From Acidobacteria bacterium RIFCSPLOWO2_12_FULL_65_11 (GTDB lineage Bacteria; Acidobacteriota; Vicinamibacteria; Vicinamibacterales; CAVVIG01), in NCBI GenBank assembly GCA_001767495.1, contig MELA01000101.1:1-49923 (forward strand): a stretch of 49,923 nt of DNA, given 5' to 3'. Under the pieces are notes generated by a model. The model was given only the letters and a program-made list of their open reading frames with translations. It had not been told where the DNA came from and did no database searches. Position numbers and translations under genes: made by a program. Every line of letters starts with the position of its first letter. Position 1 is the stretch's first letter. Positions 1 to 49,923 of this stretch are shown piece by piece.

Positions 1-74
1 ATGACCTCGCCTTCCTTACTCTCGCGAGAATCGACGACCTTGTCGCCAAGATGACTGCAATACGGACATTTCAA
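1..74 (-). CDS. nrdR: Transcriptional repressor NrdR, N-terminal fragment (cut by window edge)
   Basis: Read on the minus strand from a TTG codon at 74-72, the translation begins (M)KCPYCSHLGDKVVDSRES and continues KEGEVI to the window edge. This is the N-terminus of the NrdR family, with the first CPxC pair of its zinc ribbon and the conserved KVVDSRxxxEG block. NrdR is known to repress ribonucleotide reductase genes through an ATP/dATP-sensing ATP-cone, which lies outside this window. A GGAG motif sits about seven bases upstream of the TTG; the nearest ATG, at 90-88, is in a different frame, so TTG is the chosen start. Only 24 codons are visible. The identification rests on this short but very characteristic stretch. 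Confidence 0.85.
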   Translation of the reverse strand, partial: MKCPYCSHLGDKVVDSRESKEGEV

Positions 75-149
75 CTGAGCTCTCCAACATTTCCCAATTG
101 CGCGCGGAGACCCCACCCCGCGCGCGCTGCCTCGCGCCTGCGCGCTCGA

Positions 150-189
150 CCTTCGGCTCGCTCAGGTCGACCCTGAACTTGGTCGAAGG
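150..189. repeat. REP-like palindromic element
   Basis: The gap between nrdR and the UPF0104-like gene holds an imperfect inverted repeat. Outer arms are CCTTCG (150-155) and CGAAGG (184-189), and an inner pair is CAGG(G)TCGACCTG-like around 163-174. A second, shorter palindrome with the same outer logic (CTTCGACCA...CGAAG) lies at 35631-35655. Two similar intergenic palindromes suggest a dispersed REP-type element, but two copies in one window do not prove a family. No open frame with coding character crosses it. Confidence 0.45.
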
Positions 190-209
190 GTCGGCGGCAG
201 CTGCAGGCG

Positions 210-1286
210 CTAGCCGACCTTCACCCGCTGCGGCCGTCCTTTATCGTCGGCGGCATCCGCCGCTCCGGGCGCCGCATCGGCCCGATTGGCGAGCTGGCGC
301 ATGCCGGCCAGATTCAACCCGACTTGCGCGGCAAAATACAGGCCCAGCAGCAAAGACGGCCCAATCGTCAGTGCGTGAAGCACGATCGCCGCGCCCACCG
401 CCTTGGCATCGGAGGCGCCGTAAAACGCCGTCACCCCGATACGAAACGCCTCGTGAAAGCCGCCGACGTATGCGGGAGTCGGCACCGCCACGCCAATGAC
501 GAGCAGCGCCATCAGAAGAAACGACCCCGCGAAGGGGATCCGCAGGTCAAAGGCCACCGCGACACCCCAGATGCCGAGGGCGATCGAGAGCCAGAGCGGG
601 AACGACCACGCCATCGCCACAAGCAACCGGCCTGGCCGGCGAAGGGCGCCCAGTCCGGTCGCGAATTTCTCGGCGGTGCGGGCCACAAGCGCGGCCAGCG
701 CTGAGGGCACTGCCTGCTCGATCCGCCGCACGGCCCGAGCCAGCCGCGCGGGATCCCCGGCGAGGACGAAGAGGATGACGAGCGCACCAAGCGACAGGGC
801 CGCGGCTGTCGCGCCCGCCCACTTGACCCCGGACGAGACGGCCGGGTTGGCGTCGCTCCAGTCCCGCCCGAACACGAACACAAACGACGCGAGCAGCACG
901 AGCACCGTCACCAGGTCGAGCAGCCGCTCCAGGATGATGGTCGCGAACGCCCCGGTCGCGCTCATCCGTTCGTGACGCGCCAGAAAGTACGGGCGAATGA
1001 ATTCGCCCGCCCGCGCCGGCAGCAGGCTGCTGGCCGCAAAGCCCACGGCCGTCGCGCGAAACGCGTTGCCGAATCGGGTGTGACCGAGCGGCTCGAGCAG
1101 ATACTGCCACCGAAACGCCCGAATCACGAGGTTGGCGAACATCGTCAGCAACGAGAACGCGAGCCATTCGGGGCGGGCGCGGACGATCTCTCGCGTCACT
1201 CCGCGCAGGTCCACGTTGTACAGAAACACGCCGAGGAGGGCTGCCGCCACCAGGAGCACGACAACGGTCCGAACTTGCGATCGCAT
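210..1286 (-). CDS. UPF0104 / lysylphosphatidylglycerol synthase TM-domain family membrane protein
   Basis: A 358-residue multi-spanning inner-membrane protein. The first membrane segment is at about residues 6-24, and further hydrophobic segments follow through the C-terminus. The motif GEFIRPYFLA followed by an ILERLLD segment is the typical signature of the UPF0104 / LPG_synthase_TM (flippase-like) family. The family includes the membrane part of MprF and glycolipid- or hopanoid-associated proteins; the substrate here is unknown, and there is no C-terminal aminoacyl-transferase domain. The open frame extends 41 codons upstream, but that part is not hydrophobic and lacks family character, so the ATG at 1286-1284 (MRSQVRTVVVLL) is chosen. 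A TATAGT box lies at 1311-1306 on the same strand, about 20 bases upstream, without a clear -35 box. It is divergent from purC. Confidence 0.8.
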   Translation of the reverse strand: MRSQVRTVVVLLVAAALLGVFLYNVDLRGVTREIVRARPEWLAFSLLTMFANLVIRAFRWQYLLEPLGHTRFGNAFRATAVGFAASSLLPARAGEFIRPYFLARHERMSATGAFATIILERLLDLVTVLVLLASFVFVFGRDWSDANPAVSSGVKWAGATAAALSLGALVILFVLAGDPARLARAVRRIEQAVPSALAALVARTAEKFATGLGALRRPGRLLVAMAWSFPLWLSIALGIWGVAVAFDLRIPFAGSFLLMALLVIGVAVPTPAYVGGFHEAFRIGVTAFYGASDAKAVGAAIVLHALTIGPSLLLGLYFAAQVGLNLAGMRQLANRADAAPGAADAADDKGRPQRVKVG

Positions 1287-1416
1287 GGCAGGATGAGTTC
1301 CGTCTACTATACCGCCACCGTCCGCCTGACCGCCTTCGCCCAAGGCTCCGGCGCGTCCGCCGAAGCTGTCGCAGCGGAGGGCGGACGCGGCGGCATGTCC
1401 CCCCAACATGTTGTCC

Positions 1417-1446
1417 TTGTCAGCCGGATGGCGGTCCCTGTAAGAT
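1417..1446 (+). promoter_or_regulatory. Candidate sigma70 promoter for purC
   Basis: TTGTCA at 1417-1422 and TAAGAT at 1441-1446 are separated by 18 bases. They match the sigma70 consensus at 5/6 and 4/6 positions. Transcription would begin near 1453, between the ATG at 1428 and the TTG at 1476, which favours the TTG as the purC start. This is a pattern match only. Confidence 0.4.
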
Positions 1447-1475
1447 GCGAGGCTCTTACGGCACGAGGACTGCAG

Positions 1476-2390
1476 TTGCCGCTCGCCTCACCCGTCCTTT
1501 GCACCACGCTCGCCGGCCGCGCGCCCGATCGCCAGGGTAAGGTGCGAGATCTCTACGAGTTTGACGACTGCCTGCTCATTGTCGCGACCGACCGCATCTC
1601 GGCCTTCGACTACGTCCTCGGATCGGGCATCCCGGACAAGGGGAAAGTCCTCACGCAGATCTCGGCCTTCTGGTTCGAGCGCACGCGCTCGGTTGTGGCC
1701 AACCACATGCTGTCGATCGACCCGACCGCCTTTCCGCCGCCCGCAGCGGCGGACGCCGGCTGGTTGAGCGGCCGCTCGATGCTCGTCCGGCGGACCGAAC
1801 CGCTGCCGATTGAGTGCGTCGCCCGCGGGTATGTATCGGGGGCGGCGTGGAAGGACTACGTGACGACCGGCGAGGTCTGCGGCATCCGCCTGCCGCCGCG
1901 GCTGCGCGAATCGGACAAGCTGCCGCAGCCGATCTTCACGCCCGCCACCAAGGCGCAGGCCGGACACGACCTCAACATCAGTGAGGCGCAGGCGGCCGAT
2001 CTTGTGGGCCCGCGCGTGCTCACCCGCGTCCGCGAACTCACGCTTCGGCTCTACGCCGAAGGCGCCGCGCACGCCGAGTCGCACGGCATCCTGGTCGCCG
2101 ATACCAAGTTTGAATTCGGCCTCCTCGCCGGCGACGGCCCGCCCGAAGACCGGCTGCTCTTGATCGACGAAGTGCTGACGCCCGACTCGTCGCGCTTCTG
2201 GCCGCTCCAGGGCTACCAACCCGGCGGCGCGCAACCGAGCTTCGACAAGCAGTTCGTGCGGGACTACCTCGAGCGCATACGCTGGAATAAGCAACCGCCC
2301 GTGCCGTCACTACCCGACGATGTGGTGGCGAAGACGCGGGAGAAGTACCTCGAGGCGTTCACGCGCCTGACAGGCCGCCAATTGCAGTGA
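1476..2390 (+). CDS. purC: Phosphoribosylaminoimidazole-succinocarboxamide (SAICAR) synthase
   Basis: A cytoplasmic enzyme of de novo purine synthesis that condenses CAIR with aspartate using ATP. The 304-residue product carries the family blocks in order: GKVRDLYE near the N-terminus, DRISAFDYV, ECVARGYVSGAAWKDY, IFTPATKA, DTKFEFG and LLIDEVLTPDSSRFW. Its length matches the roughly 300-residue single-domain type (yeast Ade1-like) rather than the shorter E. coli type. The open frame is much longer upstream, but homology begins just after 1476. A TTG there has a GAGG motif seven bases upstream (1465-1468); an alternative ATG lies at 1428. A candidate promoter lies at 1417-1446. Identification is secure; the start is inferred. 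Confidence 0.95.
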   Translation: MPLASPVLCTTLAGRAPDRQGKVRDLYEFDDCLLIVATDRISAFDYVLGSGIPDKGKVLTQISAFWFERTRSVVANHMLSIDPTAFPPPAAADAGWLSGRSMLVRRTEPLPIECVARGYVSGAAWKDYVTTGEVCGIRLPPRLRESDKLPQPIFTPATKAQAGHDLNISEAQAADLVGPRVLTRVRELTLRLYAEGAAHAESHGILVADTKFEFGLLAGDGPPEDRLLLIDEVLTPDSSRFWPLQGYQPGGAQPSFDKQFVRDYLERIRWNKQPPVPSLPDDVVAKTREKYLEAFTRLTGRQLQ

Positions 2391-2411
2391 TCGGCGCGAG
2401 CACAGCCCTGA

Positions 2412-2468
2412 GCCGTTGCGAGGCGCGAAGCCGCCGGGCAACGGCGCCGGGGGGTGGGGCTCCGGCGC
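2412..2468. repeat. Two overlapping, mutually exclusive hairpins in the purC-fis gap
   Basis: GCCGTTGC (2412-2419) pairs perfectly with GCAACGGC (2438-2445). GCGCCGG (2444-2450) pairs perfectly with CCGGCGC (2462-2468). The two stems share bases 2444-2445, so the complete stems cannot form at once. No T-run follows, so it is not a standard terminator. It may be an intergenic repeat, or an attenuator-like switch ahead of the small Fis-type gene. Confidence 0.35.
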
Positions 2469-2480
2469 GAGTAAGACCAA

Positions 2481-2693
2481 ATGATTAGCGACAGGCTGGA
2501 GAAGCTCGTGGAGGAAATGGTCGACCGGGGCGTCCGCTTCGAAGACGCGACTCGCGAATTCGAAAAGCGCTTCATCACGCGCGTCCTCGGATCGTGCGAC
2601 GGCAGCCTCACCAAGGCCGCCGACACCCTGGGCATCCACCGCAACACGCTCAGCCGCAAGATGGCCGAACACAAGCTCCGTCGGCGCACGTGA
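2481..2693 (+). CDS. Small Fis-type helix-turn-helix protein
   Basis: A 70-residue protein that is essentially a Fis dimer helix plus a C-terminal HTH. The segment GSLTKAADTLGIHRNTLSRK (residues about 40-59) is the HTH_8 motif found in Fis and at the C-terminus of NtrC-type activators. Fis proteins bend DNA and act as nucleoid or local regulators. E. coli Fis has 98 residues, so this is a short form lacking the flexible N-terminal hairpin arms. It could be a stand-alone DNA-binding domain related to sigma54 activators. The ATG at 2481 has only a weak ribosome-binding site. It lies 90 bases after purC and could be co-transcribed. Confidence 0.75.
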   Translation: MISDRLEKLVEEMVDRGVRFEDATREFEKRFITRVLGSCDGSLTKAADTLGIHRNTLSRKMAEHKLRRRT

Positions 2694-2778
2694 CGCGCGA
2701 CATCCCGACCCTTTTTCGACCCGCTGGCACGGGAGTGGTCGAGTTTCAACTGGAGTCCTATCCGCTGGCACTCGCCCG

Positions 2779-2806
2779 TTGACACTGCTAATCGGTGACA
2801 TATAAT
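2779..2806 (+). promoter_or_regulatory. Near-perfect sigma70 promoter of groESL
   Basis: TTGACA at 2779-2784 and TATAAT at 2801-2806 are both exact consensus hexamers, separated by 16 bases. The last base of the -10 box is the first base of the CIRCE operator, so repressor binding would block the promoter. This is the strongest vegetative promoter visible in the window and fits the high expression of chaperonins. Confidence 0.85.
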
Positions 2807-2832
2807 TAGCACTCGGCTCGGGCGACTGCTAA
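2806..2832. promoter_or_regulatory. CIRCE operator (HrcA binding site)
   Basis: TTAGCACTC (2806-2814), a nine-base spacer and GACTGCTAA (2824-2832). The consensus is TTAGCACTC-N9-GAGTGCTAA, so only one base of the right arm deviates. CIRCE is the known operator of the heat-shock repressor HrcA, whose folding depends on GroEL. The position over the -10 box and upstream of groES is the classical one. No hrcA gene is in this window. Confidence 0.92.
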
Positions 2833-2902
2833 CCGCCCGCACGGAGCGATCTTCAGGTCATCCGGAAAGATTTCCACACTTACGCCAGACGGAGCACAAA
2901 GC

Positions 2903-3214
2903 ATGAACGTCAGACCACTGCACGACCGAATCATTGTTCAGCGCCTCGACGAAGGCGAACAGCGCATTGGGGGGATCATCATTCCCGACAGCGCCAAGGA
3001 AAAGCCGCAGCAGGGCAAGGTCATCGCCGCCGGCAACGGCAAGGTCAAAGACGATGGCAAGCGCATCCCGCTCGACGTGAAAGCTGGCGACCTCATCCTG
3101 TTCGGCAAGTACTCCGGCCAGGAAATCAAGCTGGACGGCGAAGAGTACCTCATCCTGCGCGAAGACGAAGTCTTGGCCATCATCGAAGGCGCCAGCGAGA
3201 AGAAAAAGAAGTAG
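2903..3214 (+). CDS. groES: Co-chaperonin GroES
   Basis: A 103-residue cytoplasmic co-chaperonin that caps the GroEL cage as a heptamer. The N-terminus ([19 protein letters not shown]), the mobile-loop region with [18 protein letters not shown], and [21 protein letters not shown] are characteristic. The C-terminus is a short Lys-rich tail. Its length is close to the usual 95-100 residues. GGAG at 2891-2894 lies eight bases before the ATG. Regulation is by the promoter and CIRCE at 2779-2832. The groEL gene follows after 92 bases that contain two hairpins. Confidence 0.98.
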
Positions 3215-3281
3215 GGGCCGGTCTTCAGACCGGCCCGCGCCGGCGACCAGCCACGTGTCGGCACGCCTTGAACAGCGTGCC
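3215..3281. repeat. Two strong hairpins between groES and groEL
   Basis: GGGCCGGTCT (3215-3224) pairs perfectly with AGACCGGCCC (3227-3236). GGCACGC (3260-3266) pairs perfectly with GCGTGCC (3275-3281). The first begins one base after the groES stop codon. Neither is followed by a T-run, so they probably protect or process the mRNA, tune the groES:groEL ratio, or are dispersed palindromic repeats. The groEL Shine-Dalgarno sequence (AGGAG, 3293-3297) is left free. Confidence 0.6.
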
Positions 3282-3291
3282 CTACAGGTAA

Positions 3292-4932
<1,641 letters not shown>

Positions 4933-4983
4933 AGTGAAAAGTCAAGCGAGAGTTGGAAGTTAGAACTGAATAATAGAACGAAC

Positions 4984-5020
4984 AAAGGCCCGGGAGGAGA
5001 GATCCTCGCCGGGCCTTTCT
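4984..5020 (+). terminator. Rho-independent terminator after groEL
   Basis: AAAGGCCCGG (4984-4993) pairs with CCGGGCCTTT (5009-5018), with an inner GAGGA/TCCTC extension, followed by a pyrimidine-rich tail. It lies 51 bases after the groEL stop. Because A-tracts and T-tracts flank both sides, it could also stop minus-strand transcription, but the next minus-strand gene to the right reads into it after its own stop. Confidence 0.85.
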
Positions 5021-5030
5021 CTTGTTCCTT

Positions 5031-5058
5031 CAGTTCTCAGTTCTCGCTTCTCAGCTCA
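5031..5058. repeat. Heptanucleotide tandem repeat (CAGTTCT-like)
   Basis: Four consecutive seven-base units: CAGTTCT, CAGTTCT, CGCTTCT, CAGCTCA. They run into the stop codon of the TonB-like gene. Similar short-unit tandem arrays occur in other gaps of this window (9155-9178 and 35671-35691), with different unit sequences. Confidence 0.6.
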
Positions 5059-5973
5059 TCTGAGCGTGAACTCCATCTCGTAGGTGGCGAGCACGGCAAC
5101 TGGTTCACCTCGCAGCCTTCCCGGCTCGAACCGGCATTTCTTGAGAGCTTTGATCGCTTCCTGATCGAGGCCGAAGGTCCGATCGAGAGATCGAATCACT
5201 TTGACATCGCCGACGCTGCCGTCTGGAAGGATGACGAATTCCAGCGTCACGATGCCCTGCACCTTCGCGCGCATCGCGTCGGAGGTGTACTGAGGCTTAG
5301 GCGGGAGAACCAAGCGAGGCATCGAGACACCATTGCCGGGGCGATAGACGCCGCCGCCCGTGCCACCGCCCGAGCCGGGACCCAGACCGGATCCAGTTCC
5401 TGGCCCAACGCCCGTGCCGGCGCCGGTACCCGCACCACCCCCGCTGCCCGACCCGAGCGACAGCGTCGAGAGACCGGGCAGCGCTTCGATTGCTCCAGGA
5501 AGCGACAGTTGCGCATCCGCGAGGCTCGTGGCCGGGATGTTCAGCTGTTCCAACGGATTCTCCAGCTTGGCCTGTTGCGGCACTTCCAGTTGCGGCGGTT
5601 TCTCGACCTGCACTGTGAGCTTGTCTTTGCCCGGCGCCTCGGCTTTGCGCGGAGGCTCCTTCATGCGATTGCCGCCTCCCCCGCCGCCCCCGCCAGGGCC
5701 AGGATCGCTCAGCCAGATAATGTTGGAGTTGTCGAGTTCCGGGAGGAACTCCCTGACGCCCGGATCATACGAACCGTACCGAATCGCAAACACAATGGCC
5801 GTAATGAAGAGGATGTGGTACGCGAGCGACGCCGCAGCCGCCGGCCCGATATGCTTCTGCGGCTGCTCGAAGAGAAACGACAACTCGGCTGGATGTGCGC
5901 CCTCGATGCGCACCTCGAGGTGCCCTGCGGAGGCATTGACGCGGAGCCGCTCGGCCTGGCTGGTTTCGTTCAT
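5056..5973 (-). CDS. TonB-family energy transducer
   Basis: A 305-residue protein. Residues 1-40 are cytoplasmic, about 44-66 form a single membrane segment, and 93-101 is a poly-Gly stretch. Residues 105-170 are rich in Pro, Lys and Glu, 173-210 is a Gly/Thr/Ser-rich linker, and 215-305 is a TonB C-terminal domain. The last part includes GIVTLEFVILPDGSVGDVKV, AIKALKKCRFEPGR and a closing EMEFTLR strand. TonB proteins span the periplasm and pass proton-motive energy from ExbBD to outer-membrane receptors. No exbB or exbD is nearby, and many such proteins in this kind of genome have unassigned roles. The glycine linkers replace the usual Pro-rich spacer. Confidence 0.82.
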   Translation of the reverse strand: MNETSQAERLRVNASAGHLEVRIEGAHPAELSFLFEQPQKHIGPAAAASLAYHILFITAIVFAIRYGSYDPGVREFLPELDNSNIIWLSDPGPGGGGGGGGNRMKEPPRKAEAPGKDKLTVQVEKPPQLEVPQQAKLENPLEQLNIPATSLADAQLSLPGAIEALPGLSTLSLGSGSGGGAGTGAGTGVGPGTGSGLGPGSGGGTGGGVYRPGNGVSMPRLVLPPKPQYTSDAMRAKVQGIVTLEFVILPDGSVGDVKVIRSLDRTFGLDQEAIKALKKCRFEPGRLRGEPVAVLATYEMEFTLR

Positions 5974-6102
5974 TGGAGCCGGTCGCTCAAGTCGTCGAAG
6001 TATTCTCGCGCACGGTGCGCCGCGGCCGCAACCGCAAAAAGGGTGCCCGCAGAACTGCGTGTCTTTGCTACGACGACGAACGCGCCCGATCGACCGGGGT
6101 GT

Positions 6103-6561
6103 CTAGACGCGGCCGATCCATGCTCCGATGGCAGCGTTGCCACCGCCGTACGAATGGAGGATGGCCAGGGCGTCCGCGGCTCGTGGCTCACTCTGGATAC
6201 CGACCAGCACACCCCCCCGCCCGGCGAGCACTTCGAAGATCCGCCCGTCGTGCGGCTGGTACCCCACGCGCCGCATCGCCCCCGCCAGCCCGAGCTTCAG
6301 AAGATCACGACGCGCGCCCTGCAGCGCCTCGATGAGCGAGCCGCGGGCGAGAACGGCGCCGACTGCAGCCAGCTCGAGCCGGTCGCCAGCCGCCCCCAGC
6401 GTACGCTCAATGAGTCCGGCCACCTCGGCGCTCTCCTTCGCGAGGATCGTCAGAGACTTCGGGGGAAAGCCCGCCTGTTTCAGTGCATCGACACCCTTCT
6501 GCGCCCACGCGACATCTTGAAAGACTCCCACGGTGAAATGGCCGGTATCGACCTCGATCAT
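6103..6561 (-). CDS. YflT / general-stress-17M-like small protein
   Basis: A 152-residue soluble protein with no signal peptide or clear membrane segment. The N-terminal stretch VGVFQDVAWAQKGVDALKQ followed by AGFPPKSLTIL resembles the general stress protein 17M (YflT) / DUF1269-type domain, where a short beta-alpha-beta unit is repeated. The second half (GYQPHDGRIFEVLAGRGGVL, then DALAILHSYGG) looks like a second copy, as in proteins that shuffle or sense at the membrane. The function is unknown. It lies upstream of the TonB-like gene on the same strand with a gap of 129 bases that has no supported gene. The family call is tentative. Confidence 0.6.
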   Translation of the reverse strand: MIEVDTGHFTVGVFQDVAWAQKGVDALKQAGFPPKSLTILAKESAEVAGLIERTLGAAGDRLELAAVGAVLARGSLIEALQGARRDLLKLGLAGAMRRVGYQPHDGRIFEVLAGRGGVLVGIQSEPRAADALAILHSYGGGNAAIGAWIGRV

Positions 6562-6653
6562 GCCCGTAATGTATCACTTGAAGGGGGCCCCACGCGCCGG
6601 CAGGAATAATGGTACAATCTGGGCCGACCGTTAGAAACAGTAAGGAGTTCCCC

Positions 6654-6830
6654 ATGGCTCGACTTGGACTGCCAGAGCTGCTGATTATCCTGGCGATTGT
6701 CTTCATCATCTTCGGGGCGAGTCGCCTGCCCGGCCTCGGTCGCGGCATCGGGAGCGCCATCAAGAATTTCAAGGACGAGATGAAGGACAAGTCGGCTTCG
6801 GCCGAAGCGAAAGACAAGTCCCAGGGCTAG
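6654..6830 (+). CDS. tatA: Sec-independent translocase subunit TatA/E
   Basis: A 58-residue protein with the standard TatA layout. There is a short N-terminal membrane helix at about residues 5-21 ([18 protein letters not shown]), the hinge [11 protein letters not shown], an amphipathic helix [12 protein letters not shown], and a short Lys/Glu/Ser-rich tail. TatA oligomers form the pore that moves folded proteins with twin-arginine signals. The phenylalanine and glycine of the FG hinge are present (IIFGASRLP). The start is fixed by AAGGAG at 6642-6647, six bases before the ATG. A TGGTACAAT extended -10 box lies at 6610-6618. tatB and tatC are not in the window. Confidence 0.93.
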
Positions 6831-6847
6831 GCTTTTCGTTCGACCTT

Positions 6848-9151
6848 TTACCGTCTCCTTTTTCTCTTCTTCCTTTCCCTCCGGCCGGGCCTTTGATTCG
6901 GCCGGCCTTGCAGCCTGGGTCGAACGCGCGTGCGCCGCGGCCCGACGTGGCCGTCGCGCACGCGATCGAGAATCTCCACCAGCCCGAGATCGATCTGCCG
7001 TACGTCGAGATTGACGCGAACGACCTGGATCGTGACCTTGTCGCCCAATCGGTACACCTTCTTGGTGTTCTCGCCGCGCAGGAGATGCGCGCCCTCGACG
7101 AACCGATAGTAGTCGTCGGCCATCGTCGACACGTGCACGAGCCCTTCGACGAAGTGCTCGACGAGCTCGACGAACAGGCCGAAGGCCGCGACGCCGGTGA
7201 TGTAACCCTCGAACTCGTCGCCGACCTTGTCGGCCATGAATTTCACTTTCTTCCACTGGAGAAGCTCGCGCTCCGCTTCGTCCGCGCGCCGCTCCATCTC
7301 GGAGGTGTGCCGGGCCACCTCGGGCAGCTCGTCGGTCCATTCTTCGCGCATCTCGTCGGTCAACGACCCGTGCCGCAGCGCTCTCAGGGCGCGATGCACG
7401 ACGAGGTCTGGGTAGCGGCGAATGGGCGACGTGAAGTGCGTATAGCTCGACGCGGCCAGTCCGAAGTGTCCGAGGTTTTCGGCCGCATATCGCGCCTTCT
7501 GCATGGTGCGCAGCATGAGAAACGCAATCGGCTTCTCCTCGGGTTTTCCGTGAACGCGCTCGACGAGCTTCTGGAAATGGCGCGGGCGGAGGGCGGTCAG
7601 CGGCGCCGCGAGGCTGTAGCCGAAGCCCGAGATGAACTCTTCGAACTTCTCGACTTTAAGAATGTCCGGCTCTTCATGAATCCGATAGAGGGCCGGTGCG
7701 CCCTCGGCGTCGAGGTGCGACGCCACGGTTTCGTTAGCCAGGAGCATGAACTCTTCAATCAACCGGTGCGCGACGTTGCGCCGGAGCGCAATGATCGCTT
7801 CAACCACCCCGCCTTCATCGACCACGACCTCGGCCTCGTTCAGATCGAAGTCGATCGATCCCCGTCGGCGCCGTGCGTCGTGCAGGATCTGAAACAACTC
7901 GTGCATCAAGTCGAACATGGGCACGAGCGAGACGTACTGCGTCATCAGATCCGGGTCGCGGTCTGTGAGGATGCCGTTGACGGCCGTGTACGTCATTCGC
8001 TCGTTGCTGTTGATGACACCGTCGTGAACCTCGTGACGGATGACGCGCCCCTGCCGGTCGATCTCCATCAGACACGACTGGACCAGGCGATCGACGTGCG
8101 GGTTGAGGCTGCAGAGCCCGGTGGCCAGTTCCGAGGGGAACATGTGCACCGCGCGCTCGGGAAAGTACACCGACGTCGCGCGCTCGTAGGCTTCCCTGTC
8201 GAGGGCGCTCCCTTCCTGGACGTAATGCGACACATCGGCGATGTGCACCCCAAGCCAGAAGTGGCCGTCGGGCAGTTTCTCGATCGTGATTGCATCGTCG
8301 AAGTCGCGGGCGTGCTCGCCGTCGATCGTCACGGTCAGATGGCCGCGAAAATCCGTGCGCCCGTGGAGATCCCGATCCGATACGGCGGACCCGAGCCGGA
8401 CCGCCTCGGCCACCGTGTCGGCCGAGTGCTCGTCGGGAATGCCGTGCTTGCGAATGATGATCTCAGTGTCCACGCCGGGCGCGTCGATATCGCCAAGCAC
8501 GTCGGTGACGCGACCGATCGCGCCGCGGGTCGAGGTCGGCCACTGCGTCAGTTCTACGATCACCATGTCGCCGGGTGACGCACCGCCCTCCTGCCCGGCC
8601 GGAATCACGATGTCTATCAGCACGCGCCGGTCGAACGGTGCCACAAACCCCATACCGGTGGCGCGCGACCCTCGTCGGGCCGATTCCCTCGACTCCACTC
8701 GGGACAAGTCGCCCCGATCGTAGCGGCCGACGATCCGCTCGTTGGCGCGTTCGAGAATCCGGATGACGCGGCCCTCGGCACGACCGCCTTCCTTCACCCG
8801 CTCGATTCGGACGACCACCCGATCGCCGTGCATGGACTCGTTGAGATGCGGGCCAGCGACGTAGATATCGCCCCCCGCCTCGAGCGGCCGCTCTGGCGTG
8901 ACGAACCCGTACCCGCCCGGATGGGTCTGCAGTCGGCCAACAAAGAGATCCATCTTCTCTGGAAGTCCGAAGCGATGTCCGCGAATCTCAATGAGCTCGC
9001 CGGAAGCGACCAGGGACTTGATCTGGCGCTTGAACGACGTGCGCTCGTCACGCGGGATCTTCAGGACTTGAAGGAGCTCGCGCATGCCGGCAGGGTGGTG
9101 CACACGCTCACGCATCAGAGACAGGACGTGGTCACGGGAGAATATTTTCAT
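6848..9151 (-). CDS. rnr: Ribonuclease R (RNB-family 3'-5' exoribonuclease)
   Basis: A 767-residue processive exoribonuclease that degrades structured RNA. An N-terminal winged-helix-like region (residues 1-65) is followed by cold-shock domains (GGYGFVTPER and related). The RNB catalytic core begins near residue 275, with HARDFDDAI giving the metal-binding aspartates and GVHIADVSHYV after it. Then come FTSPIRRYPDL, an S1 domain (GDEFEGYITGVAAFGLFVEL) and a very basic Arg/Lys-rich C-terminal tail. This order is that of RNase R rather than RNase II. The ATG at 9151 (MKIFSRDHVL) is chosen because homology starts there; the open frame upstream is a shadow of the next gene. No good Shine-Dalgarno sequence precedes it. 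It converges with tatA, leaving only 17 bases between stops. Confidence 0.96.
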   Translation of the reverse strand: MKIFSRDHVLSLMRERVHHPAGMRELLQVLKIPRDERTSFKRQIKSLVASGELIEIRGHRFGLPEKMDLFVGRLQTHPGGYGFVTPERPLEAGGDIYVAGPHLNESMHGDRVVVRIERVKEGGRAEGRVIRILERANERIVGRYDRGDLSRVESRESARRGSRATGMGFVAPFDRRVLIDIVIPAGQEGGASPGDMVIVELTQWPTSTRGAIGRVTDVLGDIDAPGVDTEIIIRKHGIPDEHSADTVAEAVRLGSAVSDRDLHGRTDFRGHLTVTIDGEHARDFDDAITIEKLPDGHFWLGVHIADVSHYVQEGSALDREAYERATSVYFPERAVHMFPSELATGLCSLNPHVDRLVQSCLMEIDRQGRVIRHEVHDGVINSNERMTYTAVNGILTDRDPDLMTQYVSLVPMFDLMHELFQILHDARRRRGSIDFDLNEAEVVVDEGGVVEAIIALRRNVAHRLIEEFMLLANETVASHLDAEGAPALYRIHEEPDILKVEKFEEFISGFGYSLAAPLTALRPRHFQKLVERVHGKPEEKPIAFLMLRTMQKARYAAENLGHFGLAASSYTHFTSPIRRYPDLVVHRALRALRHGSLTDEMREEWTDELPEVARHTSEMERRADEAERELLQWKKVKFMADKVGDEFEGYITGVAAFGLFVELVEHFVEGLVHVSTMADDYYRFVEGAHLLRGENTKKVYRLGDKVTIQVVRVNLDVRQIDLGLVEILDRVRDGHVGPRRTRVRPRLQGRPNQRPGRRERKKRKRRR

Positions 9152-9154
9152 TGT

Positions 9155-9178
9155 AGGATTGCAGGATTGCAGAATTGC
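9155..9178. repeat. Octanucleotide tandem repeat (AGGATTGC x3)
   Basis: Three contiguous units: AGGATTGC, AGGATTGC, AGAATTGC. They fill the short gap between the glycerate kinase stop and the rnr start, where the rnr ribosome-binding site would lie. Variation in copy number could change rnr translation. Confidence 0.65.
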
Positions 9179-9197
9179 AGGAAGTAAAAGGAGCGGG

Positions 9198-10415
9198 TCA
9201 CGCCAACAGCACGACTTGCAGATCGCCGACGTTGGTGTCGGTGGGCCCGGTGTGGATGAGGTCGCCCGTTGCGGCGAAGAACGCGTAAGCATTGTTGTCA
9301 GCGAGATACCGGGCGGGGCTTTCCAGTCCAGCCGAACGAGCTCGATCGAGCGTCGCCGGGTCGGCGAGCGCACCGGCCGCATCCGTCGGACCGTCGACAC
9401 CGTCCGTGCCGATGCTCGCGAGCGCCGCTGAAGCGCCCAGCATCTCCATGAGCGGGAGCGCCGCGAGGACGAATTCCTGATTGCGTCCTCCGCTTCCGCG
9501 CCCGGCGACCCGCACGGTCGTCTCGCCAGCCGATACCACACACAGTGGTCGCGGTAGATTTATCGCGCGGGCGGCGATCGCGCTCACGTGACGGCGCGCG
9601 GCCACCCGCGACTCGCCCACCACAGGCGCCTCAATCGTCACGACATGGTACCCGCGGCACTGCGCGGCGGCGACCACGCCCTCGATGGCGTCGCGCCGGG
9701 TGCCAATGACGCAGGTCCTCGCCCGCGCGAGACGGGGATCGCCCGGCTTGGGCGTCTCGGCAGCCCGACCGGCCGCGCCACCTTCGAGATGACCAATCAC
9801 GGCCGAAGGATACGCGTCCAGGCCGTCGTGTGTCCCCAAGACATCGAGTGCATCCTGGTACGTGCTCGAATCGTGAACCGTCGGCCCGGACGCGATCACG
9901 CTGGGATCGTCGCCGACCACATCCGAGATCGCATATGCGAGGCATCGGCCACCGGCTCGCACCGCCAGCCATCCGGCTTTGATCGCGGACAGGTGCTTCC
10001 GCACCGTGTTCAGAGCGTGAATATCGGCGCCGGCCATGAGCAGCCGTTCCGTTACGCGACGCTTGTCGTCGAGTGTCAGACCGTCGGCAGGGACCGTCAG
10101 AAGGGCCGACGTCCCACCCGACAACAGAACCAGCAGCGTCTCATCTGCTTCGAGCGCCTCGGCCAGGGCCAGCGCTTTCCGGCCAGCTCTCTCGCTTTCA
10201 GCATCTGGCAGGGGATGCCCAGCCGCGATGGATTCAAAGCCGCCGATGCTCATGCCGGACCCGACAGAGTCCGGCCTACAGACGAGCAAGCCCGCACGAA
10301 TCTGCGAGCCAAGACGTTCGGCCGCCACGCGAGCCATCGCTCGCGACGCCTTGCCGGCCGCCACGACCACTACGGTGCCGTCGAGCGGGCGTTGGGCGTC
10401 GAACGCACGCCGCAA
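9198..10415 (-). CDS. Glycerate 2-kinase (GckA/TtuD type, DUF4147-MOFRL)
   Basis: An enzyme that phosphorylates D-glycerate with ATP to 2-phosphoglycerate, feeding lower glycolysis. Motifs in order: VVVVAAGKAS, VLLSGGTSALL, LNTVRKHLS, SDVVGDDPSVIASGPT, GGRNQEFVLA and GTDGVDGPTDAAG. These define the GckA/TtuD class (DUF4147 N-terminal plus MOFRL C-terminal domains). From the TTG at 10415 the product has 405 residues and starts inside the first helix. The same frame continues upstream with family-like sequence (SLRVDVLAIVRAGLRAAD) to a CTG at 10499 that overlaps the previous gene's stop as CTGA. No ATG, GTG or TTG occurs there, so the true start may be a rare CTG or the sequence may hold an error. 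Confidence 0.9.
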   Translation of the reverse strand: MRRAFDAQRPLDGTVVVVAAGKASRAMARVAAERLGSQIRAGLLVCRPDSVGSGMSIGGFESIAAGHPLPDAESERAGRKALALAEALEADETLLVLLSGGTSALLTVPADGLTLDDKRRVTERLLMAGADIHALNTVRKHLSAIKAGWLAVRAGGRCLAYAISDVVGDDPSVIASGPTVHDSSTYQDALDVLGTHDGLDAYPSAVIGHLEGGAAGRAAETPKPGDPRLARARTCVIGTRRDAIEGVVAAAQCRGYHVVTIEAPVVGESRVAARRHVSAIAARAINLPRPLCVVSAGETTVRVAGRGSGGRNQEFVLAALPLMEMLGASAALASIGTDGVDGPTDAAGALADPATLDRARSAGLESPARYLADNNAYAFFAATGDLIHTGPTDTNVGDLQVVLLA

Positions 10416-10495
10416 GAGCGCGCTGGCGTCGGCAGCGCGAAGCCCTGCCCGGACAATGGCGAGGACGTCTACGCGGAGACTGGTGTGGGCGGCTG

Positions 10496-10780
10496 TCAGT
10501 GGGTCTGCTTGGGATCGGACCAGGCGGAGAGTCCGGTCACGACGTCGAATTTCTTGAGGAGCGAACTCACGAGCTGTGGGGCGTTGTCTTTCGAGGAGAG
10601 ATGCTCAAGGTCGGAGATGATTCGCGCCAGCGCGGCTTCGGCGTCCGTAATGGCGCTCTCTGAATAATACTGTCGCTGCGCCCGCAGACAGCGGCGGTGC
10701 TTCAAGAACTCTTCTCGGTAAAACTCGATAATCGGATGCTGGGTGCTGATCGGCCTGGAGTCGGTCGCGAAGCTGGGCAT
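10496..10780 (-). CDS. Small conserved-looking hypothetical protein
   Basis: A 94-residue, mostly helical, charged protein without signal peptide or membrane segment. It has a Tyr/Arg-rich stretch (IIEFYREEFLKHRRCLRAQ) and a C-terminal helix with LVSSLLKKFDVV. I do not recognise a family. The start ATG at 10780 is preceded by GAGGG at good distance; an upstream ATG at 10816 would add 12 residues with a poor ribosome-binding site. It follows ftsX by about 100 bases and its stop is at, or overlaps, the probable start of the glycerate kinase, so it is likely expressed with these genes. Coding is supported by frame length, start site and position, not by homology. Confidence 0.6.
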   Translation of the reverse strand: MPSFATDSRPISTQHPIIEFYREEFLKHRRCLRAQRQYYSESAITDAEAALARIISDLEHLSSKDNAPQLVSSLLKKFDVVTGLSAWSDPKQTH

Positions 10781-10881
10781 GCAGACCCTCGAGACTGAAT
10801 TATCGGCGGCGAACATCTCAGTGTAGTGCCGCCGCAAAACTGGTGTCAAGATTCCGTAACAGCCCGGATCGAGCCAGCCGA

Positions 10882-11769
10882 CTATCGACGCCAGGTCGCC
10901 ACCAGTCCGCCGGCGCATCCCACGGCCATCCCACCGACAACAAGCGAGGCCGAGAGCGCCGCCGGCAAGAAACGAACCGCCGAGAGATTGATGGCCGTCG
11001 CGAGCGGCACCAGATACTCGGCGCGCAGCGCCACAAACGCGGCCCAGAGCGCCGCGAGAGCCACCAGGGCTCCCAGGCCTCCTTGCAGCACGCCCTCCAC
11101 CACGAACGGACCGCGAAGATAGGCTTGCGGGGCCCCAACCAGCTGCATAATCTCGACTTCGTCGCGCCTGGCGTGCAACGCCAGACGCACAACGTTGGCC
11201 ACGGTCAGCGCGGCGGCGATCGTCAACACTGACCCGAGCACCCACCCGACATCACGAATGACGACGATAGCCGACAGCAGTCGGTCGAGCCATTGGCGGT
11301 CGTAGCGGACGTCGGCCACACCTGGCAACAGCCGAAGCTTCGCGCCGAGACTGTCGGCGGCGACGGCCGACGCCGCAGGACCGGATCGCAGCCGAACCTC
11401 GTAGGACGCCGGCAGGGGGTTCTCGCCTAACGCATCGATCGAGGTGCCGAGGTCGCCGAATGTCTGCTTGAAGCGCACGAGCGCGTCAGCCTTCGAGACG
11501 TACTCGTGGGCGGCCACGAGGTCGCCAGGCGCGAGATCCGCCTCGATGGCCTGCCGCTCGGCCCCGGTGACGTCGTCCTGCAGGTACACGGAGAGTTCCG
11601 CTGCGTTGCTCCACTCAGCGCCCAAGCGTTCGAGGTTGGTTGTCACGAGCAGGAATCCGCCGAGGACGAAGAGCGCCAGCGCGATGGTGCCCGTCGAGAG
11701 GAGCCCCGAGTGCCGGCCGCGCCACAGGCTCGCCACCGCCTCCTCACACGAGTACCGCAGCGCGCGCAT
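10882..11769 (-). CDS. ftsX: Cell division protein FtsX
   Basis: A 295-residue inner-membrane partner of FtsE. It has a short cytoplasmic N-terminus (MRALRYSCEEAVASLWRG), a first membrane segment at about 22-43, and a periplasmic domain of about 125 residues. Three closely spaced membrane segments follow, around the DEVEIMQLVGAPQAYLRGPF coupling loop. That loop and the 1+3 membrane layout are diagnostic of FtsX. FtsEX transmits cytoplasmic ATP hydrolysis to periplasmic cell-wall hydrolases at the septum. The ATG shares one base with the ftsE stop (TGATG), so translation is probably coupled. No envC-like hydrolase partner is seen immediately downstream. Confidence 0.93.
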   Translation of the reverse strand: MRALRYSCEEAVASLWRGRHSGLLSTGTIALALFVLGGFLLVTTNLERLGAEWSNAAELSVYLQDDVTGAERQAIEADLAPGDLVAAHEYVSKADALVRFKQTFGDLGTSIDALGENPLPASYEVRLRSGPAASAVAADSLGAKLRLLPGVADVRYDRQWLDRLLSAIVVIRDVGWVLGSVLTIAAALTVANVVRLALHARRDEVEIMQLVGAPQAYLRGPFVVEGVLQGGLGALVALAALWAAFVALRAEYLVPLATAINLSAVRFLPAALSASLVVGGMAVGCAGGLVATWRR

Positions 11770-12428
11770 CAGGCGACCTCCACGACGCGCCCATGGTCCA
11801 GGGTGATGGCGCGCCGCCCGACGCGGCGGATGAGTTCTCGGTCGTGCGTCGCCACTACGACGGTCGTGCCACGCGCGTTGGCCTCGCGAAACAGGTTCAT
11901 GATTTCCAGCGCCAGGTCGGGATCGAGGTTGCCGGTTGGTTCGTCGGCCAGCACGATCTGGGGATCGTTGACGAGCGCGCGGGCGATGGCGATGCGCTGC
12001 TGCTCGCCGCCCGAGAGCTCTTCGGGAAGCGCGTTCATCCGATGCTGCAACCCGACCCACTTGAGCGCCTGGAAGGTCTTGCGCTGCTGCACTGCGACGG
12101 GCACGCCGAGCACGCGCATGACGAACGCGACGTTCTGAAACACGGTAAAGCGGGGGACAAGCCGGAAGTCCTGAAACACGAAGCCGACGCTGCGTCGATA
12201 CGACTGCACCTGTGAAGACCGGAGGGTCCTGAGATCGCGGCCGGCCACCATCAGATCGCCCTCACTCGGCAGCTCCTCGCGCAGGAGCAGCTTGAGAAAC
12301 GTCGACTTGCCGGCGCCACTGGGTCCCGTGAGGAACAGGAACTCGCCCTTCTCGATGGTGAGCGAGAGATCGCGCAGCGCATAGACACCGCGGTTGTAGA
12401 GCTTGGAGAGATGGGCCGCCTCGATCAC
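11769..12428 (-). CDS. ftsE: Cell division ATP-binding protein FtsE
   Basis: A 219-residue ABC ATPase. The Walker A motif is GPSGAGKST, the Q-loop lies in VGFVFQDFRLV, the signature is LSGGEQQR, Walker B is [12 protein letters not shown] and the switch His is in VVVATHD. The N-terminus (MIEAAHLSKLYNRGVYAL) is typical of FtsE. It overlaps gatB by four bases (ATGA) and ftsX by one base, forming a coupled gatB-ftsE-ftsX unit. The pairing with FtsX settles the assignment over other LolD-like ATPases. Confidence 0.94.
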   Translation of the reverse strand: MIEAAHLSKLYNRGVYALRDLSLTIEKGEFLFLTGPSGAGKSTFLKLLLREELPSEGDLMVAGRDLRTLRSSQVQSYRRSVGFVFQDFRLVPRFTVFQNVAFVMRVLGVPVAVQQRKTFQALKWVGLQHRMNALPEELSGGEQQRIAIARALVNDPQIVLADEPTGNLDPDLALEIMNLFREANARGTTVVVATHDRELIRRVGRRAITLDHGRVVEVA

Positions 12429-13891
12429 AGGGCCTCGAGCGCACGCTTCAGCAGTTGGCTGACGCGCGCGGGATTCACCTTGCCACTGGCCGCCTTCATG
12501 ACCTGGCCGACGAGGAATCCAAAAGTCGCGGCCCTGCCCCGGCGATACTGCGCGACCGCGTCGCCGTTGTTCGCGAGCACTTCCCTAATCAACGCGTCGA
12601 TGCGCGACTCGTCGTCGATCTGCGCGAGGCCTTCAGCCCGGACAATCTCGGCGGCATCCCGCACCGATTGGAACATCTTCTCGAACACATCCTTCGCCAT
12701 CGAACTGTTGATGGTCCCCGCCTCGACGAGCCGAATCAGGCCCGCCAGCCGCTCGGGCCCGAGGCGTTCGCGCAGCTGTGCGACGTCGTAGCCCTCTTCG
12801 TTCATCTTGGCGCGCACGGCGCCGAGCAACCAGTTCTTCGTTGCCCGCGCGGTCGCGCCGCTCTTGACCGTTTCCTCGAAGTACACGTCGAGGCCCGGCG
12901 CCACGCGTGTCAGCGTCACAACCTCCTCGCGCGTCAAGCCGTGAGTGGTCATGAGGTGGCGGCGGCGCAAGGCCGGCAGGTCCGGCAGGTCGGCCTGGAG
13001 CGTCCGCACGCGCGCGGCATCAACAACGAGCGGCGGCAAGTCGGGCTCGGGAAAGTACCGGTAATCGTGAGCTTCCTCTTTACTGCGCATCGAGACGGTC
13101 CGCCTCGCCGATCCGTTCCAGAGCCGCGTTTCCTGTATCAATCGTTCACCAGACGTGAGGACGTCGATCTGCCGTCGACACTCGAAGTCGATCGCGTCCT
13201 CGAGGAACCGGAACGAGTTGAGGTTCTTGATCTCGACCTTCGTCCCCAAGCGTTGGCTTCCCACCGGACGGACCGAGACGTTGGCGTCGCAGCGCAGGCT
13301 GCCCTCCTCCATGTTGCCGTCGTTGGCAGAAATGGCAACAAGTAATTCCCGCAGATACGCGAACAATGCTGCGGCGTACCGGGCCGCACCCTCGCCGTGG
13401 AAGTCCGGCTCAGTGACGATCTCGACGAGCGGCACTCCGGCACGATTCAGATCGACGTAGCTTCTGCGGGCCGAATCCGCAAATCCTTCGTGCAGGAGCT
13501 TCCCCGCGTCTTCTTCCAGGTGAAGGCGTCTGATGCGAACGTCATACGGGGGTGCCCAGTAGTCACTGTCGGCTGGTACGAGACCATCGGTCGCCAGTGG
13601 CTGCTCGTATTGCGAGATCTGGTAGCCCTTCGGCAGATCCGGGTAAAAGTAGTTCTTTCGTGCGAAGACTGACGTCTCGTGAACGGTACAGCCAAGCGCA
13701 AGCGCTGCACGGACGGCGTGGCTGACGGCACCGCGGTTGATGACCGGCAGGGCGCCCGGCAGCCCGAGACACACGGGACAGACGTGCGCGTTGGGGGGAG
13801 CGCCGAATACGGCACTGCAGCCGCAGAACATTTTCGACGCGGTCAGAAGCTGCGCATGGATCTCCAGTCCGATGACGGGCTCGTAATCCAT
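12425..13891 (-). CDS. gatB: Aspartyl/glutamyl-tRNA(Asn/Gln) amidotransferase subunit B
   Basis: A 488-residue subunit of GatCAB, which converts Glu-tRNA(Gln) or Asp-tRNA(Asn) to the amidated form. Visible blocks are YEPVIGLEIHAQL at the start, the zinc-site region CGCSAVFGAPPNAHVCPVCL, FARKNYFYPDLPKGYQISQY, NRAGVPLVEIVTEPD, EEGSLRCDANVS, GTKVEIKNLNSFRF and the C-terminal GatB/YqeY tail domain. All cysteines of the C-x-C...C-x2-C zinc site are present. The ATG at 13891 gives the usual N-terminus; a GTG at 13921 would add ten atypical residues. gatA and gatC are not in the window. Confidence 0.97.
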   Translation of the reverse strand: MDYEPVIGLEIHAQLLTASKMFCGCSAVFGAPPNAHVCPVCLGLPGALPVINRGAVSHAVRAALALGCTVHETSVFARKNYFYPDLPKGYQISQYEQPLATDGLVPADSDYWAPPYDVRIRRLHLEEDAGKLLHEGFADSARRSYVDLNRAGVPLVEIVTEPDFHGEGAARYAAALFAYLRELLVAISANDGNMEEGSLRCDANVSVRPVGSQRLGTKVEIKNLNSFRFLEDAIDFECRRQIDVLTSGERLIQETRLWNGSARRTVSMRSKEEAHDYRYFPEPDLPPLVVDAARVRTLQADLPDLPALRRRHLMTTHGLTREEVVTLTRVAPGLDVYFEETVKSGATARATKNWLLGAVRAKMNEEGYDVAQLRERLGPERLAGLIRLVEAGTINSSMAKDVFEKMFQSVRDAAEIVRAEGLAQIDDESRIDALIREVLANNGDAVAQYRRGRAATFGFLVGQVMKAASGKVNPARVSQLLKRALEAL

Positions 13892-13898
13892 GGTGCTG

Positions 13899-13921
13899 GT
13901 GGCTGGCCAGTCACCAGCCAC
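13899..13921. repeat. Hairpin between pckA and gatB
   Basis: GTGGCTGG (13899-13906) pairs perfectly with CCAGCCAC (13914-13921) across a seven-base loop. It fills the 44-base gap just upstream of the gatB ATG and could limit access to its ribosome-binding region or attenuate read-through from pckA. No T-run follows on either strand. Confidence 0.5.
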
Positions 13922-13935
13922 GCGTCACCGATTCA

Positions 13936-15525
13936 TCAGGCGCGTGGTCCGGCGGCACGAATCTCTGGCGTCACGCCGGATTCAAACGCCTGGAAGTTCT
14001 CGACAAACATGCGGGCCAGCTTCGCCGCCTGCTCGTCGTACTGGGCCGCGTTCGACCAGGTGTTGCGAGGCTTCAGCACGTCAGGGGGCACATCGGGGCA
14101 ACTGGTCGGCACATCGACGTTGAACGCCTTGTCCCGCTCGTACGCGACCGTGTCCAGCGCGCCGGACAGCGCCGCCCGGATCATCGCCCGCGTGTGGGCG
14201 ATCTTCATCCGCCGGCCGGTGCCGTACGGCCCGCCGGTCCACCCGGTGTTGACGAGCCACACACGAGCCTTGTGTGTCGCAATGCGCTCGCCGAGCATCG
14301 TGGCATAGCGACCGGGCACGAGCGGCAGGAACGGCGATCCGAAGCACGTGCTGAACGTGGCTTTCGGCTCCGTCACGCCCTTCTCGGTACCGGCGACCTT
14401 GGCCGTGTAGCCGGACAGGAAGTGGTACATCGCGGCTTCAGGCGTCAGGCGGGAAATCGGCGGCAGGACACCGAAGGCGTCGGCCGTCAGCATCACCACG
14501 TTCTGGGGATGCCCGCCCTGTCCGGAGGGCTCCGCGTTGTCGATGAACGAGATGGGATAGGCCGCACGCGTGTTCTCGGTGAACCGATCGTCATCCAGAT
14601 CGAGCACGCGTGTCTCGGGATCCACCACCACGTTCTCCAAGACCGTGCCGAAGCGACGCGTCGTTGCATAGATCTGCGGCTCGGCTTCGGCCGACAGGCG
14701 AATGGTCTTCGCGTAACACCCGCCCTCGAAGTTGAACACGCCGCGCTCGCTCCACCCGTGCTCATCGTCGCCGATGAGCTGCCGCTCGGGGTCGCTCGAC
14801 AGCGTCGTCTTGCCGGTTCCCGACAGACCAAAGAACAGAGCGACATCGCCCTTGGGCCCGATATTGGCCGAGCAGTGCATCGAGAGCACGTTCTGCATCG
14901 GCAGGATGTAGTTCAAGATCGTGAAAATGGACTTCTTGATCTCGCCCGCGTAGCTCGTCCCGCCGATGAGGACGAGCCTCTTCCCAAAATTAACCGCAAT
15001 CACCACTTCGGACCGTGTCCCGTGGCGCGCCGGGTCGGCATGGAATCTCGGCGAGTCGATGACGGTGAACTGGGGCACGTGCGGAACCGACGGCGTCGCA
15101 TCGACGATAAAGAGGTTGCGGGCGAACAGGTTGTGCCAGGCGTACTCGGTGATGACGCGGATGGGGATCCGGTACTTCGGGTCGGCGCCCGCGTAGCAGT
15201 CTTGAACGAACAGTTCCTTGCCGGCGAGCGACTTGATCAGATCGCGGTGGAGGGCATCGAAGCGCGCCTGATCCATGGGCTGGTTCACCTTCCCCCACCA
15301 CACGCTGGCTTCGCTCGAGCTCTCACGGACGACGAACTTGTCATTCGGGGACCGGCCCGTGTGCTGGCCGGTGCGGCACAGCAGCGGCCCGTCGGCCGCA
15401 ATCACCCCCTCCTCGCGCCGAACGGCTTCCTCGTACAGCGCGGGCGTCGACAGGTTCCACTTGACGCGCTCGGTCTGAATCCCCTCCTGCTCCAGACCAC
15501 GACCTCGCTCAACTTCAGTACTCAT
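13936..15525 (-). CDS. pckA: Phosphoenolpyruvate carboxykinase (ATP)
   Basis: A 529-residue cytoplasmic enzyme of gluconeogenesis converting oxaloacetate plus ATP to PEP, CO2 and ADP. Key segments are [39 protein letters not shown], the kinase-1a loop [13 protein letters not shown], the metal-binding kinase-2 stretch LIGDDEHGW with [12 protein letters not shown], and [18 protein letters not shown]. These are the ATP-type (not GTP-type) PEPCK signatures and the length fits. AGGAG lies a few bases before the ATG at 15525. A candidate promoter at 15616-15587 with a palindromic spacer, and an inverted repeat next to the ribosome-binding site, suggest regulated expression. gatB follows after 44 bases. 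Confidence 0.98.
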
Positions 15526-15533
15526 GCACGGCT

Positions 15534-15552
15534 CCTAAGATGCGTCTTAAGG
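15534..15552. promoter_or_regulatory. Inverted repeat over the pckA leader
   Basis: CCTAAGA (15534-15540), TGCG, TCTTAAGG (15545-15552): arms match except for one extra base. On the minus strand it ends within the pckA Shine-Dalgarno AGGAG. It could be an operator in the transcribed leader or an RNA hairpin that masks the ribosome-binding site. Confidence 0.45.
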
Positions 15553-15586
15553 TATGAAAGCGCAGCAACATACGCGGAAAGTGCAA

Positions 15587-15616
15587 ATCGTACTGGCTGG
15601 ATCGTCCAGAAGTCAA
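15587..15616 (-). promoter_or_regulatory. Candidate pckA promoter with palindromic spacer
   Basis: On the minus strand, TTGACT (15616-15611) and TACGAT (15592-15587) are separated by 18 bases, a reasonable sigma70 promoter (5/6 and 4/6). The spacer contains the perfect palindrome CTGGA-CGA-TCCAG (plus-strand 15597-15609), well placed for a repressor or activator. It also lies in the gap shared with the divergent ECF sigma gene. Confidence 0.5.
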
Positions 15617-15672
15617 CTATTAACCGAATCGCCCACCTGTAAACAGCCCCCTGGTGGTATCGTAATGGCTGT

Positions 15673-16413
15673 ATGAGCGGTGAGTTGCGGACTATCAGAG
15701 AGGCGAACGCGCCCGTGGTCGTCGATGAAATCGGGGAGAAGCCCCTGTCATCGATGTCATCGCTATCGTCCCGATCGCCAGTGGCGTCTGGACGAAGGAG
15801 TCTTTCGACGTTCGAGGCTGTGGAGGGTGATGATTCGCGGCTCGCGGTCGAGATTCGCGGACTGGTCGAGCAGGGCGACATGGCCGAGGCGCGCGGCCGG
15901 TTCACCGAGTTGGTCGCGACGCACCAGCGCCGGGCCTCCCGCATCGCCTATCAGTATCTGCGCGATGTCGCCGAGGCCGACGAAGCGGTGCAGGACGCCT
16001 TCGTCAAGGTGTTCACCCACATCAGCTCGTATCGGGAGACGTGGCCTTTTGAGGTGTGGTTTACACGCATTCTCATCAACGGCTGTCTCGATCGCCGCAA
16101 AGCGCGAGCGCGCCGCGACCGCTGGTTCGTGTCCGGCGAGGCCTCGAATGCTGACGGGATGCAAGGCCTCGCGGACAGCCGGTCCCCTGGGAACCCCGAG
16201 CAGCGGCTGCTCGCGCGCGAACGGCGCGTGCGCCTCGCAGCCGCTGTCGATCGGCTCGACGGCCGCCAGCGGACTATCTTTATGCTCTGTCACTTCGGCG
16301 ACTGCACGCCGCGCGAAGTCAGCGCGATGACCGGGCTCAACGAATCGACCGTGAGAGTTCATCTTTTTCGCGCCGCGCACAAGCTGCGGGCGCTGCTCGG
16401 AGGCAAACCGTGA
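15673..16413 (+). CDS. ECF-type RNA polymerase sigma factor
   Basis: A 246-residue sigma-70 family protein with ECF architecture. After a non-conserved, Ser-rich N-terminal extension of about 55 residues comes region 2 (RIAYQYLRDVAEADEAVQDAF and the TWPFEVWFTRILINGCLDRRK block, residues about 90-155). A linker precedes region 4 (FMLCHFGDCTPREVSAMTGL, then NESTVRVHLFRAAHKLR, about 200-243). ECF sigmas direct RNA polymerase to stress or envelope genes and are held by an anti-sigma factor. The next gene encodes such an anti-sigma factor and overlaps this one by up to four bases. The long N-terminal extension is unusual; a start further in cannot be excluded. Confidence 0.93.
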   Translation: MSGELRTIREANAPVVVDEIGEKPLSSMSSLSSRSPVASGRRSLSTFEAVEGDDSRLAVEIRGLVEQGDMAEARGRFTELVATHQRRASRIAYQYLRDVAEADEAVQDAFVKVFTHISSYRETWPFEVWFTRILINGCLDRRKARARRDRWFVSGEASNADGMQGLADSRSPGNPEQRLLARERRVRLAAAVDRLDGRQRTIFMLCHFGDCTPREVSAMTGLNESTVRVHLFRAAHKLRALLGGKP

Positions 16414-17057
16414 TGGGTCGCATCCAGCACCTCCACGAAGACCGCTTGTTTGATTGCTACCTGGCCGAGCGCAATCGCGAAGCGCCCGACCCTCGGATCG
16501 CTGAGCACCTGGCGGACTGCGAGCCGTGTGTCGCGCGTTATACCGAACTCGTCGCTCTGATGGACGAACTCCGCGCGGATGCCGATGAGGCCACCAGCGC
16601 AGTGTTCACGCCGGAGCGCCTCCGCGCGCAACAGCAACACATCGAGCGGCGGATCGAGCACCTGGGCCACGCCGCGCGCGTCATCAGCTTCCCGCGCCCG
16701 GCCGGCGGGGCAGGCGAACGACACGAGGCTCCGCCCCACAGCATAGGGCGGTTTGTGGCCGCAGCGGCCGCCGCCGGGTTGTTCATCGGTGTGGCCCTAG
16801 GCGCGTCATTCGGCTGGCAGTGGCGTCTATGGCCCTCGTCGGGCTCTAGCGCCAGCGCGCCCTCGCTCTCCTCACCGCGCCCCTCGCTCGGCACGCCGAT
16901 GGTGGCGCGCGAGACGGCTCCGCCGCCCGATGTGGCCGACGATGCCTTCTGGTCGGAGTTCGAACTGATGCTCGATCGGCCCGCGACCCGCGAGTTGCAG
17001 CCGTTTGACGCCCTCACGCCCCGCGCGCGGGACTTCGTGCTCGCAAGCTATCGGTGA
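16410..17057 (+). CDS. Zinc-finger (ZAS-type) transmembrane anti-sigma factor
   Basis: A 215-residue protein. The N-terminal domain carries HLADCEPC (His33, Cys37, Cys40), the Hx3Cx2C zinc-binding anti-sigma (ZAS) motif. One membrane segment is at about 115-136 (RFVAAAAAAGLFIGVALGA), and the periplasmic part is rich in Ser/Pro. It most probably sequesters the ECF sigma encoded just upstream and releases it on an envelope signal. Start choice: GTG at 16410 overlaps the sigma stop by four bases, ATG at 16413 by one; both indicate translational coupling. The C-terminal sequence after residue 140 is not a recognised domain. Confidence 0.88.
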   Translation: MMGRIQHLHEDRLFDCYLAERNREAPDPRIAEHLADCEPCVARYTELVALMDELRADADEATSAVFTPERLRAQQQHIERRIEHLGHAARVISFPRPAGGAGERHEAPPHSIGRFVAAAAAAGLFIGVALGASFGWQWRLWPSSGSSASAPSLSSPRPSLGTPMVARETAPPPDVADDAFWSEFELMLDRPATRELQPFDALTPRARDFVLASYR

Positions 17058-17105
17058 ATTCTGCCCTCCCTCATCTTCCGTAAGGGTCTCGACCTGCAGC
17101 ACGCG

Positions 17106-18242
17106 GTGGCCGGGCTGCTGGCCGCGAACTACCGCAGCGCCATCGTCGATCGCATCAAGGCCGACGATTTCACGTACCGGGCCGGGCGGCTCACCGTGCA
17201 CCTGGCGCGTAGTTTCGGCTTCTGCTACGGCGTCGAACGCGCCGTCGACTATGCCTACCAGACCCGCAAGCGTTTCCCCGATCGGCCGGTGTTTCTGGCC
17301 GGCGAGATCATTCACAACCCGCACGTCAACGACAACCTGCGCGCCATGGGCGTCCACTTCCTGAGCGACGACGCCAATGCCGCCGATCGGCTCGGCCCGC
17401 GCGACGTCGTCATCCTGCCGGCGTTTGGCGTCACCGTCGCCATGCTGCAGCAGCTCGAGCGCCGCCACTGTACGCTCGTCGACACGACCTGCGGGTCGGT
17501 GCTCAATGTCTGGAAGAACGTCAGACGGTACGCCGAGGGTGGCTGGACGTCGATCATCCATGGCAAGGTCTGGCACGAGGAAACGCGGGCCACCGTATCG
17601 CAGGCCGTCGAGTACGGCGGCCGCTATCTCGTGGTGTTCGATCGTGACGAAGCTGCCGCCGTCTGCGAGTACGTCCGTCACGGTGAAGCCCGCGAGGCGT
17701 TCCTGCAGCGCTTCGCGCGCGCCACTTCCGCCGCGTTCGATCCCGATCGCGACCTTCAGCGCTTCGGTCTGGCCAATCAGACGACGATGCTGATGTCCGA
17801 GTCGATTGAGATCGGCGAGATGCTGAGAGCGGCAATGATCGATCGCTATGGCGAGCCGTCCCTTGGAGAGCGCTTCCAGGCCTTCGACACGATCTGCAGC
17901 GCCACACAGGATCGGCAGGATGCGGTCGTGGCCCTGCTCGAGGAGCAGCACGTCGATCTCATGGTCGTCATCGGCGGCTACAACAGCAGCAACACCGCCA
18001 ACCTCGCACGCATATGCGCCGCGTCGCGGCCGACCTTTCATATCGCCGATCCCGACTGCTTGCTGTCACCGACCGAGATCCGCCACCGACCGGTCGGAGG
18101 GCACCACGAGGTGACATCTGCCGGGTGGCTGCCTGCCCTAGGAACCGTGACAGTCGGACTCACTTCTGGCGCCTCGACACCGGACAATCTGGTCGGCGTA
18201 GTGATAGAAACACTCGCCAAGTTCTGCGAAATCAGGACTTAG
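17106..18242 (+). CDS. ispH: 4-hydroxy-3-methylbut-2-enyl diphosphate reductase (IspH/LytB), long plant/cyanobacterial type
   Basis: The last enzyme of the MEP isoprenoid pathway, a 4Fe-4S protein making IPP and DMAPP. From the GTG at 17106 it has 378 residues. The three cluster cysteines are visible: FGFCYGVERA (Cys40), DTTCGSVLNVWK (Cys129) and TICSATQDRQDA (Cys264). GEIIHNPHVNDNLRAMGV and VIGGYNSSNTANLA are also typical. The layout is that of the cyanobacterial/plant form, longer than E. coli IspH. Family-like sequence (PSLIFRKGLDLQHAV) precedes the GTG in frame back to CTG 17061 or ATT 17058, directly after the anti-sigma stop. The real start is therefore probably non-canonical, near 17058. 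Confidence 0.94.
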   Translation: MAGLLAANYRSAIVDRIKADDFTYRAGRLTVHLARSFGFCYGVERAVDYAYQTRKRFPDRPVFLAGEIIHNPHVNDNLRAMGVHFLSDDANAADRLGPRDVVILPAFGVTVAMLQQLERRHCTLVDTTCGSVLNVWKNVRRYAEGGWTSIIHGKVWHEETRATVSQAVEYGGRYLVVFDRDEAAAVCEYVRHGEAREAFLQRFARATSAAFDPDRDLQRFGLANQTTMLMSESIEIGEMLRAAMIDRYGEPSLGERFQAFDTICSATQDRQDAVVALLEEQHVDLMVVIGGYNSSNTANLARICAASRPTFHIADPDCLLSPTEIRHRPVGGHHEVTSAGWLPALGTVTVGLTSGASTPDNLVGVVIETLAKFCEIRT

Positions 18243-18293
18243 GGGAATAGGCCTAAGGATCGAGACGGTCCCCAAACTGGCGGCGCCGAAGCT

Positions 18294-18321
18294 AAATACA
18301 ACTCCGGCAGCTGTCGTATTT
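18294..18321. promoter_or_regulatory. Inverted repeat upstream of the efflux cluster
   Basis: AAATAC (18294-18299) and GTATTT (18316-18321) flank a CAGCTG core (18308-18313). The element lies 35 bases before the Spy-like gene that opens the efflux cluster, in an AT-richer stretch, and could be an operator. Arms are short, so chance is possible. Confidence 0.3.
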
Positions 18322-18355
18322 CACATTAAGTAACAGCTTCTTCAGAGGTTTACGA

Positions 18356-18880
18356 ATGAAGTCTTGTTGGTTTCGCCGGCTGCTCCCGGGGCTGATGCTC
18401 CTGGCGCTCACTGGCCCTGTTGTCGCACAAACACCGCCTCCAGCGCCTCCGTCGCCGTTCGTGCCCGGTCTCTGGTGGAGGGACTCCCGAAAGACCCTCC
18501 TGGGTCTGACCGACGAGCAATCCAAACGAATTGAGTCGATCATTCAGACCACGATGCCGAACGCCCGTCAGAAGAGAGACGAGCTTGAGGGACTGGAAGC
18601 GGAGCTCTCGCGGATGATCGTGTCCGACGCCGACGAGGGGGCAATCGCGAAGCAGGCCGACCGCGTCGAGGTGCTTCGCGCCATGCTCAATAAGAACCGC
18701 ACGCTCATGCTGGTCCGCATACGAGCGGTTCTCTCCCCGGAGCAGCGGGCCAAGCTCAACACGCTGCGCGACCAGTGGGAGCAGGAGAATCGGCCGCGGC
18801 AAGGTCCGGGTCGCGATCGGCAGGGCTCGGATCGGGATCGGCGGTCGTCGTCTCCTCGACAGGAGCCGTCACCCCGGTAA
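18356..18880 (+). CDS. Spy/CpxP-like periplasmic protein
   Basis: A 174-residue exported protein with a signal peptide (MKSCWFRRLLPGLMLLALTG, cleavage after VVAQ near residue 25). The mature part is helical: LLGLTDEQSKRIESII is followed by a long helix and then VLSPEQRAKLNTLRDQWEQ, both LTxxQ-type repeats of the Spy/CpxP/CnrX-like fold. The C-terminal 30 residues are rich in Arg, Asp, Gly and Pro. Such proteins act as periplasmic chaperones or envelope-stress or metal sensors. AGAGG lies about seven bases upstream. It precedes tolC by 73 bases and likely opens the efflux operon. Confidence 0.72.
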   Translation: MKSCWFRRLLPGLMLLALTGPVVAQTPPPAPPSPFVPGLWWRDSRKTLLGLTDEQSKRIESIIQTTMPNARQKRDELEGLEAELSRMIVSDADEGAIAKQADRVEVLRAMLNKNRTLMLVRIRAVLSPEQRAKLNTLRDQWEQENRPRQGPGRDRQGSDRDRRSSSPRQEPSPR

Positions 18881-18953
18881 GTTGAGTACTGATTAGAATC
18901 CCGGCGGTCTACTTCACAAAAACCAGTTTGCTTCGCTTCACCGAGGAACGGCA

Positions 18954-20642
18954 ATGAGACGAGACCAATCGATTTCGATGATGACAGTTGCGCTCGCGAT
19001 TCTGGGCCTTGTGGTACCGGTTTTCGCGCAGCAGCCCTCCGAAGCGCGCATTCAGGAACTGATTCGGCTGGCCGCCGAGCGCGTCGCCACAGGGCAAGGA
19101 ACCCAGCCGGCGACGGGCGCGCAACCCGCCGGCCAGCAGACCGACACCCGGCCGGTGGTCCGCCTGGCGATCGAGGATGCGGTGAAGGCCGCGCTCGACA
19201 ACAATCTGGATATCACCGTGCAGCGGTTGAACCCGCAGCTCCAGGACATCGCTATCGCCAGCGCCCGCTCGGTCTATTACCCGGTCCTGGGGACGAACCT
19301 CACCCGATCGTCAACGACGAACGCGTCGAGCAACACCCTGTCAGGTGCCAATGCGGCCGGGGCGGCGGTCGTGGCCGGACAAACCACGTACAACGGGAAC
19401 ATCACCCAGGGCGTCCCCTGGTTCGGTGGCAGCTTCGTCGTAAATCTCAACAATAACAGGCAGACCACGACGAACCAGACGGCGCTGCTCAACCCCACGT
19501 ACAACACGAACTGGTCGGCCACATATACGCAGCCACTTCTGCGCAATTTCAAAATCGATGGGACGCGCCAGACGCTCACCGTGGCCAGCAACACCCGCGA
19601 CATCTCGGAGGTGACGTTGCGGCAGACGCTGACCAACACCGTGTCGAACGTGCGGAACGCTTACTGGGACTACGTCTACGCCGTGCAGAACGTCGAGGTC
19701 GTGCGGCAGTCGCTCGCCCTCTCCGAAAAACTCGCGCAGGACAACCAGACGCGCGTGCAGGTCGGCACGATGGCACCGATCGACGTCGTCCAGGCGCAGT
19801 CACAAGCCGCGACCCAGCGACAGAACCTGGTCGTCGCGCAGGCGAGCATGCGGACGACCGAGATTGCGCTCAAGCGGCTCCTCGTGAGCGGAACACAAGA
19901 TCCGCTGTGGAACTCGACGATCGATCCCGTGGATCGGCCAGAGTTCCAACCCGAAGCCGTTGATGTCGAAGCAGCGATCCGGCGTGCGCTCAGCCAGCGC
20001 ACCGACGTGGCCATCGCGAAGAAGAACCTCGAGTCAAACGACATCACCCTGAGCTACCTCAGAAACCAAACGCTGCCTCAAGCCGATCTCGTGGCGTTGT
20101 ACGGGGCGACAGGGCTGGGTGGCACGCAGCTCATTACTTCCGGCACCGGCGTCAACCGCACCGTGATTGGTCAGATTCCCGGGGGCTACAGCGACGCCTT
20201 GTCGACGCTCTTCGCCCGCGACTACCCGCGCTGGCAAGTGACGCTGAACTTCAGCTATCCGCTCGGCCAGAGCGTCCAGAAGGCCGCGATCGCGCGCGCA
20301 CGCGTGCAGCAGAGTCAAATCGACGCGCAGCTCAAGCAGATGGAGCTGCAGGTAGCGACCGATGTGACCAACGCCGCCATCAACCTGCAGAGCAACGCCG
20401 AGCGCGTCCAGGCGGCGCAGGCGGCGCGAGAGCTCGCCGATCGGCAGCTCGAAGCCGAGAACAGCAAGTTCGAGGTGGGTATGTCAACCAACTACAACGT
20501 CGTGCAGTCGCAGCGGGACCTGGCGACCGCGCGGAACAACGAGCTGCTGGCGATCCTGAACTATCGCAAGTCGCTCGTGGAGTTCGACCGCCTCCAGCAG
20601 ACGACGTTAGGAGCGGCGGGCATCACGGTCATCGGCCGGTAA
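18954..20642 (+). CDS. TolC-family outer-membrane efflux channel
   Basis: A 562-residue protein with a signal peptide of about 25 residues (ending VVPVFAQ). Two OEP repeats follow, each with long helices separated by beta segments. Typical features are the NLDITVQRLNPQLQDIAIAS block, the helix around YWDYVYAVQNVEVVRQSL, and the second-repeat segment QVTLNFSYPLGQSVQKAA. The insert of about 70 Asn/Thr-rich residues in the first repeat would form the outer-membrane barrel loops. TolC trimers form the exit duct for tripartite ABC and RND pumps. It is the only outer-membrane channel in a cluster that encodes both a MacAB-like and an RND pump. Confidence 0.92.
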   Translation: MRRDQSISMMTVALAILGLVVPVFAQQPSEARIQELIRLAAERVATGQGTQPATGAQPAGQQTDTRPVVRLAIEDAVKAALDNNLDITVQRLNPQLQDIAIASARSVYYPVLGTNLTRSSTTNASSNTLSGANAAGAAVVAGQTTYNGNITQGVPWFGGSFVVNLNNNRQTTTNQTALLNPTYNTNWSATYTQPLLRNFKIDGTRQTLTVASNTRDISEVTLRQTLTNTVSNVRNAYWDYVYAVQNVEVVRQSLALSEKLAQDNQTRVQVGTMAPIDVVQAQSQAATQRQNLVVAQASMRTTEIALKRLLVSGTQDPLWNSTIDPVDRPEFQPEAVDVEAAIRRALSQRTDVAIAKKNLESNDITLSYLRNQTLPQADLVALYGATGLGGTQLITSGTGVNRTVIGQIPGGYSDALSTLFARDYPRWQVTLNFSYPLGQSVQKAAIARARVQQSQIDAQLKQMELQVATDVTNAAINLQSNAERVQAAQAARELADRQLEAENSKFEVGMSTNYNVVQSQRDLATARNNELLAILNYRKSLVEFDRLQQTTLGAAGITVIGR

Positions 20643-20670
20643 GTGTGCGCAACCTTTGCGTAGGAGAGTC

Positions 20671-22647
20671 ATGAAGCGCGCCATCATCGTCCTCTTCCTT
20701 CTCGCGGCCGGAGGAGCCGGGGGCTGGATGTACTACCAGCGGAGCAACACCCAGGAGATCTCCGTCAACACTTCGCCGGTGACGCGTGGCGACATCGTCG
20801 ACGCCGTGGGCTCGACCGGGACGCTCGGAGCCGTTACGACGGTGCAAGTAGGAACGCAGGTGTCCGGGATCATTGAGTGGCTCGGCGCCGACTTTAATTC
20901 CATCGTCAAGAAGGATCAGGTCATCGCGAGGCTGGACCCCTCGCTCATCCAGGCCCAGCTCGAGTCGTCGAATGCGAACCTGACCCAATCCCGTGCAAGC
21001 CTGACGAGGGCTCAGATCGAGCTCGACCGCCAGAAGATCCTGCTTCAGGACGTGCAGCAGAAGTACGCGCGAGCCAAGGAACTCTTCGACAGACAACTCA
21101 CGACGCAAAGCGATCTCGAGACGGCGAAGACGAACCTCGACTCCGCGCAGGCAAACGTGCTGTCGCAGGCGGCGGCCATCAAGCAGTCAGAGGCAGCCGT
21201 GACGCAGTCGGAGGCGAACTACAACCAGCAGAAGGTCAACCTCGAGCACACGATCATCAAGGCGCCGATTGACGGTATCGTGACGCAGCGGAGCGTGGAT
21301 GTCGGCCAGACGGTTGCCGCCAGCATGAACGCGCCCACGTTGTTCATCCTCGCGGCCGACCTGACGCGGATGCAGATGCAGGCGAATATCGACGAGGCCG
21401 ACATCGGCCGTATCCGCCCCGGCCAGCATGTGACGTTCCGCGTCGACGCGTACCCGACCGAGCAATTCGAAGGCGCGGTGTCCCAGGTCCGGCTGAATCC
21501 GCTCGTCGTGCAGAACGTGACCACGTACGCGACGATCATCAACGTGCAGAACAACGAGCTCAAGCTCAAGCCGGGCATGACCGCCACGCTCAGAGTTGAG
21601 GTGGCGAAGCGGACCGATGTGCTGCGCGTGCCGGCCGCGGCGCTCCGCTTTCGGCCGACAGCGGAGATGTTCGCGGCGCTCAACCAGCCGGTGCCGCCAG
21701 AAGCGCTGACGGGCGGTCGCGGCGGCCGTGCTGGTCAGGGCGGCGGCCGCAACGGGAGTGGCGGCGGACGCGACGCCGGTGCGTTCGGCGGTCGGACCGG
21801 AGGCGGAGGCGGAGCCAATCAAGCGGAGGGGACGGCCGGTGGGCAGGGCGCGGCGGCGGGCGGCAACGCCCAGGCCGGCGGCGCCCAGCCGGGTCGCAAC
21901 CCAACGGCCGGCGCTGGCGATCGTGTCGTCGTTCCGGGCCAGGGAGGACAAGCCGGTCGTGGTGCTAACGCTGGGGGCGGCGGCGCTGGCCGTGGCGCCA
22001 ACAGCGATGGCCGCGCTGGGGCCGCAGACGGCGCGGGCCGCGGGCGGGGCGGCAACGTTGCCGGCCCCCCCGGTGGCCAGGGTGGATTCGGCGGGGGCCG
22101 GAACGCGGGCGCGCCGGGCGACGGCACCCAGGGCGGCGGTCGCGGCCAGGGACAGCAGGGGCAGATGGGCAGGTTCAATGCCATGTCCGCCGAGGAGCAA
22201 CAGCAGTTCATCGACCGCATGAAGGGACGGGGCGCCGACGTCTCCGCGTTCGAGCGGGTGGCCAAGACGCAGGCCCCGGCGGTGAACGCGCCGAAGTACG
22301 GAGAAGTGTCGGCGGCAACGATTGACGCGCTGTTCGCGCCGCTGCCCCCGGTGCCCGAGACATCAGGCCGGGCGTGGGTGTTTGTGGACAAGCAGCTCAA
22401 GCCGCTGAACCTGCGTCTTGGGCTGAGCGACGGGACGAACACCGAGCTCATAAATGGCGAGGACATCGAGCAGGGCACCGAACTCGTCACCGGTGTGCTC
22501 GGCGTCGGCCCGTCGCGACCGGTCCTGGGCGGCAACAACCCCAACGCCAACCCGCTGCTCGGTAATCAGCGCGGCCCCGGTGGACGTCCCGGTGGATTTG
22601 GCGGCGGGCCTCCTCAAGGGGGCGGTGGCGGAGGCCGGGGTCGATAG
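20671..22647 (+). CDS. MacA-like periplasmic adaptor with a long Gly-rich insert
   Basis: A 658-residue membrane-fusion protein. It has an N-terminal membrane anchor (MKRAIIVLFLLAAGGAGGWM), a lipoyl half, and a coiled-coil hairpin (about 95-200, with Gln/Leu heptads). The second lipoyl half (LEHTIIKAPIDGIVTQRSVD) and beta-barrel segments (IDEADIGRIRPGQHVTF) follow. Between about 345 and 505 a low-complexity region almost wholly of Gly, Arg, Ala, Gln and Asn is inserted. A membrane-proximal-like C-terminal domain then resumes, and the protein ends in another Gly-rich tail. MacA has about 370 residues, so the insert nearly doubles the protein. The start is fixed by TAGGAGAG at 20661-20668. The ATPase gene starts three bases after the stop. 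Confidence 0.9.
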   Translation: MKRAIIVLFLLAAGGAGGWMYYQRSNTQEISVNTSPVTRGDIVDAVGSTGTLGAVTTVQVGTQVSGIIEWLGADFNSIVKKDQVIARLDPSLIQAQLESSNANLTQSRASLTRAQIELDRQKILLQDVQQKYARAKELFDRQLTTQSDLETAKTNLDSAQANVLSQAAAIKQSEAAVTQSEANYNQQKVNLEHTIIKAPIDGIVTQRSVDVGQTVAASMNAPTLFILAADLTRMQMQANIDEADIGRIRPGQHVTFRVDAYPTEQFEGAVSQVRLNPLVVQNVTTYATIINVQNNELKLKPGMTATLRVEVAKRTDVLRVPAAALRFRPTAEMFAALNQPVPPEALTGGRGGRAGQGGGRNGSGGGRDAGAFGGRTGGGGGANQAEGTAGGQGAAAGGNAQAGGAQPGRNPTAGAGDRVVVPGQGGQAGRGANAGGGGAGRGANSDGRAGAADGAGRGRGGNVAGPPGGQGGFGGGRNAGAPGDGTQGGGRGQGQQGQMGRFNAMSAEEQQQFIDRMKGRGADVSAFERVAKTQAPAVNAPKYGEVSAATIDALFAPLPPVPETSGRAWVFVDKQLKPLNLRLGLSDGTNTELINGEDIEQGTELVTGVLGVGPSRPVLGGNNPNANPLLGNQRGPGGRPGGFGGGPPQGGGGGGRGR

Positions 22648-22650
22648 CCG

Positions 22651-23400
22651 ATGTCCACGGTCATTTCCGTCAAGAGCCTCGTCAAGACCTACGTCGTCGG
22701 CGAGGTCGAGGTCCACGCGCTACGCGGCGTGAACCTGGAGGTCCAGCGCGGCGAGTTTCTCGCCGTGACTGGCCCATCGGGGTCGGGCAAGTCGACCTTC
22801 ATGCATATCATCGGTTGCCTGGATCGGCCGACGTCGGGTCAGTACTTCCTCGACGATCAGGACGTGTCGCGCATGTCAAAGGACGAGCTGGCCGCGGTCC
22901 GCAACACCAAGATCGGGTTCGTCTTTCAGGGATTCAATCTGCTCTCGCGCACGACCGCGATCGACAACGTCGAGTTGCCGCTCCTCTACAGTGGCAAGCC
23001 CATGAAAGGTGCCGCACGCCACAAGCGTGCGATGGACGTGCTCCAGCTGGTCGGTCTCGGCGACCGGGCCGATCATCACCCGAATCAGCTCTCGGGCGGC
23101 CAACAGCAGCGCGTCGCGATCGCGCGAGCGCTCATCAAGGATCCGTCGATTCTGCTCGCGGACGAGCCAACGGGGAACCTCGATACCAAGACCAGCATCG
23201 AAGTCATGGGTATCTTTCAGCACCTGAACCGCGAGCAGGGCATCACGGTGGTGCTCATCACGCACGAGCACGACATCGCCGAGTACGGCACCCGCATCGT
23301 CTCGTTTCGTGACGGGAAGGTTGTGGCAGATAAACTGGTAACGCGCAGACGCTTGGCCCAGGACGAGCTGGCGGCTCTTCCGGTCGCGTCGGCAGTGTAA
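22651..23400 (+). CDS. MacB/LolD-type ABC transporter ATP-binding protein
   Basis: A 249-residue cytoplasmic ATPase. Walker A is GPSGSGKST, the Q-loop lies in [11 protein letters not shown], the signature is LSGGQQQR, Walker B is [12 protein letters not shown] and the H-loop is VVLITHEHD. The class is that of MacB/LolD. E. coli MacB fuses this domain to its permease; here they are separate genes, as in many other bacteria. It starts three bases after the adaptor and is followed by the permease after 11 bases. It probably powers the export or sorting step of the ABC pump that uses the adaptor and TolC. Confidence 0.92.
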
Positions 23401-23411
23401 GGAACACGCTC

Positions 23412-24629
23412 ATGTCCTTCGTGATGATCTTTCGCATCGCATTCAAGGCCCTCAGCCGCAACAAGCTGCGGACGGCGCTCACTATGCTCGGCATGATCAT
23501 CGGCGTCGGCGCGGTGATCACGATGGTCGCGCTCGGCAACGGCGCACAGGATGCCATCGACTCGCAGATTCAGTCGGCCGGCACCAACATGATTCAGGTA
23601 TCGGCCGGCAACTTCGCCGCGCAGGGCGTGCGGCAGGGTCAGGGCGCCGCCAGCACCCTCGTGCCCGAGGACGCCGCGGCGATCGCCGAAGTGGAGGGTG
23701 TTCAGTACGTGGCGCCCGCTTCCAACACGCGCGGCCAGATGATCGCCGGCAACCTGAATTGGAACGCGCAGGTGCAGGGCACCGACGTCGATTTCCCGCT
23801 GATTCGCGCGTGGCCGACGCAGATGGGCGCCTTTTTCACGCCACAGGACGTCGCCACGGCGGCCAAGGTTGTGGTGCTGGGCGCCACGGTCCGCGATCAG
23901 CTGTTTGGACCGGACGTCGATCCGATCGGGCAGGTCATGCGCATCGGCAGCCATCCGTTCACGGTCGTCGGCGTGATGGCCGTCAAGGGGCAGTCGAGCG
24001 TCGGCCAGGACCAGGACGACACCGTGTTTGTCCCCTACTCGACCGTGATGAAGAAGATGCGGAACATCACGTTCGTTCAGCAGATCACCGTATCGGCCGC
24101 TTCGGCGACCGACACGTCGGGGACGGCCGACCGAATCGCCGCGATGTTGCGCGTGCGCCACAAGATCCAGACGGGCGATCCGGACGACTTCATGGTTCGC
24201 ACCATGGACGAGATCGCCGCCGTCAGAAAGGAAACGACGCAGACCATGACTGCGCTGCTCTCGGGGATCGCCGGCGTGTCGCTGCTCGTCGGAGGCATCG
24301 GCATCATGAACATCATGCTGGTGTCGGTGACCGAGCGCACGCGTGAGATCGGCCTCCGCATGGCGATCGGCGCGCGCGGGCGCGACGTCCTGCTGCAGTT
24401 CCTAGTCGAGGCCGTCGTGCTCAGCCTGGTGGGTGGCATCGTGGGAATTGCCCTCGGCTACGGGTTGTCGCAGGGTCTGACGGCGTGGAGGCAATGGCCG
24501 ACATCGATATCGGCAGATGCCGTCGTCGTGGCGTTTGGCTTTGCCGCCGCAACCGGCGTCTTCTTTGGGTTTTACCCTGCGCGGAAGGCGGCCGCGCTCG
24601 ACCCGATCGAGGCCCTGCGATTCGAATAA
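23412..24629 (+). CDS. MacB-like ABC transporter permease
   Basis: A 405-residue inner-membrane permease. It has an N-terminal segment with the first membrane helix (LRTALTMLGMIIGVGAVITM), a MacB_PCD periplasmic domain of about 230 residues, and three C-terminal membrane helices of the FtsX type. The GGIGIMNIMLVSVTERTREI coupling motif is present, and LGYG and FGFYPARKAAALDPIEALRFE close the protein. This is the standard four-helix MacB/LolC-like permease and it pairs with the ATPase just upstream. It transmits ATP-driven movement to the periplasm. It is the last gene of the ABC half of the cluster; a 96-base gap follows. Confidence 0.92.
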   Translation: MSFVMIFRIAFKALSRNKLRTALTMLGMIIGVGAVITMVALGNGAQDAIDSQIQSAGTNMIQVSAGNFAAQGVRQGQGAASTLVPEDAAAIAEVEGVQYVAPASNTRGQMIAGNLNWNAQVQGTDVDFPLIRAWPTQMGAFFTPQDVATAAKVVVLGATVRDQLFGPDVDPIGQVMRIGSHPFTVVGVMAVKGQSSVGQDQDDTVFVPYSTVMKKMRNITFVQQITVSAASATDTSGTADRIAAMLRVRHKIQTGDPDDFMVRTMDEIAAVRKETTQTMTALLSGIAGVSLLVGGIGIMNIMLVSVTERTREIGLRMAIGARGRDVLLQFLVEAVVLSLVGGIVGIALGYGLSQGLTAWRQWPTSISADAVVVAFGFAAATGVFFGFYPARKAAALDPIEALRFE

Positions 24630-24725
24630 TCGACTAAAATTAAGAACCCGTGCCAGCGCCAGGAGCGTTACAGAATCGTGGTCGCGCGTAATTGTCGATG
24701 AACTGTCATACAAGTAGTCATAGAT

Positions 24726-26147
24726 ATGCATCAGGATAGGAAACAGCGAAACGTGCCCAGGCATTCCCCGCTCATTACCGTAGTCGTCGTGCTTTCGGGG
24801 CTCGCCGTGGCGTGCAGCAACGCCACACCCTCAGGCCAGGCGTCTGGTGCCGGAGCGCCGGCCGATGGCCGCGCCGGTGCTGGCGGCGGCGCCCCGGCAG
24901 GAGGCGCAGGCCGCGCCGGCCGTGGCGGCCGCGGCGCCGGCGGTCCGGCCGTCAACGTCGAGACCACCACCCTGAAGCGCATCTCCATTCCGCGTCGTGT
25001 CGATCTATCTGGCACGCTGCTCTCGCCGGATCAGGCCCGGGTAAGCAGCGAGGCCGCCGGCATCGTCCGGGAAGTCGTCGTGCAGCTTGGCACCGAGGTG
25101 AAACCAGGCGACGTGCTGGTCCGACTCGCGCCGCGCGAGATTGAGCTCGCCCTGGAGCGCGCGGAAAGCGCGCTGCGTCAGACGGAAGCTCAACTCGGGG
25201 TCGATCGCACGCCGGACCGGCAGCCGCCACCCGACGAACAGGTCGCCTCCGTCCGCCAGGCGACGGCGAATCTGAACGATGCGCGCGCGACGTGGGACCG
25301 CGCCGAGGCGCTGCACGGCCGCGGCTTGATGTCCAATGTGGATCACCAGAGCGCCGAAACCCGCTTGAAGGTCGCCGAGGCCAACTACCAGGCTTCACTC
25401 GACAACGTGCGCAGCCTCAAGGCGGTCTTGCAGGATCGGCGCGCCTCGTACGAGCTGGCGCAAAAGAAATTGGCCGATGCGACGATCAAGGCCCCCGTGG
25501 CCGGGTCAGTGTCCGAGCGGCTCGTGCAGCCCGGCGAGTTCATCCGAGAGAACACCGTGGTCGTGACGGTCGTGCAGATGAATCCCCTGAAATTCAAAAC
25601 CGCCGTTCAGGAAAAGAACGCCGCGCTTATCAAGCCCGGCCAGCCGGTCGATTTCGTGGTCGAAGCGTTTCCGGGCAAGGTGTTCAAGGGCAGGATCGCG
25701 TACATCAGTCCGGCCGTCGACCAGACGACGCGAACCTTCGTCGTCGAGGCGATTGTCGAGAACAACGACCGCTCGCTCAAACCCGGGTTCTTCGCGAAGG
25801 GCACGGTCTTGACGCACACGGACGACGATCTGGTCGCGGCCCCTGAGGCGACGGTCTCGACGCTGGCCGGTGTCTCGACGGTGTTCGTGATCGAAGACGG
25901 CAAGGCGCGCCAGCAGCAGGTGACGCTCGGAGAGCGCCAGGGTGATCTCGTGGAAATCCTCAGCGGACTGAAGGGTGATGAGACCATCGCGGCGAGCAAT
26001 CTCAACCAGCTCGCGACGGGCACAAACGTCAGCGTTGGTGGCGAGGCCGGGGGCCGCGCAGCCCCCGGAACGAATAGTGGTGATGGTGGCCGGCGCGGCG
26101 ATGGCCGCGGCCGTGGCCAGGCAAACAATCAAGGAGGGCGGCAGTGA
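24726..26147 (+). CDS. RND efflux periplasmic adaptor (HlyD/AcrA family)
   Basis: A 473-residue adaptor. The hydrophobic N-terminus ends in LSGLAVACSNA, a lipobox-like cleavage site, so it is probably a lipoprotein like AcrA. A Gly/Ala/Arg-rich stretch (about 38-78) follows. Then come the lipoyl domain (SSEAAGIVREVVVQLGTEVK), coiled-coil hairpin, second lipoyl half (DATIKAPVAGSVSERLVQPG), beta-barrel (FKGRIAYISPAVDQTTRTF) and a membrane-proximal domain. The end is again Gly/Arg/Asp/Gln-rich. The start at 24726 has no ribosome-binding site; a GTG at 24753 is an alternative. Its stop overlaps the RND start by four bases (GTGA), so the two are translationally coupled. Confidence 0.9.
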   Translation: MHQDRKQRNVPRHSPLITVVVVLSGLAVACSNATPSGQASGAGAPADGRAGAGGGAPAGGAGRAGRGGRGAGGPAVNVETTTLKRISIPRRVDLSGTLLSPDQARVSSEAAGIVREVVVQLGTEVKPGDVLVRLAPREIELALERAESALRQTEAQLGVDRTPDRQPPPDEQVASVRQATANLNDARATWDRAEALHGRGLMSNVDHQSAETRLKVAEANYQASLDNVRSLKAVLQDRRASYELAQKKLADATIKAPVAGSVSERLVQPGEFIRENTVVVTVVQMNPLKFKTAVQEKNAALIKPGQPVDFVVEAFPGKVFKGRIAYISPAVDQTTRTFVVEAIVENNDRSLKPGFFAKGTVLTHTDDDLVAAPEATVSTLAGVSTVFVIEDGKARQQQVTLGERQGDLVEILSGLKGDETIAASNLNQLATGTNVSVGGEAGGRAAPGTNSGDGGRRGDGRGRGQANNQGGRQ

Positions 26148-29100
26148 AGCTCGCCGATATCAGCGTCAAGAATCCGGTTTTCGCGGTCATGCTGGGTGCG
26201 GCGCTCATCCTGTTGGGCGCGTTTTCGTACGAGGGGCTGGGGCTGGACCTCATGCCCAAGACCGACTCGGCGACCGTCAGCGTCGGCGTCAGCCTGCCCG
26301 GTGCCAGCGCCGAAGAGATCGAGACGCAAATCACCAAGCCGCTCGAAGACACGGTGAACACGATCAGCGGTATCGACGAGCTGCGGGCGACGTCGAGCCA
26401 AGGCAACTCGCGCGTGACGATCAACTTCACGGTGGAGCGCGAGATTGAAGCGGCCGTGCAGGACGTCCGCGACAAGGTCGCGCCGCTCTCCAACCGGTTC
26501 GGACGTGATGCCAGGCCGCCGGTCGTCACCAAGGCCGATCCGGACGCCGCGCCCATATTCATCTTTCAGGTGTACGGGCCGCGGGCGCCGAAGGAGCTGT
26601 CCGAGATCGCCGACAAGCAGATCAAGCAGGAGCTTGAGACCATCAAGGACGTCGCGTCGGTCAGCCTGTTCGGCAACCGCAATAGAGAGATCCAGCTGCT
26701 GCTGAACGCCGACCGGTTGAATGCCTACGGCCTGACGGTCGATCAGGTGCGCAACGCCGTCCAGCGGCAGAACGTTGAAGTGCCGGGCGGCACGTACATC
26801 ACCGGGCCGACCGAAGTCACCTTGCGCACGATGGGCCGCATCAGGACGGTCGACGACTTCAATCGAATCATCATCGCGTATCGCGAAGGCTCAGTCATCA
26901 CCTTCGCGGACGTGGGTCGCGTGGAGGACTCCATCGCGGAGATCCGCAACACGTCGCGGCTTGCGGTCGCTCCGGACATGACACCGGTGACGTCAATTTC
27001 GATGGCAATCCGCAAGCAGTCCGGCACCAATACGGTCGAGGTCGTGGATCGCGTGGTCGCCAGGATCGACGAGCTCAGGACGACCCTGCCGCCTGACATC
27101 ACCATCCAGCTCGGCAGCGACCAGTCACGGTTCATTCGGAAATCGTTCGAAGCCATCCAGCACCACCTTGTCTTTGGTGGCATCCTCGCCAGCCTTGTCG
27201 TCTTTCTGTTTATCCGTAACCTTCGCGTGACGCTCATCGCCGCGCTGGCGATTCCGGTGTCAATCATCGGCACGTTCACGGTCATGAAGGCGCTCGGGTT
27301 CACGCTCAACAACATGACGATGCTGGCGCTGTCACTGTGCACCGGCATCGTCATCGACGACGCCATCGTCGTCCTGGAGAACATCTTCCGGTACATCGAA
27401 GAGAAGGGCGTCACGCCCAAGGAGGCGGCCGCCGACGCGACGTCTGAAATCGGCCTCGCCGTGATGGCGACGACGCTGTCGCTCGTCGTCATCTTCGTGC
27501 CGGTGGCGTTCATGACCGGTCAGATCGGCCGCTACTTCTACAGCTTCGGCATCACGGCGGCGGCGGCCATTCTGATCTCGATGTTCGTGTCGTTCACCCT
27601 GACGCCGGCGCTGTGCGCGACGTGGCTCAAGAAAGAAGACACCAAGTCCGACCGCTCGACGACGAAGGCCAAAGGGTGGTACGCGGCCATCGACAAGATC
27701 TACGGCCGGATGCTGAATTGGTCGCTCGCTCACCGCCCCGTCATGGTCGGCATTGCCTGCACCGTCGTGGCGTCGGCCGTCTATCTGTATCCCCAGGTGG
27801 GCAAGGAGCTCGTCCCGGACGACGATCAAGGCGAGTTCACCGTCAGCGTCAGGCTGCCAACGGGCACGAGCTACGCGCGGACCGAACAGTTCGTCCAGCC
27901 CATCGAACAGGAAATGCTGGCGCTCAACTCGACGCCTGGGTGCAACGGCTGTGTCGACCGCATGCTCATTTCGACCAATGCGGGGTCCGCGAGCTACCAG
28001 GTCGTCATGACGCCGCTCGAAGAGCGGACCGTGTCGCAGCAGGATCTCATGCGTCAAACGAGGCAGATGCTCAGCAAGTACAAGAACGCGCGCTTGAGCG
28101 TCTCGGGCGCGACGCAGCTGTCCGGCGCGACCGGCGGGCGCGGCGGTGGCGGCAACAGCCTCAACATTCTGATTCAGGGGCCGGATATCGAGCAGCTCCA
28201 GCTATACACGACGTCGTTGATGGAGAAAATCCGCACGATTCCCGGCGTCGTGGACGCGGACACCTCCTTCGACCAGACGGAGCCGGAGTTGCGCGTCAAT
28301 GTCGATCGGGCGCGGGCCGCTGACCTGGGCGCTTCGATCGACACGCTCGCATCGAGCCTGCGGACGCTCATCGGCGGCGAGGAGGTGACGCAATTCAATG
28401 AGGGCGATCGGCAGTACGCCGTGTCACTGCGGCTCGACGAGCCGTTCCGCAATCCCGAGACGATGAACCAGCTGCTCGTTCCGGCTGGCGCCGGCCGGAC
28501 CATCAAGGTCAGCGACGTCGCCCAGCTGCGAGACGGCTACGGTCCGGCGGCCATCAACCGGTACAACCGTCAGCGTCAGATTTCAGTCAACGCCAACCTC
28601 GACGGCACCCGGCCGATCGGTGGCATCATCACGGCGGCGAACGAGAAGGTCGAAGAACTGCGCATGAAGGCCGGCTACCAGGCGGTGTTCGGAGGCACGG
28701 CCAGGACACTGGCCGAGGCATCGAACAACTTCGCGATCGCGATGGTGCTGGCGGTGGCGTTCATCTACATGGTGCTCGCCTCCCAGTTCAACAGCTTCGT
28801 GCACCCGCTCACGATCATGACGGCGCTGCCGCTCAGCCTCCCCGCCGGCCTGCTCGCGTTGATGGCGTTCGGCATGACGCTCAACGTCTACAGCGCGATC
28901 GGTCTGATGATGCTGTTCGGCATCGTCAAGAAGAACTCGATCCTGCAGGTCGACTACACCAACACCCTGCGGGCACGAGGCATGGAGCGGCACGCGGCGC
29001 TCATCGAAGCGAACCACACGCGGCTGCGGCCCATTCTGATGACCACGATCGCCATCGTGGCCGGCATGCTGCCGATCGCCTTCGGCAGGGGATCGGGCGC

Positions 29101-29296
29101 CGGGTCGCGCGCGTCGATGGCCGTCACCATCATCGGCGGGCAGATACTGTGTCTGCTGCTGACGCTGCTCGTCACGCCGGTCGTCTATTCTTACTTCGAC
29201 GACCTGCGGGAGTGGAGCCCGGCAGCGGCGGTGCGGAAGCTGCTCAAGGGGGGCCGCTCCCGCAAGCAGGAGCAGCACGTCGGCGCGGAGTTATAG
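26144..29296 (+). CDS. RND multidrug efflux transporter (AcrB/HAE1 family)
   Basis: A 1050-residue inner-membrane proton antiporter with 12 expected membrane helices and two large periplasmic loops. The N-terminus (KNPVFAVMLGAALILLGAF) is typical. In the helix-4 segment, GIVIDDAIVVLEN contains the paired aspartates of the proton relay (about residues 404-405). The helix-10/11 region shows LMMLFGIVKKNSILQVDYTN. The length and two-fold repeat fit HAE1 pumps. The substrate cannot be told. It begins at a GTG overlapping the adaptor's stop and needs an outer-membrane channel, for which the tolC gene 5.5 kb upstream is the obvious candidate. A short Lys/Arg tail ends it, followed by a strong hairpin. 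Confidence 0.96.
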   Translation: MKLADISVKNPVFAVMLGAALILLGAFSYEGLGLDLMPKTDSATVSVGVSLPGASAEEIETQITKPLEDTVNTISGIDELRATSSQGNSRVTINFTVEREIEAAVQDVRDKVAPLSNRFGRDARPPVVTKADPDAAPIFIFQVYGPRAPKELSEIADKQIKQELETIKDVASVSLFGNRNREIQLLLNADRLNAYGLTVDQVRNAVQRQNVEVPGGTYITGPTEVTLRTMGRIRTVDDFNRIIIAYREGSVITFADVGRVEDSIAEIRNTSRLAVAPDMTPVTSISMAIRKQSGTNTVEVVDRVVARIDELRTTLPPDITIQLGSDQSRFIRKSFEAIQHHLVFGGILASLVVFLFIRNLRVTLIAALAIPVSIIGTFTVMKALGFTLNNMTMLALSLCTGIVIDDAIVVLENIFRYIEEKGVTPKEAAADATSEIGLAVMATTLSLVVIFVPVAFMTGQIGRYFYSFGITAAAAILISMFVSFTLTPALCATWLKKEDTKSDRSTTKAKGWYAAIDKIYGRMLNWSLAHRPVMVGIACTVVASAVYLYPQVGKELVPDDDQGEFTVSVRLPTGTSYARTEQFVQPIEQEMLALNSTPGCNGCVDRMLISTNAGSASYQVVMTPLEERTVSQQDLMRQTRQMLSKYKNARLSVSGATQLSGATGGRGGGGNSLNILIQGPDIEQLQLYTTSLMEKIRTIPGVVDADTSFDQTEPELRVNVDRARAADLGASIDTLASSLRTLIGGEEVTQFNEGDRQYAVSLRLDEPFRNPETMNQLLVPAGAGRTIKVSDVAQLRDGYGPAAINRYNRQRQISVNANLDGTRPIGGIITAANEKVEELRMKAGYQAVFGGTARTLAEASNNFAIAMVLAVAFIYMVLASQFNSFVHPLTIMTALPLSLPAGLLALMAFGMTLNVYSAIGLMMLFGIVKKNSILQVDYTNTLRARGMERHAALIEANHTRLRPILMTTIAIVAGMLPIAFGRGSGAGSRASMAVTIIGGQILCLLLTLLVTPVVYSYFDDLREWSPAAAVRKLLKGGRSRKQEQHVGAEL

Positions 29297-29309
29297 GGCT
29301 TTTCATTAA

Positions 29310-29342
29310 GGGCGGGCGACCTTCTGTGGAGGTGGCCCGCCC
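29310..29342. repeat. Hairpin at the end of the efflux cluster
   Basis: GGGCGGGC (29310-29317) pairs perfectly with GCCCGCCC (29335-29342), with an inner ACCT/AGGT pairing. It lies in the gap between the convergent RND gene and folK. No U-run follows on either strand, so it may work in 3'-end stabilisation or Rho-assisted termination rather than as an intrinsic terminator. Its GC-rich style resembles the first hairpin after groES. Confidence 0.55.
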
Positions 29343-29371
29343 CGACTCAGCCAGTCTACCCAGTCCCCAGA

Positions 29372-29830
29372 TCACCGAATTACCAGAGTCAGCAGCTGTC
29401 CAACGGTCTTTCCAGTCACCGGATCGATCATGTCCGATGCGATCTCGGCGAGCGGTTCGAGGACGAAGCGGCGCTCGCGGAACCTCGGATGAGGGACGAC
29501 AAGGTCGGGCTCGTCGATCACGGATGCTCCAAACAGCACCAGATCCAGGTCGAGCGTTCGCGGCGCGTTCTGAAAGGCGCGCTCGCGCCCGCATTCGCGC
29601 TCCACGGCCAGCAGTGTTGACAACAGGGCGCGCGCCGGCAACGCCGTTGCTCCGACGAGAGCGGCGTTGAGGAACAGGGCCTGCGGCCCCGGCGTGCCGA
29701 CGGGTACAGTCTCGTAGAATCGGGAGACGCGGAGATTGTCGATCGGAACCCGCAGTCGGGACACGGCGTGGTGAAGGTGGGCTGCGCGATCGCCGACGTT
29801 ACTGCCGAGCGCGATGGCGACGCTGACCAA
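29372..29830 (-). CDS. folK: 2-amino-4-hydroxy-6-hydroxymethyldihydropteridine pyrophosphokinase
   Basis: A 152-residue HPPK that transfers pyrophosphate from ATP to the pterin in folate synthesis. Visible blocks are VAIALGSNVGDR at the N-terminus, FYETVPVGTPGPQALFLNAA, RTLDLDLVLFG with the two metal-binding aspartates, and LVVPHPRFRERRFVLEPLAE. The length is standard. The TTG start (29830-29828) directly abuts the TAG stop of the upstream DksA-like gene (TAGTTG), which implies translational coupling. folP and folB are not nearby. Confidence 0.95.
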   Translation of the reverse strand: MVSVAIALGSNVGDRAAHLHHAVSRLRVPIDNLRVSRFYETVPVGTPGPQALFLNAALVGATALPARALLSTLLAVERECGRERAFQNAPRTLDLDLVLFGASVIDEPDLVVPHPRFRERRFVLEPLAEIASDMIDPVTGKTVGQLLTLVIR

Positions 29831-30217
29831 CTACGCGTTCTGCTTTTCCTTGCAGGTGATACACACCCGCGTCCAGGGGATCGCCTTGAGACGCGCTTCG
29901 GCGATCGGCTCGGCGCAGTCCCGACACACGCCGTAGGTTCCCTTGTCGATGCGCGACAGCGCCTCTTCGATCGCCTGGAGGATCTTGGCGTCGGTCTGCT
30001 TCAGCTTCAGCTGAATGTGCACTTCGTTGTTGCCGCTCGCCTGGTCCGCCATGTCGCCCTGGCGCGTGTTGTTCTCCATCGAGGCCTGCAGGGGCTTGAT
30101 GCCCCCCGCCTCGACGATCTCGTCGCGCTTTCTGAGGAGCGCGTCTTTGTAGCTCTGCACGTCCATGTCGATCGAGGCTCCCTCTCCCTGCGTAGCCTTC
30201 TCTGCGTAACGTGACAT
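29831..30217 (-). CDS. DksA/TraR-family zinc-finger transcription factor
   Basis: A 128-residue protein with DksA layout: an N-terminal coiled coil (about 20-90), then a C4 zinc finger with Cys98, Cys101, Cys119 and Cys122 (GVCRDC...VCITC). The coiled-coil tip carries DMADQA (Asp55, Asp58, Ala60), matching the DxxDxA motif that DksA uses to reach the RNA polymerase active site with ppGpp. It therefore likely binds polymerase through the secondary channel and is a functional DksA rather than a degenerate TraR. It lies directly upstream of folK (abutting) and 10 bases downstream of the purine permease stop. Confidence 0.9.
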   Translation of the reverse strand: MSRYAEKATQGEGASIDMDVQSYKDALLRKRDEIVEAGGIKPLQASMENNTRQGDMADQASGNNEVHIQLKLKQTDAKILQAIEEALSRIDKGTYGVCRDCAEPIAEARLKAIPWTRVCITCKEKQNA

Positions 30218-30227
30218 CTTAGCATCC

Positions 30228-31562
30228 TCACCGCAGGAACATGTAACGGAGGAGAAACAGTAGCGCGAAGACGTACATCAACGGGTGGACCTCGCGGCCA
30301 CGACCCGAGGCGAGCTTCATGACCGCGTAGGCGAGGACACCGAACGCGATGCCTTCGGTGATGCTGACGGTGAGCGGCATCATGATCAGAGTGAGAAACG
30401 CCGGCACCGACTCGGTCGGATCCTCCCACGCGACGTGCCGGAGGCTCCCCATCATCAGCGTACCCACCAACACGAGCGGCGCCGCAATGACGGGATAGAG
30501 CGTCGAGCCGCCCGTCTGGTAGCCGCCGCCGATCATGCGCACGATCGGATAGAACAACAGCGACAGCAGAAAAAGCGCCGCGGTCACGAGGCTCGCAAGT
30601 CCCGTGCGCCCGCCCACGGCCACCCCGGCGCTGCTTTCGACGTACGCCGTCACGGTCGAGGTGCCGAGGACCGCGCCGGCCACGGTGCCGATAGCGTCAG
30701 CGAGGAGGGCTTGCCGTGCGCGCGGCAGCGTGCCGTCGCGCATCAACCCGGCCTGCCCGCCGATGGCCACCAGCGTCCCCACCGAATCGAACAACGCGAG
30801 AAAAAAGAACACCAACACGATCGCCGCCATGCCCGGCGCCAACGCCCCGGCCACGTCGAGCTGCAGCAGCGTCGGCAGAAGCGAGGGCGGACGGCCGGCG
30901 ATCCCCTGATACTGCACCAGGCCGAGCGCCCATCCGACGGCCGCGCTCGCCAGGATGCCCCACAACATCGCGCCGGGGACGCGCCGCGCCATGAGGATGG
31001 CGGTCAGCGTAAGGGCGCCCACGGCCAGTAACACCGGAGGACTGTGCAGGTTGCCCAGCGTGACGAGCGTGCCGGGCGCGGCCACGATCAGGCCGGCCCA
31101 CTGCAGGCCGACCATCGCGATGAGCAGTCCGATGCCGGCGGCCATGGCGTGCTTGATGGCGGCCGGAATTGCGGTGATTAACCGCTCGCGCAGGCCGATA
31201 CCAGCCGTGAGCACGAACACGATGCCGGCGATCGCCACCGCGCCGAGCGCCACGCGCCACGGCACCTGCATGCCAATGACGACCGAGTAGGCGAAGAAGA
31301 AATTGTGGCCCATCGCGGGTGCGACCGCGATGGGATAGTTCGCCAGCCAGGCCATCAGCGCGGTGGCGAATGCCGTCGAAAGGCACGTAGCCGTCAGGAC
31401 GGCGCCAAAGTCCATCCCGGCCGCGCTGAGGACGGCCGGCTGGACAAAAATAATATAGGCCATCGTCAGGAAGGTAGTGGCGCCAGCGAGCGCCTCGGTC
31501 CTGACGGTCGTGCCGTGCGCGGTGAGCTCGAATCGGGCGTCAAGGACGTCAGTCAGAGCCAT
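30228..31562 (-). CDS. NCS2-family purine permease (AzgA/GhxP-like)
   Basis: A 444-residue inner-membrane transporter with about 13-14 membrane segments. The sequence after the start (ALTDVLDARFELTAHGTTVR) and AGATTFLTMAYIIFVQPAVLS are hallmarks of the AzgA-like adenine/guanine/hypoxanthine group. GHNFFFAYSV and ESSAGVAVGGRTGL are the substrate-site motifs, and LPRARQALLADAIGTVAGA lies before the latter. It probably imports nucleobases with protons. Start: GTG 31571 or ATG 31562; the ATG is preceded by GGTGG at suitable distance and is chosen. Membrane topology was judged by hydrophobicity only. The dksA-like gene follows after 10 bases. Confidence 0.88.
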   Translation of the reverse strand: MALTDVLDARFELTAHGTTVRTEALAGATTFLTMAYIIFVQPAVLSAAGMDFGAVLTATCLSTAFATALMAWLANYPIAVAPAMGHNFFFAYSVVIGMQVPWRVALGAVAIAGIVFVLTAGIGLRERLITAIPAAIKHAMAAGIGLLIAMVGLQWAGLIVAAPGTLVTLGNLHSPPVLLAVGALTLTAILMARRVPGAMLWGILASAAVGWALGLVQYQGIAGRPPSLLPTLLQLDVAGALAPGMAAIVLVFFFLALFDSVGTLVAIGGQAGLMRDGTLPRARQALLADAIGTVAGAVLGTSTVTAYVESSAGVAVGGRTGLASLVTAALFLLSLLFYPIVRMIGGGYQTGGSTLYPVIAAPLVLVGTLMMGSLRHVAWEDPTESVPAFLTLIMMPLTVSITEGIAFGVLAYAVMKLASGRGREVHPLMYVFALLFLLRYMFLR

Positions 31563-31607
31563 CGAAGCCACCGCGGTAGAAACAGACTCCCCGTCCCCTC
31601 TTTCAGG

Positions 31608-34145
31608 TCATTCCGCGCGGAGCGTCGCGAGCGGCTTGTGCTTGAGCACGTCGAGACTGGACAGCACGCCAATCGCCGCGACGAGCAGCGCCGTGAGCAC
31701 GACACCGGCCGCGTGCTCGCCGACAAACACACGCCATGGGATGTCGAGGGCATATCGGCTCACGCCCCACGTCAGGGCGACGGCGCCGATCGACCCGATG
31801 AGCCCCGCGAGCGATCCCAGCACGCCGTACTCAAACAGCAGCATGCGGGCGATGGTCCGGGTGGTGGCCCCGAGCGTCTTGAACACGGCCGCCTCGTAGA
31901 CGCGCTGGTACTTGGTCATCGCCACCGCGCCGATCAGAATCAGCGCGCCACTGAAGAGCACCAGCCCCCCGACCACCGTGATGGCCAGCGTCACTTGGTT
32001 CATCACGACACGCAGCGAATCGAGAATTTCGTGGAAATCGATGACGGACACATTGGGAAACTGCGTCACGAGATCGTGCTGGAAGCGCGCGCGCGCCGCC
32101 GGGTCGCTGGGTCCCTTGAGGGGCGCCACGTAGGTCTGCGGCATCTCAGCGAACGGGCCTGGCCGGAAGACGAACATGAAGCCGCCGTTGCGCGAATCGC
32201 GCCACTCCACGTTCCGGATGCTCGTCACCTTGGCGCTGACGGCGACACCGAGAATATCGAATCGCACCGTGTCGCCCACGTCGATCGCGAAGCGGTCGTG
32301 GAGACCCTGCTCCACGGAGACCTCGAGGTCGCTCGACGGACCGCTCCAGAACTCGCCATCGGTGACGCGCTCGTTCGCTTCGAGGTGATCGCGATAGGTG
32401 ATCGTGTACTCCCGCCCCAAGCCGCCGCCCCGTTCGCGCACCGCCTGCACGCCGTCGAGGTTCGTCCGGCGTCCGGCCACAGCCACCACGCGGGCTCTGA
32501 GCACCGGGATCACCTGCGAGGCTTCGGCGCCGACCGCCGGATCCGCCAGAAACGCCCGCACGCCGTCGACCTGCGTCTGCTGGATGTCGAGCAGAAACAT
32601 ATCCGGCTGGTTCTCGGCCATCTGCACCGAAAACTCGTCGAGCAGGCTGGCCTGCAGCGACCGGATGCCCACGATGAAAAAGGCGCCCAGACCGACGGCC
32701 AGCAGGATGACCCGCGTCTGGTTGCCGGGCCGCGACAGATGCAGGACGGCGTGGCGCAGCGGAAACGATCGCGACTGCGCGAGCGGTCTGACGAGCGCCA
32801 CGAGTCCTTGCCCCGCGAGATGGAGGGCGAGCGCAAGACCGGCAAAGCCCGCGCAGACGACCACGCCGATGCGGAGAGACGAAGCCTGCCAGACCGTGAC
32901 GGCCAAGAGCGTCGCGGCTACGAGAACAATCGCCGCCATGCCGACCCAGTCGCGAGCGTGCCTCGTCGACTCGTCGCGTAGCAGCAGCGAGGGCTTGATG
33001 AACCGCACGTGCAAGAGCGGCACGACGGAGAACAGCAGCGACACCAGCACGCCGATGGCCACGCCCTGCGTCGCCGCGCTCCAGGTCACGCCGTAGTGGG
33101 CGTCCGCGAGGATCGACGACGAAGATCCCAGCGCGAGCGGAATCGCGCCCACCGCGGCCTGCGCGATCAAGACGCCGAGCAGGCTCCCGGCGAGTCCCAG
33201 CGCCATCACCTGGACGATGTAGATCGTCATGATCTCGCGGCTGCGCGCCCCGAGGCACTTCAGCACCGCGATGCTGCGAATCTTCTGCTGGATGAATACT
33301 CTCGTCACGCTCGACACCGCGATGCCGCCGAGGATCACGATGATGAGACCGACGAGGCTCAGGTAGTTCTCGGCCCGCTCGAAGTTTCGTCCGATCTGGT
33401 CCTCGGTCGATCGATACGAGCGGGCGTTCGCGAATTCCGGCCGGAGATCGGCGCGGAGCGTGTCGGTGAGGGATTGCACGCCCTCGTCGGGCACCTGCAC
33501 CAGGATCTGGTGTGTCGCGCGGCTCCCGATCCCGAGCAGGCCAGTGGACGGCAGGTCGTCGAAATCCACGATCACGCGCGGGCCGAGGCTGAACTGTCCC
33601 ATCCCACGTCCTGGCTCGCTAATCACCACGCCGCGAATCGTAAAGTCCGCCTGGCCAATGGTGATCGCGTCGCCCACCTTGACGCCGAGCGTCGTGAGCA
33701 GCTCGGGGCGAACGATCGCGCCGTGGTCTTTCAGGAGCGCGTGCGAATAGGTCTGCCCGCCTTCGAGACCGACGCTGCCGTACAGCGGGAAGGCGGCCTG
33801 CACCGCCCGCAGCTCGACCATGCGTGCGACTGGACGCGACGGGTCGGCCGGCCGTGTCATCGTCGGTGTCTGAATCGACTCGGTGCGGGCGATGGCCCCG
33901 GCCTCGGCCAGCCGCCGATCGAGGATCTCGCGGGCCGTCGGCGTCCAGTCGCGGTTAGTGGTGACGATGACATCAGCCGCAATCAGCGCCTTGGCCTGGG
34001 TACCGAAGACCGCGCGGACGTCCTGAATCACGGACCGGAGCGCGACGATCGCCGCCACACCAACCGCGATGCAGACAAAGAAGAACAGCAGCCGCCGCCA
34101 GGCCGCGCGCGTCTCTCGCACCGCCATCCGCAGGACGAACATCAT
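31608..34145 (-). CDS. ABC transporter permease, YbbP-like
   Basis: An 845-residue permease with about ten membrane segments. An N-terminal MacB_PCD region (after AWRRLLFFFVCIAVGVAAIV) is followed by a first FtsX block (LVGLIIVILGGIAVSSVTRV, VLKCLGARSREI), central membrane segments, a second periplasmic domain and a second FtsX block (VVGGLVLFSGALILIGAVAM, VFKTLGATTRTIARM). This doubled FtsX layout and length match E. coli YbbP. It overlaps the ATPase gene by four bases (ATGA) and is part of a tesA-ybbA-ybbP unit. The substrate is unknown; the class includes lipoprotein or lipid export systems. Confidence 0.9.
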   Translation of the reverse strand: MMFVLRMAVRETRAAWRRLLFFFVCIAVGVAAIVALRSVIQDVRAVFGTQAKALIAADVIVTTNRDWTPTAREILDRRLAEAGAIARTESIQTPTMTRPADPSRPVARMVELRAVQAAFPLYGSVGLEGGQTYSHALLKDHGAIVRPELLTTLGVKVGDAITIGQADFTIRGVVISEPGRGMGQFSLGPRVIVDFDDLPSTGLLGIGSRATHQILVQVPDEGVQSLTDTLRADLRPEFANARSYRSTEDQIGRNFERAENYLSLVGLIIVILGGIAVSSVTRVFIQQKIRSIAVLKCLGARSREIMTIYIVQVMALGLAGSLLGVLIAQAAVGAIPLALGSSSSILADAHYGVTWSAATQGVAIGVLVSLLFSVVPLLHVRFIKPSLLLRDESTRHARDWVGMAAIVLVAATLLAVTVWQASSLRIGVVVCAGFAGLALALHLAGQGLVALVRPLAQSRSFPLRHAVLHLSRPGNQTRVILLAVGLGAFFIVGIRSLQASLLDEFSVQMAENQPDMFLLDIQQTQVDGVRAFLADPAVGAEASQVIPVLRARVVAVAGRRTNLDGVQAVRERGGGLGREYTITYRDHLEANERVTDGEFWSGPSSDLEVSVEQGLHDRFAIDVGDTVRFDILGVAVSAKVTSIRNVEWRDSRNGGFMFVFRPGPFAEMPQTYVAPLKGPSDPAARARFQHDLVTQFPNVSVIDFHEILDSLRVVMNQVTLAITVVGGLVLFSGALILIGAVAMTKYQRVYEAAVFKTLGATTRTIARMLLFEYGVLGSLAGLIGSIGAVALTWGVSRYALDIPWRVFVGEHAAGVVLTALLVAAIGVLSSLDVLKHKPLATLRAE

Positions 34146-34807
34146 GTACGCTCCACCACGCGGCCGTCTCTGAAGATCAGCCGCACATCCGCTGCCGCCG
34201 CCACGTCGGCGTCATGCGTCACGAGGACCATCGTCGTGCCACGCGCCCGGTGGATCTCGCGCAGCAGTTCCATTATGTGCCTACCCGTCGCGGTGTCGAG
34301 GTTACCCGTTGGCTCGTCGGCCAGCACGATCGGCGGATCGTTGGCCAGCGCGCGTGCCAGCGCGACCCGCTGCTGTTCCCCACCCGAGAGTTGCGACGGG
34401 TAGTGATGCGACCGGCCGGTCAAGCCGACTTCCTCGAGGAGCGCCTTCGCGCGCGTGCCGGCGTCGGCCATCCGGGCAATCTCCATCGGTACCGCGACAT
34501 TCTCGAACGCGGTGAGCGACGGAATCAGGTGAAAGAACTGGAACACAAAGCCAATCTTCTCGCCGCGCAGCTTGGCCAGTGCGTCCTCGTCGAGCCGCGT
34601 CACATCGACGCCGTCGATAATCACGCTGCCCGACGTCGGCGCGTCGAGGCCGGCAATCAGGCCGAGCAGCGTCGACTTGCCGCTGCCTGAAGGCCCGACA
34701 ACGGCCACGAACTGTCCGCGGGGAATCGCAAGAGTCAGCGAATGAAGAATGGTGAGCGGCTCGGTCCCACTCGTGACTGTTTTCGAGATCTCACGCAGCT
34801 CGATCAT
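34142..34807 (-). CDS. ABC transporter ATP-binding protein, YbbA-like
   Basis: A 221-residue ATPase with Walker [10 protein letters not shown], a Q-loop in IGFVFQFFHLI, signature LSGGEQQR, Walker [13 protein letters not shown] and the switch His in VLVTHDAD. The ATG at 34807 (MIELREISKTVTSG) is preferred over a frame reaching 34870. Its start overlaps the tesA stop by four bases and its stop overlaps the permease start by four bases, so the three genes form one tightly coupled unit. The same three functions are neighbours in E. coli (tesA, ybbA, ybbP), which supports the assignment. Confidence 0.92.
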   Translation of the reverse strand: MIELREISKTVTSGTEPLTILHSLTLAIPRGQFVAVVGPSGSGKSTLLGLIAGLDAPTSGSVIIDGVDVTRLDEDALAKLRGEKIGFVFQFFHLIPSLTAFENVAVPMEIARMADAGTRAKALLEEVGLTGRSHHYPSQLSGGEQQRVALARALANDPPIVLADEPTGNLDTATGRHIMELLREIHRARGTTMVLVTHDADVAAAADVRLIFRDGRVVERT

Positions 34808-35607
34808 GATCCGGGGGCACCTCCCCCTCGGACCGTCTGCCGATCGAGAACCGGCTCGAGCACGGCCCACACATTGTCCGCGACAATACGGGCGCCGGCC
34901 ACCGTGGGATGAATGCCGTCCTGTTGGTTTAAGGTTGGATCGCCAGCGACGCCTTGCAGCAGGAACGGGATGAGGCGCAGCCGATACTGCTTGGCCAGCA
35001 CCGGATACACCGCGCGAAACTCCGCCGTGTACTGCTGACCGAAGTTGGGCGGCGCCTCCATGCCGGCCAGAATCACGGTAATAGCGCGCGCCTGTGCCCG
35101 CTCGATAATCGTCGAGAGATTTCGCTTCAGCTCCTCGGGCGGCAGGCCGCGCAGGGCGTCATTGCCGCCCAGCGCCACGATCAGAACGCGCACGTTGCCG
35201 TCGAGCGCCGACCTCAGCCGCGTCAACCCACCTGCTGACGTATCCCCCGACACGCCGGCGTTGACGACGTGGTACTTGAGGCCTTTGGTCTTGAGGCGCT
35301 CTTGAAGCACTGAGGGAAATGAATCGGCGACCGTGGGAAGGCCGAGGCCCGCCGTCAGAGAGTCACCCAGAACGACGATGCGCCCCTCCGAAGGGTCCGG
35401 GGCCGGCCCTTCGGTCGGGCTCGGCAACGCCTCGTCTACGGCGGGCGGCGGCGCGGTGGACGTGTCGAGGGGCGGTACGGACGCTGAACGCTCCGAGGGA
35501 GAGCCGCACGCGAGCGACGCAGCCATGACAACGCATGCGATAAGGCACACACGAAGACTACCGGGCCGCTCGCGCCACATCGTTGAGATTACGTCGGTCG
35601 GTCGCAT
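34804..35607 (-). CDS. tesA: TesA-like GDSL/SGNH esterase, probable lipoprotein
   Basis: A 267-residue exported hydrolase. A hydrophobic stretch ends in MAASLACGS, so Cys34 is a probable lipidation site. A Pro/Ser/Thr-rich linker runs to about residue 75. The SGNH core follows: VLGDSLTAGLG (nucleophile Ser83), NAGVSGDTSAGG (oxyanion Gly), ALGGNDALRG (Asn) and DGIHPTVAG (catalytic Asp/His). TesA (lysophospholipase L1/thioesterase I/arylesterase) acts in the periplasm on acyl esters. An internal ATG at 35577 (MWRERPG) is a more usual start for a signal peptide. It leads the tesA-ybbA-ybbP unit, suggesting a shared lipid- or envelope-related role. Confidence 0.9.
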   Translation of the reverse strand: MRPTDVISTMWRERPGSLRVCLIACVVMAASLACGSPSERSASVPPLDTSTAPPPAVDEALPSPTEGPAPDPSEGRIVVLGDSLTAGLGLPTVADSFPSVLQERLKTKGLKYHVVNAGVSGDTSAGGLTRLRSALDGNVRVLIVALGGNDALRGLPPEELKRNLSTIIERAQARAITVILAGMEAPPNFGQQYTAEFRAVYPVLAKQYRLRLIPFLLQGVAGDPTLNQQDGIHPTVAGARIVADNVWAVLEPVLDRQTVRGGGAPGS

Positions 35608-35630
35608 TATGTTCCGCCCTTTGCTCTTCG

Positions 35631-35655
35631 AGCTTCGACCAGGCTCGCCGAAGCT
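35631..35655. repeat. REP-like palindrome
   Basis: AGCTTCG (35631-35637) pairs perfectly with CGAAGCT (35649-35655) around an 11-base loop (ACCAGGCTCGC). The arm and loop edge CTTCGACCA recur, reverse-complemented, in the palindrome at 150-189. It lies in the divergent tesA/pgi gap. Confidence 0.5.
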
Positions 35656-35670
35656 AGTCTCTAACCACCA

Positions 35671-35691
35671 ATCCCGAATCCCAAATCCCGA
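35671..35691. repeat. Heptanucleotide tandem repeat (ATCCCGA-like)
   Basis: Three contiguous units ATCCCGA, ATCCCAA, ATCCCGA, then a degenerate AGCCCAG. It is located 34 bases before the pgi start in the divergent tesA/pgi gap. Confidence 0.65.
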
Positions 35692-35724
35692 AGCCCAGTC
35701 CGAGCATTAGTTTATGCTAGCCCG

Positions 35725-37494
35725 ATGAATCACGCGCACGACCTGCTGACGCGGTGGCCCTCGCTCGACGTGGCGGCCAAGCGCGCCCGGCTTCAAAACA
35801 CGTTTCACATTTCACCCGGGCCTCTTCGTGACGTCATCTCCGGCAGCGCCGCCGCGGCCGAGCGCGCGGGCGCCAGACTCTGGCGGCGCGATCCCTCCGC
35901 GTGGAGCGGCGATCCGGCCGTGCAGCAGAAGATCGCGAACCGGTTGGGGTGGCTGAGCGCGCCGGCACTCATGGCCGATTCGCTGCCGCGCCTCCAGACA
36001 TTTGCGGCTTCGATCAAAAGTCGGCAGTTCACCGATATCGTGCTGCTCGGCATGGGCGGATCGAGCCTCGCTCCTGAAGTACTGCGCTCGGTGGTTGGCG
36101 TGTCGGCGTCCTGGCCGAGGTTTCACATGCTGGACTCGACTGATCCGGCGGCCGTGCGCGCGGCGGCCACCCCACCCGAGCGCACGCTGTATCTGCTAGC
36201 CAGCAAGTCCGGCACCACGATCGAGCCGAACGTCCTCGCCGCGCACTTTCGTCAGAGGCTCGAGCACGCCCGCGTACCGAAATGGTCTGACCACTTCGTC
36301 GCCATTACCGACCAGGGCACCGAACTCGAGCGCCGCGCACGGGAAGAGGGCTTCCGGGACGTCTTCCTCAACCCCGGCGATATCGGCGGCCGTTATTCGG
36401 CGATCTCGTTCTTCGGCCTCGTGCCCGCCGCCCTGATGGGTCTGGACGTCGCCGGGCTGATCGGATGGGCGCTGGCCATGCTATCGACCTGCGAGCCGCA
36501 GTCGGGCGGCGCCGAAGGCAATCCTGCCGTGGAGCTGGGAGGCGGCCTTGGCGCAGCCGCACGCGCCGGACATGACAAACTGACGCTCGTCCTGCCCCCC
36601 TCACTCGAAACGTTCGGCTTGTGGGTCGAGCAGCTCGTCGCCGAAAGCACAGGAAAGAACGGGACGGGCATCGTGCCGATCGCCGGCGAAGAACTGGCCG
36701 ATCCCGCGGCGTACGGCCCAGACCGGGTGTTTGTCCGACTACGGCCGAGCGGTGCCGACGCGGATCAGGCGCCCGAGACGAGCCTCCGGTCTCTGATCGC
36801 CGCCGACGCGCCGGTCATCGACATCGAGCTCCCGGCGCCGTCCGCGCTCGGCGCAGAATTCGTGCGCTGGGAAGTGGCGACCGCCGTCGCCGCCGCGCTG
36901 CTGCAGGTCAATCCATTCGACGAGCCAAACGTCCAGCAGGCGAAGGACTCCACGCGCGTGCTGCTCAATCAGTACCAGTCGGCCGGGCGCCTGCCGGTTG
37001 CTGCCGGCGAAGGCGCGGTGGATGCCGATATCACGCTGACGATGAGCGCCGCGGCCCGGCGGGAACTGGGCGATGGGCATCCCGAGGCCCTGCTCACTCT
37101 CCTTCACCGGGGCGCCTACTTCGCGTTGCTCACATACGTCGGGCCCGATCGGGCGCTTGCCGTTGAGATCGCTCGGCTCCGCCTCGCGGTCCGCAATCGG
37201 ACCAGAGCCGCCACGATGTGGGGCTACGGACCGCGCTACCTGCACTCGACGGGGCAGCTGCATAAGGGCGGCCCCAACACCGGTGTGTTCCTGCTCGTCT
37301 CCGCGACACCCAAGGAGGATGTGTCGATTCCCGATCAGCCGTTCTCCTTTGGCACCCTCGAGCTGGCGCAGGCGCTCGGGGACTTCGCCTCGCTCGACGC
37401 CACCGACCGCCGCGCGGTTCACGCGCACCTGGCCGCGCCGGACGCTCGGCTTGTCAAGCGCCTCGCTGACGCCTTGCTGGGTGCCGTACAATGA
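35725..37494 (+). CDS. pgi: Glucose-6-phosphate isomerase (Tal-Pgi type)
   Basis: A 589-residue cytoplasmic enzyme interconverting glucose-6-phosphate and fructose-6-phosphate. Two SIS-like domains are seen: DIVLLGMGGSSLAPEVLRSV and the phosphate loop LLASKSGTTIEPN (about 165-178), then the NPGDIGGRYSAISFFGL active-site block. The late YLHSTGQLHKGGPNTGVF motif (about 511-528) supplies the catalytic base region. The sequence belongs with the PGI part of bifunctional transaldolase-PGI proteins; here the N-terminal transaldolase domain is absent, so it stands alone. It is followed after four bases by a small cysteine-rich gene, making co-expression likely. Confidence 0.93.
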   Translation: MNHAHDLLTRWPSLDVAAKRARLQNTFHISPGPLRDVISGSAAAAERAGARLWRRDPSAWSGDPAVQQKIANRLGWLSAPALMADSLPRLQTFAASIKSRQFTDIVLLGMGGSSLAPEVLRSVVGVSASWPRFHMLDSTDPAAVRAAATPPERTLYLLASKSGTTIEPNVLAAHFRQRLEHARVPKWSDHFVAITDQGTELERRAREEGFRDVFLNPGDIGGRYSAISFFGLVPAALMGLDVAGLIGWALAMLSTCEPQSGGAEGNPAVELGGGLGAAARAGHDKLTLVLPPSLETFGLWVEQLVAESTGKNGTGIVPIAGEELADPAAYGPDRVFVRLRPSGADADQAPETSLRSLIAADAPVIDIELPAPSALGAEFVRWEVATAVAAALLQVNPFDEPNVQQAKDSTRVLLNQYQSAGRLPVAAGEGAVDADITLTMSAAARRELGDGHPEALLTLLHRGAYFALLTYVGPDRALAVEIARLRLAVRNRTRAATMWGYGPRYLHSTGQLHKGGPNTGVFLLVSATPKEDVSIPDQPFSFGTLELAQALGDFASLDATDRRAVHAHLAAPDARLVKRLADALLGAVQ

Positions 37495-37498
37495 CGCG

Positions 37499-37882
37499 AT
37501 GCGTTACCTCGTCACCGCGCGGGTGAAGCCCGGGCTGGATGGCGCGCTAGCCCAGGCCATCGACACGGGCACGCTTGGCGCCGGATCGGTCGCCGGCGAC
37601 GAATACCTTCGCAACATGACCGCGGCCCGCCGGCACGACGATGGTCGCGTGCAGTGGGTCGAGACCTGCTTTTGTCCGACGCCGCTCGGCGAAGAGCGTG
37701 AGTACTGGGAGGAATACTTCGATCTCCAGAAGATCCAGGACGCTCACGCGCGCAGTCGCTGCCGCGATCTGACGGGCGCCGATCCGTGGGCCTGTATGAA
37801 CTGCGACTGTACGGGTCGCCTGGAAGCACGACTTGCCACTCGAGGCCGCTCGTTTCTTGACGGCCTCCCGTCGAAGGCCTGA
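37499..37882 (+). CDS. Small cysteine-rich unknown protein between pgi and the sigma54 activator
   Basis: A 127-residue soluble protein that I cannot assign to a named family. The N-terminal half (MRYLVTARVKPGLDGALAQA) looks like a dimeric alpha-beta-barrel strand-helix unit. The middle carries ETCFCPTPLGEEREYWEEYF. The end carries SRCRD and WACMNCDCTGRLEARL. Six cysteines in CxC, C and CxxCxC arrangement suggest a metal or Fe-S site. It starts four bases after the pgi stop and ends two bases before the sigma54 activator's GTG, so it lies in a tight operon. Its function may be redox- or metal-linked; that is inference. Confidence 0.75.
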   Translation: MRYLVTARVKPGLDGALAQAIDTGTLGAGSVAGDEYLRNMTAARRHDDGRVQWVETCFCPTPLGEEREYWEEYFDLQKIQDAHARSRCRDLTGADPWACMNCDCTGRLEARLATRGRSFLDGLPSKA

Positions 37883-37884
37883 CC

Positions 37885-40824
<2,940 letters not shown>

Positions 40825-40894
40825 GATGGATACTGGCTAGCCGATTTCCATGTTGTGTGAATACTTTATATCCATTCCGCCGACGCGTCCTATG

Positions 40895-40922
40895 ACTCAA
40901 TATAATCTATAAGTTATTGAGT
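40895..40922. repeat. Hairpin in an AT-rich gap before the PilZ gene
   Basis: ACTCAATA (40895-40902) pairs perfectly with TATTGAGT (40915-40922) around a 12-base loop, and a second small hairpin AATA-AGG-TATT follows at 40924-40933. The whole 40840-40960 stretch is strikingly AT-rich for this genome. It may hold a promoter (for example TTGAGT 40918-40923 with CATAAT 40939-40944), a terminator for the sigma54 activator gene, or an operator. Confidence 0.5.
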
Positions 40923-41025
40923 AATAAGGTATTATCAACATAATCTGTCCCAGGTCCTTCACATCCCTGCACGCGGCGCGGACTTTGGATATGCACTCTG
41001 CGGCCTTAACTGCAGGAGAACACCC

Positions 41026-41430
41026 GTGAAGCACATTTGGACTGACGACCCGACCCGCCCGTCGTCGAACAAGAGAGCCGCCGAGCGGCGCATCATGAGC
41101 CTGCCCGCGCGCCTCACGTGGAAAGACCTGCGGGGCACACCGCGGTTTGCCAGCGTCGTGACGCGCGACGTCAGCGAGTACGGCGTGTACGTCGAGTGCT
41201 CTTCAGCTGTGTCGATCCCCCCTTTTCGGCTCGTGCAGTTCCAGATCGAGCCCGGCGCGCGGGAAGGCGGCACGCTCCCCGACGCCCTCAAGCAGGGCCG
41301 CATCCTCTCGGCTGTCTACCGCGTGACGCCCCGTACGGCGTCTGGTACGCCGCAGGGGTTGGCGCTGCGCCTGATGGTCGAGCCCAGACGCCGGGTGCTG
41401 CATGCCGAGCCGGCACGGGCCACGGCCTGA
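41026..41430 (+). CDS. PilZ-domain protein
   Basis: A 134-residue single-domain protein. The c-di-GMP-binding residues are visible: RAAER (Arg17-x3-Arg21) and RDVSEYGVYVE (Asp48-x-Ser50-x2-Gly53), fitting the RxxxR and [D/N]xSxxG motifs. PilZ proteins bind cyclic di-GMP and change motility, exopolysaccharide or transcription. Both motifs are intact, so binding is likely; the output is unknown. It stands alone downstream of an AT-rich gap. Confidence 0.88.
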   Translation: MKHIWTDDPTRPSSNKRAAERRIMSLPARLTWKDLRGTPRFASVVTRDVSEYGVYVECSSAVSIPPFRLVQFQIEPGAREGGTLPDALKQGRILSAVYRVTPRTASGTPQGLALRLMVEPRRRVLHAEPARATA

Positions 41431-41492
41431 GCTCTTTGGCCCGCCGGCCGGCAGACAGATGCCTTATGATCTGACGCCAGGTTGGCACCCAC

Positions 41493-42908
41493 GTGATCTT
41501 CAAGCAGTTCTATCTCAATTGCCTCGCCCACGCGTCGTACCTAATCGGTGACGAGCAGACGCGCACCGCCGCCGTCGTCGATCCACAGCGGGACATCGAC
41601 CAGTACCTGTCGTTTGCCGACCAGGCGGAGCTCCGCGTCGCGCACGTCTTCCTCACGCATCTGCACGCCGACTTTGTGGCGGGTCACCTCGAGCTGCGCG
41701 ATCGGGTCGGCGCCACGATTCATCTTGGCGCCGCGGCGAAAGCCGAATACGCGTTCACGCCGCTCAAGGATGGCGACTTCGTCCAGTTCGGGCGCGTCCG
41801 CTTGAAGGCGCTTGAAACACCGGGACACACCCCCGAATCGATTTCGATCGTGGTGTACGACCTCGACCGGAGCGAGACGACGCCCTACGGGGTGTTGACC
41901 GGCGACACCCTCTTTGTGGGCGACGTCGGGCGCCCGGACTTGCAGGCCGCGCTCGGCTGGACCGCCGGCGACCTTGCCAATTTGTTGTACGAATCGCTTC
42001 AATCGAAGCTGATGACGCTGCCCGACGAGAGTCTGGTGTACCCCGCGCACGGCGCCGGGTCGCTCTGCGGCAAGGCCCTCAGCAAGGAGACGGTGTCCAC
42101 GATCGGCGATCAGCGGCGCGTCAACTACGCGCTACAGCCGATGACCCGGCAGGCCTTCGTCGATCTGGTGACGGCGGATCAACCGGATGCGCCGCCCTAT
42201 TTCATCTACGATGCCGTCCTCAATCGCCAGGAGCGACCCACGCTCCAGGAAGCCCTCGCGCGCGAACTGACGCCGAAGACGCTTGAGGAGGTGCTCGCGC
42301 TGCAAGCGTCGGGCGCGCAGCTCCTGGATACGCGGGATCCGATCGACTTCGCGGCGGCGCACCTCAAAGGCACCATCAACATCGGGCTCGGCGGCCAGTA
42401 CGCCACCTGGGCCGGCACGGTTCTCAGTCGAGAGCGGCCGATCGTCATCGTGGCGGACCCCGGACAGGAGAGCGAGTCGGCCATCCGCCTCGGGCGCATC
42501 GGATTCGATCACATCGTGGGATACCTGCAGGGGGGCTTGGGTAGCCTGGCGTCGCGCCCAAACCTTGTGACGACGACCGGGCGCGTCAGCGCGTCACTTG
42601 CCGCCGAGCGTCTCCTCACGCGCGAGCCGTCGGCCCCCCTAGCCGTTGACGTGCGTTCGCCTCAGGAACGCGCCCAGAAGCACGTGGCTGCAAGCGTCAA
42701 CATACCGCTCAATCATCTGATCGAGCGATTCTCCGAGTTACCGAAGGATCGGCCGTTGCTCGTGTACTGCGCGGGCGGTTATCGGTCGTCGATCGCGGCC
42801 AGCCTCCTGCAGCAGCACGGCTACACGAAGGTCGACGAAATCGCCGGCGGTCTTGCCGCGTGGGAGGCCGCACAGCTGCCGCTCGTCTCGGAAGGAACGG
42901 CGCATTAG
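41493..42908 (+). CDS. CstB-like persulfide dioxygenase with two rhodanese domains
   Basis: A 471-residue cytoplasmic enzyme. An N-terminal metallo-beta-lactamase fold of the persulfide dioxygenase/glyoxalase II type comes first (THLHADFVAGH, residues 55-65; later LTGDTLFVGDVGRPDL). A first rhodanese domain (about 275-370) has VADPGQ where the active-site Cys loop should be, so it is probably inactive. A second rhodanese (about 375-468) has VYCAGGYRS with the catalytic cysteine. MBL, pseudo-rhodanese and rhodanese in this order is the layout of S. aureus CstB, which oxidises low-molecular-weight persulfides and makes thiosulfate. The start is GTG 41493. The gene was annotated from domain order; activity is inferred. 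Confidence 0.9.
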   Translation: MIFKQFYLNCLAHASYLIGDEQTRTAAVVDPQRDIDQYLSFADQAELRVAHVFLTHLHADFVAGHLELRDRVGATIHLGAAAKAEYAFTPLKDGDFVQFGRVRLKALETPGHTPESISIVVYDLDRSETTPYGVLTGDTLFVGDVGRPDLQAALGWTAGDLANLLYESLQSKLMTLPDESLVYPAHGAGSLCGKALSKETVSTIGDQRRVNYALQPMTRQAFVDLVTADQPDAPPYFIYDAVLNRQERPTLQEALARELTPKTLEEVLALQASGAQLLDTRDPIDFAAAHLKGTINIGLGGQYATWAGTVLSRERPIVIVADPGQESESAIRLGRIGFDHIVGYLQGGLGSLASRPNLVTTTGRVSASLAAERLLTREPSAPLAVDVRSPQERAQKHVAASVNIPLNHLIERFSELPKDRPLLVYCAGGYRSSIAASLLQQHGYTKVDEIAGGLAAWEAAQLPLVSEGTAH

Positions 42909-42917
42909 AGCGTCGAG

Positions 42918-45059
42918 TTGAAGCGTCCTTGTGTCGGGCTTGATGCCAGATTCATGATCACAAGTTCATCTCTCCACACGTTCGGCCGTTCGGCCGCGAT
43001 CCGCGGCGCACTCGTCGCCTCCCTGGCCCTGATGGGGACCGGCCGACCGGCCGCCGATGAGGGCATGTGGACCTTCGACCGGCCACCGAGTGAGGCCCTT
43101 CAGCGGCGATATGGCTTCACCATCACGAAAGAATGGCTCGACCACCTCCGTCTTGCGAGCGTGCGCTTCCAAAACGGCGGCTCCGGGTCGTTCGTGTCGG
43201 CCGACGGCCTGGTGCTCACGAACCATCACGTGGCACTCGGACAGCTCCAGAAGGTGTCCGCGCCGGAGAGAAACTACGTAGCGGACGGGTTTTACGCCCG
43301 CACGCGCGAGGAGGAAGTCAGGGCCACCGACCTCGAGCTGAACGTGCTCGTTTCGACCGAGGAGGTCACCGCGCGGATTACCGCCGCCGCCCTCCGCGCG
43401 GCGACAGCCCAAGCAGCGCTCGAGGCACGGAGGGCCGAGATCGCGAACATCGAGAAAGAGAGCCTGGACCTCACGGGATTCCGGTCCGATGTCGTGACGC
43501 TCTATCAGGGCGCGCAGTACTGGTTGTATCGCTACAAGAAGTACACGGACGTTCGTCTCGTCTTTGCGCCCGAGCAGCAGATGGCGTTTTTCGGGGGCGA
43601 TCCGGACAACTTCACCTACCCCCGTCACGACCTCGACTTTGCGCTCTTCCGCGTCTACGACAACGGCGCCCCCGTCCGGCCGGAGCACTTCCTCAAGTGG
43701 AACGCCAAGGGCGCCACGGAGAACGAGCTGGTGTTCGTGTCTGGGCACCCCGCCTCGACCGACCGCAACGGCACGCTCGCCGAGCTCGAAACCGAAAGGG
43801 ACGTGGTCTATCCGGTCAACATCAAGGTGGTCAAGCGGCGCATCGAGGTCCTTCGCCAGTACGCCGCTCAAGGCGGCGAGCAGGCGCGGCAGGCGGCAGG
43901 ATTCGTCTTCGGCCTGGAGAATGCGCTAAAAGCCTACACGGGCCAGTACGAGGGCCTGCTCGATCCGAAGGTGATGGAGAAGAAGGCGACCGAGGAGCGT
44001 GGCCTGCGCGACGCGGTCGCACGAAACGCCGAGTGGCAGCGGACCTACGGTCCCGCATGGGACGAAGTGGCACGCGCCGAAACCGCCCGGCGGCGGCTAT
44101 TCAAGTCGCAACGCTTCGGGCAGCTTCGCGGGTCGGCGTTCGCGAGCCGCGGGCTGCTCATCGTCCAGTATGTGACGGAGCTCCGAAAGCCCGACGGCCA
44201 GCGGCTCGACGGCTTCCACGACGCGCAGTTGCCATCGCTGCTGTTCGGCCTCCTCTCCCCGGCGCCCATCTACCCCGCGCTCGAAGAGGCGCTCCTTGGC
44301 GACGCGCTGCAGGAATCGCTCGAGGAGCTCGGCCCGAACGATCCGTTTGTCAGAACGGTTCTGGCCGGTCGCTCGCCGAAGGATGCGGCCGCGGCGCTCA
44401 TCGGCGCGACGAGGCTCGCAGACCCGGCCGTCCGCAAACAGCTCATCGATGGTGGCGAGGCGGCCGTCAGGGCCTCCACCGATCCCCTCATCGTCGTCGG
44501 CCGGGCGCTCGATCCCTTGATGCGTGCGACCAACGCATTAATGGAGCGGGAGGTGACGAGCTTCGAGACATCCGCCCGCGAAAAGATCGGCCAAGCCAGG
44601 TTCACGGCCTACGGGACGACAGCCTATCCCGACGCGACGTTCACGCTGCGCCTGTCCTACGGCGCCGTCCGCGGCTATCCGATGAATGGCACTCGCGCCG
44701 CATACAAGACGACGTTCGCCGGACTCTTCGACCGGTCGGCGGGGTTTGACGACAAGCCGCCGTTTAATCTGGTCCCTCGCTTCACCGATCGGCGTGCGCG
44801 GATCGATATGACGACACCGCTCAATTTCGTGACGACGAACGACATCATCGGGGGCAACTCCGGGTCGCCGGTCGTCAACCGGGCCGGCGAACTGGTCGGG
44901 CTCATCTTCGACGGGAACATCGAGAGCTTGGTCGGGCGGTTTGTCTACGACGACGAGAGGAATCGGTCCATAGCCGTGCACAGCGGGGCCATCGTGCACG
45001 CCCTGCGGACCGTCTACGATGCCGGGGCGCTGGCCGACGAGCTGGATCAGGGGCGGTAG
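42918..45059 (+). CDS. S46-family dipeptidyl peptidase (DPP7-like)
   Basis: A 713-residue exported serine peptidase that removes dipeptides from oligopeptide N-termini in the periplasm. A signal-like stretch (IRGALVASLALMGTGRPAADE) lies after the start. The S46 features are EGMWTFDRPP, TNHHVALGQL (catalytic His104), the Asp-containing FTYPRHDLDFALFRVY block and GGNSGSPVVN (nucleophile Ser648). Eighteen residues after the Ser lies Gly666, the position that is Gly in DPP7 and Arg in DPP11, so non-acidic P1 residues are expected. Start is TTG 42918 or ATG 42954. It follows the CstB-like gene by only nine bases. Specificity is inferred from one residue. Confidence 0.93.
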   Translation: MKRPCVGLDARFMITSSSLHTFGRSAAIRGALVASLALMGTGRPAADEGMWTFDRPPSEALQRRYGFTITKEWLDHLRLASVRFQNGGSGSFVSADGLVLTNHHVALGQLQKVSAPERNYVADGFYARTREEEVRATDLELNVLVSTEEVTARITAAALRAATAQAALEARRAEIANIEKESLDLTGFRSDVVTLYQGAQYWLYRYKKYTDVRLVFAPEQQMAFFGGDPDNFTYPRHDLDFALFRVYDNGAPVRPEHFLKWNAKGATENELVFVSGHPASTDRNGTLAELETERDVVYPVNIKVVKRRIEVLRQYAAQGGEQARQAAGFVFGLENALKAYTGQYEGLLDPKVMEKKATEERGLRDAVARNAEWQRTYGPAWDEVARAETARRRLFKSQRFGQLRGSAFASRGLLIVQYVTELRKPDGQRLDGFHDAQLPSLLFGLLSPAPIYPALEEALLGDALQESLEELGPNDPFVRTVLAGRSPKDAAAALIGATRLADPAVRKQLIDGGEAAVRASTDPLIVVGRALDPLMRATNALMEREVTSFETSAREKIGQARFTAYGTTAYPDATFTLRLSYGAVRGYPMNGTRAAYKTTFAGLFDRSAGFDDKPPFNLVPRFTDRRARIDMTTPLNFVTTNDIIGGNSGSPVVNRAGELVGLIFDGNIESLVGRFVYDDERNRSIAVHSGAIVHALRTVYDAGALADELDQGR

Positions 45060-45176
45060 CTCTCGCCGCATTACGGCTGCCTGTGGTAGCCTATTTGGCC
45101 GACAGGAGGTCAGCCGGTCGGACGGTCGGAAACGCTTATTTGGTTCGGAAGCCTTTATTTGGTGGGGAGACGAGTT

Positions 45177-45962
45177 ATGAACAAGGTCAGATCTGCAGCA
45201 ATTGCGGCAGTAGCCATGGCGATACTGGGCACCTACCTTGGTGCGCAGCAGCCGCAGGCACCCGCGCCGGGTCAGGGGCAGGGCGGAGGGGGCAGGCAGG
45301 GGCCGCCGCCGATGCCGATGTCATTCTTCATCACGAGCGTCCCCAAGGGAGATGGCGCCAACTATGGCGGTCTGGCCGGGGCCGACGCCTACTGCCAGGC
45401 ACTGGCGGCTGCCGCCGGCCGTGGCGCCTCCACGTGGCGCGCCTACCTGAGCACGCAGGGCGCCGGCGCCGTCAGCGCACGGGATCGCATCGGCACCGGT
45501 CCGTGGTACAACGCCAGAGGACAGCTGATTGCAATGAACGTGGCCGAGCTGCACGGCGACACGATCGAGCAGGCGCGCCTGGGCAACCGGCTCGGGAAGC
45601 AGCTCTCGCGGAACGAGAAGCAGGAGCTCGTCAACGGCGTCGGCGACATGCCGAACCAGCACGACATCCTGACCGGCTCGCAGCCCGATGGCCGCGCGTA
45701 CACCGATGCGGCGGATCACACCTGCAGCAACTGGACAGCCAACACGCACGTCGAGGCGCCCGCGCGGGGCGCGGCTCCTGCGGCTGGTGCGCCACCGGCG
45801 GCGCCGCCTGCGCCTGGTCCGTCCGCCCAGCTCGGGCACTCCGACAAGCAGGGCGGCGGCAACGGCTCGTGGAATTCCACCCACGGCAGCCGCGGCTGCA
45901 GTCAGCCGAACCTAGTCTCCACCGGCGGCGCGGGTCTCCTCTACTGCTTCGCGACGAACTAG
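45177..45962 (+). CDS. Secreted DUF1554-like lectin-fold protein
   Basis: A 261-residue exported protein with a signal peptide (to about GTYLGAQ, residue 22). A Gly/Pro/Gln-rich linker follows, then a C-type-lectin-like domain. MSFFITSVPKGDGANYGGLAGADAYCQALA resembles the DUF1554 opening (GLAGADxxCQ), and cysteines at TCSNW, GCSQPN and LYCFATN could form disulfides. An Ala/Pro/Gly-rich insertion is inside the domain near residue 200. It is probably an envelope-attached or secreted ligand-binding or structural protein. AGGGGA-like bases precede the ATG, and a strong terminator follows. The family call is by motif and needs a profile search. Confidence 0.72.
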   Translation: MNKVRSAAIAAVAMAILGTYLGAQQPQAPAPGQGQGGGGRQGPPPMPMSFFITSVPKGDGANYGGLAGADAYCQALAAAAGRGASTWRAYLSTQGAGAVSARDRIGTGPWYNARGQLIAMNVAELHGDTIEQARLGNRLGKQLSRNEKQELVNGVGDMPNQHDILTGSQPDGRAYTDAADHTCSNWTANTHVEAPARGAAPAAGAPPAAPPAPGPSAQLGHSDKQGGGNGSWNSTHGSRGCSQPNLVSTGGAGLLYCFATN

Positions 45963-45987
45963 ACGCAAGTCTCCGCGCGTTCAATCC

Positions 45988-46023
45988 GAGGGTGGCGAAT
46001 CGTCGCATTCGCCATCCTCTTTT
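45988..46023 (+). terminator. Rho-independent terminator after the lectin-like gene
   Basis: GAGGGTGGCGAAT (45988-46000) pairs with ATTCGCCATCCTC (46007-46019), a 13-bp stem with one G-T pair and a six-base loop, followed by TTTT. It lies 25 bases after the stop of the lectin-like gene. Confidence 0.88.
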
Positions 46024-46075
46024 CCTGTACCGCCACCTCGCGTCAACGCCGTCTGGTCTGACAGCACGTGCAGCA

Positions 46076-46489
46076 TCAGGGCTGTATCTTGCCGACGCAC
46101 CCGAGAGCTTCTTGGCGCGTGAGGGGTTTAAGCATGCCAATCGTGACACTTTGCAGTGGGATAGTGCTGCCGTTCGCTGCAGTTATTGTGACCGTCTTCA
46201 CGTTCACGCCCATAGTGGAAGGATCGAAGTGAACACCTTCAAAGTCTCTTCCATGTACGCTCATTTTCACTGTGAATGCCGCTAAGTTGATACACATGGC
46301 CTTCGTGCTTGGGACAGCAATCACCCTGAAGGTCCAATATGAGTTGATCTCAACAGTGGCGTCGCTCCAGTTGCGGGGTTCTGGACTTCGAAGTAAGAGG
46401 TGCGGGCCATTCACATCGACGGATTGCGCGTGAAGCGAGGCCGTGCCGATGATGACGAGCAGAACGGTCACGAGCAGGATACGTAGCAT
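46076..46489 (-). CDS. Exported protein of unknown function
   Basis: A 137-residue protein with an N-terminal signal peptide (MLRILLVTVLLVIIGTASLHAQ), then a beta-rich mature part with hydrophobic-polar alternation (WSDATVEINSYWTFRVIAV, VHFDPSTMGVNVKTVTI). I do not recognise a family. The start is set by AGGAG at 46501-46497, seven bases before the ATG at 46489; an upstream ATG at 46504 contains that ribosome-binding site within its own coding sequence and is less likely. It is convergent with the lectin-like gene and could be an envelope or extracellular factor; that is inference. Confidence 0.6.
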   Translation of the reverse strand: MLRILLVTVLLVIIGTASLHAQSVDVNGPHLLLRSPEPRNWSDATVEINSYWTFRVIAVPSTKAMCINLAAFTVKMSVHGRDFEGVHFDPSTMGVNVKTVTITAANGSTIPLQSVTIGMLKPLTRQEALGCVGKIQP

Positions 46490-46596
46490 AGACATTCTCC
46501 TCATGTCTCGGCTTCCGGTCGATCAGTTGCTGTCGCTCCTTCAGATTCTCGAGTGCGATGTCGTTGGTCGTGCGGACAAAGAGCCTGATGAGACGG

Positions 46597-46682
46597 TGCC
46601 GGGGGCGGGAATCGAACCCACACGCCCCTTGCGGGACCCAGGATTTTAAGTCCTGTGCGTCTGCCAGTTCCGCCACCCCGGC
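46597..46682 (-). tRNA. tRNA-Leu (anticodon TAA)
   Basis: The minus strand folds as a class II tRNA: acceptor stem GCCGGGG/CCCCGGC, anticodon stem-loop CAGGA-CTTAAAA-TCCTG with anticodon TAA, a long variable arm (GGGTCCCGCAAGGGGCGT region) and a T arm with GGTTCGATTCC. The span is 86 nt with discriminator A at 46597. The next bases are CCG, so a complete CCA is not encoded and must be added. A TGTAAT box at 46700-46695 could be its -10 element. Confidence 0.95.
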
Positions 46683-46782
46683 CCGAGGATAAGTATTACA
46701 CGAGCACGGACTTACCGCCGTCGTTGTCGTGATCGCGCTTTTCGTCGCGGGCCATCTGCGGGCCACGAGGCAGCCATCACCG

Positions 46783-46788
46783 TATAAT
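46783..46788 (+). promoter_or_regulatory. TATAAT box directly ahead of the SdpI-like gene
   Basis: A perfect TATAAT lies at 46783-46788, with no good -35 match upstream. The expected start point, about seven bases after the box, coincides with the ATG at 46795. Transcription may therefore begin at the start codon, giving a leaderless mRNA. Confidence 0.45.
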
Positions 46789-46794
46789 CGCGCG

Positions 46795-47124
46795 ATGGAG
46801 GCGCTCGGCCCGGTTCTCATCTTGGTATCGCTCCCCATGATGTTGCGATGGATTCCTCCGAACTGTTTCTTCGGGCTCCGGATCCCTGCCACGCTCCGCA
46901 ACGAATCCGTGTGGTATGACGCAAACGCTCTATGCGGGCGTCATTCCTTCCTGCTCGGTCTAGTTCTTGTCCTCTTGGAGTTCGTGCTGCCACTTGCGAT
47001 ACGGAACCAGGTCCTCAGCACGGTCGCGTGGGTCGGCTTTGTGGCCATCATCGCCTCTGACTGGCGCACTGCGAATCGCTGGCGGAGGGAGCGAGAGAGC
47101 CACTTGCCGTTATCGAGCAGGTAG
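46795..47124 (+). CDS. SdpI-like membrane protein
   Basis: A 109-residue inner-membrane protein with three hydrophobic segments (about 5-20, 47-65 and 70-88). The signature FGLRIPATLRNESVWYDAN matches the SdpI family, where GxRxPxTLxNExxWxxAN is conserved. SdpI gives immunity to the SdpC toxin in B. subtilis; in other bacteria the role is mostly unknown. No sdpA, sdpB or sdpC neighbour is seen. There is no Shine-Dalgarno sequence before the ATG and a TATAAT lies seven bases upstream, so it may be translated from a leaderless message. The frame extends 22 codons further upstream, but those lack membrane or family character. Confidence 0.85.
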   Translation: MEALGPVLILVSLPMMLRWIPPNCFFGLRIPATLRNESVWYDANALCGRHSFLLGLVLVLLEFVLPLAIRNQVLSTVAWVGFVAIIASDWRTANRWRRERESHLPLSSR

Positions 47125-47132
47125 TCCCTTGA

Positions 47133-47363
47133 TCGCGCACGTGCGCCACGGCGCCCCACCTTCAATCCCTGACGTCGTCGCTTGGCTTCGAGCTTCTTGA
47201 ACGCCTGCTTGCGGACCTGCCGGAGAAGCTGACGGCCCACATTTGCGCGACGGTGAAACTGTCGCCGATCCTCGTCGGCGTCGAGTATACCGAGGCGTTC
47301 AAGGCTCGAAGTCCGCTGTTGGTGGCAGACCCGACGCTGTTTGTGAAAGCGCCGTTCGGCTAG
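47133..47363 (+). pseudogene. C-terminal remnant of an unknown gene
   Basis: Between a TGA at 47130 and a TAG at 47361 the frame is open and its codons strongly favour G or C at the third position, as in the real genes here. The translation reads GFELLERLLADLPEKLTAHI and continues with VKLSPILVGVEYTEAF and DPTLFVKAPFG before the stop. It looks like a folded-protein C-terminus, but no ATG, GTG or TTG precedes it with room for a full gene: the first GTG leaves only about 38 codons. It is therefore probably the tail of a gene truncated by deletion near the SdpI-like gene. I do not recognise the parent family. Confidence 0.5.
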
Positions 47364-48099
47364 ACCGGTCCACGCCGCCGTTTTTGTTGCCAGCCACGCC
47401 AATGAACGCAGCACCCGCCGTCGTCAGGGCACCGAGCCAGTGGTCGGCCGGCGCCATGAGTCTGGCCAACGCCGCCACCGGCGGGTAATAGACCGAGCCA
47501 CGAACGATGTCGACCGAAACACCGAGACTCTCAATCAGCGCGCGCAGTTCCGCTGCCGTCGAGAAATGCGCCCTCTTCCAGGTGGGTGCGCCCAGCCAGC
47601 CTCGCACGCGGCGTACTGCTGCCCACGTACTCCATCGACCGAGATCGCCAATCACCAGTCGGCCGCCCGGCCGAAGCACGCGCACCGCTTCGCGTGCCGC
47701 CGTGTCGATGTCGTCCACCAGGCACAACACCGTCACGGCGACCACCACATCGAACGCACCATCGCGGAATGGCAGGTGCTCCACGCGACCTTCGACGAAC
47801 CGACTCGGGACCCTCGCCCGCGTGGCACGGGCAGCGGCCGCGCGGAGCATGCGGCGGTCGATATCGATCCCAACGGCTCGGGCACCCCGCGTGGCGAGGG
47901 TCCACGTGAACAGGCCATCGCCACACCCGAGGTCGAGCACACGCTTTCCCTCAATGACGCTGACGAGCCGGTGGAGAAGCCGATGCTCGAGCGCCTCTGT
48001 GACGGCGCCAAGCGTTGTCTCGCGCCACCGCGAGTACGTCTCTGGCCCAACCACGACGTGCGCCGCCGGCGCGCTGGCGTTACATACGCGGCTTGACAT
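47299..48099 (-). CDS. SAM-dependent methyltransferase (class I)
   Basis: A 266-residue cytoplasmic enzyme. Motif I is VLDLGCGDGLFTW (about 54-66) for S-adenosylmethionine, the acidic residue after strand 2 lies in AVGIDID (about 79-81), the motif II/post II region is LPFRDGAFDVVVAVTVLCLV, and LRPGGRLVIGDLG follows. This is the Methyltransf_11 fold; the substrate is unknown. The C-terminal 30 residues overlap the remnant gene on the other strand and look less conserved, so its stop may have moved. It is divergent from the ArsR-rhodanese gene; start ATG 48099 or 48129. The neighbouring regulator makes a stress- or sulfur-related target possible, but that is speculation. Confidence 0.8.
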   Translation of the reverse strand: MSSRVCNASAPAAHVVVGPETYSRWRETTLGAVTEALEHRLLHRLVSVIEGKRVLDLGCGDGLFTWTLATRGARAVGIDIDRRMLRAAAARATRARVPSRFVEGRVEHLPFRDGAFDVVVAVTVLCLVDDIDTAAREAVRVLRPGGRLVIGDLGRWSTWAAVRRVRGWLGAPTWKRAHFSTAAELRALIESLGVSVDIVRGSVYYPPVAALARLMAPADHWLGALTTAGAAFIGVAGNKNGGVDRSSRTALSQTASGLPPTADFEP

Positions 48100-48119
48100 A
48101 GGTGTGGCTCTGGCGCAGT

Positions 48120-48147
48120 ATTCAAGCATACATTTGATTACTTGATT
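48120..48147. promoter_or_regulatory. Candidate ArsR-family operator
   Basis: ATTCAAG (48120-48126) and CTTGATT (48141-48147) form an inverted repeat (6/7 matches) with a 14-base spacer, immediately before the ArsR-rhodanese ATG. TTGACA at 48093-48098 with a weak CAGTAT at 48116-48121 (17-base spacing) could be the promoter it would control. Autorepression is usual for ArsR regulators. Confidence 0.45.
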
Positions 48148-48152
48148 CTGCC

Positions 48153-48848
48153 ATGAAGACGCCGACGTCTCGCTTCAAGGCCGTAATTTACGAGCAGATC
48201 GCCCGAATCGGCAAAGCGACGGCGAGCCCGGGCCGGCTCGAGATCCTCGAGTTGCTCTCACAGGGTCCCCGGACGGTCGAGGCCCTGGCTGCCCAGCTTG
48301 GCCAGAGCATGGCGAACACCTCGCATCATCTGCAGGTGCTGCGGCGCGCCCGGCTCGTCGACGCCGAGAAAGCGGGTCTGCATGTGACGTACCGGTTGGC
48401 CCACCCGCAGGTGGGCGAATTCTTCCTTCATCTTCGGATGTTGGCGCAGTCTCGACTTGCGGAGATCGAGCAGGTCAGTCGACAGTACCTCGAGAAACGG
48501 GGCGTCATGGAGGCCGTCGAGAAAGACGAGCTCCTGCGCCGCGTCCGTGCGGGTGAGGTCACCGTGATCGACGTCCGGCCGCACGAGGAATACCTCGCCG
48601 GTCATCTCCCTGGGGCGCTCTCAGTGCCGCTGTCGGAGCTGAAGAAGCGCGCGCCCGACCTGCCGAAGCATCGAGACATCGTGGCCTATTGCCGCGGCCC
48701 ATACTGCGTGATGGCGCTCGACGCGGTCGAACTCCTCCGCCGGAACGGGTTATGCGCGCACCGGATGGAATACGGCGTACCCGAATGGCGCGCGCACGGC
48801 TGGCGCATTGAGAGCGGTGAGGCTCGTGGCCCCGGGAGCCGGCCATGA
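48153..48848 (+). CDS. ArsR-family regulator fused to a rhodanese domain
   Basis: A 231-residue transcription factor. Residues about 25-95 form a winged helix (SPGRLEILELLSQGPRTVEA, then SMANTSHHLQVLRRARLVDA as the recognition helix). About 120-218 is a rhodanese domain with VIDVRPHEEYLAGHLPGALS and the active-site loop AYCRGPYCVMA (Cys180, Cys185). The winged helix lacks the usual arsenic CxC motif, so sensing probably happens through the rhodanese cysteines, which could carry a persulfide. This domain fusion is known. It is followed by a DsrE-like gene and an RND-superfamily exporter, and by inference controls them. Confidence 0.92.
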   Translation: MKTPTSRFKAVIYEQIARIGKATASPGRLEILELLSQGPRTVEALAAQLGQSMANTSHHLQVLRRARLVDAEKAGLHVTYRLAHPQVGEFFLHLRMLAQSRLAEIEQVSRQYLEKRGVMEAVEKDELLRRVRAGEVTVIDVRPHEEYLAGHLPGALSVPLSELKKRAPDLPKHRDIVAYCRGPYCVMALDAVELLRRNGLCAHRMEYGVPEWRAHGWRIESGEARGPGSRP

Positions 48849-48918
48849 GCACGTCAAGACTGCTTCCAGCAGGCGCCATCCGTCTCGGGGCTGCGACGAA
48901 CTGAAACGGAGCATCGAT

Positions 48919-49272
48919 ATGGCGAAGACACTTTTTATCCTCAACGACCCGCCGTACGGCACCGAGCGCAGCTATAACGCGCTGAGGCTTGCCGGTTCGC
49001 TGTCGAAGCGCGAGGGCGAACTGGTGAAGGTGTTTCTCGTTGGCGACGCAGCGAGCTGCGCCAAGACGAACCAGAAAGTTCCCCAGGGTTACTACAACGT
49101 GGAGGTCATGCTGCGGAGCGTGGGGCGGCACGGCGGCGAGATTGGCGCTTGCTGTGTGTGCATGGACGCGCGTGGCATCAGCGATACCGAGCTGTCCGAA
49201 GCGGTCCACCGCAGTTCGCTCGACCAGCTCACGGATTGGACGCAGTGGGCGGACAAGATCCTGGTGTTCTGA
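48919..49272 (+). CDS. DsrE/DsrF-like (YchN) sulfur-relay protein
   Basis: A 117-residue cytoplasmic protein of the DsrE fold: an N-terminal strand with LFILNDPPYGTERSYNALRL, then VKVFLVGDAASCA (Cys47) and IGACCVCMDARGIS (Cys78, Cys79, Cys81). Small DsrE-like proteins move sulfane sulfur between enzymes, and the clustered cysteines fit this. GGAG lies seven bases before the ATG at 48919. It follows the ArsR-rhodanese gene by 70 bases and precedes an RND-superfamily exporter, supporting a joint role in sulfur handling. The exact substrate is unknown. Confidence 0.88.
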   Translation: MAKTLFILNDPPYGTERSYNALRLAGSLSKREGELVKVFLVGDAASCAKTNQKVPQGYYNVEVMLRSVGRHGGEIGACCVCMDARGISDTELSEAVHRSSLDQLTDWTQWADKILVF

Positions 49273-49331
49273 GGGCGTCTCGTTAGTACGCACGGGCGCG
49301 TGCTGGCGAAGGCACCTCGAGATGACGAGAC

Positions 49332-49923
49332 ATGCTCCGACGGCTTCCAGAATGGGCGGTGACCTGGCCGAAGCTGACGGTCGCGTTGGCGATCGCGACG
49401 ACGATGGTGTTTGCAGCCTGGCTGCCGCGCATGCGCACGGATACCGATCCGAAGAACATGCTGCCGGTGACCTCCGACGTGCGGGTGTTCAATCGACAGG
49501 TGGAGCAGTGGTTTGGCCTGCACGAGGACATGATCGTGGTCGGGATCGTGCGAGATCGGGGCCTGTTCGACCGGGCGGCGCTCGAAGCCGTGAGCCGTCT
49601 CACCGATCGCATCGTACGGCTTCCTGGGGTCGTCACGGCCGACGTGACCAGCCTGACCACCGCGGACAACGTGGTCGCCGAGGCGGGCACGCTCAGCGTC
49701 CAGCCGCTCCTGCCGGCGATTCCCGCTACCGCACAGGATCTGGAAGCCTTCCGGCGCGCGATGATGGACAACCCGATGGTGGTCGACCGGCTTGTGTCGG
49801 CTGACGGCCGGGCCACCGCCATCTACGTGCCGATCGAGCGAGGCGCCAACGGCAAAGAGGTCGCGGACAGCATTCGGACCCTTGTCAGCGAAGAACGCGG
49901 CGATCTTCGCTTTTACGTCGCGG
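49332..49923 (+). CDS. RND-superfamily (MMPL-like) exporter, N-terminal fragment
   Basis: An open frame of 197 codons running off the right edge. The N-terminus MLRRLPEWAVTWPKLTVALA forms the first membrane helix (about 13-31). It is followed by MRTDTDPKNMLPVTSDVRVF, a large soluble segment (LHEDMIVVGIVRDRG, LPGVVTADVTSLT) and a region with MMDNPMVVDRLVS and AIYVPIE. The Thr-Asp-Pro and ML motifs after the first helix are typical of RND/MMPL exporters of the 'predicted exporter of the RND superfamily' type. The ATG at 49332 is the first start after an in-frame stop. Only the first quarter is visible; the substrate is unknown. Confidence 0.85.
   Translation, partial: MLRRLPEWAVTWPKLTVALAIATTMVFAAWLPRMRTDTDPKNMLPVTSDVRVFNRQVEQWFGLHEDMIVVGIVRDRGLFDRAALEAVSRLTDRIVRLPGVVTADVTSLTTADNVVAEAGTLSVQPLLPAIPATAQDLEAFRRAMMDNPMVVDRLVSADGRATAIYVPIERGANGKEVADSIRTLVSEERGDLRFYVA

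Follow-up and report, generated by a model that had tools for sequence, protein, structure and literature searches.

The long ispH gene of the analysed DNA (49,923 nt at its full length, hereafter the window) most likely starts at CTG 17061, a codon one base away from a canonical start, at which initiation would be aided by an SD-like motif and by coupling to the gene upstream. The features concerned are listed in Table 1.

Table 1. Features of the ispH region and related loci of the same genome. Plain positions refer to the window, prefixed positions to other loci and contigs of the data set.
Feature	Position	Strand	Evidence or remark
ECF sigma factor gene	15673..16413	+	TIGR02937, PF04542, PF08281; synteny
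Putative anti-sigma factor gene, stop TGA 17055-17057	16410..17057	+	ORF; homologue upstream of ispH in relatives
GGTGA, SD-like motif	17053..17057	+	overlaps the TGA that ends the upstream gene; 3 nt ahead of CTG
ATT, less likely alternative start	17058..17060	+	in frame, abuts the stop; 1 codon ahead of the start column of relatives
CTG, most likely ispH translation start	17061..17063	+	shares the alignment column with ATG/GTG/TTG of relatives; without a canonical start upstream here
ispH, long IspH	17061..18242	+	NF009911, 503.8 bits (cut-off 440); PF02401
GTG, earliest canonical start codon in the ispH frame	17106..17108	+	internal valine codon by homology; 15 codons past the start column of relatives
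Second, short IspH (L031)	G000:C57:23554-24372		TIGR00216, 245.8 bits (cut-off 187.85)
infC frame	L114:1225-1797 (G000:C84)		likely start ATC, 5 nt after AAGGAGG

The ispH frame opens right behind the in-frame stop TGA 17055-17057, where the window reads AGC TAT CGG TGA ATT CTG CCC TCC CTC ATC TTC CGT AAG GGT, and according to the ORF list it is stop-free from there up to 18242. Reading of the window yielded no ATG, GTG or TTG in this frame between the TGA and GTG 17106, so that an ispH start before 17106 necessarily uses another codon. An earlier note on this DNA had described the frame in the same way and had named ATT 17058 and CTG 17061 as the sole candidate codons; the description was borne out and both positions are correct. 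Translation of 17058-17105 gives I-LPSLIFRKGLDLQHA, and the final V of the peptide quoted in the note is the codon GTG 17106. The impression that this N-terminus fits long IspH proteins agrees with the profile search, in which the protein matched the long IspH equivalog NF009911 with residues 7-379, above the curated cut-off, as well as PF02401.

Relative loci were taken from two sets. One comprises the best 29 relatives obtained by searching 60 genomes, the host's own among them; the other consists of the best 80 of 159 places found across GTDB species genomes. Some IspH match was present in 58 of the 60 genomes, a few of which match the short type only; in the GTDB set, most record titles read Acidobacteria, some name Vicinamibacteria or Vicinamibacterales, and a few carry other labels. 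The sets overlap and identical loci were counted once, giving 82 distinct relatives and, with the window, 83 loci. All were aligned on FRKGLD, and the codon at CTG 17061 was defined as the start column (M-P-S-L-I-F-R-K-G-L-D). Among the matches listed, 63 of the 82 distinct relative loci have a canonical start exactly at this column (ATG 30, GTG 28, TTG 5), and the remaining 19 have a canonical in-frame codon farther upstream. In the window, alone among the 83, neither the column nor the frame ahead of it offers a canonical start. Skipped in this comparison were 16 reverse-strand loci; in a separate alignment, all 16 have a canonical codon at the column or upstream. A pattern scan covered 162 genomes of the order, of which 61 fit one of the patterns, with CTG at the column in one (the window's) and ATG, GTG or TTG in 60, while the other 101 fit neither and are uninformative. 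A tree built from 84 IspH rows places sequences with TTG, ATG and GTG next to the window, with weak support, and thus does not single out an ancestral ispH start codon.

The closest relatives of the host genome are acidobacteria. Five loci (L051, L058, L067, L085 and L097) are filed as Bifidobacterium breve, Gemmatimonadales, Elusimicrobia, Woeseiaceae and Acidimicrobiia; they have an Acidobacteria-like sigma/anti-sigma/ispH region and are placed among Acidobacteria in the IspH tree, and these contigs are possibly mislabelled or misbinned. In the searches, another locus (L005, G025:C531:1369-2523) showed one TAA within the matched ispH stretch.

If translation began at GTG 17106, where the frame has its earliest canonical codon, the protein would be 15 residues shorter and the stretch upstream untranslated. 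The relatives argue against this, as 82 of 82 have their canonical start at the CTG column or upstream of it. The note had placed the start upstream of 17106 and had named relatives with an IspH start at the position of 17106 as a refutation; the search for such relatives left the claim unrefuted. Further evidence comes from the codons of 17064-17105, which were compared between the window and 23 relatives with an identity of at least 70%. The fraction of differences at the first, second and third codon position is 0.18, 0.03 and 0.52, and the 322 codons comprise 124 identical ones, 142 synonymous differences and 56 residue changes. For 17019-17060, the same ungapped register gives 0.73, 0.73 and 0.76, which denotes an absence of in-register similarity and not a neutral rate, gap lengths being variable among relatives. 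The stretch 17064-17105 looks coding rather than a product of chance, and translation would cover it from the CTG column onward. Since its codons vary in a coding-like manner, 17106 is not expected to be the start; moreover, the duplex energy before this GTG is just -0.5 kcal/mol with the anti-SD sequence assumed below. A start at 17106 is thus very improbable.

The anti-SD sequence was assumed to be the standard 16S tail because a search of the genome bin gave no 16S match. With this tail, GGTGA forms a duplex of -7.6 kcal/mol, a score that ignores spacing. For the 65 relatives whose column codon is canonical, the median is -4.6 kcal/mol, and 8 of the 65 are stronger than GGTGA. The SD consensus given for Vicinamibacteria in an excerpt of PMC10783764 is AGGAGGUG, which includes GGUG. 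The same GGTGA also yields -7.1 kcal/mol for the stretch before ATT 17058, under the same assumption. Initiation at this ATT, one codon ahead of CTG, would employ a near-cognate codon, and infC frames of the family have ATC or ATT at their likely start. However, GGTGA directly adjoins the ATT with zero spacing, and the start column of the relatives is the CTG codon. We consider a start at ATT improbable. CTG appears to be the better of the two candidates because it lies in the homologous column, differs from every canonical start by a single base and leaves some spacing to the SD-like motif.

For the gene ahead of ispH, neither Pfam nor NCBIfam gave a match at E 0.001. This gene is taken as a putative anti-sigma gene from its place directly after the ECF sigma gene and from synteny: among the matches listed, 67 of the 82 relative loci have a homologue of it ahead of ispH, and some of the remaining 15 sit on contigs that end early. 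The distance from its TGA to the CTG is 3 nt, which is a very short intergenic gap in terms of gene-pair coupling. According to the available part of PMC10666635, short stop-start distances favour termination-reinitiation, yet +2 nt cost three E. coli pairs 5, 20 and 70% of their reinitiation. The position of the anti-sigma stop could be assigned in 67 relatives; in 9 of these the stop lies at most 4 nt from the start column, and 3 of the 5 loci that carry TTG at the column are among the 9. This is a hint, from small numbers, that weak ispH starts may accompany tight stop spacing.

For the CTG start, the following course is proposed. A canonical start at this codon would have been ancestral and would have turned into CTG via a one-base change. 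The CTG would be decoded by the initiator tRNA, giving a protein with the N-terminus fMet-PSLIFRKGLDL. The SD-like GGTGA, ending 3 nt upstream, would sustain initiation, and ribosomes ending at the anti-sigma TGA, 3 nt off, may reinitiate at the CTG by coupled termination-reinitiation; the output would presumably be lower. The simplest account is drift by one base, made tolerable by coupling together with the SD-like motif.

Several other routes into the frame were considered and rejected. Initiation at GTG 17054, which overlaps the TGA, followed by a +1 frameshift was dismissed, as the frame of this GTG ends at TAA 17081 and a frameshift is superfluous when the zero frame already fits MPSLIFRKG of the relatives. 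Read-through of the TGA into an anti-sigma/IspH fusion was discarded because the relatives have two separate genes at varying distances. Unusual initiation machinery was discounted since the genome has IF3 and a tRNA-Met with three G-C pairs in the anticodon stem, as is typical of initiator tRNAs. A private promoter that would yield a leaderless ispH mRNA was set aside, no TATAAT-like hexamer being found 6-12 nt before CTG 17061.

Such hexamers were seen in relatives. Before the starts of 65 relatives, TAxxxT hexamers with at least 5 of 6 letters of TATAAT gave 18 matches within 60 nt, 12 of them at 6-12 nt (raw counts). Examples with TATAAT- or TAGAAT-like hexamers 6-12 nt before ispH are L030, L034, L042, L061, L080 and L097, and in some relatives the hexamer overlaps the TAG stop of the anti-sigma gene. 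These hexamers suggest leaderless or nearly leaderless ispH mRNAs in some relatives.

The main rival to the drift account is an error in the assembly or consensus, with the real codon at 17061 being ATG, GTG or TTG and the start an ordinary one. The CTG is known from the assembled sequence of one genome, and a one-base consensus error is therefore possible. The 162 genomes searched hold no second genome of the host genus, and a single base parts CTG from every canonical start. On the other hand, the remaining ispH ORF is intact and conserved. The rate of switches to CUG is probably not below the usual consensus error rate. In the portion of PMC5622118 at hand, where close relatives are compared, true switches amount to approximately 3e-5 to 4e-4 for each start. 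Overall, such an error is unlikely, and drift to a genuine CTG start is preferred.

It was also considered that the long ispH might be decaying, which would be tolerated because the second, short IspH of the genome does the job. The presence of this second IspH is in favour of decay, whereas the ORF is intact and the third-position bias is maintained. Of 131 near-invariant columns, the protein has a deviating residue at 3 (E51S, D59E and A179V); seven further rows of the 12 listed also deviate at 3, and four rows deviate at more. The IspH of the window does not look decayed, and there is hardly any probability left for this alternative.

The note had further held that the rare start limits or regulates translation of an essential gene. 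A selected regulatory device is expected to be conserved, as in infC, and CTG occupies the column in one genome against ATG, GTG or TTG in 60, relatives having any of these three codons in its place; the regulation claim is thus unsupported. The upstream start and the candidacy of CTG stand from that interpretation, and the limiting or regulating role is not supported. Essentiality of the long copy is likewise not given: a second, short IspH is encoded, so the long copy need not be essential. At least two PF02401 matches were found in 8 of 27 family genomes (own included), one of the 8 having two partial matches. A more far-reaching proposal is that ispH output is tied to anti-sigma termination and to low IF3, such that the CUG would make isoprenoid synthesis dependent on the sigma/anti-sigma operon and, in combination with infC starting at ATC, on the level of the initiation factor; we regard this as unlikely.

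Genes for IF3 (infC) form a class with AUU, AUC or AUA as start. The infC frame of the host has no ATG, GTG or TTG ahead of codon 18 of the open frame. Across the 23 readable family loci (own included), the infC start column holds ATC in 21 and ATT in 2; 2 additional loci were too short to read. In L137, which is among these 23, a TTG is present four codons ahead of the column. Column conservation and the SD sequence make ATC very likely the infC start. As an internal control, this likely near-cognate start in the host genome speaks for the CTG reading of ispH.

CUG is named among the rare known starts (PMC6397469), and CTG is an ORF-finder option in PMC3890552; PMC12548453 contains no statement on CUG. 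Findings from other bacteria speak against a CTG start. For E. coli, CUG is a poor initiator according to an extract of PMC11497404, and N-terminomics of 688 annotated starts gave 628 ATG, 50 GTG, 10 TTG and zero CTG in the section of PMC13245402 available. For an upstream CUG with SD at Caulobacter dnaA, the accessible text of PMC8443254 reports a toeprint and no use in vivo. Reinitiation at non-canonical starts as treated in the available part of PMC4648390 concerns a eukaryotic system and was set aside. The ispH CTG probably belongs to a class of weak starts that is rare but already described.

If the proposed reading holds, the locus is a clear comparative example of CUG serving naturally as the start of a conserved metabolic gene. 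Tools restricted to ATG, GTG and TTG would lose 15 conserved IspH residues. Furthermore, the relatives form a natural series at one column (ATG, GTG, TTG and CTG) with varied distance to the upstream stop, which lets one ask whether a weak start codon can be buffered by tight coupling and by the strength of the SD.

Compared with known systems, the window protein shares with long IspH its above-threshold match to the NF009911 model (residues 7-379). The infC gene resembles the ispH case as a conserved bacterial gene with a near-cognate likely start, ATC in the same genome; it differs in that all 23 readable loci have the near-cognate codon, most of them with an AGGAGG-like motif in front of it, whereas the ispH CTG is found in one genome. 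The start switches in the accessible part of Belinky et al. 2017 (PMC5622118) are 2 of 61,358 reconstructed starts from AUG to CUG, 1 of 5,080 from GUG and 1 of 2,468 from UUG. In these 4 of 68,906, as proposed for ispH, an existing start was changed to CUG by one base; the ispH of the window differs by sitting 3 nt behind an anti-sigma stop. The termination-reinitiation pairs in the part of Huber et al. 2023 (PMC10666635) at hand share the tiny stop-start gap, +3 nt here, but their commonest arrangement is an overlap of 4 or 1 nt, and the coupling of ispH is a predicted one.
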